64,000 bases of DNA from Xenophilus aerolatus. GTDB taxonomy: Bacteria > Pseudomonadota > Gammaproteobacteria > Burkholderiales > Burkholderiaceae_C. Shown piece after piece: positions 1 through 64,000 of the stretch. Numbering within the stretch: position 1 is the first letter of the stretch; each line of letters starts with the position of its first letter. The stretch is taken from NCBI GenBank assembly GCA_030418545.1, contig QAIB01000013.1, positions 1 through 64,000 of the forward strand, given 5' to 3'. The position numbers and the translations under genes are program-made. The notes under the pieces were generated by a model. It made no database searches. It saw only the letters and a program-made list of their open reading frames with translations, and was not told the DNA's origin.

Positions 1-191
1 AATGCCTGCAAAACCCTCACACACACGAAACAAGACCGTCGGAACGCTTGACACGCCGTCAGAGCTCTGCAGCCGCGATGCTTCGGCATACTGGATGCAT
101 CGCCGACGTTTCCACACAGCCTCGGCCGACGGCGGCCGGTCGCGCCCATGGCTCGAAGGTCGGCTCCCCCCGCTTCACAGACCTTCCCGCC

Positions 192-218
192 AAAAAGAAA
201 AAGCCCGCCAAGGCGGGC
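192..218 (-). terminator. Rho-independent terminator after acnA
   Basis: On the minus strand a perfect 7-bp stem (GCCCGCC / GGCGGGC, 2-base loop, 203-218) is followed by a T-rich tract (192-202). It lies 23 bases beyond the acnA stop and has the classic intrinsic terminator form. The remaining bases 1-191 hold no gene I can support. Confidence 0.85.
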
Positions 219-241
219 TCCTCATCGTACAGGCGGCACCC

Positions 242-3106
<2,865 letters not shown>

Positions 3107-3215
3107 GGGGGCACTCCTTGTGGTTCGTGGTTCTCCACAAAGATAGCAGGCTTCAGTGACCGGCGTGGTCGGCCAAGCCCCCGTCCATTCGGGGCGTGGC
3201 GGCTTGGCATTGCTC

Positions 3216-3272
3216 CTGATTTGATAGCTGCTCGCGCCCGCCCCGCGGGCGCTGCAGCCCCTTTTCCTTGTG
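3216..3272 (+). repeat. Dispersed Comamonadaceae-type repeat, copy A
   Basis: The core GATAGCTGCTCGCGC is followed by a GC palindrome (CCCGCCCCGCGGGCG) and then a C/T-rich CCCCTTTTCCTT end. The same layout occurs at 6954-7013, 22111-22180 (inverted), 25801-25880 (inverted) and 56827-56892. The copy fills the gap between acnA and the next gene. I recall such elements as common in Comamonadaceae intergenic DNA; the family has not been checked by search. Confidence 0.65.
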
Positions 3273-3274
3273 TC

Positions 3275-3694
3275 TCAGGCGAGCGCGGCGCGGGCGCGGC
3301 CGGCCCGCGTGGCGCGCAGGCCCATCCACTGCGCCTCGGCCAGCAGCACCACCGTGGCGGCCTGCGCGATGACCCAGGCCATGCCCAGCGGGGTGACGGG
3401 GAAGACGCCGCTCGCCAGCAGCGCGGCGCAGGCCGCGGCCCAGCCGAAGTTGCCGACCACGACCAGGCCGATCAGCGTGCGGGGCGGCGTCGCGCGCATC
3501 GCCATGGCGGCGGCCAGCGCGCCGTAGCCGAGCAGGAACACGCCCGTGCCCAGCAGCAGCCCGGCCGGCAGCCCGGTCAGGCGCGCCAGCGCATCGGTGA
3601 GGCCGACCTGCAGCGCGCCGGTGGCGGCGCAGGACGCAGCGTCGGCCCACATCACGCGGGACAGGAAACGAGGCGAAGCGAAGATCGAGGACAT
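3275..3694 (-). CDS. Small four-helix membrane protein, unknown function
   Basis: The predicted product of 139 residues is almost entirely hydrophobic, with four likely transmembrane segments (for example GLLLGTGVFLLGYGALAAAM and LIGLVVVGNFGWAAACAALL). The start at 3694 (MSSIFASPRF) is chosen over a longer in-frame reading because AAGGAG lies 7 bases upstream and the extension is not protein-like. It is transcribed divergently from the MmyB-type regulator gene, 139 bases away, which makes it a plausible target of that regulator. I do not recognise a specific function; the overall look is of a DoxX/integral-membrane small protein. The 3' end abuts repeat copy A. Confidence 0.7.
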   Translation of the reverse strand: MSSIFASPRFLSRVMWADAASCAATGALQVGLTDALARLTGLPAGLLLGTGVFLLGYGALAAAMAMRATPPRTLIGLVVVGNFGWAAACAALLASGVFPVTPLGMAWVIAQAATVVLLAEAQWMGLRATRAGRARAALA

Positions 3695-3833
3695 GGCTGG
3701 CTCCTTGCGTTGGGTGGCTCCGCCTCGGGCGACTCCCTCGGCGTTGGACGCAATGATTCCGCCCGGCCCATCCACGGTCGATGACCTCGCAGGTCATGGC
3801 CGCGCGGCGGCGGGCCGCGCCAGAATCCGCCGC

Positions 3834-4661
3834 ATGACGACCGCCCATGCCCACGCCGGCCGCCCCGGCGCCCGCGACCCCTTCGGCCTGCACCTGCGCC
3901 ACTGGCGCCAGCACCGCCGCATGAGCCAGCTCGACTTGGCGCAGGAAGCCGAGATCTCCACCCGCCACCTGAGCTATGTGGAAACCGGCCGCGCCGCCCC
4001 TAGCCGCGAGATGGTGCTGCGCCTGGCCGAGCGCCTGGCCGTGCCGCTGCGCGAACGCAATGCGCTGCTGGTGGCGGCCGGCTACGCGCCGATGTACCGG
4101 CAGCGCTCGCTGGACGACCCCTCGATGGCGGCGGCGCGCGAGGCCGTGCAGCTGGTGCTCAAGGGCCACGAGCCCTACCCGGCCCTCGCCGTCGACCGCC
4201 ATTGGCAGCTGGTGGCGCACAACGCGCTGGTGCCACTGCTGATGGCGGGCGCAGCGCCGCAGCTGCTCGAAGGCCCGATCAACGTGCTGCGCCTGAGCCT
4301 GCACCCCGAGGGCCTGGCGCCGCGCATCGCCAACCTGGCGCAGTGGCGTTCGCACCTGCTGGAGCGGCTGCAGCAGCAGGTCGCCGCCACGGGCGACGCG
4401 CAACTGCAGGCCCTGCACGACGAGCTGGCCGCCTACCCGGTGGCCGACCCCGGCACCGAGGCCGCGGCAGGCGGCGGCGAACTCTCGAGCGTGGTGGTGC
4501 CCTTCCGGCTGCGCACCGACGCCGGCCTGCTGAGCTTCATCAGCACCACCACCATCTTCGGCACGCCGGTCGACGTCACCTTGCAGGAACTGGCCGTGGA
4601 GTCCTTCTTTCCGGCGGATGCGCCGACGGCGCAGGCCCTGCGCTCGCTCGCTCCAAAGTGA
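3834..4661 (+). CDS. XRE-family regulator with MmyB-like ligand domain
   Basis: The 275-residue protein begins with a helix-turn-helix (about residues 20-75, with MSQLDLAQEAEISTRHLSY and the typical SYVETGRAAPSREMVLRLAE) and continues into the MmyB-like PAS-type ligand-binding domain (VDRHWQLVAHN through the C terminus). Regulators of this kind usually control an adjacent, divergently transcribed gene; here that is the small membrane protein at 3275-3694. The ATG at 3834 is used because the HTH begins shortly after it. The last 86 bases overlap the 3' end of the convergent fadE-like gene. Confidence 0.85.
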   Translation: MTTAHAHAGRPGARDPFGLHLRHWRQHRRMSQLDLAQEAEISTRHLSYVETGRAAPSREMVLRLAERLAVPLRERNALLVAAGYAPMYRQRSLDDPSMAAAREAVQLVLKGHEPYPALAVDRHWQLVAHNALVPLLMAGAAPQLLEGPINVLRLSLHPEGLAPRIANLAQWRSHLLERLQQQVAATGDAQLQALHDELAAYPVADPGTEAAAGGGELSSVVVPFRLRTDAGLLSFISTTTIFGTPVDVTLQELAVESFFPADAPTAQALRSLAPK

Positions 4662-6849
4662 AGCCGGCCGGCGCCTCGTTGGCCGGCTGCGACTGGCGGC
4701 GGCTGGCCGGGCCGGGCACGTCGTCGACCTGGATCACGCGGTCGGCCGCTTCCAGGTAGGCACGCGCCAGCGCCGGGTCGCGGGCCAAGCGGGCGGCCTC
4801 GTCCAGCGAACGGGTGCGGCGCAGGGCGCGGTTGAGCGTCGCCGTTTCCGGGCCCAGGCGCTGCGCCAATTCAAGCGCTTCCATCAGGTCGCGCAGGCCG
4901 CCGGCGGCGGGACGGGCCAGGTCGGGCACCAGGGCCGCGACCAGGGCCGGCTCGGTGCGCAGTTGCTCGGCCAGCTGCAGCAGCGGCACGTCGCGCATCG
5001 GCGCCAGGCGGCCGGTGCCGGCCATGACCAGAGCGCCCAGGGCGCGCCGGCCGGGCGTGGGCAGGTTGGCGTACAGCTCGCGCAGGATGCCCGCCGCCGC
5101 GTCGAGCTGCAGGCGGATGGCGGCACGGGCCACGGGCAGCATCGTGGGCGAGGCCTGGTCCATCACCTGGAAGCGCCACACGCAGGCGCTGGCCAGGTAC
5201 AGGTGGGCCAGCACGTCGCCCAGGCGCGCCGACAGCAGCTCCATGCGCTTGAGCTTGCCGCCCAGCAGCCCCATGGCCAGGTCGGCGGTGAAGGCGTACT
5301 TGGCGCTCATGCGCGCGATCAGGCGCGCCTCGCGCGCGAGCGCCTCGGGCGGGTTGCCGCGCACGCCGACGCCGAACAGGCCGGCGAAGAAGTTGCGCAG
5401 CACGTGTCGCCCGTGCGCCAGCAGCGCACGGCCCAGCGCTTCCTCGTCGCGGGCCTGCACGGCCGCCATCTCGGCCTGCACGTGCGGGTGGCAGCGCACG
5501 GCCCCCTGGCCGAACACGATCAGCGCCCGCGTCAGCAGGTTGGCGCCTTCCACGGTGATCGCGATGGGCGCCTGCCGGTAGGCGATGCCCAGCAGGTTCG
5601 ACGGCCCGGCGATGATGCCCTTGCCGCCCAGGATGTCCATGCCGTGGTTGACGGCGCGGCGGCCGGCCTCGGTGAGCTGCACCTTGAGGATGGCGCTGGC
5701 CACCGACGGCCGCTCGCCCGCATCGAGCGCGGCCGCCGTGTAGCGCCGCGCCGCATCGGTGGCGTAGAGCTCGGCCGCCATGCCGGCCACCAGACCGGCC
5801 ACCGCGTCGAAGCGGCCGATCGGCAGGCCGAACTGCTCGCGCACCTGCCCGTAGCCGTTGGCCACGAAGAGCGCGGTCTGCTGCATCGCCGAGCCCAGGG
5901 CCGGCAGCGAGATCGCGCGGCCCGCCGCCAGGCATTCCATCAGCATGCGCCAGCCCTGGCCCACCTGCGCCTCGCCGCCGATGACCCAGTCCATGGGCAC
6001 GAACACCTGCTCACCACGGATCGGGCCGTTCATGAAGGCCGAGTCCATCGGCCGGTGGCGCCGGCCGATCTCCATGCCGGCCTGCGGCACGGGGATCAGC
6101 GCGCAGGTGATGCCCAGGTCGCGCGCCCATTCGGCCTGCGACGGGTCGTGCGCATGGAAGGCCAGGCCCACCACGGTGGCGACCGGCGCGAGCGTGATGT
6201 AGCGCTTGTCGAAGTCGACCAGGAAGCCGCGCGTCATGCGGCCCTCGAACTCACGCTCCACCAGGACGCCGCGGTCCGGGATCGCCGCCGCATCGGAGCC
6301 CGCGTAGGGCGAGGTGAGCCCGAAGCACGGCAACTCGCGCCCGTCGGCCAGGCGCGGCAAATAGTGCTGCTGCTGGGCCTCGGTGCCGTAGCGCAGCAGC
6401 AGCTCGGCCGGGCCGAGCGAGTTGGGCACCATGACCGTCACCGCGGTGGCCACGTTGACGGTGGCGATGCGCGCCACCACCGTGGCATGCGCGTGGTGGC
6501 TGAAGCCCAGGCCGCCGAAGGCCTGCGGGATGATCATCCCGAAGAAGCGCTTCTCGCGCAGGAACTGCCAGACCTCGGCCGGCAGGTCCTGCGCCTCGTC
6601 GATGGCGTGGTCGTCGAGCATGCGGCACAGCTGCCGCACCTCGTGGTCGAGGAAGGACTGCTCCGCGGGCGTGAGCCGGTTGGGTCCCATGCGCACGAGC
6701 GCGTCGAAGTCGGGCCGCCCGGCGAAGAGCTGGCCTTCGAAGCCGACGGTGCCGGCCTCCAGCGCCGCGCGCTCGGTCTCGCCCAGGGGCGGCAGGGCCT
6801 TGGCGAAGGGCTTCATGGCGCGATGGCCGATCCGGGACGCGAGGGTCAT
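4576..6849 (-). CDS. fadE: FadE-type acyl-CoA dehydrogenase
   Basis: The 757-residue protein is a two-part acyl-CoA dehydrogenase of the FadE class: an N-terminal catalytic unit (FGLTSPYAGSDA, AFMNGPIRGEQVFVP, NHGMDILGGKGI) followed by the long FadE-specific C-terminal helical region. It would carry out the first, FAD-dependent step of fatty-acid beta-oxidation. It lacks the N-terminal membrane segment of the roughly 814-residue E. coli FadE. The ATG at 6849 is preceded by GGGAG; an in-frame ATG 36 bases further upstream is less well supported. The last 40 or so residues after VIQVDDVPG are low-complexity and are encoded across the 3' end of the convergent regulator gene, which suggests a lost stop codon. 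Confidence 0.9.
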   Translation of the reverse strand: MTLASRIGHRAMKPFAKALPPLGETERAALEAGTVGFEGQLFAGRPDFDALVRMGPNRLTPAEQSFLDHEVRQLCRMLDDHAIDEAQDLPAEVWQFLREKRFFGMIIPQAFGGLGFSHHAHATVVARIATVNVATAVTVMVPNSLGPAELLLRYGTEAQQQHYLPRLADGRELPCFGLTSPYAGSDAAAIPDRGVLVEREFEGRMTRGFLVDFDKRYITLAPVATVVGLAFHAHDPSQAEWARDLGITCALIPVPQAGMEIGRRHRPMDSAFMNGPIRGEQVFVPMDWVIGGEAQVGQGWRMLMECLAAGRAISLPALGSAMQQTALFVANGYGQVREQFGLPIGRFDAVAGLVAGMAAELYATDAARRYTAAALDAGERPSVASAILKVQLTEAGRRAVNHGMDILGGKGIIAGPSNLLGIAYRQAPIAITVEGANLLTRALIVFGQGAVRCHPHVQAEMAAVQARDEEALGRALLAHGRHVLRNFFAGLFGVGVRGNPPEALAREARLIARMSAKYAFTADLAMGLLGGKLKRMELLSARLGDVLAHLYLASACVWRFQVMDQASPTMLPVARAAIRLQLDAAAGILRELYANLPTPGRRALGALVMAGTGRLAPMRDVPLLQLAEQLRTEPALVAALVPDLARPAAGGLRDLMEALELAQRLGPETATLNRALRRTRSLDEAARLARDPALARAYLEAADRVIQVDDVPGPASRRQSQPANEAPAGFTLERASAGPAPSAHPPERRTPRPVPAR

Positions 6850-6953
6850 TCGAAATCTCCCGGGCGCGACGGCGCCCGATCGCATGTTCGGGTGTGCGCC
6901 GATTACGGGCGGACGGCCGACGCAGACAGCGGCTGTCGGAAAGAAGCGCCGTT

Positions 6954-7013
6954 TGCTACGAAATCGATAGCTGCTGGCGCAGGTCTGGCGGACACTGGAG
7001 GCATTTTTAGCCT
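6954..7013 (+). repeat. Dispersed repeat, copy B
   Basis: It reads GCTACGAAATCGATAGCTGC, then a GGCGCAGG...GGACACTGGAGGC arm and ATTTTTAGCC, the same order as copies A and D. It occupies the gap between the fadE-like gene and the small gene at 7052-7300. The sequence is more diverged than copies A and C but shares GATAGCTGCT and the T-rich end. Confidence 0.6.
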
Positions 7014-7051
7014 GGATCCGCCCAGGCCGCCGGGCGAGTGGCGCGAAGGCC

Positions 7052-7300
7052 TCAGACCGCCCGCGCCGCCTGACGGCCGGCGTCGGTCAGGTGCACGACC
7101 CAGCGATCGTCTTCGCGCACCACGCGCACCCAGCCGGGGCCGGCCACGCCGCCGACCGATGCGTCGCCCATCAGCGCCAGGTGCCGGAGCAGCACGCTCG
7201 CGCCCTGCCCCAGGCGCTTGCCCAGGCGCGGCAGCGACATGCCGTCCGGCCCGGGCGCTTCCGCCAGGGCCTGCAGGATCGCGGCGCTGAGCTCGTCCAT
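7052..7300 (-). CDS. Small winged-helix-like protein downstream of YdeP-like oxidoreductase
   Basis: The 82-residue product looks like a compact winged helix: helices MDELSAAILQALAEAP and GMSLPRLGKRLGQGASVLLRHL, followed by a beta-wing (GWVRVVREDDRWVVHLTDAG). It starts 20 bases after the stop of the molybdopterin oxidoreductase gene on the same strand, so the two are probably cotranscribed. Known function: none that I recognise. It could be a small DNA-binding or scaffold protein tied to that enzyme. No Shine-Dalgarno of note precedes the ATG, consistent with translational coupling. Confidence 0.7.
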   Translation of the reverse strand: MDELSAAILQALAEAPGPDGMSLPRLGKRLGQGASVLLRHLALMGDASVGGVAGPGWVRVVREDDRWVVHLTDAGRQAARAV

Positions 7301-7320
7301 CGCGACGGCGAGCGCGCCCT

Positions 7321-9729
7321 TCAGGCCGCGGCGGACTCGGCCGCCGGCGCTTGCTCAGCAGCGGACGCATGCGGCACCAGCACCACCGGAATGGCCTTCG
7401 AGGTCGGCGTGCCCGCCACGATCGCCGTGGCCGACAGCGGCACCAGCGGGTTGGTCTCCGGGTAGTAGGCCGCCAAATTGCCGCGCGGTATGTCGTAGGC
7501 CACCAGCTTGAACCCGTCGGCACGACGTTGCTGGCCGTCGTCCCACACGGTCTTCAGGTCCACCCAATCGCCGTCCCGCAGGCCCAGCGCGCGGATGTCC
7601 TCGGGGTGGATGAACACCACGCGGCGCTGGCCGAAGACGCCGCGGTAGCGGTCGTCCATGCCGTAGATGGTGGTGTTGTACTGGTCGTGCGAACGCGTGG
7701 TGAGCAGCGTGAAGACGAGCGTGTCGCGCACCCGCTGGCGCGCGCGGTGCGAGGGCGTGTCGCGCGGCACCGCGTGCGGCACGAAGGCCGCCTTGCCCGA
7801 GGCGGTGGCCCACACGCGCTCGCTGGCCGTGTTGCGCAGGCGAAAGCCGCCCGGCGCCGCCACGCGGGCGTTGAAGCCCGCGAAGTCGTCGAAGACTTTC
7901 TCGATCAGGTCGCGGATGCGCGCGTAGTCCTCCACCAGCCAGAGCCAGGGCGTGCGGCTGTTTCGCCGCCGGGCCGCCCCGAGGCGAAAGGCGCCCCCCT
8001 CGGGGGGCAGCGGACCGCACGAAACGGGGGAGCGTGGGGGCTCGTTGTCGCCGAGCGTTGCCGCTGCGAGCCGCGCGACGATCGCGGGCTCGCTCAGCAG
8101 GTGCTCCGACGCGGGCGGATTGATGCCGGCCGACAGGTGCACCATGCTCATCGAGTCCTCGACCGTCACGCCCTGCGGGCCGCCAGCCTGCATGTCGATC
8201 TCGGTGCGGCCCAGGCAGGGCAGGATCAGCGCCTCTCGGCCGTGCACGAGGTGGCTGCGGTTGAGCTTGGTGGCCACGTGCACCGTGAGCTCGCAGCGGC
8301 GCAGCGCGTCCCAGGTGGCGAAGGTGTCGGGCGTGGCGGCGGCGAAGTTGCCGCCCAGCGCGAAGAAGACCTTGCCGCCGCCCGACTGCATGAGTCGGAT
8401 CGCCTCCACCGTGTCGACGCCATGGTCGCGCGGCGGCGCGAAGCCGAAGACCTGCTGCAGCCGGTCCAGCAGCGCGGCCGGCGGCTTCTCCCAGATGCCC
8501 ATGGTGCGGTCGCCCTGCACGTTGCTGTGGCCGCGCACCGGGCAGGCGCCAGCGCCCGGGCGGCCCAGGTTGCCGCGCAGCATCAGCAGGTCGACCAGCA
8601 GCTGGATGGTCGCCACCGAATCGCGGTGCTGCGTGATGCCCATGCCCCAGCAGACGATGACGCTCTTCGCGCCGATGTAGACATCGCCCGCGGCGCGCAT
8701 CTGCGCCTCGGTCAGGCCCGACTCGGCTTCGAGCAGCGGCCACGCTTCGGCACGCAGGTCGGCGGCGAGCGCCTCGAAGCCCGTGGTGTGTTCGGCGATG
8801 AAGGCGTGGTCGAGCACGCCGCCGCGCGCGTCTTCCTGCTCGAGCACGTGCTTCATCACGCCCTTGATGGCCGCCAGGTCGCCTCCGATGCGCAGCTGGA
8901 AGTAGTGCGTGCTGATGGGCGTCGCGCCCAGCGTGGCCATCTCCAGCTTGTTCTGCGGGTCCTGGAAGCGCTCGAGCCCCCGCTCGCGCAGCGGATTGAA
9001 GCTCACGATGCGCGCGCCGCGCTTGTGGGCCGCACGCAGCTCGCCCAGCATGCGCGGATGGTTGGTGCCCGGGTTCTGGCCGAAGATGAAGATCGCGTCG
9101 GCGAGCTCGAAGTCCTGCAGCGTCACCGTGCCCTTGCCCACGCCGATCTGCGGCTTCATGGCCGAGCCGCTGGGCTCGTGGCACATGTTCGAGCAGTCGG
9201 GGAAATTGTTGGTGCCGTACTCGCGCACGAAGAGCTGGTAGAGAAACGCCGCCTCGTTGCTCGCCCGCCCCGAGGTGTAGAAGATCGCCTGGTTCGGGTC
9301 GGGCAGCGCGTTGAGGTGCCGCGCGACGAGCGCGAAGGCCTCGTCCCAGTCGATGGGCACGTAGCGGTCGGTGGCCGCGTCGTAGACCATGGGGTGCGTC
9401 AGGCGGCCCTGGTCCTCGAGCCAGAAGTCGCTCTGCTGCATCAGCTCGGCCACCGTGTGCCTGGCGAACAGCTCGGGGCCCGCGCGCCGGGCCGTGGCCT
9501 CGGCCGCCACCGCCTTGGCACCGTTCTCGCAGAACTCGAAGCTGGAGTGGTGGTTGCGGTCGGGCCAGGCACAGCCGGGGCAATCGAAGCCGCCGGGCTG
9601 GTTGGCCGAAAGCAATGTCTTCGCGCCCTTGACCGGGATGTCCTGCTTGAGCAGCGCGTTCGTCACGCTGCGCAGGGCGCCCCATCCGCCCGCAGGGCCG
9701 TTGTAGAACGCGATCTTCTGTTCGGACAT
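7321..9729 (-). CDS. FdhF/YdeP-family molybdopterin oxidoreductase
   Basis: The 802-residue protein belongs to the YdeP/FdhF-like branch of bis-MGD oxidoreductases (GGFDCPGCAWPD near the N terminus, FGQNPGTNHPRML, GHSNVQGDRTMG, and a C-terminal dinucleotide-binding domain with TRSHDQYNTTIYG). Members of this branch are cytoplasmic and mostly of unknown substrate. MSEQKIAFYN at 9729 is the expected N terminus. No in-frame TGA is present, so it is not a selenoprotein as read. About 34 residues between the middle and C-terminal domains (around PPRSPVSCGPLPPEGGAF) are encoded by an inserted palindromic repeat. A small winged-helix gene follows. Confidence 0.88.
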   Translation of the reverse strand: MSEQKIAFYNGPAGGWGALRSVTNALLKQDIPVKGAKTLLSANQPGGFDCPGCAWPDRNHHSSFEFCENGAKAVAAEATARRAGPELFARHTVAELMQQSDFWLEDQGRLTHPMVYDAATDRYVPIDWDEAFALVARHLNALPDPNQAIFYTSGRASNEAAFLYQLFVREYGTNNFPDCSNMCHEPSGSAMKPQIGVGKGTVTLQDFELADAIFIFGQNPGTNHPRMLGELRAAHKRGARIVSFNPLRERGLERFQDPQNKLEMATLGATPISTHYFQLRIGGDLAAIKGVMKHVLEQEDARGGVLDHAFIAEHTTGFEALAADLRAEAWPLLEAESGLTEAQMRAAGDVYIGAKSVIVCWGMGITQHRDSVATIQLLVDLLMLRGNLGRPGAGACPVRGHSNVQGDRTMGIWEKPPAALLDRLQQVFGFAPPRDHGVDTVEAIRLMQSGGGKVFFALGGNFAAATPDTFATWDALRRCELTVHVATKLNRSHLVHGREALILPCLGRTEIDMQAGGPQGVTVEDSMSMVHLSAGINPPASEHLLSEPAIVARLAAATLGDNEPPRSPVSCGPLPPEGGAFRLGAARRRNSRTPWLWLVEDYARIRDLIEKVFDDFAGFNARVAAPGGFRLRNTASERVWATASGKAAFVPHAVPRDTPSHRARQRVRDTLVFTLLTTRSHDQYNTTIYGMDDRYRGVFGQRRVVFIHPEDIRALGLRDGDWVDLKTVWDDGQQRRADGFKLVAYDIPRGNLAAYYPETNPLVPLSATAIVAGTPTSKAIPVVLVPHASAAEQAPAAESAAA
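7949..8046 (-). repeat. Palindromic repeat inserted in frame in FdhF-like gene
   Basis: This stretch contains a perfect hairpin (GCCCCC CTCG GGGGGC, 7993-8008) flanked by CGTTTCGTGCGGTCCGCTG-type and CGGGGCGGCCCGGCGGCGAA-type arms. I recall this arrangement as a common intergenic element in Variovorax-like genomes. Here it lies inside a coding sequence, keeps the frame open, and encodes a proline/glycine/arginine-rich segment not expected in the family. Confidence 0.6.
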
Positions 9730-9831
9730 CGGAGCAGTGTGGGCCGGCCGGCGCGCCACGGTCAAATGGATTCGACGCATCGCCCCATTCACGAAGGCAA
9801 TGAGGCGGCGCCGGCCGTGCGGCGCCGGCGC

Positions 9832-9921
9832 CTAGCGCCCGAGGTTGAACAGCCACAGGAAGAAGTGGCCGATCAGCACGAAGAACGCCCACAGCGCACG
9901 CAGCGCATCCCACAGACCCAT
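9832..9921 (-). CDS. Possible 29-residue single-pass membrane microprotein
   Basis: A short reading frame encodes MGLWDALRALWAFFVLIGHF followed by FLWLFNLGR: one amphipathic start and one strong transmembrane helix with a positively charged end. The hydrophobic composition is unlike the shadow reading frames around it. No clear Shine-Dalgarno is present, and there is no known family that I recognise. It lies between the FdhF-like gene (102 bases downstream) and divergent nikR. Confidence 0.35.
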   Translation of the reverse strand: MGLWDALRALWAFFVLIGHFFLWLFNLGR

Positions 9922-10037
9922 GGGTACAGCATAAGCGCGAGTCGTGGACCCGGGCAGTCGCGTGCTCGATCGCGGTCGTTCAAGTTTCAAGCCGGACCTC
10001 ACGTTGCCGCGTGCGGCAGCCATCGCACAATCGAGCC

Positions 10038-10535
10038 ATGCAACGCTTCACCATTTCGCTGGACGACGCACTCGCCGATCAATTCGACCGCCTGATCGCC
10101 GACAAGGGGTACGTGAACCGATCGGAGGCCGTTCGCGACCTCATCCGTTCGAGGTTGGGAAGCGATACCCTGGGGCAGGCCGACCCGGGCGCCGGTCGAG
10201 GAGGAAAGAAGGCGCCCCTGGAGACCTGGTGCGTGGCAAGCGTGAGCTACGTCTACGACCACCACGAACAGACGGTGACCTCGCGCGTGCTGGGCCTGCA
10301 GCACGACCACCACGACCTGGTCATCACCAGCCTGCACACGCACCTGGACCACGACCACTGCCTCGAAACCGTGGTTCTGCGAGGCCCCACCGCGGCAGTG
10401 CAGGCCTGTGCGCAGCAACTGGTCGCGCTGCGCGGCGTGCGCCACGGCAACATCCACCTCGTGCCGCTGGATGCGCACGGCCATCGACACACGCACGGCG
10501 GCGCGCCGCACACGCATTACAGGCCTCTGAACTAG
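10038..10535 (+). CDS. nikR: Nickel-responsive regulator NikR
   Basis: The 165-residue protein has the NikR layout: an N-terminal ribbon-helix-helix (MQRFTISLDDALADQFDRLI ... NRSEAVRDLIRSRL) and a C-terminal ACT-like nickel domain. The four high-affinity Ni ligands are conserved in spacing: His89, His100, His102 and Cys108. A His-rich tail (HGHRHTHGGAPHTHY) extends beyond the usual end and may add metal binding. NikR represses nickel uptake genes when Ni(II) is plentiful. A matching operator sits in the 115 bases between this gene and the TonB receptor gene. The start at 10038 gives the standard RHH N terminus. Confidence 0.95.
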   Translation: MQRFTISLDDALADQFDRLIADKGYVNRSEAVRDLIRSRLGSDTLGQADPGAGRGGKKAPLETWCVASVSYVYDHHEQTVTSRVLGLQHDHHDLVITSLHTHLDHDHCLETVVLRGPTAAVQACAQQLVALRGVRHGNIHLVPLDAHGHRHTHGGAPHTHYRPLN

Positions 10536-10608
10536 GGACCGGAAGGAGCGTCCCGACGGCCCACCTCGCCTCACCGGGGCCAAATGGCGTATCCCGCTTC
10601 ATCGAAAT

Positions 10609-10635
10609 GTATGAACAATTCACGAATATTCATAC
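10609..10635. promoter_or_regulatory. NikR operator upstream of TonB receptor
   Basis: GTATGAA and TTCATAC form a perfect inverted repeat (GTATGA 10609-10614, TCATAC 10630-10635) separated by 15 bases between the hexamers. The E. coli NikR box is GTATGA-N16-TCATAC, so the spacing here is one base shorter. The right half ends 15 bases before the ATG of the receptor gene, where a bound repressor would block expression. The adjacent nikR gene makes the assignment strong. Confidence 0.8.
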
Positions 10636-10650
10636 GCAGGCAACGAGAAG

Positions 10651-12759
10651 ATGAAGAGATGGAAACGTGCGTCCGGCGTGGCCTGCTGCGCGACCCTGGC
10701 GGGCTTCGCCGGGCTGGCGCCGGCACAGGCACCGGCAAGCGCGACGCCACAGACGCACCTGCCGCAGGTGCAGGTCCAGGGACCGCGCGACGCGACGATC
10801 GGCTCCGCCGACAGCGCCAGCGAAGGCGCGGCCGAGAAAGCGTCCTTCCAGTCCCGCCCCAAGCTTCGGCCCGGTGACATCGTCGAGGCCGTGCCGGGCG
10901 TCGTCGCCACGCAGCACTCGGGCGACGGCAAGGCCAACCAGTATTTCCTTCGAGGGTTCAACCTCGACCACGGCACCGACTTCGCCGTCACTGTCGACGG
11001 CATGCCCGTCAACATGCCGACGCACGGCCACGGACAGGGCTTCGCCGACCTCAACTTCCTCATCCCGGAGCTGGTCTCCGGGGTGCGCTATCGCAAGGGG
11101 CCGTACTTCGCCGACAGCGGCGACTTCTCGCTCGCGGGCAGCGCGTCGCTCGACTATGTGAGCGCGCTCGACAACCCCTTCGCCGAAGTGACGCTGGGCT
11201 CGCACAATTTCCGCCGCGTTCTCGCGGCCGGCTCGCGCACGGTGCAAGACCAGACCTGGCTCGGCGCCATCGAGCTCGAAGGCAACAACGGCCCTTGGGA
11301 CGTGCCCGAGCGGTTGCGCAAGGCCAATGCAGTGCTGCGCTATTCACAAGGCACGCCCTCTCGTGGCTTCAGCCTCACCGGCATGGCCTACCAGAGCCGC
11401 TGGAACTCGACCGATCAGGTGCCAGAGCGGCTGATCGACAGCGGCGAGCTCTCGCGCTTCGGCAGCTTGAACCCCACCGATGGTGGCCGCACGCGCAGGC
11501 TTTCGCTGTCGGGCCAGTGGTTCGACAAGGGACCGGAGGGCGAGACGAAGTTCAGCGCCTATGCGATCGACTACCGCTTCGACCTGTTCTCGGATTTCAC
11601 CTACTTCCTGAACAACCCCGAGCTGGGCGACCAATTCGAGCAGACCGACCGGCGCCGCGTGTTCGGCGCGCAGGGTTCGCACATGCGCCCCGTGAAGCTC
11701 GGCGGCCTGGACGGCATCCTGAGCTTCGGCGCCCAGTGGCGTGGCGACCGCATCGGCGAAGTGGGCCTGTACCCGACCGTGGTCCGCGGGCGCATCGGCA
11801 CGGTGCGTGACGACCAGGTGTCGCAGGATCTCGTTTCTGTGTACGGTCAGCAGCTTGTCAATTTCACGGACAGCTTCCGCGGCTATGTGGGACTGCGCGG
11901 CGACTGGCTGCGCTACGAGGTGCAGGGCCGTGAGCCGGTGTTCGGCGCCGCCAACAGCGGACGCGGCCACGATTCGCAGCTCAGCCCCAAGGCCGGTCTG
12001 GCCTGGACCGTGGGGCCCGCGCACGAGCTGTACCTCAACGCCGGCGTCGGCTTCCACAGCAACGACGTGCGCGGCGCGACCATCGCGGTTGATCCGCAGA
12101 GCGGCGACGCCGCGCAGCGCGTGCCTGCGCTGGTCAAGGGCAAGGGCGCTGAAGTCGGCTGGCGCTACCAGCCGTGGGACGGACTCACCGTGACCGCCGC
12201 ACTGTGGCAACTGCAGCTCGATTCCGAACTGGTGTACGTCGGCGATGCCGGCACGACGGAGCCCGGGCGCGCGAGCAAGCGACGGGGCATCGAGGCCACG
12301 TTGCGCTGGCAGGTCGATCCGAACTGGCGCCTCGAAGCCGATGCGGCCCTGTCGCGCGCCCGGTTCCGCGGCCTGGCACCCGATGGCGAAGGCAACTACA
12401 TCGACAACGCGGTCGAGCGCGTGATCGCGGCCGGTGTGGTGTGGCAGCACGGTCCATGGACCAGTTCCTTGCGGCTGCGCTACATGGGCCCGCGCGCACT
12501 GGACACGCTGGACACCGTGCGCTCACGCTCGCTGACGGTGTTGAACTTCGGCGCGACCTATGCGGTCAACCGGCGACTGACGCTCGGGTTGCAGATGTTC
12601 AATCTGACCGGCAAGAAGGGCAACGACATCGAGTACTGGTATGCCTCGTGCTCGGCACGCGAGGTGGTCAGCGGCGCATGTAGGTCGGGCATCAACGACC
12701 GCCATGTGCATCCGATGGAGCCACGGAGCGTGCGGATGTCGGCTCGCTGGAGCTTCTAG
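10651..12759 (+). CDS. TonB-dependent outer-membrane receptor, probable nickel/metallophore uptake
   Basis: The 702-residue product starts with a signal peptide (MKRWKRASGVACCATLAGFA ... AQA), has a TonB plug domain (RPGDIVEAVPGVVATQHSGD, YFLRGFNLDHGTDFAVTVDG) and a long beta-barrel ending in the aromatic RMSARWSF. Such receptors import scarce substrates through the outer membrane using TonB. The NikR operator just upstream indicates nickel-dependent repression and hence a role in nickel (or Ni-chelate) uptake; substrate identity is inferred from this context only. His-rich motifs in the plug (PTHGHGQGF) and the end (NDRHVHPME) could contact metal. No inner-membrane nickel permease is in the window. 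Confidence 0.85.
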   Translation: MKRWKRASGVACCATLAGFAGLAPAQAPASATPQTHLPQVQVQGPRDATIGSADSASEGAAEKASFQSRPKLRPGDIVEAVPGVVATQHSGDGKANQYFLRGFNLDHGTDFAVTVDGMPVNMPTHGHGQGFADLNFLIPELVSGVRYRKGPYFADSGDFSLAGSASLDYVSALDNPFAEVTLGSHNFRRVLAAGSRTVQDQTWLGAIELEGNNGPWDVPERLRKANAVLRYSQGTPSRGFSLTGMAYQSRWNSTDQVPERLIDSGELSRFGSLNPTDGGRTRRLSLSGQWFDKGPEGETKFSAYAIDYRFDLFSDFTYFLNNPELGDQFEQTDRRRVFGAQGSHMRPVKLGGLDGILSFGAQWRGDRIGEVGLYPTVVRGRIGTVRDDQVSQDLVSVYGQQLVNFTDSFRGYVGLRGDWLRYEVQGREPVFGAANSGRGHDSQLSPKAGLAWTVGPAHELYLNAGVGFHSNDVRGATIAVDPQSGDAAQRVPALVKGKGAEVGWRYQPWDGLTVTAALWQLQLDSELVYVGDAGTTEPGRASKRRGIEATLRWQVDPNWRLEADAALSRARFRGLAPDGEGNYIDNAVERVIAAGVVWQHGPWTSSLRLRYMGPRALDTLDTVRSRSLTVLNFGATYAVNRRLTLGLQMFNLTGKKGNDIEYWYASCSAREVVSGACRSGINDRHVHPMEPRSVRMSARWSF

Positions 12760-12794
12760 CGCGCGAGATCAAGGGCGGCTCGACCCCCGCGCCC

Positions 12795-13775
12795 TCAGCC
12801 CTCGGTGCGCAAGGTACCGCTGTGGGCCTCCACCTCGGCACGCCAGTCGGAATCCTGCACCAGCGCCAGCGCCGCCTCCAGCGTGCGCGACGGCCGCACC
12901 GCCGCGGGCGCCATGAAGCCCAGCGGCGTGCGCACCTCGGGGCCGACCAGCGGCAGGGCCTCCAGGTCGGCATGGCGGCGCACGGTATCGACCATGGCGC
13001 CGGGCAGGATGGCGCAGACCTCGCCGTCCTGCACCGCCAGCGCGAGGGTGAGCACCGAGTTGGTCTCGATGGCGGGCCGCACGCGCCCGGCGCCGGCGGT
13101 GGCGAAGGCCGCGTCGACGATGGCGCGGTTGTGCATCTCGGGCGTGAGCAGCACCAGCGGCAGCGTCGCCGCCTCGGCCCAGCCGATGGGCGCGGCAAGG
13201 CGCAGGCCGTCGCCAGCCTTGCCCTTGCCCGGCCCCTTCCGTCGCCGCAACAGAAAGTAGTGCTCCACCGTCTGCGGCCAGGCCTGCAGCCGCGCTGCCT
13301 GGCCCTTCTTGCCGCGCGCGTCCATGCGTTCGATGTAGCCGAGCGCCAGGTCCAGCGCGAGCGCATCGAGGCCCGCCTCCAGTTCCACCGAGCTCATCGA
13401 CAGCACCGTGGGCACGATGCCCGGGTGCCGCGCGCGCAGCCGGGCGGCAAAGCGCGTGAGCAGCGGCATGGCCGTGGGCACGGCCGCCATGCGCAGGTGG
13501 CCGCGCGGATGGTCGACTTCGCTGCGCAGCTGCTGCTGCAGCCGCTCGTGCTCGTGCAGCATGCGGTGCGCACTGGCCAGCACGGTCTCGCCTTCCGGCG
13601 TGAGGCCGGCGAAGCTGCGGCCCCGGCGCACGATGACGACGCCGAATTCCTCTTCCAGCGCCCGCAGCGCGTTCGACAACGCGGGCTGCGTGATGTGGCA
13701 GGCCGCGGCCGCGCGGCCGAAGTGGCGGTGCTCGCTCAGCGCGGCCAGGTAGCGCAGCGAGGCAAGCAGGTTCAT
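12795..13775 (-). CDS. LysR-family transcriptional regulator
   Basis: The 326-residue protein has an N-terminal winged HTH (SEHRHFGRAAAACHITQPAL, SNALRALEEEFGVVIVRR) and a periplasmic-binding-like effector domain. It starts 16 bases after the stop of apbC and is probably cotranscribed with it. LysR genes of this type are often found near formate dehydrogenase clusters in this bacterial group, but none is adjacent here and the target is unknown. It converges with the TonB receptor gene, with 35 bases between the stops and no clear terminator. Confidence 0.9.
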   Translation of the reverse strand: MNLLASLRYLAALSEHRHFGRAAAACHITQPALSNALRALEEEFGVVIVRRGRSFAGLTPEGETVLASAHRMLHEHERLQQQLRSEVDHPRGHLRMAAVPTAMPLLTRFAARLRARHPGIVPTVLSMSSVELEAGLDALALDLALGYIERMDARGKKGQAARLQAWPQTVEHYFLLRRRKGPGKGKAGDGLRLAAPIGWAEAATLPLVLLTPEMHNRAIVDAAFATAGAGRVRPAIETNSVLTLALAVQDGEVCAILPGAMVDTVRRHADLEALPLVGPEVRTPLGFMAPAAVRPSRTLEAALALVQDSDWRAEVEAHSGTLRTEG

Positions 13776-13791
13776 GCGAACAGTGGCAGTG

Positions 13792-14886
13792 TCAGGTGGT
13801 CTTGCTGACGGTAATGGTCGGGAACTTGGCGCTGAAGTCCTTGGCCTTCTGCGCCACGCTCACCGCCACCTGGCGCGCCACTTCGCGGTACAGGCCTGCC
13901 GCCTCGCTCTCGGGCGCCGCCACCACCGTGGGCGTACCGCTGTCGGCCTGCTCGCGGATGGCCAGCGCCAGGGGCAGCGCGCCCAGGTAGGGCATGCCGT
14001 ACTCGGCGGCCATCTTCTTGCCGCCCTCGGCGCCGAAGATGTGCTCGACGTGGCCGCAGTTCGTGCACACGTGCACCGCCATGTTCTCGACGATGCCGAG
14101 GATGGGCACGCCCACCTTCTCGAACATCTTGATGCCCTTGCGGGCGTCGAGCAGCGCAATGTCCTGCGGCGTGGTGACGATCACCGCGCCGGTGATCGGC
14201 ACGCGCTGACTCAGCGTGAGCTGGATGTCGCCGGTGCCGGGCGGCATGTCGACGACGAGGTAGTCCAGGTCCTTCCAGTTGGTCTGGCGCAGCATCTGCT
14301 CCAGCGCCTGCGTGGCCATGGGGCCGCGCCAGATCATGGCCTGGTCGGCATCGACGAGGAAGCCGATCGACATGACCTGCACGCCGTGGTTGACGATCGG
14401 CTCCATGCTCTTGCCGTCGGTGCTCTCGGGCTTGCGGCCCTGCAGGCCCATCATCAGCGACTGGCTGGGGCCGTAGATGTCGGCATCGAGCAGACCCACC
14501 GTGGCGCCTTCGGCCGCGAGCGCCAGCGCCAGGTTGGCGGCAGTGGTGCTCTTGCCCACGCCGCCCTTGCCCGAGGCGACGGCGACGATGTTCTTCACGT
14601 TGGGCATCAGCTGCACGCCGCGCTGCACGGAGTGGCTCACGACGTTCAGCTTGAAGTTCACCGAGACGTTGCCCACGCCCGGCACGGTGCGCGCGGCCTC
14701 GACCAGCGCCTTGCGCAGGGCGGCATGCTGGCTCTTCGCGGGGTAGCCGAGTTCGATGTCGAAGGCGACGTCCGCGCCGTCGATCTGCAGGTTCTGGAGG
14801 GATTTGCCGGCCGCGAGGGGCTTGCCGGTGTTCGGGTCCACGACGGCCTGGAGCGCGTTCTGAAGGACCTCTGGGGTAACTGCCAT
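13792..14886 (-). CDS. apbC: Mrp/ApbC iron-sulfur cluster carrier ATPase
   Basis: The 364-residue protein carries an N-terminal MIP18-like domain (about residues 1-90) and a ParA/MinD-type P-loop ATPase with the deviant Walker A GKGGVGKST, then DADIYGPSQ. The C-terminal CTNC motif (VCTNCGHVEHIFG) is the known Fe-S binding site of the family. It delivers Fe-S clusters to cytosolic apoproteins, which fits the presence of aconitase and Fe-S dehydratases nearby, though not as an operon. The ATG at 14886 has GGAG upstream. It is divergent from the patatin gene, with 42 bases between. Confidence 0.95.
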   Translation of the reverse strand: MAVTPEVLQNALQAVVDPNTGKPLAAGKSLQNLQIDGADVAFDIELGYPAKSQHAALRKALVEAARTVPGVGNVSVNFKLNVVSHSVQRGVQLMPNVKNIVAVASGKGGVGKSTTAANLALALAAEGATVGLLDADIYGPSQSLMMGLQGRKPESTDGKSMEPIVNHGVQVMSIGFLVDADQAMIWRGPMATQALEQMLRQTNWKDLDYLVVDMPPGTGDIQLTLSQRVPITGAVIVTTPQDIALLDARKGIKMFEKVGVPILGIVENMAVHVCTNCGHVEHIFGAEGGKKMAAEYGMPYLGALPLALAIREQADSGTPTVVAAPESEAAGLYREVARQVAVSVAQKAKDFSAKFPTITVSKTT

Positions 14887-14928
14887 GGGGAAAGCTCCGA
14901 AGTGGCGCGTAGTCTACGGGCTGCCTCC

Positions 14929-16194
14929 ATGCCGCATCCGCCCGCCTCCGCAAGCCCCTCCCACGCGCCCGATGCCGCTTCGCCCGCGGGGCTGCTGCTC
15001 ACCGGCGGCGGTGCCCGCGCCGCCTACCAGGTGGGCGTGCTGGAGGCGCTGGCCGACCTGCGGCGCGAGGCCGGGCGGCAGCAGGCCGGCAACCCTTTTC
15101 CCATCATCACCGGCACCTCGGCCGGCGCCATCAATGCGGCGGCGCTGGCCTGCGGCGCGGCGGACTTCGACCACGCGGTGCGCCATATCGCCGACGTGTG
15201 GCAGCAGTTCCGGCCCGAGCAGGTGTACCGTGCCGACGGCCTGCACCTGCTCGACGTGGCGGGCCGCTGGCGCATGCTCTACGGGCTGGCGCGGCTGCTG
15301 GCGCGCTGGCGGCGCGAGCAGCCGCGCTCGCTGCTCGACAACACGCCGCTGGCGGACCTGCTGCAGCAGCTGGTGCCGCTCGACCGCCTGCCGCGCCTGA
15401 TGCAGGACGGCCACCTGCGCGCGCTGGCCGTCACGGCCTCGAGCTACAGCTCGGGCGAACACTTCACCTTCTACCAGTCGGCCGTGCCGATGCAGCCCTG
15501 GGTGCGCTCGCAGCGGCAGGCGGTGCCGGGGCCGATCACGCATGCGCACCTGCTCGCGTCCTCGGCCATTCCCTTCGTCTTCCCGGCCACGGCCATCGCG
15601 CATGCGGGCCACACGGAGTATTTCGGCGACGGGTCGATGCGCCAGTCGGCGCCCATCGCGGCGGCGATCCACCTGGGCGCGCGGCGCGTGCTGGTGGTGG
15701 GCGCGGGCCGGCTGCACGAGCCGCAGGCCTCGCACGGGCCCAACACGCTGGCCGGCTATCCCACGCTGGCGCAGATCGCGGGGCATGCGATGTCGAGCAT
15801 CTTCCTCGACGCGCTGGCGGTGGACGTGGAACGCCTGCAGCGCATCAACCAGACGCTGGCGCTGATTCCGCCCGAGGCGCGCCGCGACACGCACCTGCGG
15901 CCCGTCGAGCTGCTGGTGATCGCGCCGTCGGAGCGCATCGACGTGATCGCCGCGCGGCATGTGAACGCCCTGCCCGGCGTGGTGCGGCGCGCCTTCGGCC
16001 ACCGCGGCCCCGCCAACGGCGACGGCGCGAAGGCCGCCCAGTCGTCGGCGCTGGCCAGCTACCTGCTGTTCGACACCGGCTTCACGCGCGAGCTGATGGC
16101 GCTGGGGCGGGCCGACACGCTGGCCCGGCGCGAGGCGGTGCGGCGCTTCTTCGGCTGGGACGAGGCGCCGGCCGCCCGATCGTCACGAACGTGA
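14929..16194 (+). CDS. Patatin-like phospholipase
   Basis: The 421-residue protein has the patatin signature: oxyanion loop GGGARAAYQ, nucleophile elbow GTSAGA and the catalytic aspartate in FGDGSMRQ. These enzymes hydrolyse acyl esters of lipids with a Ser-Asp dyad. No signal peptide is evident, and the first 20 residues are Pro/Ala/Ser-rich, so it is probably cytosolic or membrane-associated. The start at 14929 is the ATG closest to the domain; no strong Shine-Dalgarno precedes it. The gene is divergent from apbC and converges with the NTF2-like gene. Confidence 0.9.
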   Translation: MPHPPASASPSHAPDAASPAGLLLTGGGARAAYQVGVLEALADLRREAGRQQAGNPFPIITGTSAGAINAAALACGAADFDHAVRHIADVWQQFRPEQVYRADGLHLLDVAGRWRMLYGLARLLARWRREQPRSLLDNTPLADLLQQLVPLDRLPRLMQDGHLRALAVTASSYSSGEHFTFYQSAVPMQPWVRSQRQAVPGPITHAHLLASSAIPFVFPATAIAHAGHTEYFGDGSMRQSAPIAAAIHLGARRVLVVGAGRLHEPQASHGPNTLAGYPTLAQIAGHAMSSIFLDALAVDVERLQRINQTLALIPPEARRDTHLRPVELLVIAPSERIDVIAARHVNALPGVVRRAFGHRGPANGDGAKAAQSSALASYLLFDTGFTRELMALGRADTLARREAVRRFFGWDEAPAARSSRT

Positions 16195-16253
16195 CGAATT
16201 CGGCCGCAACGCCCGGCTGGCGAGGGCTGCAGGCCGATTGCACTTTCTCTTTT

Positions 16254-16667
16254 TCAGGCCTTCTTGGCGGCCCTGGCCGCCTGCGCCTCGAGCATCGCGG
16301 CCATCTTCTGGTGGATCAACTGGATCGCCTTGAGCGGGCGGATCATGACCTTGAAGGCAGTGACGCGGCCCTCGGCGTTCCACGTGATCATGTCGATGCC
16401 GTTGACGCTGATGCCGTCGATGACGACCTCGAACTCGAGCACCGCGTGGTCCTCGGCGACCGTCTCGCGCACGTAGCGGAAGCTGTCGTTGAAGAACACG
16501 TCGAAGGCGGCGCGCAGGTACGCGGCCGTGATGCGCGTGCCCACCTGCGGCGTGTGGACGACGGGCGAATGGAACACGGCCTCGTCCGCCAGCAGCGTGT
16601 CGAGGCCGGCCATGTCGCGTTCGCGCACCAGGCGGTGCCAGGTGGCCAGGGCGGCGGGGGTGCTCAT
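16254..16667 (-). CDS. NTF2-like (SnoaL-type) protein
   Basis: The 137-residue product has the NTF2-like alpha+beta barrel pattern (WHRLVRERDMAGLDTLLADE, AVFHSPVV, then alternating strands VLEFEVVIDGISVNGIDMIT). Family members are small ligand-binding proteins or enzymes of varied function, so no reaction is assigned. The ATG at 16667 has AAGGAG 7 bases upstream. It starts 74 bases after the serine hydrolase stop on the same strand. The C-terminal helix ends in an Ala/Lys-rich tail. Confidence 0.8.
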   Translation of the reverse strand: MSTPAALATWHRLVRERDMAGLDTLLADEAVFHSPVVHTPQVGTRITAAYLRAAFDVFFNDSFRYVRETVAEDHAVLEFEVVIDGISVNGIDMITWNAEGRVTAFKVMIRPLKAIQLIHQKMAAMLEAQAARAAKKA

Positions 16668-16741
16668 GAATCGTCTCCTTGCGTGTTGGAAGCAGGCGGC
16701 ACGGTAGCGCAGGCAGTGCCGGACGCCGGTCCGCTGCGCGA

Positions 16742-17899
16742 CTAACCCGCCTCCACGAAGCGGCGCATCGCCTGCACCGCCCGCAGCGTGAGCGCCGTGG
16801 CGTCGCCGTCCAGCGCCTGCGGGTAGGCCGAGAGCTTGGCGATGACCAGGTCGCGCGCCGCATCCACGAACACGTGCTGGCCGTGGATGCCCATGGCGAA
16901 GACCAGCGGCTGCTCGCCGTCGAGCACGTACCAGCCGCTGCGGTAGTGCATGGGCAGGCGGCCGAAGGCCTGGGCGAATTCGCCCGCGGCCCAGGCCTCG
17001 CGGTCGCCCTCGACGGCGATGTCGGCGATCCATTCCTCGGGCACGACCTGCGTGCCGCCACGACGGCCGCCGTCGAGCATCAGCTGCCCGATGCGCGCGA
17101 AGTCGTGCAAGGTGCTGCACAGGCCGCCGGTGGCGCGCGGTGCGCCTTCCCAGTCGAGCGTCAGGGCCGCATCGTGCTCGGCGCCGAGCGGGCGCCAGAG
17201 CCGATCCGACAGCAAGTCGGCCAGCGGCGCGCCGCCCGCACGCTCCAGCACCCAGCCCAGCAGGTCGGTGTTGGCCGACACGTAGCGAAAGGGCCCGCCG
17301 TGCGCCGGCTCGCGCGCCGGCAGGCCGGCCAGGAAGCGGTGCAGCCCCTCGCGCGGCGTGCCCTCGGGCACCGGGTCCCAGCCGGTGGCGGCGGCATAGC
17401 GGCGCAGGTCCTCGGTGTCCAGCCGCGCATCGGCGCGCATGTCGAGCAGCTGGCGCACGGTGGCGCCCGCGTAGCCGGTATGGGCCGCTTCGGGCACGTA
17501 CAGCGTGGCCGGCGCCTCCATGTCGAGCCGGCCCTCGCCGGCCAGCACGCCGCACAGCAGGCCGACCGCGGACTTGGTGGCCGACATCAGGATGTGCACG
17601 GTCGAGGGCGTCATGCCTTCGTCCCACCACTCGCCCACGACGCGCCCGTGCCGCAGCACGAGCAGGCCGTCGCTGTGGGTGCGGCGCAGAAAGGTCTCCA
17701 GGTCCAGCGGCGTGCCGCGCGCATCGACGCGGAAGGCCGACCAGTCGATGGGCGCCTCGGGCAGCGGCGCGGCCTGCGCCGGGTCGTGCGCCACCACGGC
17801 GGTGGACAGGATCGCCGGCACCTGCCGGAAGGCGAGGCGTTGGTGGGGCGGCTGGCGCCAGTCGGCGAGGGTGGGCGATGCGGGAGGGGTCGAACTCAT
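16742..17899 (-). CDS. Class C beta-lactamase-fold serine hydrolase
   Basis: The 385-residue protein shows the penicillin-binding/class C fold with SxxK in MSATKSAVG (nucleophile Ser), the tyrosine motif in FRYVSANTDLLG, and a C-terminal HGQ triad-like box (GIHGQHVF). It resembles esterases and 6-aminohexanoate-dimer hydrolases rather than true beta-lactamases. No signal peptide is visible, so it is likely cytoplasmic. The substrate is unknown. It lies on the same strand as the NTF2-like gene and the small membrane protein gene upstream. Confidence 0.85.
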   Translation of the reverse strand: MSSTPPASPTLADWRQPPHQRLAFRQVPAILSTAVVAHDPAQAAPLPEAPIDWSAFRVDARGTPLDLETFLRRTHSDGLLVLRHGRVVGEWWDEGMTPSTVHILMSATKSAVGLLCGVLAGEGRLDMEAPATLYVPEAAHTGYAGATVRQLLDMRADARLDTEDLRRYAAATGWDPVPEGTPREGLHRFLAGLPAREPAHGGPFRYVSANTDLLGWVLERAGGAPLADLLSDRLWRPLGAEHDAALTLDWEGAPRATGGLCSTLHDFARIGQLMLDGGRRGGTQVVPEEWIADIAVEGDREAWAAGEFAQAFGRLPMHYRSGWYVLDGEQPLVFAMGIHGQHVFVDAARDLVIAKLSAYPQALDGDATALTLRAVQAMRRFVEAG

Positions 17900-17930
17900 C
17901 GGCCGAATCTACCGCCGATCGCGCAACCCT

Positions 17931-18365
17931 TCAGGACGGGAAGAGCTTCAACGTCCACCACACGTTCAACGCCAGCACCGCCAACGCCAGCAGCATCAGC
18001 ACCAGCAGCGCCCGGCTGCGGCGGCCGGTGGCCAGCTGCCAGCCCCCGCCGAGCGCGCTGAAGACGCCGACCGCCGCCACGCATGCGAAGAGCACCAGCG
18101 CCTGCCGGCCCTGCGCCGCGGTGCCGGTGAAGCGGCTGCCGTCCGCGTCGGGCACGCCGGGGTTCAGCATGCCGGGCGCGAGCCGCCAGGCGATCACTGC
18201 CATGCCCACAGCCAGCAGCAGCCCGATGACGAGGCTGATCGCGCCGAGCACGGCCACCTGGCGGGCCGAGCGCATGGGCTTGCCGCAGCGCGAACAGGTG
18301 GCGGTCGGCACCTCGGCGGCATGGCCGCAGGCGAGCGAGAAACAGACGGCAGCGGGCTTGGTCAT
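17931..18365 (-). CDS. Small membrane protein with N-terminal zinc-ribbon-like cysteines
   Basis: The 144-residue product begins with a Cys-rich head (CGHAAEVPTATCSRCGKPM) that could bind zinc, followed by three hydrophobic segments (AISLVIGLLLAVGMAVIAW, LVLFACVAAVGVFSALGG, LLVLMLLALAVLALNVWW). It is a predicted inner-membrane protein of unknown function. The ATG at 18365 is chosen because the Cys-rich head begins there; longer in-frame sequence upstream is Arg/Ala-rich and not protein-like. It follows yceH on the same strand with 71 bases between. Confidence 0.65.
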   Translation of the reverse strand: MTKPAAVCFSLACGHAAEVPTATCSRCGKPMRSARQVAVLGAISLVIGLLLAVGMAVIAWRLAPGMLNPGVPDADGSRFTGTAAQGRQALVLFACVAAVGVFSALGGGWQLATGRRSRALLVLMLLALAVLALNVWWTLKLFPS

Positions 18366-18436
18366 GGCCGGGATTGGGCCACCGCGGCGCCCGGCTGCCA
18401 ATGCGCCGGCCGCGCTAGCACGTTCGGCCGTCGCGC

Positions 18437-19144
18437 CTATGCGGGATCGACAGGCGCGATGCCCAGTTCGGTACACACCCGTTCGAGCGTGGCGCGCAGC
18501 GTGGCCACCTCGGCTTCGAGCTGCGTGACCCGCTCCTGCAGCGCACTGCCGGCGGGCTCGGGGCGCGCGGTGGCGGCAGGCGCCGCGGCGAGCAGTTCCT
18601 CGGACGGCGGGCCGGCCAGCAGGTGCATCCAGCGGCTCTCGCGCGCGCCGGGCAGCCGCGGCAGCTTGGCCACCAGGGCGCCGGCCGGCCGCTCGGCCAG
18701 CTCGTCGAGGAAGGCCTCCACCGAGGAGATGTCGGCGAAGTTGTGCATGCGGTCGCTGGCGATGCGCAGCTCGCCCGCGGTCTGCGGGCCGCGCAGCATC
18801 AGCACCGCCAGCAGGATGACCGATTGCGAAGGCAGCTTGAGCACGCGGTCGGCGTTGTGGCCGTAACGCATCGCGCGGCCGCCGCTCGACTCGGTCACCA
18901 GCGCGTGGGCGCGCAGCCCCTCGAGCGCGGCCTGCACCTGCGCGTCGGACAGCTCGAGCACCGGGTGGCGGCTGGTCTTCTGGTTGCAGCCGGCCACCAG
19001 GCTGTTGAGCGTCAGCGGATAGGTGTCGGGCACCGTGCGCTGTTTTTCGATCAGCACGCCGAGCACGCGCGTCTCGGCGGCATCGAGCGTCCAGCCCGGG
19101 CCGGATGCGGCCGCGGGCGCCGTTGCGTCGGGCGTCTCGCTCAA
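18437..19144 (-). CDS. yceH: YceH family (DUF480) protein
   Basis: The 235-residue protein matches the YceH family: tandem winged helices with LGVLIEKQRTVPDTYPLTLN, NQKTSRHPVLELSDAQVQAA and MLRGPQTAGELRIASDRMH, followed by a C-terminal coiled coil (residues about 200-230). The function of the family is unclear. There is no ATG near the domain start; a TTG at 19144 (L-S-E-T) lies 5 bases beyond the upstream dehydrogenase stop, with GAAGG just before, so a TTG start and translational coupling are inferred. Confidence 0.85.
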   Translation of the reverse strand: MSETPDATAPAAASGPGWTLDAAETRVLGVLIEKQRTVPDTYPLTLNSLVAGCNQKTSRHPVLELSDAQVQAALEGLRAHALVTESSGGRAMRYGHNADRVLKLPSQSVILLAVLMLRGPQTAGELRIASDRMHNFADISSVEAFLDELAERPAGALVAKLPRLPGARESRWMHLLAGPPSEELLAAAPAATARPEPAGSALQERVTQLEAEVATLRATLERVCTELGIAPVDPA

Positions 19145-19149
19145 CGCCG

Positions 19150-20178
19150 TCAGCCCTTCAGCCGAGCGACCAGCGCCTGCGTGAAGGCCGCCGTGTTGGC
19201 CGTGCCGCCCAGGTCGCCGGTGCGCACCTTGTCGACGTTCAGCGTCTGGTCGATGCCGGTGCGCAGGCGCTGCGCGAGGTCGGTGCGCTGCACGTGGTCG
19301 AGCATCTGCGCCGCGGCCAGCATCAGCGCGATCGGGTTGGCGATGCCCTTGCCCGCGATGTCGGGCGCCGAGCCATGCACGGCCTCGAAGATGGCCGCGT
19401 CCGCGCCTATGTTGGCGCCCGGCGCCATGCCCAGGCCGCCCACCAGGCCGGCCACCAGGTCGGACAGGATGTCGCCGAACAGGTTGGTCGTGACCACGGT
19501 GTCGAACTGCCAGGGGTTGAGCACCAGCTTCATCGCGCAGGCGTCGACGATCATGGTCTCGAACTGGAACTTGCCCTGGTACTTCTCGGCGTAGAGCTGC
19601 TCGGCCGTCTCCAGGAAGATGCCCGTGAGCGCCTTCATGATGTTCGCCTTGTGCACCACCGTGACCTTCTTGCGGCCCTGCGAGATGGCGGCCTGGAAGG
19701 CGTAGTCGAGGATGCGGTGGCAGCCCTGGCGGGTGTTGATGCCGGTGGCCATGGCCACGGCGTGCGGGTCGCCGTCGATGCGCACGTAGTGCTCGTGGCC
19801 GATGTACAGGCCCTCGAGGTTCTCGCGCACCACCAGCAGGTCGATGTTGTCGAAGCGGCCGCCGGGAATGATGGTGCGCGCCGGGCGCACGTTGGCGAAG
19901 AGCTGGAACTCCTCGCGCAGGCGCACGTTGGAGCTGCGGTAGCCGCCTCCCGAGGGCGTCTCCAGCGGGCCCTTGAGCGCCAGGCGCGTCTTGCGGATCG
20001 AATCGAGCGTGGCCTTGGGCAGCGGGTCGCCGGCGGCCTTCACGCCGCCGAGGCCGGCGATCTGGGAATCCCACTCGAAGGGCGCGCCCAGGGCGTCGAG
20101 CGCGGCCAGGGTGGCGTCCATGATCTCGGGGCCGATGCCGTCGCCGGGGATCAGGGTGGCAGGGATGCGGGTGGTCAT
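19150..20178 (-). CDS. Isocitrate/isopropylmalate dehydrogenase family, probable NAD-type isocitrate dehydrogenase
   Basis: The 342-residue protein is a short-type beta-decarboxylating dehydrogenase ([74 protein letters not shown]). The substrate-loop serine/asparagine pattern SSNVRLR and the overall length favour NAD-dependent isocitrate dehydrogenase over LeuB. It would convert isocitrate to 2-oxoglutarate in the TCA cycle, in keeping with acnA at the start of the window. The ATG at 20178 follows an AGAGAG-type ribosome site. yceH is coupled downstream. It is divergent from metG. Confidence 0.88.
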
Positions 20179-20375
20179 CTGCGGTTCTCTCTGGAATGAG
20201 GCTGGGAACGAGGCCCGCAGCATACGCCGCGGACCTTTCAGGCAGCCGTCAAATCCCGGGCCGCCCACCTGGACCATCGCCCCACGACGGTGCGCACGTC
20301 GGCCCCCACCTAAAATGTCGGCCTCCCCGCGGCGCGCCTGCCGTCGCCCTCTCAGCCTATCCAGCGCCTCCCCCG

Positions 20376-22577
20376 ATGCCCGCACCGCGCAAGCTCTTCG
20401 TCACCACCGCCCTGCCGTACGCCAACGGCAACTTCCACATCGGCCACATCATGGAGTACATCCAGGCCGACATCTGGGTGCGGTTCCAGCGAATGAACGG
20501 GGCCGAGGTGAACTTCGTGGGCGCCGACGACGCGCACGGCGCGCCGATCATGATCGCGGCCGAGAAGGCCGGCAAGACGCCGCAGCAGTTCGTGGCCGAC
20601 ATCGCCGCGGGCCGCAAGCCGTATCTCGACGGCTTCCACATCGCCTTCGACAACTGGAGCTCGACGGATTCGCCCGAGAACCACGAGCTCGCAAAGCAGA
20701 TCTACCTCGACCTCAGGGCCGCCGGCCTGATCGAGACGCGCACCATCGAGCAGTTCTTCGACCCCGAGAAGAACATGTTCCTGCCCGACCGCTACATCAA
20801 GGGCGAGTGCCCCAACTGCCACGCCAAGGACCAGTACGGCGACAACTGCGAGGTGTGCGGCAAGGTCTACGCGCCGACCGACCTGATCAACCCCTATTCG
20901 GCCCTGTCGGGCGCCAAGCCGGTGCTGAAGAACTCGGAGCACTTCTTCTTCAAGCTCTCGGACCCGCGCTGCGTGGCCTTCCTCGAGGAGTGGACGCAGA
21001 ACGGCCAGCACGTGCAGCCCGAGGTGGCGCGCAAGGTGAAGGAATGGTTCAGCGTTCGCACGAACCCCGACGGCACGACCAGCGAAGGCCTGGGCGACTG
21101 GGACATCAGCCGCGACGCACCCTACTTCGGCATCGAGATCCCCGACGCGCCGGGCAAGTACTTCTATGTCTGGCTCGATGCGCCGGTGGGCTACCTCGCC
21201 TCGCTCAAGAACCTGCTCGACAAGGCCTGCATCGAGGTCGACATCGACGACAACACCTCGGAGCCCAGCGGCATGAGCCTGGAGCGCTACATGGCGCAGC
21301 CCGAGCTGGAGCAGGTGCACTTCATCGGCAAGGACATCATCACCTTCCACACGCTGTTCTGGCCCGCGATGCTGAAGTTCAGCGGCCGCAAGACGCCCGA
21401 CAGGATCTGCGTGCACGGCTTCCTCACCGTGAACAACGGCGAGAAGATGAGCAAGAGCCGCGGCACCGGCCTGGACCCGCTCAAGTACCTCAGCCTGGGC
21501 CTGAACGCCGAGTGGCTGCGCTACTACCTGGCGGCCAAGCTCAACGGCAAGAACGAGGACATCGACTTCAACCCCGAGGACTTCGTCGCCCGCGTCAACA
21601 GCGACCTGGTGGGCAAGTACATCAACATCGCGAGCCGCGCGGCCGGCTTCATCGGCAAGCGCTTCGGCGGCCAGCTCGGCACGCCGGGCGCCGACGGCGC
21701 GGCGCTGCTCGAGGCCCTGCGCGCCGCCGCGCCCGCGCTGCGCGAGCACTACGACGCCCGCGACACCGCGCGTGCCGTGCGCGAGACCATGGCCCTGGCC
21801 GACAAGGTGAACGAGTACGTCGACGCCAACAAGCCCTGGGAACTGGCCAAGAAGGAAGGCGCCGAGGCGCGCCTGCACGACGTGTGCACCGTGTGCATCG
21901 AGGCCTTCCGCCTGCTCACGCTCTACCTCAAGCCGGTGATGCCGGCCCTGGCGCAGAACGTCGAGGCCTTCCTCAAGATCGCGCCGCTGCAGTGGGCCGA
22001 CGCCGAGGCCGCCCTGCCTGCCGGCCACGCCATCGGCGAGTACAAGCACCTGATGCAGCGCGTCGACGCGAAGCTGCTGGACCAGCTCTTCGAACTGCCG
22101 CCGGCGGCAGCTTCAGAAGAAAAGACAGCCGCAGCGCCCGCCACGCCTGCGAAGGCAGCTACAAAAAGCGTAGCAAAGCCGGTCGACCCCGACGCACCGG
22201 GCGGCGAGGCGCTGGCCGAGACCATCGGCATCGACGACTTCGCCAAGGTCGACCTGCGCATCGCGAAGATCCTCGCCTGCGAAGCCGTCGAAGGCTCCAC
22301 CAAGCTGCTGCGCCTGACGCTCGACGTCGGCGAGAAGAGCGACGACGGCCAGCCGAAGACGCGCAACGTCTTCAGCGGCATCGCCTCGGCCTACCGCCCC
22401 GAGCAGCTCGTGGGCAAGCTCACCGTGATGGTCGCCAACCTCGCGCCGCGCAAGATGAAGTTCGGCCTCAGTGAAGGCATGGTGCTGGCCGCCAGCCACG
22501 CCGACGAGAAGGCGAACCCGGGCATCTTCGTGCTCGAACCCTTTGCCGGCGCGCAGCCGGGGATGCGGGTGCGCTGA
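20376..22577 (+). CDS. metG: Methionyl-tRNA synthetase
   Basis: The 733-residue enzyme charges tRNA-Met. Class I motifs are HIGH ([10 protein letters not shown]) and KMSKS (EKMSKSRG); the zinc knuckle is [18 protein letters not shown]; the C-terminal EMAP/Trbp-like tRNA-binding domain starts at [12 protein letters not shown]. It is longer than the 677-residue E. coli protein. Part of the difference is a linker of about 25 residues ([20 protein letters not shown]) encoded by an inverted copy of the window's dispersed repeat (22111-22180). The stop overlaps the start of the next gene (TGATG), opening a compact gene set that runs to selU. Confidence 0.97.
22111..22180 (-). repeat. Dispersed repeat, copy E, within metG linker
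   Basis: Read on the minus strand it gives GCTACGCTTTTTGTAGCTGC, a CAGGCGTGGCGGGCGCTGCG arm and a TTTTCTTCTG end. This is the order of copy C (GCTATCTTTTTCGATAGCTG ... GCGGGCGTCGTGGCC ... TTTTTT). The hairpin arms GCTAC and GTAGC flank the T-run. It lies in frame between the catalytic and tRNA-binding domains of MetG. Confidence 0.55.
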
Positions 22578-22819
22578 TGCGGCGCACGGCGGCACGTCTG
22601 GCTGCGCTGGCAGCATGGCCCCTGGCGCTGGCGGGCTGCGGGTCGCTGGGCGTGGGCCTGGCCGCCAACAACCAGGGCGCCGCGGTGGGCCTGAGCACCG
22701 GCATCGGGCTGCCCACGGTCAACGCGCCGCGCGCCACTTGGCAGGCGCTGCCGCCGCCCCGGCTGGTCGACCCCTCGGCTTCCGACGCCGGCACCGACAC
22801 CCGCAAGGCCACGCCATGA
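22577..22819 (+). CDS. Small predicted lipoprotein
   Basis: The 80-residue product has a short signal peptide ending in a lipobox (WPLALAGCGSL), so Cys21 is probably lipidated. The mature part is about 60 residues, Gly/Ala/Pro-rich, with no recognisable domain. The ATG overlaps the metG stop (TGATG), and its own stop overlaps the next start (ATGA), indicating translational coupling. Function unknown. Confidence 0.7.
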   Translation: MRRTAARLAALAAWPLALAGCGSLGVGLAANNQGAAVGLSTGIGLPTVNAPRATWQALPPPRLVDPSASDAGTDTRKATP

Positions 22820-23193
22820 ACGCCGGCCGGCCGCACCGACGTGCCGGGCTGGCCCTGACGCTGACGCTCGCAGCCGTGCCGCTGCTCGACGGCTGCGCCG
22901 TCGCCAGTGTCGCGGGCGCTGCGGTGAGCGTGGGCGCCACCGCCGTGAGCGTGGGCGCCGGCGCGGTCGGCCTGGCCGCCGATGCCGCCATCGGCACCGC
23001 GCGCCTGACCGGCAAGGCCGTCGGCGCGGCGGTGGACGCGGCCGGCGGCGGCGACGACCACAGCGGCGTCAACATCCGCTTCCGCGAGCCCACGGCCGCC
23101 GACCGCGAGAAGCGGCGCCTGGCCGAGCAGCAGGCGCAGGAGGAAGACCGGCGCGCCGCCGGCCAGCTGCCGCCGCGCGGCGATGCGCCCTGA
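22816..23193 (+). CDS. Predicted lipoprotein with glycine/alanine-valine repeats
   Basis: The 125-residue product has a signal peptide and lipobox (AVPLLDGCAVA), then a repetitive hydrophobic stretch of VSVGA units (about residues 38-55) and a charged C-terminal helix (TAADREKRRLAEQQAQEEDR). It resembles small surface or envelope lipoproteins in Burkholderiales, but I assign no function. It overlaps the preceding small lipoprotein gene by 4 bases; the pair may have arisen or function together. Confidence 0.75.
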   Translation: MNAGRPHRRAGLALTLTLAAVPLLDGCAVASVAGAAVSVGATAVSVGAGAVGLAADAAIGTARLTGKAVGAAVDAAGGGDDHSGVNIRFREPTAADREKRRLAEQQAQEEDRRAAGQLPPRGDAP

Positions 23194-23235
23194 GCGCGCC
23201 GGTCCGCCCCACCCACTCATCCGGAACATCCCACC

Positions 23236-23598
23236 ATGCCCCATCTCGTCATCGAACATTCCGCCAACCTGGGCCCGCTGCCCGTGGCCGAGCTGCTGCC
23301 GGCCCTCAACCGGAGCGTGACGGACAGCCCCTCGATCACCGACGAGGCAGACCTGAAGACGCGCGTGCTCGCGCAGGACACCTTCCGCATCGGCAACCAG
23401 GCCGAGGGCCGCGCCTTCGTGCATGCGCAGCTGCGCCTGATGGCCGGACGCACGCCCGAGGCCAAGCGCGACCTGGCCCAGCGCATCGCGGCCGTGCTGC
23501 GCGGCGCCGTGCCGCGGCCGGCGGGGCTGGAGGTGCAGCTGAGCGTCGAGATCGTCGACATGGACCGCGACAGCTACGTGAAGGAAAAGCTCGCGTGA
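23236..23598 (+). CDS. 5-carboxymethyl-2-hydroxymuconate isomerase-like tautomerase
   Basis: The 120-residue product matches the HpaF/CHMI branch of the tautomerase superfamily, in which the N-terminal proline (MPHLVIEHSANL) is the catalytic base after removal of Met. Authentic CHMI acts in homoprotocatechuate breakdown, but no other hpa gene is nearby, so the physiological substrate is uncertain. Length is normal for the family. The start lies 42 bases after the preceding lipoprotein gene, and the stop overlaps a GTG start (GTGA) of the next gene. Confidence 0.85.
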   Translation: MPHLVIEHSANLGPLPVAELLPALNRSVTDSPSITDEADLKTRVLAQDTFRIGNQAEGRAFVHAQLRLMAGRTPEAKRDLAQRIAAVLRGAVPRPAGLEVQLSVEIVDMDRDSYVKEKLA

Positions 23599-24743
23599 AC
23601 CTGCGCCCGCTGGCCGGCGCGGCCCTTGCGCTGACGCTCGTGCTGGGTGCGCTGCATGCCCCCGCCGCGGGCGCGCAAAACACGGTCGCAGCCGCAGAAC
23701 AGCCCTGCGAAGCGGCCGCGTCCGACGCCTGCCTCATCGGCTTCGACCTGCCCGGCGCCGCAGGCCGGCTGCACTACTACGCTTCACGCAGCGATACGGG
23801 CAGCCCTGAAGCAGGCATGGCACCGACCACGGCGCTGGTCGTGATGCACGGCCACCCGCGCGATGCCAACCGCAGCTTCGACGCCGGTCTGCGCGCCGCG
23901 CGCGCGGCCGGCCGGCTTGGCGACACGCTGGTCGTCGCACCGCTGTTCCAGGTCGGCGAAGCGGACGCGGCCCGCTGCCGCACGCGCGGCGTGCCGGTGG
24001 CCGAGCCCGGCGACGCGCTGTGGACCTGCGGCGGCTGGCTGGAAGGGGCGCCCTCGCTCGGCGGCCGGCCGATCGGCGCCTTCGCCGCGCTCGATGCGCT
24101 GGTCGCCGAGCTGCATCGCCGCTGGCCCAGCCTGAAGACCGTGACGCTGGCGGGCTTCTCGGCCGGCGCGCAGATGCTGCAGCACGGCGTCGGCTTCGCG
24201 GCCGATCCGCCCGCCGGACTGCGCCTGCGCTACGTGATCGCCGACCCCGGCAGCTGGCTGTACTTCGACCCGGTGCGACCGGTGCCGCAGCGCGACGGCC
24301 AGGCCGTGGACTGGTCGGCCTGCGGCAGCGGCGCAGCGTTCCCCGGCGGCTGCGAGTTCGCGCTGCAGCCGCCCGACGCCGCGGCCTGCCCCGGCCACGA
24401 CCGATGGAAGTACGGCACCGGCAGCCTGCCCGCGGCGCTCGGCCGCGACGCGGCGCCGGCGCGCGCCCGTTATGCCGCCGCCGAGGTGCACTACCTCGAG
24501 GGTGCGCTCGACAGCAGCGCCGACAAGGGCACCTACTACCCCATCCTCGACAAATCCTGCGCGGCCATGCTGCAGGGCCCCTACCGCCTGCAGCGCGGCG
24601 TGGCCTATGCGGCCTACGACCGCGCGCTGCTCGCGCCGGCGCAGGCACGCCAGGTCACGGTGGTGCCGGGCTGCGCGCACGACGTGGGCTGCGTGCTGCC
24701 GTCCGACGCGGCGCGTGCCGCTCTCTTCCCCGCACCGCGATGA
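23595..24743 (+). CDS. Secreted alpha/beta hydrolase
   Basis: The 382-residue protein has a signal peptide (LALTLVLGALHAPAAGA) and an alpha/beta-hydrolase core: strand ALVVMHGHP with an HG oxyanion motif, nucleophile elbow GFSAGAQ and a candidate catalytic His in CAHDVGC. Many cysteines suggest periplasmic disulfides. Substrate unknown; an esterase or polymer depolymerase is possible. It begins with GTG overlapping the preceding stop, and its stop overlaps the selU start (ATGA), so all three appear coupled. Confidence 0.75.
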   Translation: MNLRPLAGAALALTLVLGALHAPAAGAQNTVAAAEQPCEAAASDACLIGFDLPGAAGRLHYYASRSDTGSPEAGMAPTTALVVMHGHPRDANRSFDAGLRAARAAGRLGDTLVVAPLFQVGEADAARCRTRGVPVAEPGDALWTCGGWLEGAPSLGGRPIGAFAALDALVAELHRRWPSLKTVTLAGFSAGAQMLQHGVGFAADPPAGLRLRYVIADPGSWLYFDPVRPVPQRDGQAVDWSACGSGAAFPGGCEFALQPPDAAACPGHDRWKYGTGSLPAALGRDAAPARARYAAAEVHYLEGALDSSADKGTYYPILDKSCAAMLQGPYRLQRGVAYAAYDRALLAPAQARQVTVVPGCAHDVGCVLPSDAARAALFPAPR

Positions 24744-25804
24744 CCCACCGCCAGCCGATCCGCGTCGCCGACATCGGGGCCTTCGACACCCTGATCGACG
24801 CCCGCTCGCCGTCGGAGTTCGCGCTCGACCACATCCCGGGCGCCATCAACTGCCCGGTGCTCGACGACGACGAGCGCCGCATCGTCGGCACGATCTACAA
24901 GCAGACCGGCGCCTTCGAGGCCCGGCGCGTGGGCGGCGCGATGGTGGCCGCCAACCTCGCGCGCCACCTGCGCGAGCGCTTCGCCGACCGACCCGCGCAC
25001 TGGAAGCCGCTGGTCTACTGCTGGCGCGGCGGCCTGCGCAGCGGCTCGATGGTGAACTGGCTGCGCCTGGTCGGCTGGGACGCGCAGCAGCTCGCCGGCG
25101 GCTACAAGAGCTGGCGCCGCCACGTCATCGAACGCATCGCCGACGCCTGCCCGGCCTTGCCGCTGGTGGTGCTGTGCGGCGCCACCGGCAGCGCCAAGAC
25201 GCGGCTCCTGCACCGCATGGCCGAGGGCGGCGCGCAGGTGCTGGACCTGGAGGGCCTGGCGCGGCACCGCGGCTCGCTGCTGGGCGCGCTGCGCGGCGTG
25301 CCGCAGCCCTCGCAGAAGCATTTCGAGACGCTGCTCGCGCAGCAGTTGGAGCGCTTCGACCTCGACCGCCCCGTGTTCACCGAAGGCGAGAGCCCGCGCA
25401 TCGGCCGCATCGCGCTGCCGCAGCAGCTGGTCGACCGCATGCGCGAGGCGCCGTGCATCGAGGTGCAGGCCACGCCCGAGGCGCGCCTGGCCTACCTGCT
25501 GCGCGACTACGCCGACCTGGGCGAGGACCGCGAGGCGCTGGCGCAGCTGATGGCGCATTTCAAGGAGTCGCAGGGCAAGGCGAGCGTGCAGCGCTGGCAG
25601 GACTGGGCGCGGGCCGGCGACCTGCGCGCCCTCTTCGACGAGCTGATGCGGCTGCACTACGACCCGCATTACGAACGCTCGCAGGCCAGGCACTTCAGGC
25701 GCTGGGAACAGCGGCTCGCGGTGCCGGCCGACGACCTGTCGGAGGCCGCGCTCGACGGCCTGGCGCAGCGGGTGCTGGCGGCTGCGAGCCCTGGCGTTTC
25801 ATAG
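24740..25804 (+). CDS. selU: tRNA 2-selenouridine synthase
   Basis: The 354-residue protein (also called MnmH or YbbB) replaces sulfur by selenium in the 2-thiouridine of certain tRNA anticodons, using selenophosphate. The rhodanese domain carries the catalytic cysteine in VYCWRGGLRSGS, and the second half has a P-loop (GATGSAKT). The domain order and length are those of the family. It is the last gene of the overlapped metG-selU set and converges on selD, which makes its selenophosphate substrate. An inverted dispersed repeat fills the gap between them. Confidence 0.95.
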   Translation: MTHRQPIRVADIGAFDTLIDARSPSEFALDHIPGAINCPVLDDDERRIVGTIYKQTGAFEARRVGGAMVAANLARHLRERFADRPAHWKPLVYCWRGGLRSGSMVNWLRLVGWDAQQLAGGYKSWRRHVIERIADACPALPLVVLCGATGSAKTRLLHRMAEGGAQVLDLEGLARHRGSLLGALRGVPQPSQKHFETLLAQQLERFDLDRPVFTEGESPRIGRIALPQQLVDRMREAPCIEVQATPEARLAYLLRDYADLGEDREALAQLMAHFKESQGKASVQRWQDWARAGDLRALFDELMRLHYDPHYERSQARHFRRWEQRLAVPADDLSEAALDGLAQRVLAAASPGVS

Positions 25805-25880
25805 AAAAAAGTGGCCACGACGCCCGCGGGACGGGCGCCGCCAGCTATCGAAAAAGATAGCAAATCGGCTTTCAGCGCCT
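25801..25880 (-). repeat. Dispersed repeat, copy C, between selU and selD
   Basis: It includes a perfect hairpin GCTATC GAAAAA GATAGC (25844-25861) and a GC arm CGCCCGCGGGACGGGCGCCG next to a run AGAAAAAA. On the minus strand the order is GATAGCTGG, GCGCCCGTCCCGCGGGCG, TTTTTT. It provides the selU stop codon and fills the convergent gap completely; the hairpin could help terminate both transcripts. Confidence 0.65.
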
Positions 25881-26936
25881 TCAGTCGACCACGACCTGCG
25901 GCGCACCGGCCGCCATGCGCCCGACCACCGCCGCGTCGCCGAAGCCTTGCTGCGCGAAGGTCGCCAGCACCCGCTCCGCGGCGTCGGGCGCACAGGCCAC
26001 GAGCAGGCCGCCCGAGGTCTGCGGATCGGTCAGCAGCGCACGCAGCACCGCATCGTGCTCCAGCCCCTTCACGTCCGCCCCGTACGACGCCCAGTTGCGG
26101 CCCGAAGCGCCGGTGACGGTGCCGCGCCCGGCCAGCGCCTGCACGCCGGGCAGCCAGCGCAGGGCCTTGCCGTCGACGTGCGCCGTCAGGCCGGCACCGC
26201 GCGCGAGTTCCAGCGTGTGGCCCAGCAGGCCGAAACCGGTGACGTCGGTCAGCGCATGCACGCCGGGCAGGCGCGCGAGTTCGGTGCCGGGGCGGTTGAG
26301 CTTGGTCGTCGCCTCGATCATGGCGGCGTAGCCCTCGGCGTCGAGTTCGCCCTTCTTCAGCGCTGCCGACAGGATGCCCACCCCAAGAGGCTTGCCGAGG
26401 ATCAGCACGTCGCCCGCCTGCGCGGTGGCGTTGCGCTTGAGGTGCTCGATCTCGACGATGCCGATGCCCACCAGGCCGTAGATGGGCTCGACCGAATCGA
26501 TGGAGTGCCCGCCCGCCAGCGGAATGCCGGCCTCGCGGCACACCGACTCGCCGCCCTCGAGGATCTTCGCGATGACCTCGTGCGGCAGCACGTTGATCGG
26601 CATGCCCACGATGGCCAGCGCCATCAGCGGCTGCGCGCCCATGGCGTACAGGTCCGACAGCGCGTTGGTCGCCGCGATGCGGCCGAAGTCGCGCGGGTCG
26701 TCCACGATGGGCATGAAGAAGTCGGTGGTCGCGACGATGGCCTGGCGGTCGTTGATGCGGTAGACGGCGGCGTCGTCGGCCGTCTCGGTGCCCACCAGCA
26801 GGTCGGGAAAGACCATGGGCGGCAGGCTGCTCTTGGCCAGCAATGCGCTCAGCACGCCCGGCGCGATCTTGCAGCCGCAGCCGCCGCCGTGAGAGAGCGA
26901 GGTGAGGCGTGGGGAGGAATCGATGGCTGCGGTCAT
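25881..26936 (-). CDS. selD: Selenide, water dikinase (selenophosphate synthase)
   Basis: The 351-residue enzyme makes selenophosphate from selenide and ATP. The active-site cysteine-lysine motif GGGCGCK is present near residue 20, so this is the Cys form and not a selenoprotein. Other family blocks are seen (DDAAVYRINDRQAIVATTDF, AGGHSIDSVEPIYG, DVTGFGLLGH, TDPQTSGGLL). It supplies selU (convergent neighbour) and, with selC and selB at 61-64 kb, selenocysteine synthesis. It is the distal gene of a four-gene same-strand set, 31 bases after the ferritin-like gene. Confidence 0.97.
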   Translation of the reverse strand: MTAAIDSSPRLTSLSHGGGCGCKIAPGVLSALLAKSSLPPMVFPDLLVGTETADDAAVYRINDRQAIVATTDFFMPIVDDPRDFGRIAATNALSDLYAMGAQPLMALAIVGMPINVLPHEVIAKILEGGESVCREAGIPLAGGHSIDSVEPIYGLVGIGIVEIEHLKRNATAQAGDVLILGKPLGVGILSAALKKGELDAEGYAAMIEATTKLNRPGTELARLPGVHALTDVTGFGLLGHTLELARGAGLTAHVDGKALRWLPGVQALAGRGTVTGASGRNWASYGADVKGLEHDAVLRALLTDPQTSGGLLVACAPDAAERVLATFAQQGFGDAAVVGRMAAGAPQVVVD

Positions 26937-26967
26937 GGCGTCGGGTCGAAGAGAAAGAGAAAGGGAT

Positions 26968-28242
26968 TCACATGAAGTTTCGCGTATGCAGCGCCGACAG
27001 GCGCTCGGCCTCGGGGCGGCCGAAGCCCAGGCGCAGCAGGCGGGTGAGGCGGCCGTCGGCCATGTCGCGCATGAGCTGCTGCACCTTGGCGAAGCCCGAG
27101 GCGACGGCCGGCGGCGTCAGCTCGCCGGCGCCGATGAGCACCATGGCGTCGAACACTTCCTCGTTGAGGCCAGCGGTGCCGGCCAGGCTGTCGTGCCGCG
27201 CCTCCACGGCCTGCGCGAGGCGCCCGCGCATCGCGGGCTCCTGCTGCAGGCGGTACAGCAGGTGCGACATGCCCAGGGCCACGTGGCGCGCCTCGTCGCG
27301 CGCGGCGAGCTTCGCGATCTGCCGCGTGAGCGGGTCGGGGGCGTGCGCGGCCAGGAACTGCAGCAGGTTGACGAAGGTGCCCTCGCCCAGCACCGACAGC
27401 AGGAAGCCGGCGACGGAGAAGTCCGGCTCGTCGAGCAGGCTCTTGAGAGAAGCCTGCCCGCCCGCGGTCGAGAGCGCCGGCTCGCCGCCGCCCAGGCGAA
27501 TGCGCCGGGTGAACACCTCGATGTGCCGCGCCTCGTCGGCCACCTGGATCGCCAGCGCCGCCTGCAGCTCGCGGTAGTGCGGATGGACCTGGCCGAGGAA
27601 GCGCGCGGGCACCAGCAGCGCCGCGTTCTCGTTCTCGACCATGTAGGTCATGACCTGGCGGATCGCGGCCTCGACTTCGGGCGGGTGCGTGAAAGTCACG
27701 CTCCAGTCCAGCGCGGTGTCCGGGTCCCACTGCGCGCCCACGGCCTGCGCATAGAGCTCGGCGGCGTTCTCGGCCCAGAGTTCGTCCTTGCGGTCGAGGC
27801 GAAAGGCGATGTCGGGCGAGCCGGCCTCCACGCGCGCACCGCGCGCCGCCAGGCCCCAATGCGCGGGCGCATGCGGCAGCACCGCGCCCTCGGCGCGCGG
27901 GTCGGCATGGCCGGTGTGCGCGGCGTCGCGCCAGCGGCCGGCCTCTGCGGTGCCGGGGGTGACGAGGGCGACGGGCAGCGGCGCCTCACTTGTCGCGACC
28001 GTGCCCTCACCCCCACCCTCTTCGAGGGGGAGAGGAAGTGAAGTCCACGACAAGGTGTGGCCCTGCACGCGGCACCAGTCGGCCAGCTGCGCCTGCCAGC
28101 CGGGCGCACGCCCGGTCACGCGCAGCGACTCGCCCTCGGGCAAGGCCGCCAGCGCGTGCCGCACCAGCAGGTGCGCGCCCGCGTCGAAGCCCAGCGCCTC
28201 AATATCGATAGTCGGCGGCGACGATGTTTCCACGCTCGTCAT
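26968..28242 (-). CDS. Ferritin-like di-iron protein with N-terminal TusA-like domain
   Basis: The 424-residue protein has two parts. Residues about 10-68 resemble a TusA/SirA sulfur-carrier fold (HALAALPEGESLRVTGRAPG, then WCRVQGHTL) but lack the CPxP cysteine motif. Residues about 190-330 form a four-helix ferritin-like domain with two DEARH motifs (236-240, 316-320) and glutamates in MVENEN and LGEGTF as di-iron ligands. It may therefore be an iron-dependent oxidase or oxygenase; its substrate is unknown. The ATG at 28242 overlaps the PhnD-like gene by 44 bases, and selD follows. Residues about 70-80 (PLPLEEGGGEG) come from an inserted DNA repeat. Confidence 0.75.
   Translation of the reverse strand: MTSVETSSPPTIDIEALGFDAGAHLLVRHALAALPEGESLRVTGRAPGWQAQLADWCRVQGHTLSWTSLPLPLEEGGGEGTVATSEAPLPVALVTPGTAEAGRWRDAAHTGHADPRAEGAVLPHAPAHWGLAARGARVEAGSPDIAFRLDRKDELWAENAAELYAQAVGAQWDPDTALDWSVTFTHPPEVEAAIRQVMTYMVENENAALLVPARFLGQVHPHYRELQAALAIQVADEARHIEVFTRRIRLGGGEPALSTAGGQASLKSLLDEPDFSVAGFLLSVLGEGTFVNLLQFLAAHAPDPLTRQIAKLAARDEARHVALGMSHLLYRLQQEPAMRGRLAQAVEARHDSLAGTAGLNEEVFDAMVLIGAGELTPPAVASGFAKVQQLMRDMADGRLTRLLRLGFGRPEAERLSALHTRNFM
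28004..28037 (-). repeat. CCCTCACCCC-type repeat in frame in ferritin-like gene
   Basis: The plus strand reads CCCTCACCCCCACCCTCTTC then GAGGGGGAGAGG, a small palindromic element. A second copy lies in selB at 63276-63312. Both are translated in the same frame and give nearly identical peptides (PLPLEEGGGEG here, [12 protein letters not shown] in SelB). Confidence 0.65.
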
Positions 28243-29059
28243 AGAAGCCCTGTTCGGTGGCGGCGCGCTCCAGCAGGCTGAAGCCGCTGGCTCGGCCCTC
28301 GCGCCACTGCTTCAGGCCTTCCAGCTCCAGCAGCGGGCGCACCTTGGCGTCGTTCCAGTCCATCGCCAGCAGCAGCTGCGCGAAACGCTGCGATGCCGCT
28401 GCATCCACGCCGGGGCTCACGGTCATCGTGCAGTGGTCGTACCGGCCGGTGGTGGCCAGCACGCGCGTGCCGCCCGCGGGCAAGGTGCCTTCCTTGGCGA
28501 AGGCGCGGTGGTTGCCGGCGATCATCCAGCTGGCGTCCACCTCGCCGGCCAGCATCGCGACGGCCGCATCGCGCTCGCCGCCGATGTGGTCGCCGTGCTT
28601 GCCGCCCAGCACGTCGAAGCGGCGCACCTGGTAGTCCCTGCCGGGCGCGAGGCCGCCCTCGTGCTGCAGGTGGTCCAGCGGGATCAGCGTGGCCTGCGGC
28701 GAATCGATGGCGCCGAAGCCCACCGTCCGGCCCTGGAGGTCGGCCAGCGACTGCACCGGGCTGTCGGCCTTGACGACCAGCACGGACTGCAGGTCCTGGT
28801 CGGTGTCGCGCATCACCAGGGACTGCACGGCCTGGCCGCGCGCACGTGCCATGCGGTCGGCGCGCACCCAGGCCAGCGGCGAGTTCCAGGCGAAGGCGAT
28901 GTCGCCGGTGAACTGGGCCTCGACCTGCGTCTCGTAGTTGGAGTAGAGGATGTAGTCCATCGCGAAGCCGCGCTCCGCCAGGTAGGTCTTGAAGCCTTCC
29001 CAGATGGTGACGACCTTGGGCGCGTAGGCGACGGCGCCGAGCATGAAGGGTTGGGGCAT
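28199..29059 (-). CDS. PhnD/SsuA-type binding protein without signal peptide
   Basis: The 286-residue product has the type II periplasmic-binding fold of PhnD-like phosphonate/phosphite binding proteins (PKVVTIWEGFKTYLAERGF, FAWNSPLAWVRADR, LADLQGRTVGFGAIDSPQAT, DVLGGKHGDHIGGERDAAVA). It has no N-terminal signal sequence, and no ABC permease or ATPase is adjacent, so a cytoplasmic ligand-binding or sensing role is more likely than transport. AGGA lies 7 bases before the ATG at 29059. It sits 20 bases after the acyl-CoA-dehydrogenase-like gene and overlaps the ferritin-like gene. Confidence 0.75.
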   Translation of the reverse strand: MPQPFMLGAVAYAPKVVTIWEGFKTYLAERGFAMDYILYSNYETQVEAQFTGDIAFAWNSPLAWVRADRMARARGQAVQSLVMRDTDQDLQSVLVVKADSPVQSLADLQGRTVGFGAIDSPQATLIPLDHLQHEGGLAPGRDYQVRRFDVLGGKHGDHIGGERDAAVAMLAGEVDASWMIAGNHRAFAKEGTLPAGGTRVLATTGRYDHCTMTVSPGVDAAASQRFAQLLLAMDWNDAKVRPLLELEGLKQWREGRASGFSLLERAATEQGFYDERGNIVAADYRY

Positions 29060-29079
29060 GGGTCGGTCCTGAAAGGGTT

Positions 29080-30201
29080 TCACTCGGCTTTGGCGGCGGC
29101 ATCGCACAAGGCGTTGCCGATGAAGTCGTACAGCACGTCCGAGGTGGGCGCCATGATCGACGCGGCGCGCGCATCGCGGAACAGGCGCTCGATGCCGACG
29201 TCCTTGCGGAAGGCGGCGCCGCCGCAGATGCGCATGGCGGTGTCCGTCACCTCGAGCGCGGCCTCGGCGGCACTGGCCTTCACTTCCAGCACGCGCAGCA
29301 TGGTGTCGGCGCGGCCGGCGGCCATGGCCGCCAGCGCATCGTCGCGCAGCACGCGGGCCTGGTCGGCGCGGATCTGCGCGCGTGCCAGGTAGGCGCGTAC
29401 GGTCGGCAGGTCCGAGATGCTGCCGCCGCTCTCGGCGAAGCGGTTCTTCGTGATGTGGGCGGTGGCGCGTGCGAGCACGCCGTCCATCATGCCCACCGAG
29501 CACGACGCGATCAGCGTGACGAAGACCGGCAGTTCGTCGTTGTTCATCAGCACGTCGCCCTTGCCGTCCTCGCCCAGCAGCGCGCTGGCCGGGATGCGCA
29601 CGCCCTCGGCCTTCACCGGGGCCGACGCGTTGCCGCGCAGGCCCAGGCCGTCGAAGGCCGCGGTGCGCGCGAGGCCCGGCGCCCTGGCGTCGACCAGCCA
29701 GATGCTGGACGGTCCCTCGCCTTCGGTGGGGCGCGACGACCACACGTACGAGTTGGCCTCGCCCGCCGACGTGACCATGCTCTTGAATCCGTCGAGCACC
29801 ACCTGCTCACCCTCGCGGCGCGCCGTGCCCACGGGCGCCCAGAAGTGGCTGCGCGTGCCCACCTCGGACCAGGCCAGCGTCGTGATGTGCTTGCCGGCCG
29901 CGATGGCCCGGCGCACCTCGGGCGAGCCGTACTTCTCGACCAGGGCGGTGCCGGCGTAGTGCATGGTCAGCACCATGGCGGTCGACGGGCAGTCCTGCGC
30001 GATGCGCTGCACCACCTGTGCCGCTTCGGCCAGGCCCAGCCCCAGGCCGCCCACCTCCTGGCTGCTGATCAGCCCCAGCAGGCCTGCGGCGCCCAGCGCA
30101 TCGAGCGCACGGCGCGGAAAGCGCGCCTCGCGGTCGGTGTCGGCAGCGGCGGGCGCGATGGTGTCGCGGACGATGGATTCGAGGTCTTGGAGATACGGCA
30201 T
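29080..30201 (-). CDS. Acyl-CoA dehydrogenase-like flavoprotein, catalytic Glu not evident
   Basis: The 373-residue protein follows the acyl-CoA dehydrogenase fold (SSQEVGGLGLGLAEAAQVVQ, LGLRGNASAPVK, MRICGGAAFRKDVGIERLFR). At the place where classical members carry the catalytic glutamate (the yEGT box), this protein reads SIMAPTSDVLYDF, so a true dehydrogenation of acyl-CoA is doubtful. A flavin monooxygenase or other oxidoreductase role is possible. It is the first gene of the set ending in selD; the ATG at 30201 has AGGAA 7 bases upstream. Confidence 0.8.
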   Translation of the reverse strand: MPYLQDLESIVRDTIAPAAADTDREARFPRRALDALGAAGLLGLISSQEVGGLGLGLAEAAQVVQRIAQDCPSTAMVLTMHYAGTALVEKYGSPEVRRAIAAGKHITTLAWSEVGTRSHFWAPVGTARREGEQVVLDGFKSMVTSAGEANSYVWSSRPTEGEGPSSIWLVDARAPGLARTAAFDGLGLRGNASAPVKAEGVRIPASALLGEDGKGDVLMNNDELPVFVTLIASCSVGMMDGVLARATAHITKNRFAESGGSISDLPTVRAYLARAQIRADQARVLRDDALAAMAAGRADTMLRVLEVKASAAEAALEVTDTAMRICGGAAFRKDVGIERLFRDARAASIMAPTSDVLYDFIGNALCDAAAKAE

Positions 30202-30505
30202 GGCGGGTTCCTGCAGGGACACGGGGGCGTCCGTGGGCGGGCTGCAGGGCGCGCGTCCGGCGGCGGCGGGCCGGGCGCGGTGCACCGGGTGCACGCAGGC
30301 CCGCTCCGGCGCGACATCGGTGCAGACCTGCAACGGCGACTCACGAACGGCGAAGCATCGGCCACCCGGGGGGGCGGCCCAGGCCATTATGGCCATGCAT
30401 CGCGTCGGTTGCCCATTGCGCCGCCGGGGTGCCGGGGCTTTTGCGATGCCACCGCAAGCGCAGGGTCTCTGGGATGATGGCGTCTGTGCCACAGGAGATC
30501 CAGCC
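30202..30505. other. Intergenic region between divergent flavoprotein and Coq4 genes
   Basis: These 304 bases contain no supportable gene. There is a short perfect palindrome GGCCATTATGGCC (30382-30394) that might be a regulatory site. Promoters for both divergent transcripts should lie here, but I cannot place their boxes with confidence in this GC-rich sequence. Confidence 0.4.
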
Positions 30506-31258
30506 ATGAAGTACAGCACCACCGTCTCGGGCGCCTACAAGCGCGATGTGCCGGCTGCCCTGCGCGCCGTGCGCGCGCTCATGCGCAACGCCAACGCCAC
30601 CGAGCAGGTCTTCATCATCATGCAGTCGCTCAACGGGCCGGTGCTGCCCGTCAACCTGGCGCGGCTCATCGCCACCGAGGCAGGTGCGCGGCAGGTGTAC
30701 CGCCGCACCGAGCTGGTCGAGCGACTGTCCGACCCGGCCTTCGTCGCGAGCTTCGCGCCCGGTACGGTGGGCGCGGCATATCGGGATTTCCTCCAGAGGA
30801 CTGGCTACTCGGCCGCAGGCTTGGCCGAGGCCTCGAATCCCGAAGGCCGCGCGCTGGTCGAGCATCCGCATGCCTGGCTCGGGCGCCGCATCCGCGACGT
30901 GCACGACCTCTGGCATGTGCTGACGGGCTACCAGGCCAACGAGCCGCTGGGCGAAGCCTGCCTGGTCGGCTTCAGCTTCGCGCAGACGCGCGGCAAGGGC
31001 TGGGCGGTGCTGGGCATCGCGTCGGCGCTCAAGGGGCTCAAGGAAATGCACAGCCTGGTGGTGGCGCGGGCCATCCTCGAAGGCTACCGGCGAGGCCGCG
31101 CAGCCGCCTGGCTGCTGAGCGAGGACTACGAGGTGCTGCTGCACGAGCCGCTGGAGGCGGCGCGCGCGCGGCTGGGCATCGGGCCGGCGCCTGCCTATGG
31201 GCGCGCGCAGGTGGCCGTGGCGGCTGCGACGGCGGGGGGCGGGACGGCCTCGGCTTGA
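30506..31258 (+). CDS. Coq4 family protein
   Basis: The 250-residue protein matches the Coq4 family of ubiquinone-biosynthesis proteins. The metal-binding HDxxH motif with a following glutamate is visible (HDLWHVLTGYQANEPLGE). Eukaryotic Coq4 acts in oxidative decarboxylation of the quinone head-group precursor; the role of bacterial homologues is less defined. AGGAG precedes the ATG at 30506. Just upstream on the other strand is the selD-linked set. The C-terminal 20 residues are Ala/Gly-rich. Confidence 0.85.
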   Translation: MKYSTTVSGAYKRDVPAALRAVRALMRNANATEQVFIIMQSLNGPVLPVNLARLIATEAGARQVYRRTELVERLSDPAFVASFAPGTVGAAYRDFLQRTGYSAAGLAEASNPEGRALVEHPHAWLGRRIRDVHDLWHVLTGYQANEPLGEACLVGFSFAQTRGKGWAVLGIASALKGLKEMHSLVVARAILEGYRRGRAAAWLLSEDYEVLLHEPLEAARARLGIGPAPAYGRAQVAVAAATAGGGTASA

Positions 31259-31284
31259 GAGGGGTGTAGTTGGTTTTGCGCAGG

Positions 31285-31480
31285 GGCCGGGATTTCGCCC
31301 CGGCGGGCGACCTGCTTTTCTTTGCTTCGCCAAAGAAAAGTAGGCAAAAGAAAGGCGACCCTGCTGGCTGCGACCCCTTCGCTTCGCTGCGGGGCAACCT
31401 GCGCCGCGTCGCAGGCGCATCCAGAAGGGACTTCGGTCGGGCCATCGCTTCGCTCGGCCCCGCGAGGCGGGGCAGCGTGA
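31285..31480. repeat. Burkholderiales-type intergenic repeat
   Basis: The segment contains TTTGCTTCGCCAAAGAAAAG, then GTAGGCAAAAGAAAGGCGAC, and later GCTTCGCTGCGGGGC and CATCGCTTCGCTCGGCC arms. I recall the first block as a very common intergenic motif in Comamonadaceae and other Burkholderiales. Translations across it are artefacts. No gene is present between the Coq4 gene and the ATG at 31543. Confidence 0.6.
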
Positions 31481-31542
31481 ATAATCGGCCACTTGCCGAT
31501 CTCCGGCGACCACGATCACCCCGCTCCAAGGAACCGCCCACC

Positions 31543-32673
31543 ATGCAACGCCGCCACTTCCTCAGCCTCTCCGCTGCCGCCCCCCTGCTGGGCGCAGGCG
31601 CCGCCGCCCTGCCCGCGCTGGCCAGCGCGCGCACCGCACCCACCACGCCGGCCGCCGAGGGCTGGCGCAGCTACGACATCACGACCCAGGTCGACCTGGC
31701 CGAGCGCACCGGCCTGGGCCGCGTGTGGGTGCCGCTGCCGGCGCAGCAGCTGGCCGGCACCGAGGGCGTCTACCAGCGCCTGGTCGACACCCGCTTCGAC
31801 GCGCCCGGCGCCAGGCAGGCCCGCATCGTCGAGGGCACGGGCGGCGCCCGCATGCTGATGGTCGAATGGGCCGACGCCAACGCGCCGCAGCAAGTCACCC
31901 TGGTCAACCGCGTCGCGCTGCGCGACCGCGCGACCGACCTCGGCGCCGCGCCGCGCGGCGGCAACGCCACGCCCGAGCAGTTGCGCGCCTGGCTGCGCCC
32001 GACCGAATTCAAGCCCACCGACGGCATCGTCGGCGAGACGGCCCGCAAGATCGTGGCGGACGCCGGCGCCCGCACCGACATCGAGAAGGCCAAGGCGGTC
32101 TACGACTGGATCGTGGCCAACTGCCACCGCGAAGGCAGCGTGCGCGGCTGCGGCACCGGCGACGTCAAGTACGTGCTGACCAGCGGCAACCTGGGCGGCA
32201 AGTGCGCCGACCTCAACGGCCTGTTCGTCGCCCTGTCCCGCGCCAGCGGCGTGCCGGCGCGCGACGTGTACGGGGTGCGCGTGGACGACTCGGCCCGCGG
32301 CTACAAGAGCATGGGCAAGAGCGGCGACATCAGCCGCGCCCAGCACTGCCGCGCCGAGTTCTACGCCCAGGGCTACGGCTGGGTGCCGGTCGATCCGGCC
32401 GACGTGCGCAAGGTCATGCTCGAGGAGGAGAAGGGTGGCCTGGCCGCCACCGACGCCCGCGTGCGTGCCGCCAACGCGATGCTCTTCGGCGCCTGGGAAT
32501 CGAACTGGCTGGGCTACAACAACGCCGAGGACGTGCGCCTGCCCGGCAGCCGCCAGGGCACGCCGATCGCCTTCCTGATGTACCCCAACGGCGAGACCGC
32601 CAAGGGCCGCCTGGACAGCCTGGACCCGGCCAGCTTCAAGTACGTGATCCAGTCCAAGCGGGTGAGCGCCTGA
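31543..32673 (+). CDS. Exported transglutaminase-like protein
   Basis: The 376-residue product begins with a twin-arginine-like signal (MQRRHFLSLSAAAPLLGAGA). The mature protein contains a transglutaminase/cysteine-protease-like core: catalytic cysteine in GGKCADLNGLFVALSRASG, histidine in RAQHCRAEFYAQG and the aspartate in WVPVDPADV. The probable location is the periplasm. The substrate is unknown. The gene is followed without a gap by a TlpA-like thioredoxin gene whose likely start overlaps this stop, so the two may cooperate in envelope protein processing. Confidence 0.85.
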   Translation: MQRRHFLSLSAAAPLLGAGAAALPALASARTAPTTPAAEGWRSYDITTQVDLAERTGLGRVWVPLPAQQLAGTEGVYQRLVDTRFDAPGARQARIVEGTGGARMLMVEWADANAPQQVTLVNRVALRDRATDLGAAPRGGNATPEQLRAWLRPTEFKPTDGIVGETARKIVADAGARTDIEKAKAVYDWIVANCHREGSVRGCGTGDVKYVLTSGNLGGKCADLNGLFVALSRASGVPARDVYGVRVDDSARGYKSMGKSGDISRAQHCRAEFYAQGYGWVPVDPADVRKVMLEEEKGGLAATDARVRAANAMLFGAWESNWLGYNNAEDVRLPGSRQGTPIAFLMYPNGETAKGRLDSLDPASFKYVIQSKRVSA

Positions 32674-33221
32674 ACCTGCAGCGCACGCGGCGGCGGCTGC
32701 TGGCCGGCGCCGCCGCGGGGCTTGCGGGCGCGGTGTGTCCGCCCCTGCATGCGCAGCCCGCGGCCGCCACCGGCCTGGACCGCTGGCGGCCCGCGCGTCC
32801 CCCGCGCCTCGCGGCCACCGAGCTGCAGAGCGAAGAGGCGCGCACACTGGCCGATTTCGCCGGCCGGCCCCTGCTGGTGAACGTGTGGGCCACCTGGTGC
32901 GGCCCCTGCCGCATCGAGATGCCCTCGCTCAATGCACTGGCACAGCAGCTCGTGCCGCAGGGCTGGCAGTTCGTGGCGCTCAACCACGGCGAGATGCCCG
33001 AACGCGTGCGCCGTTTCCTGGCCGAGGTGCCGATCCACGGCACCGTGCTGCTCGACCGCAGCCAGTCGGTGTTCAAGGCCTGGGGTGGCCAGGCCCTGCC
33101 CGCGACCTTCGTGTTCGACCGTGCCGGGCGTCCGCTTGCATGGGCGCAAGGCGAACGGGACTGGGCTGCGCCCGCGATGGTCGAGGCCCTGCGCGCCCTG
33201 CCTGCCGCGCGCCGCGCCTGA
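32670..33221 (+). CDS. TlpA-like periplasmic thioredoxin, probable CTG start
   Basis: The protein has a twin-arginine-like signal (RTRRRLLAGAAAGLAGAV), then a thioredoxin fold with the active-site motif WATWCGPCRIEMP and the cis-proline region (ALPATFVFD). No ATG or GTG precedes the signal in this frame; the only start that keeps it is CTG at 32670, overlapping the preceding TGA (CTGA), giving 183 residues. The next ATG would remove the signal. It likely acts as a periplasmic thiol-disulfide reductant coupled to the transglutaminase-like gene. It converges with the epimerase gene with 5 bases between stops. Confidence 0.75.
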   Translation: MNLQRTRRRLLAGAAAGLAGAVCPPLHAQPAAATGLDRWRPARPPRLAATELQSEEARTLADFAGRPLLVNVWATWCGPCRIEMPSLNALAQQLVPQGWQFVALNHGEMPERVRRFLAEVPIHGTVLLDRSQSVFKAWGGQALPATFVFDRAGRPLAWAQGERDWAAPAMVEALRALPAARRA

Positions 33222-33226
33222 CGGGT

Positions 33227-34162
33227 TCAGCCAGGCCGCGGGGTCGCCTGCACGCGCCAGGCGGCGTGCAGCACCATCGATTCGCCCGGCGCCAGCACGC
33301 GCAGGCCGGGCCGCCCGTCCAGGTGGAAGGCGTCGATCGGGTGCGTGATCGGCTCGAAGCAGAAGGCCTCGCCCACCGGCGGGCGGTACACGAGGCAGAA
33401 GGCCGTCGGCGACTCGGCACCGGGCGCGCCGTCGCGCGCCGACAGCGTCACGCGCAAGCCATGCTCGGGCCACTCGATGGCCGCTTCGCCGTTCCAGCCG
33501 GTGAAGCCGTTGTCGATGAAGCTGCCCTCGGCGCCGATGCCGCCGCGCAGGTCCCAATCGGATGCGAAGTCGGTGCTGTGGTCCACCGGCAGCGGGTCCG
33601 CCCCCGAGAGCCACACGCCGCCCACAGACGCCTGCACGCGCGCACGGGGCGTGCGCGGGAACCACGGGTGCAGGCCAAGGCCGAAGGGCAGCGCCTCGTC
33701 GCCGGTATTGACGACTTCCACCGACTGGTCGAGCCCGCCATCGACGAGGGCGAAGCGCTGCGTGGCACGGTAGCGGTACGGGTTGCCGCCGTGGTTATCC
33801 GAGCGCAGGTGCATCTCGAACACGCCGGGCGCGACCACCGCCCCCTCCCACGGCTGCAGCCAGCCGTCGCCATGGATGGGGTACGGTTCGCCCTCGCGGT
33901 TGGGCTGCATCGCATGGTGGCGCTGGCCCTGCGTGAAGCCGCCGCCGCTGATGCGGTTGGACCACGGCACCATCGCGAAGGATGCGAGGCGGTACATGTC
34001 CGGCGTCTGCCCGTCCCAGGGCCGCCAGAGGTCCAGCCAGCCGCCCCCGGGCCGTGCCAATTGCCATGCGGCCACGCCGCCGCCGAGCGAAGGCAGCAGG
34101 CCCAGCCGCTGGCCCGCATGCGCCAGCCACCGGATGTCGGACAGCGTGTGACGCCCGCTCAT
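33227..34162 (-). CDS. Aldose 1-epimerase family protein
   Basis: The 311-residue protein resembles galactose mutarotase (GalM) homologues: VPWSNRISGG, PIHGDGWLQPW with the catalytic His, GLGLHPWF, and a conserved C-terminal FEPITHPIDAF. It interconverts alpha and beta aldose anomers, feeding the sugar 1-dehydrogenase. The start overlaps the lactonase stop (ATGA), so the two are coupled. It belongs to the L-arabinose/aldose island that continues to 48.4 kb. Confidence 0.9.
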   Translation of the reverse strand: MSGRHTLSDIRWLAHAGQRLGLLPSLGGGVAAWQLARPGGGWLDLWRPWDGQTPDMYRLASFAMVPWSNRISGGGFTQGQRHHAMQPNREGEPYPIHGDGWLQPWEGAVVAPGVFEMHLRSDNHGGNPYRYRATQRFALVDGGLDQSVEVVNTGDEALPFGLGLHPWFPRTPRARVQASVGGVWLSGADPLPVDHSTDFASDWDLRGGIGAEGSFIDNGFTGWNGEAAIEWPEHGLRVTLSARDGAPGAESPTAFCLVYRPPVGEAFCFEPITHPIDAFHLDGRPGLRVLAPGESMVLHAAWRVQATPRPG

Positions 34163-35085
34163 GGCGCCCCGCCGTACACCGCGGCCGGGAGGCCGGCCAC
34201 GTCGAGGTCGACCGCAAACAGCCCGCCGGCCAGCGGTTGCGCCGCACGCTGCGCGGCATCGAGCCCGACCGCCGCGCTGGTGATGAAGAGCGTGCGCAGC
34301 GTCGGCCCGCCGAAGGCGCAGCTCGTCACCTGCGTCACCGGCAGCTCGATGCGCGCGAGCTCTTCGCCGCTGACGGGATCGTGCCGCGTCACGCTGCTGC
34401 CGCCCCAGTGCGCGATCCACAGGCAGCCCTCGGCGTCGGTGGTCATGCCGTCGGGCAGGCCGTCGGCGTCGCGGTCCCATTCGCGCCACACGCGGCGGCC
34501 GGAGACGCCGCCCGAGGCCGGGTCGAAGTCGTAGGCCAGCGTGCGCGCGCCGACGGTGTCGTTGAAGTACAGCGTGCGTCCGTCGAGCGACCAGGCCGGG
34601 CCGTTGCAGACGGGAAAGCCGCTGTCCTGCGGCGTGCAGCGCGCGTCGGCGTCGAAGCGGTACAGCGTGCCCGTGGGCGCCACGGCATCGAAGTCCATGC
34701 TGCCGGCCCAGAAGCGACCCTGCGGGTCGCACTTGCCGTCGTTGAAGCGGTTGCCCGGCAGTTCCTGGCGCGGGCAGTGCAGGTAGCGCGGGATGGCATC
34801 GGCCTCAAAGGGGGCGAAGCGCGCGAAGCCGCGCCGCAGGGCCAGCAGCAGGCGTTCGCCGCGGCCCTCCGCCACCGCCGAGACCTCCTCGTCGAATTGC
34901 CAGCTGCGCCGCGCCTCGCCGTGCGCGTCGCACTGGTGCAGGCGCCGCCCCAGGATGTCAACCCACCACAGCGCCTGCAGCCGGGGCGACCACAGTGCGC
35001 CCTCGCCCAGTTCGGCACCGGCCTCCCAGAGGCATCGCCACGTGCCCGACACGGGCCGCGGCGCCAGGGCTGCGGTTGCGCTCAT
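34159..35085 (-). CDS. SMP-30/gluconolactonase family, probable L-arabinolactonase
   Basis: The 308-residue protein is a six-bladed propeller lactonase with metal ligands in GEGALW (Glu), NRFNDGKCDPQG, NGPAWSLDG (Asn) and DGLPDGMTTD (Asp). It would hydrolyse the aldonolactone made by the sugar dehydrogenase. The arabinonate and 2-keto-3-deoxyarabonate dehydratase genes in the same island point to L-arabinono-lactone as substrate. The ATG at 35085 has AGGAG upstream. It is divergent from the dehydrogenase gene across an AT-rich control region. Confidence 0.88.
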   Translation of the reverse strand: MSATAALAPRPVSGTWRCLWEAGAELGEGALWSPRLQALWWVDILGRRLHQCDAHGEARRSWQFDEEVSAVAEGRGERLLLALRRGFARFAPFEADAIPRYLHCPRQELPGNRFNDGKCDPQGRFWAGSMDFDAVAPTGTLYRFDADARCTPQDSGFPVCNGPAWSLDGRTLYFNDTVGARTLAYDFDPASGGVSGRRVWREWDRDADGLPDGMTTDAEGCLWIAHWGGSSVTRHDPVSGEELARIELPVTQVTSCAFGGPTLRTLFITSAAVGLDAAQRAAQPLAGGLFAVDLDVAGLPAAVYGGAP

Positions 35086-35212
35086 CCTTGTTGTCTCCTG
35101 AAGCGTCGAACGCGCTTGACGGCACAAATGCTATCAAGGCATATTGATGCTTAAAAATATCTTTTCGCAATCTATCGATTGCAATTTCAATATCCCACTA
35201 CGAGACATCCTC
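35086..35212. promoter_or_regulatory. Divergent AT-rich control region with palindrome
   Basis: It separates the lactonase and dehydrogenase genes and contains a perfect inverted repeat GCAATC TATC GATTGC (35167-35182), plus ATATTGATGC and TTTCAATATCCC flanking it. TATCGATT and CAATATC also occur in the control region at 36985-37020, suggesting shared binding sites for the LysR regulator encoded between the two. Promoter boxes are not assigned. Confidence 0.5.
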
Positions 35213-35983
35213 ATGAGCACTCCCCTCGCCTCCTACCCCGACCTGCGCGGCAAGAACGTCTTCGTCACCGGGGGCGGCAGCGGCATCGGCGCCGGCATCG
35301 TGCAGGCCTTCGCCGAACAGGGCGCGCGCGTCGCCTTCATCGACATCGCCGAGGCGCCGAGCGAGGCGCTGGCGCAGCGCATCGCGGCGGCGGGCCTGCC
35401 GGCGCCCTGGTGGCGGCGCTGCGACGTGCGCGACATCGGCGCGCTGCAGGGCGCGATCGCGCAGGCCGAGGCCGAGCTCGGCCCCTTCGCCGTGCTGGTC
35501 AACAACGTGGCGAGCGACGACCGCCACACGCTCGAGTCGGTCACGCCGGCCTACTACGAGGAGCGCATGGCGATCAACGAGCGCCCGGCCCTCTTCGCGA
35601 TCCAGTCCGTCGTGCCGGGCATGAAGCGCCTGGGCGGCGGCTCGATCGTCAACCTCGGTTCCACCGGCTGGCAGGGCAAGGGCGGCGGCTATCCCTGCTA
35701 CGCGATCGCCAAGTCCTCGGTCAACGGCCTCACGCGCGGCCTGGCCAAGCCGCTGGGGCAGGACCGCATCCGCATCAACACCGTGTCGCCCGGCTGGGTG
35801 ATGACCGAGCGCCAGGTCGCGCTCTGGCTCGACGAGGAGGGCGAGAAGGAACTGGCGCGCAACCAGTGCCTCCCCGGCAAGCTGCTGCCGCACGACATCG
35901 CGGCCATGGTGCTGTTCCTCGCGTCCGACGCGGCGGCCATGTGCACGGCGCAGGAGTTCAAGGTCGACGCCGGCTGGGTCTGA
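35213..35983 (+). CDS. SDR sugar 1-dehydrogenase (xylose/arabinose dehydrogenase-like)
   Basis: The 256-residue short-chain dehydrogenase has the [10 protein letters not shown] cofactor motif, catalytic YAIAK and a C-terminal VDAGWV. It strongly resembles the Caulobacter D-xylose 1-dehydrogenase ([39 protein letters not shown] as remembered from that protein). With a lactonase, an epimerase and L-arabinonate enzymes in the island, the substrate is probably L-arabinose or a related aldose, oxidised to the lactone with NAD(P). It converges with the LysR gene. Confidence 0.85.
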
Positions 35984-36000
35984 CCCGGGCGTCGCGGCGC

Positions 36001-36963
36001 TCAATCCATCTTGCGCCCGTAGATCGGGAAGCAGGAGGTTCTCAGTGCCTTGACCAGCAGCTGCGCCCCCGGCGACAGCGCCCGGTCGGCCCGCGTGATG
36101 AGGCCGAAGTCGTCCATGTGGCAGGCCATCTCCAGCGGCAGCACGGTGAGGATGCCGTGCGACGCGTAGTAGCGCGCCACCTCGGTCCCCATCACGCACA
36201 GCATGTCGCTCTGCTGCAGCATGCGGGTGATGAACAGCAGGGCCGCCGTCTCGATGATGTCGAAGGGCGGCTTGAGGCCGGCCTCCTGGAACATGAGTTC
36301 GAAGCGGTGCCGCAGCACGCTGCCGGCCGGCGGCACGATCCAGGCGGCGTCCTTCACGTCGGCCAGCTGCAGGTCGTGCTTGTTGGCCAGCGGATGGCCG
36401 GGCCGCGCCACCGTGCACACCGGCTCGCTGGTGATGGCCTCGTAGCGCAGGTCGCTCTGGTCCTCGCCGGCGAAGAAGCGCGCCAGCAGGATGTCCAGCC
36501 GCCCCTGGCGCAGGTGCTCGAGCAGCACGGGGCTCGTCTCGATCTCCAGCACCACGCGCAGGCTGGGCTGCTCACGCTTGACCATCGCGATGGCGGGCGG
36601 CAGCAGCGCCAGGGCCGGCGAGGTGATCGCGCCGACACCCACCTGGCCGAAACGGCCGGCCTTGAGCGCCGTGAGTTCCTCGTGCGCCTGGCTCAGGCTG
36701 CCGAGCGCCTGGCGCGCGTGGCGGATCATGGTCTCGCCATACCAGGTCGGCCGCATCCCGCGCGGCAGCCGCTCGAACAGCGGCACCTCCAGCATGTCCT
36801 CCAGGTCCTTCAGCAGCTTCGAGGCCGCCGGCTGGGTCATGTTGAGCGCACGGGCCGCCGCGTGGATGTTGCCCTCCTCCTCCAGCGCCGTGAGCAGCAG
36901 CAGCTGGCGCGTCTTCAGGCGGGCGCGCAGGAACCAGTGGGTGTAGTCGGAATAGGCGGTCAT
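36001..36963 (-). CDS. LysR-family regulator of the sugar island (GbpR-like)
   Basis: The 320-residue protein has an N-terminal HTH ([40 protein letters not shown]) and a LysR effector domain. The N terminus ([20 protein letters not shown]) resembles GbpR-type regulators of sugar uptake genes. It is divergent from ytfQ and sits between the dehydrogenase gene and the transporter operon, so it probably controls both through the AT-rich sites at 35086-35212 and 36964-37108. Confidence 0.88.
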
Positions 36964-37108
36964 GAGGGTTTGCGCGAATGCTCGGATCAATATCGATTCT
37001 GGCCAAAAATCTATTGGATTGATAGCAATTCCGTTCTTACACTGCCGCCCAGCCCCGGGCAAACGGTATCGCCTGGAGGCGGACACAACGGCACAAGGAG
37101 ACAAACCG
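36964..37108. promoter_or_regulatory. Control region between LysR gene and transporter operon
   Basis: This contains ATCAATATCGATT (36985-36997) and TATTGGATTGAT (37013-37022 region) as imperfect inverted partners, typical of LysR sites. A possible sigma-70 promoter is TTGGAT (37014-37019), 18 bases, TACACT (37038-37043). AAGGAG lies just before the ytfQ ATG. Assignments are by eye. Confidence 0.45.
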
Positions 37109-38077
37109 ATGCCAACGAACCGCAGACACGTCATTGCCACCGCCGTCGCCCTGTCGGCCTCCACCCTGATCCCGCTCACGGCCTTCGCACAGAAGAAGAT
37201 CGTGCTGGGCTTCAGCCAGGTCGGCGCCGAGAGCGAATGGCGCACCGCCAACACCGAGTCGATCAAGTCGGCGGCCAAGGACGCCGGCATCGACCTCAAG
37301 TTCTCCGACGCCCAGCAGAAGCAGGAGAACCAGATCAAGGCCATTCGCGCCTTCATCGCGCAGAAGGTCGACGTGATCGCCTTCTCGCCGGTGGTCGAAT
37401 CGGGCTGGGACAACGTGCTGAAGGAAGCCAAGGCCGCCAAGATCCCCGTCGTGCTGACCGACCGCTCGGTCAACTCCAAGGACACCTCGCTGTACGTCAC
37501 CTTCATGGGCTCGGACTTCGTCGAGGAAGGCCGCAAGGCGGGCCGCTGGCTGGTCGAGAAGATGAAGGACAGCAAGGGCGAGGTCCGCATCGTCGAACTG
37601 CAGGGCACCGTGGGCTCGGCACCGGCCATCGACCGCAAGAAGGGCTTCGAGGAAATCATCAAGGCCGACCCGAAGTTCAAGATCGTGCGCAGCCAGACCG
37701 GCGACTTCACCCGTGCCAAGGGCAAGGAGGTGATGGAAGCCTTCCTCAAGGCCGAGGGCAAGAACGGCATCAATGTGCTGTACGCGCACAACGACGACAT
37801 GGCCATCGGCGCCATCCAGGCCATCGAGGAAGCGGGCCTGAAGCCGGCCAAGGACATCACCATCATCTCCATCGACGGCGTCAAGGGCGCCTTCGAGGCC
37901 ATGATGGCCGGCAAGCTCAACGTGTCGGTCGAATGCAGCCCGCTGCTCGGCCCGCAGCTGATGGCGGCCGTGAAAGACATCCTGGCCGGCAAGCCGGTGC
38001 CCAAGCGCATCGTGACGGAAGAGAGCATCTTCCCCATGGAAACCGCGGCAGCCGAATTCCCGAAGCGCAAGTACTGA
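37109..38077 (+). CDS. ytfQ: YtfQ-like sugar-binding protein
   Basis: The 322-residue protein has a signal peptide ending in AFAQ and is very similar to E. coli YtfQ, the galactofuranose-binding protein ([66 protein letters not shown]). It delivers a furanose sugar to an ABC transporter. Its expected partners (ytfR, ytfT, yjfF) come four genes later, separated by chvE-gguA-gguB. The ATG at 37109 has AAGGAG. It is probably the first gene of an operon running to at least 48379. Confidence 0.88.
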
Positions 38078-38100
38078 GCACGGCCGAGGACACGAACACC

Positions 38101-39171
38101 ATGAAGCGCCAATTCCTGCGCCACACCCTCGCCCTGGCCGCCGCCCTCGCGGTGTTCAGCCCCCTCTCCGCGCTGGCCCAGGGCAAGGCCCTGGTCGGCA
38201 TCGCCATGCCCACCAAGTCCTCGGCCCGCTGGATCGCCGACGGCGACAACATGGTCAAGGTGCTCAAGGGCCGCGGCTACCAGACCGACCTGCAGTACGC
38301 CGACGACGACATCCCCAACCAGCTCGCGCAGATCGAGAACATGGTGACCAAGGGCGCCAAGGTGCTGGTGATCGCCTCGATCGACGGCACCACGCTCACC
38401 AAGGCGCTGCAGAACGCGGCCGACAAGGGCGTGAAGATCATTGCCTACGACAGGCTCATCAAGGGCTCGAAGAACGTCGACTACTACGCCACCTTCGACA
38501 ACTTCCAGGTCGGCGTGCTGCAGGCCACGTCCATCGTCGACAAGCTCGGCCTCAAGGAAGGCAAGGGCCCCTTCAACATCGAGCTCTTCGGCGGATCGCC
38601 CGACGACAACAACGCCTTCTTCTTCTACGACGGCGCGATGTCGGTGCTCAAGCCCTACCTCGACAGCGGCAAGCTGGTCGTGCGCAGCAAGCAGATGGGC
38701 ATGGACAAGGTCGGCACCCTGCGCTGGGACGGCGCCGTGGCGCAGGCCCGAATGGACAACCTGCTGTCGGCCTTCTACGGCAAGGCGCGCGTCGATGCGG
38801 TGCTCTCGCCCTACGACGGGCTGTCGATCGGCATCCTGTCCTCGCTCAAGGGCGTGGGCTACTGCACCGCGCAGCAGCCCTGCCCGGTGGTGTCGGGCCA
38901 GGACGCGGAGGTGCCCTCGGTCAAGTCGATCCTGCGCGGCGAGCAGTACTCCACCGTGTTCAAGGACACCCGCGAGCTGGCCCGCGTGTCGGCCGACATG
39001 GTGGACGCGGTGCTCAGCGGCAAGACGCCCGAGGTCAACGACACCAAGACCTACAACAACGGCGTGAAGGTCGTGCCCTCCTACCTGCTCAAGCCGGTGC
39101 TGGTGGACAAGAGCAACTACGAGAAGGTGCTGGTCGACAGCGGCTACTACAAGGCCTCGCAGATCAAGTAA
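38101..39171 (+). CDS. chvE: ChvE-like multiple-sugar-binding protein
   Basis: The 356-residue protein has a signal peptide ([17 protein letters not shown]) and matches ChvE, the periplasmic binding protein for arabinose, galactose, glucose and xylose in Agrobacterium relatives ([58 protein letters not shown]). It starts 23 bases after ytfQ. Its transporter partners gguA and gguB follow directly. Confidence 0.92.
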
Positions 39172-39202
39172 GGTCGCGCGGCGGCACAGGGGCAGGAGCA
39201 CG

Positions 39203-40788
<1,586 letters not shown>

Positions 40789-40792
<4 letters not shown>

Positions 40793-42006
40793 ACGAGAAG
40801 ACGGCCACCGCCGCGCTGCCGGCCGCGCCGGCACGCACCGCGGCGCAAAGCTCCGCCGCATCCTTCCTGAAGCACCACCTGCGCGAGTACGGCATGCTGA
40901 TCTGCCTGATCGCGATCATGGTCTTCTTCCAGGTCGTGACCGACGGCACGCTGATGCAGCCGCTCAACCTCACCAACCTGGTGCTGCAGAACAGCTACAT
41001 CGTCATCATGGCGCTGGGCATGCTGCTGGTGATCGTGGCGGGGCACATCGACCTGTCGGTAGGCTCGGTGTGCGGCTTCGTCGGCGCCGTGGCCGCGGTG
41101 CTGATGGTCGAACACGACTGGCCGGTGCTGCCCGCCGTGCTGCTGTGCATCGCCGCCGGCGCCCTGGTGGGCGCCGTGCAGGGCTGGTTCGTCGCCTATG
41201 CGCGCATCCCCTCCTTCATCGTCACGCTGGCGGGCATGCTGGTCTTCAAGGGCCTGGCGCTGGCGGTGCTGCAGGGGCAATCGGTCGGGCCCTTCCCCGA
41301 GGTGTTCCAGCGCCTGAGCAGCGGCTTCATTCCGGAGGCACTGGCCAGCACCGGCGGCCTGCGCCTCACCTCGCTGCTGCTGGGCGTGGCAGCGGGTGCG
41401 GCCTTCGCCATCGCTGGCTGGCGCACGCGGCAGCGCCAGCTCGCGCACGGCATCGGCGCCGAGCCGCTGGTCATCTTCGTCGCCCGCAACGCGATCTTCG
41501 CGCTGCTGATGGTCGGCTTCGCCTGGCTCATGGCGTCGTACAAGGGCCTGCCCAACGTGCTGGTGGTCATGGCGGTGCTGATCCTGCTGTTCGACTTCGT
41601 CACCCGCCGCACCACGCTGGGCCGGCGCATCTACGCGCTGGGCGGCAACGAGAAGGCGGCGCGCCTGTCGGGCATCGACACGCGGCGCCTGAGCTTCTAC
41701 GCCTTCATGAACATGGGCGCGCTGGCCGGGCTGGCCGGGCTGGTGTTCGCGGCGCGCCTGAACACCGCCACGCCCAAGGCCGGCCTGGGCTTCGAGCTGG
41801 ACGTGATCGCCGCCTGCTTCATCGGCGGCGCCTCGGCCTCGGGCGGCGTGGGCAAGGTGACGGGGGCCGTCATCGGCGCCTTCGTCATGGGCGTGATGAA
41901 CAACGGCATGTCGATCATGGGCATCGGCATCGACTACCAGCAGGTCATCAAGGGCCTGGTGCTGCTGGCTGCGGTGTTCATCGACGTTTATCACAAGAAC
42001 CGCTGA
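40789..42006 (+). CDS. gguB: Sugar ABC transporter permease (GguB)
   Basis: The 405-residue inner-membrane protein has about ten transmembrane segments and the AraH/RbsC-type permease motif (GHIDLSVGSVCGFVGAVAAV, PSFIVTLAGMLVFKGLALAV, GGNEKAARLSGI, ASGGVGKVTGAVIGAFVMGV). It forms the channel for ChvE-delivered sugars with GguA. It overlaps gguA by four bases and is two bases from the start of the next ATPase gene. Confidence 0.92.
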
Positions 42007-42008
42007 GC

Positions 42009-43553
42009 ATGATGGCCGACAGCGCCCCCACTCCTGCTGCCCAGGCGCCGGTGCTCGAGGTCGAAGGCCTGGGCAAGCGCTTCGGCACGGTGCAGGTGCT
42101 CAACGACGTGCGGCTCAGCCTTCGCCCGGGCGAGATCCATGCGCTCATGGGCCAGAACGGCGCCGGCAAGTCGACCCTTATCAAGATCGTGACCGGCGTG
42201 TTCGGCGCCGATGCGGGCGAGGTCCGCCTGGCCGGCCGCGCCGTGCGGCCCGACTCGCCGCTGGCGGCGCAGCGCCTGGGCATCAGCACCGTCTACCAGG
42301 AGGTGAACCTCTGCCCCAACCTCTCGGTGGCCGAGAACATCTTCGCCGGGCGCGAGCCGCGCAAGGGCCTGCTGGGCGCCGGCCGCATCGACTGGGCGGC
42401 GGTGAACGAAGGCGCCCGCGCGCTGCTGGCGCGCATCGGGTTGGACATCGACGTCACGCGGCTGCTCTCGAGCTACCCGGTGGCCGTGCAGCAGATGGTG
42501 GCCATCGCCCGCGCGCTGGGCGTGGACGCGCGCGTGCTGATCCTCGACGAGCCGACCTCCAGCCTCGACGAGGACGAGGTGCAGCGCCTGTTCGAGGTGC
42601 TGCGCCGCCTGCGTGCGCAGGGCCTGGCGATCCTCTTCGTCACCCACTTCATGAACCAGGTGTACGCGGTATCGGACCGCATCACCGTGCTGCGCAACGG
42701 CGGCTGGGTGGGCGAATGGCCGGTGGCGCAACTGCCGGCGCCCGCCCTGATCGCCGCCATGCTGGGCCGCGAGCTGGCCGCCGAGGCGGCGCGCCGCCCA
42801 CCGCCCGCACAGACCACCGACGGCACGCCGCCGCTGGTGTCCGCCCAGGGCTTCGGCCAAAGCGGCCTGCTCGAGCCGCTGGACCTGCAGATTCGCCCCG
42901 GCGAGGTGGTCGGCCTGGCCGGCCTGCTGGGCGCCGGCCGCACCGAGCTGGCCCGCCTGCTCTTCGGGCTGGAGCCGGCCGACCGCGGCACGCTGGCCAT
43001 CGACGGGCGCACCGTGCGCTTCGCCGACCCGGCCGATGCCATCGCGCACGGCCTGGCGCTGTGCCCCGAGGAGCGCAAGACCGACGGCATCGTGGGCGAG
43101 CTGTCGGTGCGCGAGAACATCGTGCTGGCCTTGCAGGCGCGGATGGGGCTGGGCCGCTTTTTGCCGCGCGCCGAGCAGGACCGTCTGGCCGAGCGCTTCA
43201 TCGCCGCGCTGGGCATTCGCACCGACAGCGCCGACAAGCCGATCGCCCTGCTCTCCGGCGGCAACCAGCAGAAGGCCGTGATCGCGCGCTGGCTGGCCAT
43301 CGAGCCGCGCCTGTTGATCCTCGACGAGCCCACGCGCGGCATCGACGTCGCCGCCAAGCAGGAAATCATGGCGCAGATCCTGCGCCTGGCCGACGCCGGC
43401 ATGGCCGTGCTCTTCATCTCCTCCGAGATCTCGGAAGTCGTGCGCGTGGCGCATCGCATCGTGGTGCTGCACGACCGCCGCAAGGTCGGCGAGTTGCCCG
43501 GCGGGTCGACCGAGGACGAGGTCTACGAACTCATCGCGGCAGAACATGCGTGA
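42009..43553 (+). CDS. ytfR: YtfR-like sugar ABC transporter ATPase
   Basis: The 514-residue protein is a second double-ABC sugar ATPase: GQNGAGKST, VLILDEPTSSLDEDE, and a second half with GAGRTELARLLFG, LSGGNQQKAVIARW and LLILDEPTRGIDV. Order and sequence of the following two permeases match the galactofuranose system YtfRT-YjfF, whose binding protein is at 37109. Two adjacent ATG codons exist (42009, 42012); the first is used. It overlaps the next gene by 8 bases. Confidence 0.88.
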   Translation: MMADSAPTPAAQAPVLEVEGLGKRFGTVQVLNDVRLSLRPGEIHALMGQNGAGKSTLIKIVTGVFGADAGEVRLAGRAVRPDSPLAAQRLGISTVYQEVNLCPNLSVAENIFAGREPRKGLLGAGRIDWAAVNEGARALLARIGLDIDVTRLLSSYPVAVQQMVAIARALGVDARVLILDEPTSSLDEDEVQRLFEVLRRLRAQGLAILFVTHFMNQVYAVSDRITVLRNGGWVGEWPVAQLPAPALIAAMLGRELAAEAARRPPPAQTTDGTPPLVSAQGFGQSGLLEPLDLQIRPGEVVGLAGLLGAGRTELARLLFGLEPADRGTLAIDGRTVRFADPADAIAHGLALCPEERKTDGIVGELSVRENIVLALQARMGLGRFLPRAEQDRLAERFIAALGIRTDSADKPIALLSGGNQQKAVIARWLAIEPRLLILDEPTRGIDVAAKQEIMAQILRLADAGMAVLFISSEISEVVRVAHRIVVLHDRRKVGELPGGSTEDEVYELIAAEHA

Positions 43554-44601
43554 CACCCCAACCTCCTCCGGCTCCGGCCTGCTCGCGCGGGCGATGCAGC
43601 ACCGCCTGACCTGGCCGCTGGTCACGCTGGCGCTGCTGCTGGCGGCCAACGCGGCCTTCAATCCCGGCTTCTTGCACCTGGAATGGCGCGACGGGCACCT
43701 CTACGGCAGCCTGGTCGACATCCTCAACCGCGCGGCGCCGCTGATGGTGGTGGCCCTGGGCATGACGCTGGTGATCGCCACGCGCGGCATCGACATCTCG
43801 GTGGGCGCGGTGGTCGCCATCAGCGCGGCCGTGGCGGCCTGGATGATCGGCGGCGCGGTGGACGGCAGCGCGCGCTTCGGCCTGGCCGCGGCGGTGGCCG
43901 CGGCGCTGGCCGTGGCACTGCTGTGCGGCGTGTGGAACGGCGTACTGGTGGCCGGCGCGGGCATGCAGCCCATCATCGCCACGCTGATCCTCATGGTGGC
44001 CGGCCGCGGCGTGGCGCAGCTCGTCACCGACGGGCAGATCCTCACGATCTACCACAAGCCCTTCTTCTTCATCGGCGGCGGCTACCTGCTCGGCCTCCCG
44101 TTCTCGCTCTTCGTCGCCGGTGCGGTGTTCGCGCTGCTCTTCGTGCTGTGCACGCGCACTGCCCTGGGCCTGTTCATCCAGGCGATCGGCATCAACCCGG
44201 TGGCGGCGCGGGTGGCGGGCGTGCGCGCGCGCCGGCTCACGCTGGCGGTGTACGCCGTATGCGGGCTGTGCGCGGGGCTGGCGGGCTTGCTGATCAGTTC
44301 GAACGTGAAGAGCGCCGACGGCAACAACGCCGGCCAGCTGCTGGAGCTCGACGCCATCCTCGCCGTGACGCTGGGCGGCACGCTGCTCACCGGCGGGCGC
44401 TTCAGCCTGGTCGGCAGCGTGATCGGCGCGCTGATCATCCAGACGCTGACCTACGCCATCTACTCGCTGGGCGTGCCGCCCGAGATCAACCTGGTGGTGA
44501 AGGCCGCCGTGGTGTTCGCCGTGATGCTGCTGCAGTCGGCCGAGTTCCGCGCCACGCTGCGCGCCATCGCCGTGCGGCCCGCGCCGGGAGCGCTGCGATG
44601 A
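43546..44601 (+). CDS. ytfT: YtfT-like sugar ABC transporter permease
   Basis: The 351-residue permease has the RbsC-type motif (ALGMTLVIATRGIDISVGAV, QPIIATLILMVAGRGVAQLV, LDAILAVTLGGTLLTGGRFS). It pairs with YjfF to form the galactofuranose-type channel. It overlaps ytfR by 8 bases and yjfF by 4 bases, so all three are translationally coupled. Confidence 0.88.
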   Translation: MRDTPTSSGSGLLARAMQHRLTWPLVTLALLLAANAAFNPGFLHLEWRDGHLYGSLVDILNRAAPLMVVALGMTLVIATRGIDISVGAVVAISAAVAAWMIGGAVDGSARFGLAAAVAAALAVALLCGVWNGVLVAGAGMQPIIATLILMVAGRGVAQLVTDGQILTIYHKPFFFIGGGYLLGLPFSLFVAGAVFALLFVLCTRTALGLFIQAIGINPVAARVAGVRARRLTLAVYAVCGLCAGLAGLLISSNVKSADGNNAGQLLELDAILAVTLGGTLLTGGRFSLVGSVIGALIIQTLTYAIYSLGVPPEINLVVKAAVVFAVMLLQSAEFRATLRAIAVRPAPGALR

Positions 44602-45638
44602 GCACGCCCACCACTCACCTGCCCGCGGCCCCGCGGCCCACGCCCGCCGGTGCCGCCGCCCCGGCCACGCGCCGCCGCGGGCTCGACCCCAAGTACCTGC
44701 CGCTGGCGGCCACCATCGCGCTCTTCGTCTGCGTGGCCACCGCGGGGTCGCTGCGCTACGACGGCTTCTTCTCGCCGCAGGTGTTCCTCAACCTGCTGAT
44801 CGACAACGCCTTCCTCATCGTGGTCGCGGTGGGCATGACCTTCGTGATCCTCACCGGCGGCATCGACCTGTCGGTGGGCTCGGTCATCGCGCTGTCGACC
44901 ATGGTGGCAGCGACGCTGGTCGAGCACCGCGGCTGGCCGCCGGCCGCGGCCATCGCGCTGGTGCTGGTGATGGGCACGGGTTTCGGCACGGTGATGGGCT
45001 GGCTGATCGAACGCTTCCGCCTGCAGCCCTTCATCGTCACGCTGGCGGGCATGTTCCTGGCGCGCGGGCTGTGCTATCTCATCAGCATCGATTCGATCGC
45101 CATCACGCAGGAGGGCTACACCGAGCTCGCGCAGTGGCGCTTGCCGCTGGGCGAGAGCGCGTCGCTGTCGGTGGGCGCGGTGATCGCCATCGTGGTGCTG
45201 CTCGCGGGCATCTTCGTGGCCCACTACACGCCCTTCGGCCGCACGGTGTACGCCATCGGCGGCAACGAGGCGGCGGCGCGGCTCATGGGCCTGCCGGTGC
45301 GCCGCACCGTCGTGGGCGCCTATGCGCTGTCGGGCTTCTGCGCCAGCCTGGCGGGTGTGATCTTCACCTTCTACATGCTCTCGGGCTACGGGCTGCATGC
45401 GGTGGGCATGGAGCTCGACGCCATCGCGGCCGTGGTGATCGGCGGCACGCTGCTCTCGGGCGGCGTGGGCTACGTGGCGGGCACGCTCTTCGGCGTGCTC
45501 ATGCTCGGGATCATCCAGACCCTCATCGCCTTCGACGGCACGCTCAGCTCGTGGTGGACGCGCATCGTGGTGGGCGTGCTGCTCTTCGTGTTCTGCCTGC
45601 TGCAGCGCTTCATCGCCACGCGCGCGCCGCGGCGCTGA
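44598..45638 (+). CDS. yjfF: YjfF-like sugar ABC transporter permease
   Basis: The 346-residue permease carries the same signature (VGMTFVILTGGIDLSVGSVI, QPFIVTLAGMFLARGLCYLI, AIGGNEAAARLMGLPV, IGGTLLSGGVGYVAGTLFGV). It is the second channel subunit. The N-terminal 30 residues are Pro/Ala-rich and cytoplasmic. The dehydratase gene starts 38 bases downstream, linking uptake to catabolism. Confidence 0.88.
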   Translation: MSTPTTHLPAAPRPTPAGAAAPATRRRGLDPKYLPLAATIALFVCVATAGSLRYDGFFSPQVFLNLLIDNAFLIVVAVGMTFVILTGGIDLSVGSVIALSTMVAATLVEHRGWPPAAAIALVLVMGTGFGTVMGWLIERFRLQPFIVTLAGMFLARGLCYLISIDSIAITQEGYTELAQWRLPLGESASLSVGAVIAIVVLLAGIFVAHYTPFGRTVYAIGGNEAAARLMGLPVRRTVVGAYALSGFCASLAGVIFTFYMLSGYGLHAVGMELDAIAAVVIGGTLLSGGVGYVAGTLFGVLMLGIIQTLIAFDGTLSSWWTRIVVGVLLFVFCLLQRFIATRAPRR

Positions 45639-45676
45639 CGCTGTTCTCCCTGTCCCCGCCTCCGAAGGCCATCGCC

Positions 45677-47422
45677 ATGTCCGACACCCCCACACCCAAG
45701 AAGAAGCTGCGCTCCGCCGAATGGTTCGGCACGGCCGACAAGAACGGCTTCATGTACCGCAGCTGGATGAAGAACCAGGGCATCCCCGACCACGAGTTCG
45801 ACGGCCGGCCGATCATCGGCATCTGCAACACCTGGTCGGAGCTGACGCCCTGCAACGCGCACTTTCGCAAGATCGCCGAGCACGTCAAGCGCGGCATCTC
45901 CGAGGCGGGCGGCTTCCCGGTCGAGTTCCCGGTGTTCAGCAACGGCGAATCGAACCTGCGCCCCACCGCCATGCTCACGCGCAACCTGGCCAGCATGGAC
46001 GTGGAAGAGGCCATCCGCGGCAACCCCATCGACGCGGTGGTGCTGCTCACCGGCTGCGACAAGACCACGCCCGCGCTGCTGATGGGCGCGGCCAGCTGCG
46101 ACATCCCGGCCATCGTCGTCACCGGCGGGCCGATGCTCAACGGCAAGCTCGAGGGCCGCAACATCGGCTCGGGCACGGCCGTGTGGCAGCTGCACGAATC
46201 GCTCAAGGCCGGCGAAATCCAGCTGCACCAGTTCCTGGCCGCCGAGGCCGGCATGAGCCGCTCGGCCGGCACCTGCAACACCATGGGCACCGCATCGACC
46301 ATGGCCTGCATGGCCGAGGCGCTGGGCACCTCGCTGCCGCACAACGCGGCCATCCCGGCCGTCGATTCGCGGCGCTACGTGCTGGCGCAGCTGTCGGGCG
46401 CACGCGCGGTGGAGATGGCGCGCGAAGGGCTCACGCTGTCGAAGGTGCTCACGCGCGAGGCCTTCGAGAACGCGATCCGCGTCAACGCGGCCATCGGCGG
46501 GTCGACCAACGCGGTGATCCACCTCAAGGCCATCGCTGGGCGCATCGGCGTGCCGCTGGAGCTGGAGGACTGGACCCGCATCGGCGCCGGCACGCCCACG
46601 CTGGTCGACCTCATGCCCTCGGGCCGCTTCCTGATGGAGGAGTTCTATTACGCGGGCGGCCTGCCCGCCGTGCTGCGCCGCCTGGGCGAGCACGGCCTGC
46701 TGCCGCACCCGCAGGCGCTCACCGTCAATGGCCGCACGCTGTGGGACAACGTCAAGGACGCGCCCAACTACGACGACGAGGTGATTCGCCCGCTCGACAG
46801 GCCCCTGGTGGCCGATGGCGGCATGCGCATCCTGCGCGGCAACCTGGCACCGCGCGGCGCCGTGCTCAAGCCCTCGGCCGCCACGCCCGCGCTGCTGCAG
46901 CACCGCGGCCGCGCCGTGGTGTTCGAGGACTTCGAGCACTACAAGGCGCGCATCGTCGACGAGTCGCTCGACGTCGATGCGGACTCGGTGCTGGTGATGA
47001 AGAACTGCGGCCCGCGCGGCTACCCCGGCATGGCCGAGGTCGGCAACATGGGCCTGCCGCCCAAGCTGCTGCGCCAGGGCGTGAAGGACATGGTGCGCAT
47101 CTCCGACGCCCGCATGAGCGGCACGGCCTACGGCACCGTCGTGCTGCACGTCTCGCCCGAGGCCGCCGCCGGCGGCCCCCTGGCTGCGGTGCGCGACGGC
47201 GACTGGATCGAGCTGGACTGCGATGGCGGCCGCCTGCACCTGGACATCCCCGACGAGGAACTGCAGCGCCGCCTGGCCGACCGCGCCGCGCCCGCCGACA
47301 CCAGGCCGCGCGGCGGTTATGCGGGCCTGTACGTGCAGCACGTGCTGCAGGCCGACGAGGGCTGCGACTTCGACTTCCTCGTCGGCTGCCGCGGGGCCGA
47401 GGTGCCGCGCCATTCGCATTGA
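45677..47422 (+). CDS. IlvD/Edd family dehydratase, probable L-arabinonate dehydratase
   Basis: The 581-residue Fe-S dehydratase has the cluster cysteines in NTWSELTPCN, LTGCDKTTPALLMGAASCD and SAGTCNTMGTASTM, and the catalytic serine in DARMSGTAYG. The sequence (AEWFGTADKNGFMYRSWMKN) is of the L-arabinonate/D-xylonate dehydratase branch rather than IlvD or Edd. It would convert L-arabinonate to 2-keto-3-deoxy-L-arabonate. The next gene encodes the enzyme for that product. No strong Shine-Dalgarno precedes the ATG at 45677. Confidence 0.9.
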   Translation: MSDTPTPKKKLRSAEWFGTADKNGFMYRSWMKNQGIPDHEFDGRPIIGICNTWSELTPCNAHFRKIAEHVKRGISEAGGFPVEFPVFSNGESNLRPTAMLTRNLASMDVEEAIRGNPIDAVVLLTGCDKTTPALLMGAASCDIPAIVVTGGPMLNGKLEGRNIGSGTAVWQLHESLKAGEIQLHQFLAAEAGMSRSAGTCNTMGTASTMACMAEALGTSLPHNAAIPAVDSRRYVLAQLSGARAVEMAREGLTLSKVLTREAFENAIRVNAAIGGSTNAVIHLKAIAGRIGVPLELEDWTRIGAGTPTLVDLMPSGRFLMEEFYYAGGLPAVLRRLGEHGLLPHPQALTVNGRTLWDNVKDAPNYDDEVIRPLDRPLVADGGMRILRGNLAPRGAVLKPSAATPALLQHRGRAVVFEDFEHYKARIVDESLDVDADSVLVMKNCGPRGYPGMAEVGNMGLPPKLLRQGVKDMVRISDARMSGTAYGTVVLHVSPEAAAGGPLAAVRDGDWIELDCDGGRLHLDIPDEELQRRLADRAAPADTRPRGGYAGLYVQHVLQADEGCDFDFLVGCRGAEVPRHSH

Positions 47423-47449
47423 GAACCCAACGATCCGGACGACCTTCCA

Positions 47450-48379
47450 ATGACCTCTCGCCCCTCGCCCCGCTATCGCGGCCTCTTCCCCGTCGTGCCC
47501 ACCACCTTCACCGAAGACGGCGCACTCGACCTCCCCAGCCAGAAGCGTGCGGTCGACTTCATGATCGAGGCCGGCTCGAACGGCCTGTGCATCCTGGCCA
47601 ACTTCTCCGAGCAGTTCCTGCTGTCGGACGAGGAGCGCGAGGTGCTCACCCGCACCATCCTCGACCACGTGGCCGGCCGCGTGCCGGTGATCGTCACCAC
47701 CACGCACTTCAGCACCACCGTGTGCGCCGAGCGCAGCCGCCGCGCGCAGGACATGGGCGCCGCCATGCTGATGGTGATGCCCCCCTACCACGGCGCCACC
47801 TTCCGCGTGCCCGAGCCGCAGATCTTTGACTTCTACGCGCGGCTGTCGGACGCGGTGCGCATCCCCATCATGATCCAGGACGCGCCGGCCGCCGGCACGC
47901 CGCTGTCGGCCGCGTTCCTGGCGCGCATGGCGACCGAGATCGAGCAGGTCTCGTACTTCAAGATCGAGACCGCCTTCGCCGCTGCCAAGCTGCGCGAGCT
48001 GATCCGCCTGGGCGGCGACGCCATCGAGGGCCCGTGGGACGGCGAAGAGGCCATCACCCTGCTGCCCGACCTGGAGGCCGGCGCCACCGGCGCCATGACC
48101 GGCGGCGGCTTTCCCGACGGGCTGCGCCCCATCCTCGACGCGTACCGCGACGGCCGGCGCGACGAGGCCATCGCCGGCTACGAGCGCTGGCTGCCGCTCA
48201 TCAACATCGAGAACCGCCAGTGCGGCCTGCTCGCCGCCAAGGCGCTGATGAAGGAAGGCGGCATCATCGACTGCGAGGCGCCCCGCCACCCGCTGCCGGC
48301 CATGAACCCCTTCAGCCGCGAACTGCTGATCGAGACGGCGAAGCGGCTGGACGCGCTGGCCCTGCGCTGGGGTCGCTGA
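47450..48379 (+). CDS. L-2-keto-3-deoxyarabonate dehydratase
   Basis: The 309-residue DapA-family protein closely matches the Azospirillum enzyme of the non-phosphorylating L-arabinose pathway (RGLFPVVPTTFTEDGALDL, GLCILANFSEQF, EGPWDGEEAITLLPDLEAG, MTGGGFPDG). The Schiff-base lysine is in YFKIET. It converts the deoxy sugar acid to 2-oxoglutarate semialdehyde. The dehydrogenase for that semialdehyde is not in the window. It is the last gene of the sugar operon. Confidence 0.93.
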   Translation: MTSRPSPRYRGLFPVVPTTFTEDGALDLPSQKRAVDFMIEAGSNGLCILANFSEQFLLSDEEREVLTRTILDHVAGRVPVIVTTTHFSTTVCAERSRRAQDMGAAMLMVMPPYHGATFRVPEPQIFDFYARLSDAVRIPIMIQDAPAAGTPLSAAFLARMATEIEQVSYFKIETAFAAAKLRELIRLGGDAIEGPWDGEEAITLLPDLEAGATGAMTGGGFPDGLRPILDAYRDGRRDEAIAGYERWLPLINIENRQCGLLAAKALMKEGGIIDCEAPRHPLPAMNPFSRELLIETAKRLDALALRWGR

Positions 48380-48524
48380 GGCGCTCGCCACGCGGGCGGC
48401 ACACCCCGCCCCAGCCGTCGGCGGCGCGCAACGCATCGCGCCCGCAGCCGACACCCCGGGCCCGTGCTTTGGCATATAAGCGATCGATAGAAAAGTTCGC
48501 TGTCACACGCACAAGAGGCCATCG

Positions 48525-50984
48525 ATGCCGATTCCCGCCCTGCCGCCCGCGCGCCCTGCCCCGGACGCCAGCGGCCCCCTCGCCGATCTGCCCACGCTCG
48601 CGCCCGAACGCGGCCCGAGCGTGGTGCGCATCGCGGCCGGCATGCTCATTGCCGCGCTCGTCATTGCCGGCCTCTACCTGGGCCGCGACATCCTCGTGCC
48701 CCTGGCGCTGGCCGTGCTGCTGGGCTTCGTGCTCGACCCCGCCGTCTCGCGCCTTCGGCGCTGGGGCGTGCCGCGGGTGCTGGCCGTCATCGGCGTGGTG
48801 CTGGTGGCGCTGGGCGTCATCGGCGGCTCGGCCGCCTTCATGACCTGGGAGGTGCGTGCCCTCAGCGCCGAGCTGCCCACCTACCAGAGCACCATCCGCG
48901 GCAAGCTCGCGGGACTGCGCGAAACCCTGCGCGGCCCGGGCATGTTCGACGGCCTGACCAAGACCGTGGACATCGTCCAGCGCGAGACCGAGAAGCTCGC
49001 CAGCGCCGCGCACCCCAACGCGGGCGAGCGCCCGGCGCAGCTGGTGGAAGTCAAGGAACGGGCCGCCTCGCCGGTGCAGCAGGCCGTGGCCATCGTCGGC
49101 CGCATCGCCGGGCCGCTGGTCGATGCCGGCATCGTGCTGGTGTTCGTCTTCCTGGTGCTGCTGGACCGGCTCGACCTGCGCGACCGCCTGGTGCGCCTGA
49201 TGGGCGGCAGCCTGCAGCGCACCACCGACGCCATGGACGAGGCGGGCGAGCGCATCTCGCGCTACCTGATCATGCAGCTGTGGGTCAACCTCTGCTACGG
49301 CATCCCGATGGCGCTGGGCCTGTGGCTCATCGGCGTGCCCGGCGCGTTCCTGTGGGGCATGCTGGCGGCCGTGATGCGCTACGTGCCGTACGTGGGGCCG
49401 ATGATCTCGGCGATCTTCCCGCTCACGCTGGCCTTCGCGGTCGACCCCGGCTGGAGCCTGGTGCTGTGGACGCTGGGCCTCATCGCCGTGCTGGAGCTCA
49501 TCAGCAACAACGTGGTCGAGCCGTGGCTGTACGGCTCCAGCACCGGCCTGTCGGCCATCTCGCTGATCGTCGCGGCCACCTTCTGGACGCTGATGTGGGG
49601 CCCCGTGGGCCTGATCATGTCGACCCCGCTCACCGTGTGCCTGCTGGTGCTGGGGCGCAACCTGCCGGCGCTGCAGTTCCTCGACGTGCTGCTGGGCAGC
49701 CAGCCGGCGCTGGACGCGCCCACGCGCGTCTACCAGCGCCTGCTCGGCGGCGACGTGGACGAGGCTGTCGAACTGAGCCATGAGCTGACCGAGGAAGCCG
49801 GCTCGGTGCCGCAGTTCTACGACGAGGTCGCGCTGCCCGTGCTGCGCATGGCCGTGAGCGACTACCAGACCGCCTCCACCTCGCAGCACCGCCTGCGCAT
49901 CGTGACGGGCATGGAATCGCTGCTCGACGAGATGCGCGACCAGCACCCCGTGCCCCCCGCGGCCACCGGCGCCCGCCCTGCCGTGCTGTGCCTGGGCGGC
50001 AAGTGGGAGATGGATGCCATCGCCGCCCAGATGGTGGCGCACGCGCTCGGCCTGGCCGGCACGCCCGCCACGCACGATGCCGCGCTGGCCGCCGACCCGC
50101 AGGCGCTGGCCCGGCTCGACCTGCGCGGGGTCGAAGCCGTCTTCGTCGGCTGGTTCTCGCCCGAGCCGCAGATGGCGGCCCGGCGACTGTGCCGGCGCCT
50201 GCGCCGCCACTGGCCGGAGGTGCGCATCGTGCTCGGCCTGTGGAACGTCGACGCGGCCGATGCCGCCACCGCCGAATCGCTGGGCGCCGATGCGATCGCG
50301 CCGTCGGTGGTCGAGGCCGTCACGCACATGCAGAAGCTGCTGCAGACCGTCTCGCACGAATGGCTGCCCGCCCCGGTACCCGAAGACGACGCCGCCCGCG
50401 TCGCCCTGCTGCGGGCCAGCGGCGTGCTCACCGACCCGCAGCTGCAGCAGCTCTTCGAGCAGACCGCCAAGCGCGCCGCGGCCATCTTCGACATGCCGGC
50501 CGCCATGGTCAGCTTCATCGACGAGGAGGTGCAGCAGGTGCGGGGCTTCCATGGCGAACTGCCCGCGCCCGAGGGCAGCGCAGAGGCGCCGGTGCGCTAC
50601 GCCGACCAGCTCGACATGCCGCGCAGCCACTCCATCTGCGGCCACGTGGTGGCCGACAACCTGCCCCTGGTGGTGCCCGTCGTCGCCCGCGACCCGCGCT
50701 TTGCCACCAACCCTGTGCTCGCCGCCAAGGGCCTGCGCTTCTACGCCGGCGCGCCGCTGCGGCCCAAGAAGGGCGCCGCCATCGGCTCGCTGTGCCTGCT
50801 GGACACCCAGCCGCGCGAGTTCGGCGAGCGCGACACCAAGCTGCTGCAGGCCATGGCCGACGACCTCATGCACGAGGTGGCCGAACGCGCCGAACAACCC
50901 GAGGTGGCGCCAGGCGCTGCGCCGACGGCGCCGGAAGCCAAGCCGTCCGCCACCGTGGGGCAGGTGCTGCCCGCCGGCACCTGA
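48525..50984 (+). CDS. AI-2E family permease fused to B12-binding-like and GAF domains
   Basis: The 819-residue protein begins with an AI-2E/PerM permease unit (about residues 35-385, with paired N-terminal helices and a C-terminal bundle LWVNLCYGIPMALGLWLIGV, VPYVGPMISAIFPLT). A helical linker follows, then a B12-binding-like Rossmann domain (about 465-600: PAVLCLGGKWEMDAIAAQM ... VFVGWFSPEP), and a GAF domain (about 620-775: SHSICGHVVADNLPLVVP, GLRFYAGAPL, IGSLCLLDTQPREF). The soluble parts are likely cytoplasmic sensors gating or reporting on transport. The substrate is unknown. AGAGG precedes the ATG at 48525. Confidence 0.85.
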   Translation: MPIPALPPARPAPDASGPLADLPTLAPERGPSVVRIAAGMLIAALVIAGLYLGRDILVPLALAVLLGFVLDPAVSRLRRWGVPRVLAVIGVVLVALGVIGGSAAFMTWEVRALSAELPTYQSTIRGKLAGLRETLRGPGMFDGLTKTVDIVQRETEKLASAAHPNAGERPAQLVEVKERAASPVQQAVAIVGRIAGPLVDAGIVLVFVFLVLLDRLDLRDRLVRLMGGSLQRTTDAMDEAGERISRYLIMQLWVNLCYGIPMALGLWLIGVPGAFLWGMLAAVMRYVPYVGPMISAIFPLTLAFAVDPGWSLVLWTLGLIAVLELISNNVVEPWLYGSSTGLSAISLIVAATFWTLMWGPVGLIMSTPLTVCLLVLGRNLPALQFLDVLLGSQPALDAPTRVYQRLLGGDVDEAVELSHELTEEAGSVPQFYDEVALPVLRMAVSDYQTASTSQHRLRIVTGMESLLDEMRDQHPVPPAATGARPAVLCLGGKWEMDAIAAQMVAHALGLAGTPATHDAALAADPQALARLDLRGVEAVFVGWFSPEPQMAARRLCRRLRRHWPEVRIVLGLWNVDAADAATAESLGADAIAPSVVEAVTHMQKLLQTVSHEWLPAPVPEDDAARVALLRASGVLTDPQLQQLFEQTAKRAAAIFDMPAAMVSFIDEEVQQVRGFHGELPAPEGSAEAPVRYADQLDMPRSHSICGHVVADNLPLVVPVVARDPRFATNPVLAAKGLRFYAGAPLRPKKGAAIGSLCLLDTQPREFGERDTKLLQAMADDLMHEVAERAEQPEVAPGAAPTAPEAKPSATVGQVLPAGT

Positions 50985-51020
50985 GCAGCCCGGGCGTGAT
51001 CGCCACGCCAGCGCCGACGC

Positions 51021-51737
51021 TCAGGGCGAAGCGAGCGACGCCGCCTCGGCCGATGCACCCGCCGGGGCGTTGAGCGTGGCCTCGAACTGGATCGTGGCCA
51101 GCCCGCGGTCCAGGTGCACGTTGAGTTCGGCCAGCATCTCGTCCAGGCTGTCGCCCAGGGCGCAGTCCAGGAAGCGCCGGTGGTTCTGCTCGAAGTCGAC
51201 CTTCGGCGCATGCGCGATCTGGCAGATCGCAAAGCCGAGCTGGATCTTCTGCGTCATCTGCTGCCACAAGGCGGGCATCAGGTGGTTGCCGCAGCGCTCG
51301 TACACCAGGCCGTGGAAATGCGCCTCGGCCCGGATCTCCGCGCCCAGGTCGTCCTGCTGCACGGCGTCGATCATGCGGTCGAAGCGCTGCTGCAGCTCGG
51401 CGCGGAAGGCCTCGTCGCGCCGCGGCCACAGCCGCGTATACGCCTGGGCCTCCATCACGCGGCGCACTTCGTACACGTCGCGCAGCACCTGCGCATTCAC
51501 CTCGGTGACGAAGGTGCCCGCATAGGGCCGGTTGTGCACCAGGCCGCTCTCGATCAGCTCGCGCATCGCCTCGCGCAGCAGCCCGCGGCTGACCTCCAGC
51601 TCGCTGGCCAGGCGGCTCTCGATGAGTTGGGTGCCGGGCGGCATCTGGCCCGAGACGATGGCGCGGCGCAAGGTCTCGGCCACCTGGTCGCGGCGCGTCA
51701 GCGTGGGCACCGGCGCGAATTTGTGAAGGCTGCTCAT
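51021..51737 (-). CDS. GntR-family (FCD) transcriptional regulator
   Basis: The 238-residue protein has a winged HTH (DQVAETLRRAIVSGQMPPGT, ESRLASELEVSRGLLREAMR) and a C-terminal all-helical FCD domain with metal/ligand histidines (HFHGLVYERCGN, NHRRFLDC). It is the last gene of the ABC/aminotransferase operon read leftward. A palindrome fitting the FadR-type consensus lies just upstream of the first gene at 55901-55913, so it probably represses its own operon. The ATG at 51737 is used; an upstream one is possible. Confidence 0.9.
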   Translation of the reverse strand: MSSLHKFAPVPTLTRRDQVAETLRRAIVSGQMPPGTQLIESRLASELEVSRGLLREAMRELIESGLVHNRPYAGTFVTEVNAQVLRDVYEVRRVMEAQAYTRLWPRRDEAFRAELQQRFDRMIDAVQQDDLGAEIRAEAHFHGLVYERCGNHLMPALWQQMTQKIQLGFAICQIAHAPKVDFEQNHRRFLDCALGDSLDEMLAELNVHLDRGLATIQFEATLNAPAGASAEAASLASP

Positions 51738-51783
51738 GGTCGTGAGGTTCGATCTTCGCCGCAAACGGGCGCCGTGGCCGCGA

Positions 51784-52455
51784 TCAGGCCCGCGCCGCGA
51801 AGCGCTTCTCCAGCCGCGACGCCAGCCAGGCGCCCGGATAGATCAGCAGGAAGTAGATGAGCCCCACCGCCGTGAGGATCTCCAGCGGGCGATAGAAGGC
51901 CGAGGACAGCGCGCGGCCCTGGTACATCAGTTCCTGCACAGCGATGACCGAGGCGATCGAGGTGTTCTTGGCCAGCTCGATGCCCCGGTTGGTGAAGGCC
52001 GGCAGCATGCGCGCCATGACCTGCGGCACGATCACCCGGCGCATCAGCTGCGCCCGGCTCATGCCCAGCGCGCGGCCGCCCTCCCACTGCCTGCGCGGGA
52101 TCGACGCCATGCCGCCGCGGAAGATCTCGGAGCAGTAGGCCGAGGCGTTGAGGATCAGCCCGCACAGCGCGGCGACCATCGGCGTCAGCTGCTGCCCTGT
52201 GAGGATCGGGAAGGCATAGAAGAACCAGATCAGCTGGATCATCACCGGCGTGTTGCGGAACACCTCGACATAGCTGCGGCCCACCGCCACCGCCACCGGT
52301 GCGCGCGCGCCGGTGGCCAGCGAGATGAAGAAGCCCAGCAGCATCGACGCCGGGAAGGCGATCGCCCACAGCAGCGCGGTCATGCCCACGCCCTTGAGCA
52401 GCACCGGGTAGTTCTGCACCACGGCGCTGAAGTCCCAGGTGAAGGCGGCGTTCAT
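51784..52455 (-). CDS. Amino-acid-type ABC transporter permease
   Basis: The 223-residue inner-membrane protein has five predicted helices and the HisM/GlnP-type EAA motif (RQWEGGRALGMSRAQLMRRV, IVPQVMARMLPAF). It forms the transport channel with the adjacent permease (overlap of 4 bases). Substrate is set by the binding protein at 53173. A polar amino acid or an opine-like compound is likely. Confidence 0.9.
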   Translation of the reverse strand: MNAAFTWDFSAVVQNYPVLLKGVGMTALLWAIAFPASMLLGFFISLATGARAPVAVAVGRSYVEVFRNTPVMIQLIWFFYAFPILTGQQLTPMVAALCGLILNASAYCSEIFRGGMASIPRRQWEGGRALGMSRAQLMRRVIVPQVMARMLPAFTNRGIELAKNTSIASVIAVQELMYQGRALSSAFYRPLEILTAVGLIYFLLIYPGAWLASRLEKRFAARA

Positions 52456-53132
52456 GCGGCGGCCCGCTCGGTGCCACGCGCCAGCCGCGCCTCGGCCAGG
52501 TGGGCCAGCGCGCTCAGCGTGAGCAGCGTGAAGAAGAAGATCAGCGCCACGCAGGTGTAGACCTCGAGCGGGCGGAAGGTGATCGAGTTGACCTGCATGG
52601 CGCGGTACAGCAGGTCGGAATAGGCCAGCGTGGAGGCCAGCGCCGTGGTCTTGATGAGCTCGAAGGAGCGTTCCATGAAGGGCGGCAGCATGCGCTGCGC
52701 GGCCTGCGGCAGCACCACGCGTCGCAGCACCCGCCCGGGCGTCATGCCCAGCGCGCGCGCCGCCTCCCACTGGCCGCGCTCGATGGACACCACGCCGCCG
52801 CGCATCACCTCGGCATAGAAGGCGCCCGACTGCGTCGACAGCGCGATGATGGCCGCGACGTACGGGTCCAGGCTCACGCCCAGCAGCACCGGCAAGGCGT
52901 AGAAGGCCCAGAAGAAGTGGATCAGCGGCGGCGTGTTGCGATAGAACTCGGTGAACCACAGCGCCGGCCAGGCCAGCCAGCGCCTGCCCGACAGCCGCAT
53001 CGTGGCCAGCAGCGCGCCGATGGCCACGCCGAAGGCGATCGCCACCGCGGCGATGCGCAGCGTGCCCAGCGCGCCCTCGAAGAGCATCTGGCGGTATTCC
53101 CAGACGGCGCCGAAGTCCCAGTCGTAGTTCAT
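52452..53132 (-). CDS. Amino-acid-type ABC transporter permease
   Basis: The 226-residue permease carries TEFYRNTPPLIHFFWAFYAL and an EAA loop (RGQWEAARALGMTPGRVLRR). It is paired with the following permease gene, with which it overlaps (ATGA). It starts 40 bases after the binding-protein gene. Its membrane topology and length are normal for polar-amino-acid permeases. Confidence 0.9.
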   Translation of the reverse strand: MNYDWDFGAVWEYRQMLFEGALGTLRIAAVAIAFGVAIGALLATMRLSGRRWLAWPALWFTEFYRNTPPLIHFFWAFYALPVLLGVSLDPYVAAIIALSTQSGAFYAEVMRGGVVSIERGQWEAARALGMTPGRVLRRVVLPQAAQRMLPPFMERSFELIKTTALASTLAYSDLLYRAMQVNSITFRPLEVYTCVALIFFFTLLTLSALAHLAEARLARGTERAAA

Positions 53133-53172
53133 CGTGCGATGGCGGTGCCTGCGGCGGCGATGGCGCCGCGCG

Positions 53173-54021
53173 TCAGAAGTTCTCGAGCGATTCCTTGGTC
53201 ACGCCGGGCTGCTTCGCCGGGTCGAGCCCCTTGGTCTTGAGGTACTGGCCATACAGCGCCTGCGTCTGGCCGGAGTCGTACATCTTCTTGAACTGCTGGT
53301 CGAGCAGCTCACGGAAGGCCGGGTCCTGCTCCTTGCGCACGCCGGCGCTGGTGGCGATGGCCACCACCGGCTTGGGCACCTGCACGCTGCCCTTCTTGAT
53401 CTTCGAGTAGGCGATGGCCAGCACCGAGTGGTAGAAGGCAATGGCGTCGACGCGGCCCGCGTTGAAGGCCGCCACCGTCTCGTCGGTGTTGGTGAAGCGC
53501 TCGATCTTCGCGTTGGGCAGGCGCTTGCTCAGGTCGCGATCGGTCGCGGTGCCCAGCGCCACGCCGATGCGCACCTCGGGCTTGTTGAGGTCGTCCCAGT
53601 TCTTGGCCGCCAGGCCGTCCTTGGCCAGGACGCCCTGCGCATACCAGAGCAGCGGCGTGGCCGGGAAGTCGATGGCGCGCTTGCGCTCCTCGGTCGCGTC
53701 GAGCACGAACATCACGTCGATCTGGCCCGACTGCAGCGCCGCCACGCTGTTGCCCCAGGTGGTCTCGACCGGCACGGTCTTCACGCCCATGGCCTTGCCG
53801 ATCTGCTCGCCCACCAGCACGCCCACGCCGGTCCACTGGCCCGACACCGGGTCGCGGAAGTACCACGGGTCGCCGGCGGCCACGCCGATCTTCAGCTCGC
53901 CGGACTGCTTGATCTTCTGCAGCGTCTGCGCCTGCGCGGCGGTGCCGGCCAGCAGGCCCAGACAGGCCAGGCCGAGGAGGAAGGTGCGGCGCCAGCCGGC
54001 GCGGATCGATGGGAAGGCCAT
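53173..54021 (-). CDS. Polar-amino-acid-type ABC binding protein
   Basis: The 282-residue protein has a signal peptide (FLLGLACLGLLAGTAAQA) and a type II binding-protein fold (LKIGVAAGDPWYFRDP, GVLVGEQIGKAMGVKTVPVE, ALQSGQIDVMFVLDATEERK, FNAGRVDAIAFY). It should capture an amino acid or related molecule in the periplasm for the two permeases downstream. The ligand-binding arginine usual for alpha-carboxylates is not certain by eye (VRIGVALGT region). It lies 100 bases after the aminotransferase-like gene. Confidence 0.9.
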   Translation of the reverse strand: MAFPSIRAGWRRTFLLGLACLGLLAGTAAQAQTLQKIKQSGELKIGVAAGDPWYFRDPVSGQWTGVGVLVGEQIGKAMGVKTVPVETTWGNSVAALQSGQIDVMFVLDATEERKRAIDFPATPLLWYAQGVLAKDGLAAKNWDDLNKPEVRIGVALGTATDRDLSKRLPNAKIERFTNTDETVAAFNAGRVDAIAFYHSVLAIAYSKIKKGSVQVPKPVVAIATSAGVRKEQDPAFRELLDQQFKKMYDSGQTQALYGQYLKTKGLDPAKQPGVTKESLENF

Positions 54022-54121
54022 TCGAAGCTCCTGGAGAGTGGGTGGATTGGAGGAAGAGACTGAGCGGAGGGAAAAAAAACGAACTGCAGGCGGTGTGCAG
54101 GAGGCGGCGGCGGCCGTCGCC

Positions 54122-55045
54122 TCAGGCGCCGATGTAGCGCTGGTACAGCGCGTTCAGCTGCGTCGTCAGCGGCCCCATGCCCTGCGTGGGCAGTGCACGG
54201 CCGTCGATGCGCGACACCGGCGAAAGGCCGCCCAGCGTGCCGGTGACGAAGGCCTCGTCGGCGTTGTAGACCTCGGCCAGCGTGTAGTCGCCCTCGTGCA
54301 CCGGGATGCCCGCCTCGCGCGCGAGCCGCAGCACCGTGGCGCGCGTGATGCCGTTGAAGCAGTAGCGCCCCGACGAGGTCCACAGCGCGCCGTTGCGCAC
54401 GATGAAGAAATTGGTCGAGTTGCAGCTGGAGACGAAGCCGTTGGGGTCGAGCATCAGCGCCTCGTCGGCACCGGCGTTGATGGCCTGGATGAGCGCCTGG
54501 ATGAAGTTCAGCCGGCTGTGCGAGTTCAGCCGCAGGTCGAACACGTCGGGCGTGCTGCAGCGGATGGTGGACGTGTGCAGCGCCAGGCCGCGCTGCTTGG
54601 CCGCGGCGTCGACCACCTTGTGCTCGGCCACGCACACCACCGTGGCGCTGCCGAGAATGAAGCGCGGGTCCTGGTTGGGCGTCTTCTTGACGCCGCGCGT
54701 GACCATCAGCCGCGCATGCGCACCGTCGTGCATGCCGTTGCGCTCGAAAGTCCGGGTGATCACGTCGCGCGCCTGCTGCTTGCTCAGCCCGATGTCCATG
54801 GCGATCGCCGCGGCGCCCTCGAACAGGCGGTCGATGTGGGCGTCGAAGGAGATCACCCGGCCCTTGACCAGGCGCACGCCCTCCCACACGCCGTCGCCGC
54901 ACACGTAGCCGGCGTCGAACACCGACACCACGGCCTCCTGGCGCGGCACGAAGCGGCCGTTGACGTACACGAGCACGCGCTCGTTGCGTGCGTCGGCCTG
55001 GTAGGCCTGGGAACTGGTGGTGGAGGCTTGCGGAGAAAGCTGCAT
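54122..55045 (-). CDS. Class IV aminotransferase homologue lacking the PLP lysine
   Basis: The 307-residue protein has the fold-type IV layout of branched-chain/D-amino-acid aminotransferases (VYVNGRFVPRQEAVVSVFDA, GDGVWEGVRLV, GADEALMLDPNGFV, NGITRATVLRLAREAGI). At the place of the Schiff-base lysine (xKSxxYL in active enzymes) it reads LRLNSHSRLN, with Asn174 aligned to Lys and no lysine nearby. The glutamate normally following GxVxE is replaced (GFVSSCNSTNFF). It may be inactive as a transaminase or use different chemistry. It is located between the ABC ATPase and binding-protein genes of one operon. Confidence 0.85.
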   Translation of the reverse strand: MQLSPQASTTSSQAYQADARNERVLVYVNGRFVPRQEAVVSVFDAGYVCGDGVWEGVRLVKGRVISFDAHIDRLFEGAAAIAMDIGLSKQQARDVITRTFERNGMHDGAHARLMVTRGVKKTPNQDPRFILGSATVVCVAEHKVVDAAAKQRGLALHTSTIRCSTPDVFDLRLNSHSRLNFIQALIQAINAGADEALMLDPNGFVSSCNSTNFFIVRNGALWTSSGRYCFNGITRATVLRLAREAGIPVHEGDYTLAEVYNADEAFVTGTLGGLSPVSRIDGRALPTQGMGPLTTQLNALYQRYIGA

Positions 55046-55076
55046 GGTGTGCGCAAAGGTGCGGAGGCCGGCGGCC

Positions 55077-55871
<795 letters not shown>

Positions 55872-55900
55872 GAAGCCTCGGCAGGGTTCGGAGCTGTTGG

Positions 55901-55913
55901 ATTGTTCGACAAT
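55901..55913. promoter_or_regulatory. Probable GntR (FadR-type) operator
   Basis: ATTGTTCGACAAT is a perfect inverted repeat (ATTGT TCG ACAAT); TTGTTCGACAA within it fits the FadR-subfamily consensus TNGTNNNACNA. A further half site CGACAAT follows at 55914-55920. It lies 30 bases upstream of the first gene of the operon that ends with the GntR gene, suggesting autoregulation. Confidence 0.65.
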
Positions 55914-56014
55914 CGACAATCGGGACGCAGCGTAGCACAGCCATGCGGCCTTGGGCGCGGCTTTTTTCGAGATCGAGTGGGCGGAAACGGGCGCACGCGA
56001 CTGCAGCGCCCATG

Positions 56015-56036
56015 AAAAAAGGCCCCGAAGGGCCTT
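56015..56036 (-). terminator. Rho-independent terminator
   Basis: AAGGCCC CGAA GGGCCTT (56019-56036) forms a perfect 7-bp stem with tetraloop. On the minus strand it is followed by a run of T (56020-56015), about 80 bases after the DUF2383 gene stop. TTCTTT on the other side could also allow weak termination on the plus strand. Confidence 0.8.
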
Positions 56037-56115
56037 CTTTGCTGCCTGTCGTGCCGGGCGGACCGGCCGGCAGCGATCCACCGGGCGCTGGCCCGGCAAC
56101 CGCCGGTCGTCCAGC

Positions 56116-56571
56116 TCAGGCGCGCGCCTTGGCTGCGTCGCGCAGGTCGCGGATCTGGTCGTGGTTCTTCTGCGCGCCCTGGGCCTGGCGCTCCACCACC
56201 GCGCGCACATCGGGCGGCAGCTCTTCCTTCAGCGCCTTGCGGTAGCGGGCGATGCCCGAGTCCTCGCCGCGCTCGCAGGACTCGAGGATCGACAGCTCGC
56301 TGTCGGCACCCACGGCGCCCTTGACCTTCACCCAGCCGCGGTGCAGCGCACCGGCGGCCGTGCCGCCGTCGGCCGGCTTGCCGCCGTATTGCACGATCAG
56401 CGCTTCGAGTTCCGAGGCGGCCTGTGCGCAGCCCGCGGCGCGGTCCGCGAACAGCGTCTTCAGGTTCGAGGCCTCGACCTCTTCGGCGCAGGTGCGAAAG
56501 CCGTACTCGCCGTCGCGGGCGTTTTCCAGCAGGTCGTTGAGCACGCTCACCACGTCCTTGTTGTCCATCAT
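56116..56571 (-). CDS. PA2169/DUF2383 four-helix-bundle protein
   Basis: The 151-residue protein matches the PA2169 (DUF2383) family, ferritin-like helical bundles (DVVSVLNDLLENARDGEYGF, LFADRAAGCAQAASELEALI, LESCERGEDSGIARYRKALK). Some family members are linked to stress or biofilm; no enzyme activity is known to me. AAGGA precedes the ATG at 56571 (a second ATG follows directly). A terminator lies downstream. It is not obviously linked to the flanking ABC operon or to the defence genes. Confidence 0.88.
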   Translation of the reverse strand: MMDNKDVVSVLNDLLENARDGEYGFRTCAEEVEASNLKTLFADRAAGCAQAASELEALIVQYGGKPADGGTAAGALHRGWVKVKGAVGADSELSILESCERGEDSGIARYRKALKEELPPDVRAVVERQAQGAQKNHDQIRDLRDAAKARA

Positions 56572-56826
56572 GTCGAATTCCTTCCTAGGTTGATCGGCAC
56601 CGCGTCGGCGCCGGGTGGATGGGTTTGAAGAGAAAGATCACTTCCGGAGAAGTTGAGAGCAACGATGGACGACGCCCGCCGCGCGCTGCGTCGTCGGTGG
56701 CGGCACGCGGGTGTAGGTGTGCGACGACCCGGCTTGCGCGTCGGGGTGCCAGCGGGGCGCAGGGCGGCGCGGGCAGCGTGTGGGGCGCGGCGCCGTGCTT
56801 TGGCGTCCAGCCGCGTGCCGACGCTT

Positions 56827-56892
56827 TGCTATCGAATCAGGAGCTGCTCGCGCACGCTGGACGGGCGCCGCGGACCCTTTTTCCTTGAAGCT
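56827..56892 (+). repeat. Dispersed repeat, copy D
   Basis: It contains GCTATCGAATCAGGAGCTGC, then TCGCGCACGCTGGACGGGCG and CCCTTTTTCCTTGAAG, in the same order as copy A (GCTGCTCGCGC ... CCCCTTTTCCTTG). It lies between the DUF2383 gene and the Mrr-like gene. Confidence 0.65.
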
Positions 56893-57015
56893 CCGGCGGG
56901 ATGCCCGCGCCCTGCGCGCGCCGCCGCACCGCGTCCGCCTTGCGTCACCTCAACGTTCTGATGACCTGCGACAAACGATAGGTACCGCTCATGTAACTAT
57001 CGATTTACATTTGTC

Positions 57016-57038
57016 AAAAAAGGGCCCGCAGAGCGGGC
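57016..57038 (-). terminator. Terminator-like hairpin in front of Mrr-like gene
   Basis: GCCCGC AGA GCGGGC (57024-57038) is preceded on the plus strand by AAAAAA, so on the minus strand it reads as a hairpin followed by TTTTTT. No minus-strand gene ends here. It could block antisense transcription or lie in the leader of the Mrr-like gene, whose ATG is 15 bases downstream. Confidence 0.5.
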
Positions 57039-57053
57039 GAGGAGAGAAGAGCG

Positions 57054-57809
57054 ATGGGTTGGCGAGACGTCATCGGCGCCGTGCTGGATGCGACGGCGGC
57101 CGCGCCTGCACCGCAGGCGCGCAGAACAACAGCAGAAAGCCACAAGGCGGCGGCACCGGCTTCCGACGCCAGGGCGAGCCTTGCGCGGCCACGGCCAGCC
57201 CGGCCCGCGCCGCCCGAGCCCGAGCGCCCGGCGCCAGAACGTGCATGGAGCGCCGCCGTCTTCGACCACATCGAATGGCGCCGCTTCGAGGCGGTCTGCG
57301 AAGCCCTCTTCGCCCAGAGCGGCATGCGCAGCGCGTCGCAGTCGCACGGTGCCGACGGCGGCGTCGACATCTGGCTGTATTCGCAACACAGCGACGAGCC
57401 CGTGATCGTGCAGTGCAAGCACTGGAAGAAGCGAGTCGTGGGCGTGAAGGAACTGCGCGAGTTCTATGGCGTGCTGAAGTCGCATGACCTCACGTACGGA
57501 ACCTTCGCCACAAGTTCCACCTTCAGCAGCGACGCGCTGGCGTTTGCGAAGAGCAACCGGATCAATGCGCAGGACCGGGAGGGATTGCTGCGGCTGATCG
57601 CCGGGCGCTCGGCGGAACAGCAGCAGGCGCTGCTCGACACGGCCTATGAGGGCGAGTACTGGAAGCCGACGTGCGTGAAGTGCGGGGTGAAGATGGTGCT
57701 GCGGGAGGGCAAGGGCAGCGAGTGGTTTTGGGGGTGCAGCAACTTTGCGAAAACCAGGTGCCGCAGCATCTTGAAGGCCGCTCAGGTCGGGACTTCCGCG
57801 CAAATTTGA
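57054..57809 (+). CDS. Mrr-like restriction endonuclease with C-terminal zinc finger
   Basis: The 251-residue protein has a basic Ala/Pro-rich linker (residues 20-65), then an Mrr-type PD-(D/E)xK nuclease domain (FDHIEWRRFEAVCEALFAQS, GADGGVDIWLY with the catalytic Asp, VIVQCKHWKK with Q-x-K) and a C-terminal topoisomerase-type zinc finger (CVKCGVKMVLR ... FWGCSNF ... CRS). Proteins of this kind cleave foreign or modified DNA. GAGGAGAGA precedes the ATG. It ends 28 bases before the first reverse transcriptase gene and has GC-rich composition like the host, unlike that gene. Confidence 0.88.
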   Translation: MGWRDVIGAVLDATAAAPAPQARRTTAESHKAAAPASDARASLARPRPARPAPPEPERPAPERAWSAAVFDHIEWRRFEAVCEALFAQSGMRSASQSHGADGGVDIWLYSQHSDEPVIVQCKHWKKRVVGVKELREFYGVLKSHDLTYGTFATSSTFSSDALAFAKSNRINAQDREGLLRLIAGRSAEQQQALLDTAYEGEYWKPTCVKCGVKMVLREGKGSEWFWGCSNFAKTRCRSILKAAQVGTSAQI

Positions 57810-57837
57810 ACCACTAACAGTGGAAGACGAATAAAGA

Positions 57838-59076
57838 ATGACATCAGATTTTTGGACAGACCGGCGGTTCGGGGGCGTGCTCCGCGCAGGCGACTCGCGT
57901 CGCTATGGCGTCGACATCAAGAGTGATCGGAAAACTCTTATAGATGCGGCGATAAAACTTGGAGTCTCAGGCATAGCGTCTTTCGCTCCAATATATCGAA
58001 CCTCAATTAAAGGCAGAGATTGCCATTCCATCAAAGACTATAGTCAAACTCTCGTTCTTCCACTAGTTGCGAAGCATTTGCACTATAAGCTCCGGAAGGA
58101 GCGGCCCACCCGAGACAGAATCGTAGTGAATGCGATAGAGTCCTTGACGGACGCATTGCCGATGTATGTAGTGCGGCGCGATATAAAGTCGTTCTACGAA
58201 ACGGTTCCCACTGATCCGCTTATGGACCGGCTCCTATCGACAACCTATTTGCCGGGCACAGTGAGGCGACACATCGTCTCGTTCTTTAAAACATTCAGCG
58301 GAAGCACCGGAATCCCGCGCGGCACTCCGCTAAGCCCAGTTCTAGCAGAGTTTGCTTTAAATGATTTCGATAAGCAAGTTCGCCGACTTCCGGGCGTATA
58401 CCGATATTTCAGATATGCTGACGACATACTAATTTTTTCGTATATCGAGCCGGAGGCACTTGCAAAAACGATCGAGCTGCTTCTCCCCAATGGAATGAAA
58501 TTCAATGCTGAGAAGTCTTCTGAAATCGCCCTCTGCGCTAAAAAAGGCTCTGCGTCAACGAAAAGCTTTGAATATTTAGGCTACGAATATCGAATGTCCG
58601 ATCTTGGCGGTGGCCCCCATCTTCGAACAGTGAATCTGGCAATATCTAAGAAGAAGATACAGAAAATCAAAACTAGAATTGTATTAACGCTTAAGTCTTT
58701 CGCGAGCAATGCTGATTTCCAACTTTGCAGGGATCGGATGAAATTTATCTCCGGCAACTATAGTGTTCAGCGGAAAGGAGCGAATTCAATAAAATCATCA
58801 AAAGAAGTAAAGTCCGGAATTTACTACAATTATAAGTTGTGCGGTGAATATAAGGAAGGCAGGAAAGGCGAGTACGACTGCGCAGAGCTCAAGCATATTG
58901 ACGGATTTTTCCAGTCGCTGATCAAGATCCACACGCCATTCGGCTCGAAGTTGACCGCGGCCCAGCGCCAGGAGCTATCAAAGATTTCGTTCGCCAAGGG
59001 ATTTACCCACAAATTCCACCACGACTTTGACGCCATGCGCATCGTCAGCATTAAATCGGTGTGGCGAAATGCCTAA
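57838..59076 (+). CDS. drt3a: Reverse transcriptase, DRT type 3 subunit A (UG3-like)
   Basis: The 412-residue protein is a complete RT domain: motif A VVRRDIKSFYE (Asp115), motif B GIPRGTPLSPVL (158-169), motif C YFRYADDILIF (YADD 193-196), and FEYLGYEY near 244-251. There is no maturase, endonuclease or retron-type extension. The tandem pair with a second, larger RT is the arrangement of DRT type 3 (UG3 + UG8), an anti-phage system. The gene is AT-rich (a sampled line is 45% GC) compared with about 70% or more around it, indicating transfer. It overlaps drt3b by 8 bases. The start at 57838 lies right after an AAAGA tract. Confidence 0.88.
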   Translation: MTSDFWTDRRFGGVLRAGDSRRYGVDIKSDRKTLIDAAIKLGVSGIASFAPIYRTSIKGRDCHSIKDYSQTLVLPLVAKHLHYKLRKERPTRDRIVVNAIESLTDALPMYVVRRDIKSFYETVPTDPLMDRLLSTTYLPGTVRRHIVSFFKTFSGSTGIPRGTPLSPVLAEFALNDFDKQVRRLPGVYRYFRYADDILIFSYIEPEALAKTIELLLPNGMKFNAEKSSEIALCAKKGSASTKSFEYLGYEYRMSDLGGGPHLRTVNLAISKKKIQKIKTRIVLTLKSFASNADFQLCRDRMKFISGNYSVQRKGANSIKSSKEVKSGIYYNYKLCGEYKEGRKGEYDCAELKHIDGFFQSLIKIHTPFGSKLTAAQRQELSKISFAKGFTHKFHHDFDAMRIVSIKSVWRNA

Positions 59077-60997
59077 GAAAATTGACAGAAAATTCTGGGT
59101 CTATCGGCCGCTGCTTACTGATACGCTGCCGTACGAAGTACCGATCGTTTTCAGCAACGACGCGTATTATCTTCGACTATGTCAACCCGCCGCTGCAGCG
59201 GATCAAGCGCCCATAGTTAAGAATATCTTGGAAAGATCGAAATCGACCCCGACCATCCCATATTCCTATCGAATAAAAAAAGACAGTACGAAGAAGACCT
59301 TGCTGGGACTCCCGCATCCCTTTGCTCAATTAGATATTTGCAATTTCTACGACCGCTACGAGTCGTCAATATTAACGGCTTGCGGAAGAAGCGATTTTTC
59401 GCTGCGGCACCCTGCAGGCATTGCTGCAGTATACGTCGAGGAGATGGAAGCGCCCGCCCATGCGCCGCTCAAAATTGGGCAGCCTCACATGGAGCCGGCG
59501 GCCGGCCAACCCGAACTGAGCCGAATTGTTTCCTACTTCACCTATCGCAAATTTTCACTACTAAGCAAATTCTATACCTCGCGTGAATTCATTGCATTGG
59601 AAAAGCAATTTAGACAACTCCGGCAAGTGGATGTGTCGAAATGCTTTTATAACATTTACACACACTCAATCAGTTGGGCCATGCGGAGCAAAAGTTTTGC
59701 GAAAGCAAACTTGAACACACCTTCGTTCGACACAATTTTTGACGGCCTAATGCAAAGAGCCAATCACAACGAAACGAACGGAATCATTGTCGGGCCTGAA
59801 TTTTCGAGAGTGTTCGCAGAGATAATCATGCAAGCCATTGACTTAAAGCTTGAAGAAGCTCTAAGGCAGAATGGGGCTATCAATGGCGTCCACTATGCGA
59901 TCCGACGTTACGTAGATGACTACTCTATATTTGCCCATTCGAATGATATTCTTGATCAAGTGGAAGTGGCACTCCGCGAGGGCCTGGAGGAGTTCAAGTT
60001 ACATATAAACGAAGCTAAGGTTAAAACTTTGGCACGCCCGTTTGTGACAAATCTGACTCAGGCGCGAAGCGACCTGAATGTTCGTCTTCACAGAATCAGA
60101 TCTGTGGCTGACAGTGCGGCCTTCGCTTCCAATGATTCGCTCACCATATTGCAACGTCATGAGTTCACATCGCTGTTAGCAGATCTAAGAGGTATCCTTA
60201 GTTCTCGCTCGACGGATGTCGCGGGCATAAGCGGTCAGATTCTTGGAGAGCTTAAAGTAATTCTTGCTAAGGCGCTTCGCGATGTCCCCGCGCTCGGTGC
60301 CTCAAGTCGAGAAAAATTGGACCTCGCAATTAATACTATTCTTGACATCGCGTTCTACATTGTTGCAATCGACCTGCGAGTAAGAACATCGTACAGCCTA
60401 TGCCAATTGCTGATTCGAGTGAAAGAGAAAACCTCTAGTGCCGACGAGTCCATCGCCGACCACTGTGCTTGGAAAATTCAGAAGGAATTATCGTCGATTA
60501 TCAAATCAACGATTAACCAAAGGCAGAGATCCGATACTTCAGATTGCATCGAATTGTACAATTTACTTATATGTGGTGCTCATCTGTATGGTGACGAGTT
60601 TGTGCGCAATCGAGATATCGCATTTGCCATAGGTCGTTTGGGCCAAGAAAAACTAACCTACTTTAAGTATGTATGTACTAAATACTGCATGCTCCGAGAT
60701 AAGACATTTTTCGCCAAAGAACTAAACTCATTGAATGGAAAAGCAGAGACATTTATAGAAGACAAAGAGCGATTTATGACAGAAAGCGAGTGCTATCACT
60801 TGGCGTGCGACTATTGGAGCGCACCCGATATTTCAATGAGCGATAAGCTCAAGCTGTATAAAAAGCTATTCGGCGGTAACCCGTCCACAATCTCGTTCGA
60901 GAACGCCGTCAAATCGCTAGGATTTGTCGATTGGTCGGGTGTGTCAATCGAGCACGCGCTGAAGCGCAGGCAGCTTCGCCCCGTTTATTCTGTGTGA
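59069..60997 (+). CDS. drt3b: Reverse transcriptase, DRT type 3 subunit B (UG8-like)
   Basis: The 642-residue protein has an RT core with motif A LRQVDVSKCFYNIY (Asp188), motif B NGIIVGPEFSRVFAEI (about 238-252) and motif C IRRYVDDYSIFA (YVDD 281-284), preceded by an N-terminal extension (YSYRIKKDSTKKTLLGLPHP, LDICNFYDRYES) and followed by about 300 mostly helical residues of no known domain. Size and order match the partner RT of DRT type 3. Both catalytic aspartates of YxDD are intact. The start overlaps the drt3a stop, so the pair is coupled. A structured ncRNA candidate begins 10 bases after the stop. Confidence 0.88.
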   Translation: MPKKIDRKFWVYRPLLTDTLPYEVPIVFSNDAYYLRLCQPAAAADQAPIVKNILERSKSTPTIPYSYRIKKDSTKKTLLGLPHPFAQLDICNFYDRYESSILTACGRSDFSLRHPAGIAAVYVEEMEAPAHAPLKIGQPHMEPAAGQPELSRIVSYFTYRKFSLLSKFYTSREFIALEKQFRQLRQVDVSKCFYNIYTHSISWAMRSKSFAKANLNTPSFDTIFDGLMQRANHNETNGIIVGPEFSRVFAEIIMQAIDLKLEEALRQNGAINGVHYAIRRYVDDYSIFAHSNDILDQVEVALREGLEEFKLHINEAKVKTLARPFVTNLTQARSDLNVRLHRIRSVADSAAFASNDSLTILQRHEFTSLLADLRGILSSRSTDVAGISGQILGELKVILAKALRDVPALGASSREKLDLAINTILDIAFYIVAIDLRVRTSYSLCQLLIRVKEKTSSADESIADHCAWKIQKELSSIIKSTINQRQRSDTSDCIELYNLLICGAHLYGDEFVRNRDIAFAIGRLGQEKLTYFKYVCTKYCMLRDKTFFAKELNSLNGKAETFIEDKERFMTESECYHLACDYWSAPDISMSDKLKLYKKLFGGNPSTISFENAVKSLGFVDWSGVSIEHALKRRQLRPVYSV

Positions 60998-61007
60998 TAA
61001 TGTTTTC

Positions 61008-61169
61008 GGCCGCGCTGAGCGCGAAGAGATCACCGGCGAAGGGCGCACCTGTAGCCGGTTTACAACGCAGTCGCAAGAATGCGTTGGGCTGCGGAGAGTG
61101 ACTTTGAAGCGCCGGAAGGTGCCGATTAGTGCTGGAAGCAGCACACACATGCCGAGCCTCAGCGTGGCC
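61008..61169 (+). ncRNA. Candidate DRT3 ncRNA with CACACACA tract
   Basis: The region folds by eye into a closed structure: terminal stem 61008-61019 with 61158-61169 (12 bp, one G-U); hairpin ACCGGC/GCCGGT (61032-61037 with 61054-61059); hairpin CAACGCA/TGCGTTG (61063-61069 with 61080-61086); hairpin GCGCC GGAA GGTGC (61109-61122); hairpin GTGCTG GAAG CAGCAC (61129-61144). CACACACA (61142-61149) directly follows and partly enters the last stem. DRT3 systems are reported, as I recall, to use an ncRNA with an AC-repeat template. Ends and expression are inferred. Confidence 0.72.
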
Positions 61170-61182
61170 ACCTCTCTATGGG

Positions 61183-61275
61183 CGGAAAGCAGCCGGAGTC
61201 GAACCGACCAGGAAGCGGCTGGCGCCCCCTACCGGGTTTGAAGCCCGGGCGCACCACCGGGTGCGTTTGCCTTCC
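61183..61275 (-). tRNA. selC: tRNA-Sec (UCA)
   Basis: The minus strand gives a selenocysteine tRNA: 8-bp acceptor stem GGAAGGCA / TGCTTTCC, anticodon stem CCGGG / CCCGG with loop CTTCAAA (anticodon TCA at 61239-61241), a long variable arm, and the T loop GGTTCGACTCC. The discriminator is G. The length of 93 bases without CCA is typical of the family, and CCA does not appear to be encoded exactly (GCCCA follows). selB lies 212 bases upstream of its 5' end on the same strand. Its 3' end faces the DRT3 module, 13 bases away. Confidence 0.93.
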
Positions 61276-61312
61276 GAATAGAAAACTCAATCCCCATGCC
61301 GCTTCGCGAGAA

Positions 61313-61371
61313 GGCCGGCGCCTGAGGCGCCGGCCGTTCAGGCTGTCCAAGCCTGCGCAGGCAGGCTTGGA
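61313..61371. repeat. Two perfect GC hairpins between selC and selB
   Basis: GGCCGGCGCC TGA GGCGCCGGCC (61313-61335, 10 bp) and an 11-bp stem TCCAAGCCTGC / GCAGGCTTGGA (61346-61371) lie in tandem. Neither is followed by a T-run. They may act as processing or termination signals between selB and selC, or belong to a repeat family. Bases 61372-61487 hold no gene. Confidence 0.6.
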
Positions 61372-61487
61372 GCCGCAGCCTTCACCCCCCTTCTGCGCGA
61401 AGGGGGCGCACCCAGCGGCCTGGCAGAGCCAGTTCCGCGGGTGCCCTGAGTTTGAATCGTGCCCCGATCGGCCGAGGCGGCGCGATT

Positions 61488-63812
61488 CTAGGGGGCGTGG
61501 CTCATGTCCTCGCTCTCGGGTCCCTCCGCGCCCCAGCGGGTATTCGGGCGCGGCAGGTGTGCGTCGCCGACGCGGCGGGTGTAGCCGACGCGGTCGAAGA
61601 ACTCGAGGATCTGGATGGCGCGCTTGCGGCCGAGCTGCACGGCGTCGCGGAAGGCGCGGGCTTCGACGGCGCCTGGGGGAAGACGGGCGGTGCGCGGCGC
61701 GGCCTTGGGGGGCGGCTTCGACAGGCTCAGCCCGGACGGTGGGGGGTGGTCGGGGGCTGAAGCGGGTGTGGGAGCGGGCGTGGGTGTGGGCTCGGACGCT
61801 TCGCCTTGGGCCTGAGGCTCGGTGAGCGACGCCGCGCTGAGCGCGGCGAAGGTGGCGGCCAGTTCGGCGATGCGCTCTGCGGGGTAGAACAGGTCCTTCA
61901 CCACTTGGTACAGGGCGCCCAGCCGGGCCTGCTTGCGCAGCAGCTCGCGCACGGTGTCTTCGCGCGTGCCGATGGCCTTGGCGAGGTCGCGCACCCAGGG
62001 CGGGTCGTTGCCGCCCGCGAGCAGCAGGGGCATGAGCTGCGCGGCCATGGCGCTTTCGTCGTCGCTCAGGCGGACGCTGTGGCCGGGCAGGTGCAGCCAC
62101 TGGCCGCTGCGGGCGACGGTGCCTTCGGCCACCAGCTTGTCGAGCCACGACGACCAGCCGGGCAGCGCCGCACGGAAGGCCGACTGGGCCGGGAAGGCCA
62201 TGCGCTGCAGGCGCGCGCTGTTGAGGCCGGGCTCGTCGGGCGCGCGGGCGTGGTGGCGCTCCAGCGCGCCGACGATCCGGGCCTGCACCTGCGCCCACAC
62301 GGCGGGCGACAGCCACAGCAGGTCGGCATTGCCGCCCATGCCCGGGGCGCCCAGCGCCGAACCCGCGAGCGGGCCGGCCTGGCCGAGGGCAAAGGCGGGC
62401 GCGTCGGCACCGGCCCAGCCGGGGTCGGGCAGGCGGCCCAGCAGGCGCGTCAACAGACTGCGCGTGAGGCCGGCGGGCGCGACGGCGAGCAGCGGGCGCG
62501 CGTCGCCACCTGCGCCGCCGCCGGCGCCGACGAGGGCTTCCATCGCGTCGAGCCACTGCATGCGCTCGGCGCTGCGGCGGCGGCGCTCGGGCGCCTGCTG
62601 GTCGAGCACGACGCCGCCGCCCACGGTGCGCGTGCCCTGCGCGTTGCGCAGGATGAAGCGGTCGCCGGGCACGACGAAGACGGGCTGGTCGAAGACGAGC
62701 TGCACGCGGGCGCCGGCACGGGCGGCCGCGGCACCGGCGCCGTCTGCGGCCGCCGACACGGTGTCGGCTTCCAGCGGCACGGCATGGGCCAGGCGGTGCA
62801 TGGCGCCCAGGTGCACGTGCAGCGGCGTCCAGGCGGCGATGGGCGGCGCACCGCCCAGCAGGCGCACGCGCACGTCGATGCGCTGGGTGGCCTGCAGCAC
62901 GCGTGCGTCGGCGATCCAGTCGCCCCGCGCGATGTCGCTCTTGTCGACGCCGGCCAGGTTGAGGGCCACGCGCTGCCCGGCCGCGCCCTGCTCGGCCGCG
63001 CGGTTCTGCGCATGCAGGCTGCGCACGCGCACGGCGCGCGGGGGCGCGTGCCCGTCGCCCGAGCCGGCGCCGAAGTGCGCGATGGTGTCGCCGGCCAGCA
63101 CGGCGCCGCCGAAGACGGTGCCGGTGACGACGGTGCCGTGGCCCGGGAGGGTGAAGACGCGGTCGACCGCGAGGCGGAAGAGGCCGTCCTTGCGGCGGGC
63201 GTGCTGGCGGCGGGCGATGGCGAAGAGGTGGGTGCGCAGCGCGGTGATGCCGGTGGGGTCGGCCGCGGCGGGCTGCCCCTCACCCCCGCCCTCTCCCTGG
63301 AGCGGCAAGGGCGTCGCGCCCGGAGGCACGGCGGTCTCGAAGATCGGCGCGCCGGCCAGGGGCGTGCCGGCGAGCAGCGCGGCGATGTCGGCCTTGACGG
63401 CGGCAATGCGGGCGGCGTCGACGCGGTCGCATTTCGTGAGGGCCACGGTGCCTTCGCCGATGCCGAAGAGCTCGACGATGGCGAGGTGCTCGCGCGTCTG
63501 CGGCATGACGCCGTCGTCGGCGGCCACGACCAGCAGCGCATGGTCGATGCCCGAGGCGCCGGCCGCCATGGTGTGGACGAAGCGTTCATGGCCGGGCACG
63601 TCGATGATGCCGAGCACCTGGGCCGGGTCGTCGCCGGGCATGGCGGCCGATGCGTCGCCCGGCCCGGCCGGCACCGGGGTGTAGGCGTAGCCCAGCTCGA
63701 TGGAGATGCCGCGCGCCTTTTCTTCCTTCAGCCGGTCGGTGTCGACGCCGGTGAGGGCGCGCACCAGCGTGGTCTTGCCATGGTCGATGTGGCCGGCGGT
63801 GCCGAGGATCAT
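61488..63812 (-). CDS. selB: Selenocysteine-specific elongation factor SelB
   Basis: The 774-residue GTPase delivers Sec-tRNA to UGA codons with a SECIS element. G-domain motifs are GHIDHGKT (7-14), DVPGH (71-75) and TKCD (126-129); beta-barrel domains and C-terminal winged helices (for mRNA binding) follow. It is much longer than the 614-residue E. coli protein. Two inserts come from DNA repeats: [11 protein letters not shown] (about 169-179) and a Pro/Ala/Thr-rich linker with [10 protein letters not shown] near the end. The ATG at 63812 ([14 protein letters not shown]) follows GGAG; longer N-terminal sequence is not conserved in type. Confidence 0.95.
61714..61742 (+). repeat. TTCGACAGGCTCAG-type repeat in frame in selB
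   Basis: GGCTTCGACAGGCTCAGCCC followed by GGACGG is a variant of the TTCGACAGGCTCAG element I recall as widely scattered in proteobacterial intergenic DNA. On the coding strand it encodes SGLSLSKP inside a low-complexity linker between winged-helix domains of SelB. Confidence 0.55.
63276..63312 (-). repeat. CCCTCACCCC-type repeat in frame in selB
   Basis: CCCCTCACCCCCGCCCTCTC followed by CCTGGAGCGGCAAGGG matches the element at 28004-28037. It encodes [12 protein letters not shown] within the SelB G domain just before the second barrel. Confidence 0.6.
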
Positions 63813-63930
63813 GCGGCGCTCCGCGGGCGATGCATGGGGGCGGGTGTGCACAGGGGCGAGGTCGAAGGGGCGCGGCGCATGGCGGGATTGTGCGTGGGGC
63901 GGCGGCGATGGCCCGTGCATGCCGCCCCTG

Positions 63931-64000
63931 TAGGCAGGCGCCGCGAAGGGCTGTCGACGCCAGCGCGTGGTCAGCTTCGCCGAAGGTGGGGCCGCCTACC
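63931..64000. repeat. Short element with terminal inverted repeats at window end
   Basis: It begins TGTAGGCAGGCGCC and ends GGGGCCGCCTACC, giving near-matching terminal inverted repeats around a core that includes CTTCGCCGAAGG. No gene is supported between the selB start and the window end. I recall similar sequences in Variovorax-like genomes, but this is unverified. Confidence 0.45.

Follow-up and report, generated by a model that had tools for sequence, protein, structure and literature searches.

In the DRT3 system of Escherichia coli (EcoDRT3), Drt3a copies the ACACAC of a noncoding RNA (ncRNA) into poly(dTdG), and Drt3b, primed by its own residue Y666, synthesizes poly(dCdA) with no nucleic acid serving as template (PMC13174585). 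Residues E22 and R241 of EcoDRT3b select dA and dC, and the two products form dsDNA; DRT3 is in this way documented as a polymerase whose product sequence is dictated by amino acids (PMC13174585). E. coli lacking any one component of RecBCD is unable to maintain DRT3, and Gam, a phage inhibitor of RecBCD, sets off growth arrest via EcoDRT3 (PMC13174585). A 6:6:6 complex is described for DRT3 in a review (PMC13314766) citing Deng et al. 2026, and about 97% of UG3 reverse transcriptases (RTs) are reported to adjoin a UG8 RT (PMC8934634).

The window analyzed here is a stretch of 64,000 nucleotides from Xenophilus aerolatus (contig QAIB01000013.1), in which positions 57838-61169 very probably constitute a complete DRT3 anti-phage operon. 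It shares with EcoDRT3 (PMC13174585) the order drt3a, drt3b, ncRNA, the YxDD motifs, the equivalents of E22, R241 and Y666, and a downstream ACACAC. It differs in having Thr77 where EcoDRT3 has R71, and in its host: the host of EcoDRT3 has RecBCD, whereas RecC was not found in that of the window. The system and its mechanism being already published, the window copy is a real but ordinary DRT3; its two genes with their motifs, the template and the predicted fold of the RNA are read from the sequence here.

The two reverse transcriptases

Both genes lie on the forward strand. The first, drt3a (57838-59076), encodes a class 2 (UG3) RT of 412 residues with YADD at residues 193-196; the second, drt3b (59069-60997), encodes a class 1 (UG8) RT of 642 residues with YVDD at residues 281-284. 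The original prediction of two complete RTs (YADD and YVDD) overlapping by 8 bases is thereby confirmed (59069-59076), as is its statement that the catalytic aspartates are all intact (D115, D195 and D196 in Drt3a; D188, D283 and D284 in Drt3b). We read Drt3b from the ATG at 59069 because the alignable region of its relatives starts approximately there; a longer protein of 656 residues, from the TTG at 59027 given by the ORF lister, is less likely and is not favored.

The proposed pairing of a UG3-like with a UG8-like RT was borne out by profile searches, in which both proteins exceeded the NCBIfam cut-offs: 310.8 bits for Drt3a against NF041747 (cut-off 200) and 556.5 bits for Drt3b against NF041748 (cut-off 350). 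The top PADLOC families were likewise Drt3a (6.7e-98) and Drt3b (5.9e-169), and these scores, with the ACACAC template downstream, make DRT type 3 the right name for the locus. Among known structures, the best sequence matches of the window proteins include the DRT3 entries PDB 9z6y/9z6z, over nearly full chains at low identity (Drt3a with 9z6y_A, E = 2.1e-33; Drt3b with 9z6y_H, E = 5.7e-80). For Drt3b they also include 26cz_A (E = 3.6e-94), an entry that appears from its residue numbering to be the Drt3b of EcoDRT3, an offset of 108 residues placing E22 and R241 on Glu130 and Arg349. With E. coli Drt3b proteins of the L045 type the window Drt3b shares 31% identity, and with those of the L047 type 28%. 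The nearest relative found is the DRT3 of Limnohabitans sp. 2KL-1 (L003), with 49% identity in Drt3a and 45% in Drt3b; it also has Thr at the R71 position, a closing helix in its RNA and CACACACATG.

The operon is single in the genome, with one Drt3b match and one Drt3a match above the cut-off; a second, weak Drt3a match is drt3b itself. Xenophilus sp. E41 (L002) is 100% identical to the window across the 10,000 bases compared (54001-64000).

In the structure that AlphaFold predicts for Drt3b, a helical domain comes after the RT domain; the mean pLDDT is 82.9, with the lowest values at residues 121-153 and 638-642. The ten top-ranked fold matches were entries of the class 1 enzymes DRT6, UG15, DRT4 and AbiK, a result in favor of the DRT3 reading. 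These resemble the predicted Drt3b in combining an RT domain with a helical repeat domain, but they are single-RT systems without a Drt3a partner, and identity among these ten matches is 14-18%. The entry 9z6y was absent among the best 50 fold matches, obtained with a structure set up to 8 April 2026.

The downstream RNA candidate and its template

A structured RNA candidate had been proposed within 10 bases of drt3b. Indeed, a candidate ncRNA (61008-61169, forward strand) starts 10 bases past the stop, bounded by a predicted 12-bp closing helix that pairs 61008-61019 with 61158-61169; the end originally assigned to the operon is the last base of this helix. Further hairpins are predicted inside the closing helix, and the run CACACACA (61142-61149, forward strand), read in the sequence, lies near the 3' end and contains the ACACAC template (61143-61148). 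Adjoining the template on its 5' side, both the minimum-free-energy and the centroid structures contain a 6-bp hairpin (61129-61144, forward strand; loop 61135-61138), whose 3' arm covers the first three bases of CACACACA in the predicted fold. The fold of 61006-61175 reaches -80.6 kcal/mol (z = -3.63) and was equalled by 1 of 200 dinucleotide shuffles. A search of Rfam returned no family for the RNA element at gathering scores, nor up to E = 1.

The order drt3a, drt3b, ACACAC is also found in relatives, which counts in favor of the DRT3 reading. Across 42 loci, near-duplicates included, ACACAC occurred within 300 nt past the drt3b stop in 41, against about 2.3 expected from dinucleotide-preserving shuffles. 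It occurred in 1/42 when the opposite strand of these 300 nt was read and in 2/42 at 500-800 nt past the stop, a control stretch that is shorter or absent in some loci (e.g., L062). This survey is a measure of how invariable the ACACAC repeat is among distantly related DRT3 systems. Left out of the set were the window's own sequence (L001, L002), partial matches under the Drt3b cut-off that were taken as other RTs (L005-L032), loci with Drt3b annotated as two pieces (L037) or split over two frames (L061, L065, L071), and weak matches (L076-L080). Near-duplicates were retained (e.g., L045/L046/L049, L047/L048, L050/L051, L052/L073 and L056/L074), so the 42 loci do not amount to 42 independent systems.

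The closing helix was compared with mononucleotide shuffles of the 45 bases following the template. The helix of the window was matched by 13 of 2000 such shuffles. In the wider set, after dropping L075 (no ACACAC) and L064 (ACACAC too near the stop), no more than 5 of 100 shuffles equalled the best helix around the template in 17 of 40 loci, with about 2 expected by chance. The sequences of the helices vary widely among loci, and their position is similar. The other 23 loci gave no support in this test, which counts against the DRT3 reading. In nine of them (L039-L042, L047, L048, L066, L068 and L070) the template is only 41-68 nt past the stop, so that the 5' arm might sit in the gene, or the RNA might be built otherwise; the gaps are longer in the remaining 14, to which L045, L046 and L049 of E. 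coli belong. The MAFFT alignment of 16 of the ncRNAs was too rough for counting covariation.

Base selection and the R71 position in Drt3b

Residues E23, R247 and Y640 of the window Drt3b align with E22, R241 and Y666 of EcoDRT3b, the equivalent of the priming tyrosine being residue 640 of 642. Of 36 Drt3b proteins compared, all 36 have Arg at the R241 position; at the E22 position 30 have Glu and 6 have Asp. If the enzyme activities, the priming and the abortive infection are carried over by homology from the published E. coli work, the window system would operate as follows. Drt3a would use the ACACAC in the RNA downstream as its template for poly(dTdG), and Drt3b, primed by Tyr640 and with E23 and R247 as putative gates for dA and dC, would produce poly(dCdA) untemplated by nucleic acid. 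The two strands would anneal into repetitive dsDNA, which a host exonuclease would clear: RecBCD in E. coli, and probably an AddAB-like enzyme in the window host. A phage blocking the host exonuclease would let the dsDNA accumulate, and growth would stop.

The window departs from EcoDRT3b at the R71 position, which is Thr77 in the window, Thr in the Limnohabitans protein (L003) and Asn in that of Phaeobacter (L033), whereas the remaining 33 of the 36 Drt3b proteins have Arg. The three proteins without R71 form one clade (support 0.998), and a single loss is therefore the simplest reading. Thr77 was counted as a point against a plain DRT3 reading. R71 has been reported for EcoDRT3b and is no part of the definition of the DRT3 family.

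It is conceivable, if improbable, that the loss of R71 altered the product or the base selection of Drt3b in this branch, making it a variant of DRT3. Besides the restriction of the loss to this one clade, the mutant phenotypes of EcoDRT3b speak for such a change: R71 stacks on the incoming adenine, and in cells the CA repeats were undetectable with R71A, unlike R71K, with which they were detected (PMC13174585). The same mutants also weigh on the other side, as R71A, like R71K, retained partial synthesis in vitro (PMC13174585). Moreover, the window, L003 and L033 all retain the equivalents of E22, R241 and the priming Tyr, as well as the ACACAC template, which would complement (CA)n. In the window, Lys75 and Lys76 directly precede Thr77; near the R71 position, L003 and L033 have no common basic residue in register. 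A natural Drt3b without one base-contacting residue offers a test of which residues are truly needed.

Host nucleases and genomic setting

In the host genome, listed as 100% complete, RecC had no matches, and none of 11 RecB matches was above the cut-off. An AddA/AddB-like pair is present, both members scoring below their cut-offs (AddA, 309.4 bits, cut-off 860.75; AddB, 88.6 bits, cut-off 486.5). GreA, on which the defence depends in E. coli, is also present (189.3 bits, cut-off 139). That RecC, a component of the published guard model, was not found counts against a plain DRT3 reading: either the trigger must differ in this host or AddAB must stand in for RecBCD. Among six DRT3 host genomes, RecC was above the cut-off in three (G202, G904, G759) and unmatched in three (G000, G932, G710), and these DRT3 systems are therefore not confined to RecBCD hosts. 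The best AddA scores were 300.5, 324 and 1226.8 bits in the hosts without a RecC match versus 118.5-134.9 bits in the RecC hosts, and one of the six (G710) passed the AddA cut-off.

From these six genomes we infer that an AddAB-like enzyme probably replaces RecBCD as the guarded nuclease. Among the papers searched, none names AddAB together with DRT3, and AddAB and AddA are not mentioned in the main text of PMC13174585. We tentatively suggest, without holding it to be the likelier case, that this branch is a DRT3 working without the adenine-stacking Arg and under an AddAB-type rather than a RecBCD guard. If so, the published selection and trigger models would be special cases: the alternating Drt3b product would be kept by E22 and R241, perhaps with a neighboring Lys, and phages blocking AddAB would trigger DRT3 in addition to those blocking RecBCD. 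A host without detected RecC lends itself to asking whether the guard model is tied to RecBCD or extends to any such enzyme.

Silence or inactivity of a sequence-intact operon in the window host is an explanation to which we assign little weight. A simple sigma-70 scan gave no strong promoter (2 found versus 3.3 expected), which tells against the DRT3 reading as well; a simple terminator scan was at chance level (6 versus 5.5 expected). None of three congeners (G814, G914, G990) had a Drt3b at E ≤ 1e-40, and the lack of a RecC match points the same way. Against this, both frames are full length, the catalytic, gate and priming residues are retained, and so are the closing helix and the template; a decaying operon would be unlikely to preserve all such features. 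The original judgment that the system looks functional agrees with what its sequence would predict. That two other RTs of group II intron, retron or CRISPR type simply lie side by side can be dismissed, the generic RT-domain matches to such models being far below the Drt3a and Drt3b scores (NCBIfam group II, 73.5 of 300 bits for Drt3a and 38.2 for Drt3b; retron, 41.5 of 235 bits for Drt3a, to St85, and 21.6 for Drt3b), with Rfam giving no RNA family of introns or retrons at its gathering scores, and with Drt3a and Drt3b as the best families in the profile and defence-family search that had been set beforehand.

Upstream of drt3a by 28 bp lies a gene for an Mrr-like nuclease of 251 residues (57054-57809, forward strand; Pfam Mrr_cat, 95.9 bits, cut-off 21), a neighbor that is perhaps co-transcribed with the DRT3 operon. 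In the 3 kb upstream of the Limnohabitans operon there is no Mrr-like gene, and a long ORF there reads as helicase-like. The right boundary is formed by selC, the tRNA-Sec gene (61181-61275, reverse strand, by ARAGORN; Rfam RF01852, 72.6 bits at 61184-61275). Among 20 of at least 60 direct-repeat families listed for 52000-61500, none repeats selC beyond the other end of the operon, so an element bounded by att sites is unsupported. An empty site as such was not found in the three congeners.

In G814 the Mrr-like nuclease had no match. Congener G990 carries an ABC-three-component system (CTD9, MC5 and an LmuB-like ATPase) between the nuclease and selC. In G914, Gabija-like genes come after the nuclease (GajA, plus two ORFs that match GajB), together with a tRNA that ARAGORN called tRNA-Ser; selC lies on a different contig from the Mrr-like gene there. 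Judged from these two congeners, the site appears to be a hotspot of defence genes in which the cargo changes. Counting the window genome each time, Drt3b was above the cut-off in 2 of 369 genomes sampled from the class, 2 of 398 from the phylum and 4 of 299 from the family.

Gate residue of Drt3b and downstream template

At the position of E22, a gate residue of EcoDRT3b, Asp replaces Glu in 6 of the 36 Drt3b proteins compared (L034, L056, L062, L063, L067 and L072), and the ACACAC template still lies downstream in all six of these loci.

Divergent two-RT loci and plasmid loci with divergently transcribed genes

Drt3a and Drt3b were the top PADLOC families for the two RTs of three divergent loci, L075 (2599-5965), L093 (2326-5863) and L095 (2493-6004), and both RTs missed the NCBIfam cut-offs in each of them; a fourth divergent two-RT locus, L100 (2444-6025), was assigned solely through tblastn to L095. 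On the sense strand 3' of drt3b, ACACAC was not seen in any of the four. The opposite strand carries ACACAC between the two RT genes in L095 and L100, and ACACACA (L093) or CACACA (L075) approximately 120 nt past drt3b. These opposite-strand repeats may mark a candidate ncRNA encoded in antisense. ACACAC is also present within drt3b itself, on the sense strand, in L075 and L100.

Divergently transcribed Drt3a-like and Drt3b-like genes occur in three near-identical plasmid loci of Lactobacillaceae (L094, 2557-6010; L127 and L128, both 2569-6022), where a gap of 244 nt separates the two genes. Within this gap, ACACAC occurs on the Drt3a strand, and a GCCTCG/CGAGGC helix closes the fold around it, so that the gap possibly contains a candidate ncRNA upstream of drt3a. 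The NCBIfam scan, which among the three plasmid loci covered the L094 proteins, gave scores from just below to well below the cut-offs (185 of 200 bits for Drt3a and 285.3 of 350 bits for Drt3b).

Neighborhood of the Mrr-like nuclease gene

In the window, DRT3 comes after the Mrr-like nuclease gene (57054-57809). One congener has an ABC-three-component system behind this nuclease gene (L096, 442-4509), and a second has Gabija-like genes there (L098, 1521-6757). This site is possibly a defense hotspot with changing cargo. Next to the Gabija-like genes of L098, ARAGORN predicted a tRNA-Ser (tga) at 6947-7036, which matches the selC region of the window at 88% over 93 bases and is perhaps a derived copy of selC.

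AddA/AddB-like pair in the genome of the window

The AddA/AddB-like pair encoded in this genome (contig C22, L131, 1796-7764) scored well below the NCBIfam cut-offs, with 309.4 of 860.75 bits for AddA and 88.6 of 486.5 bits for AddB. Perhaps this pair represents a form outside the coverage of the alphaproteobacterial and Gram-positive models.
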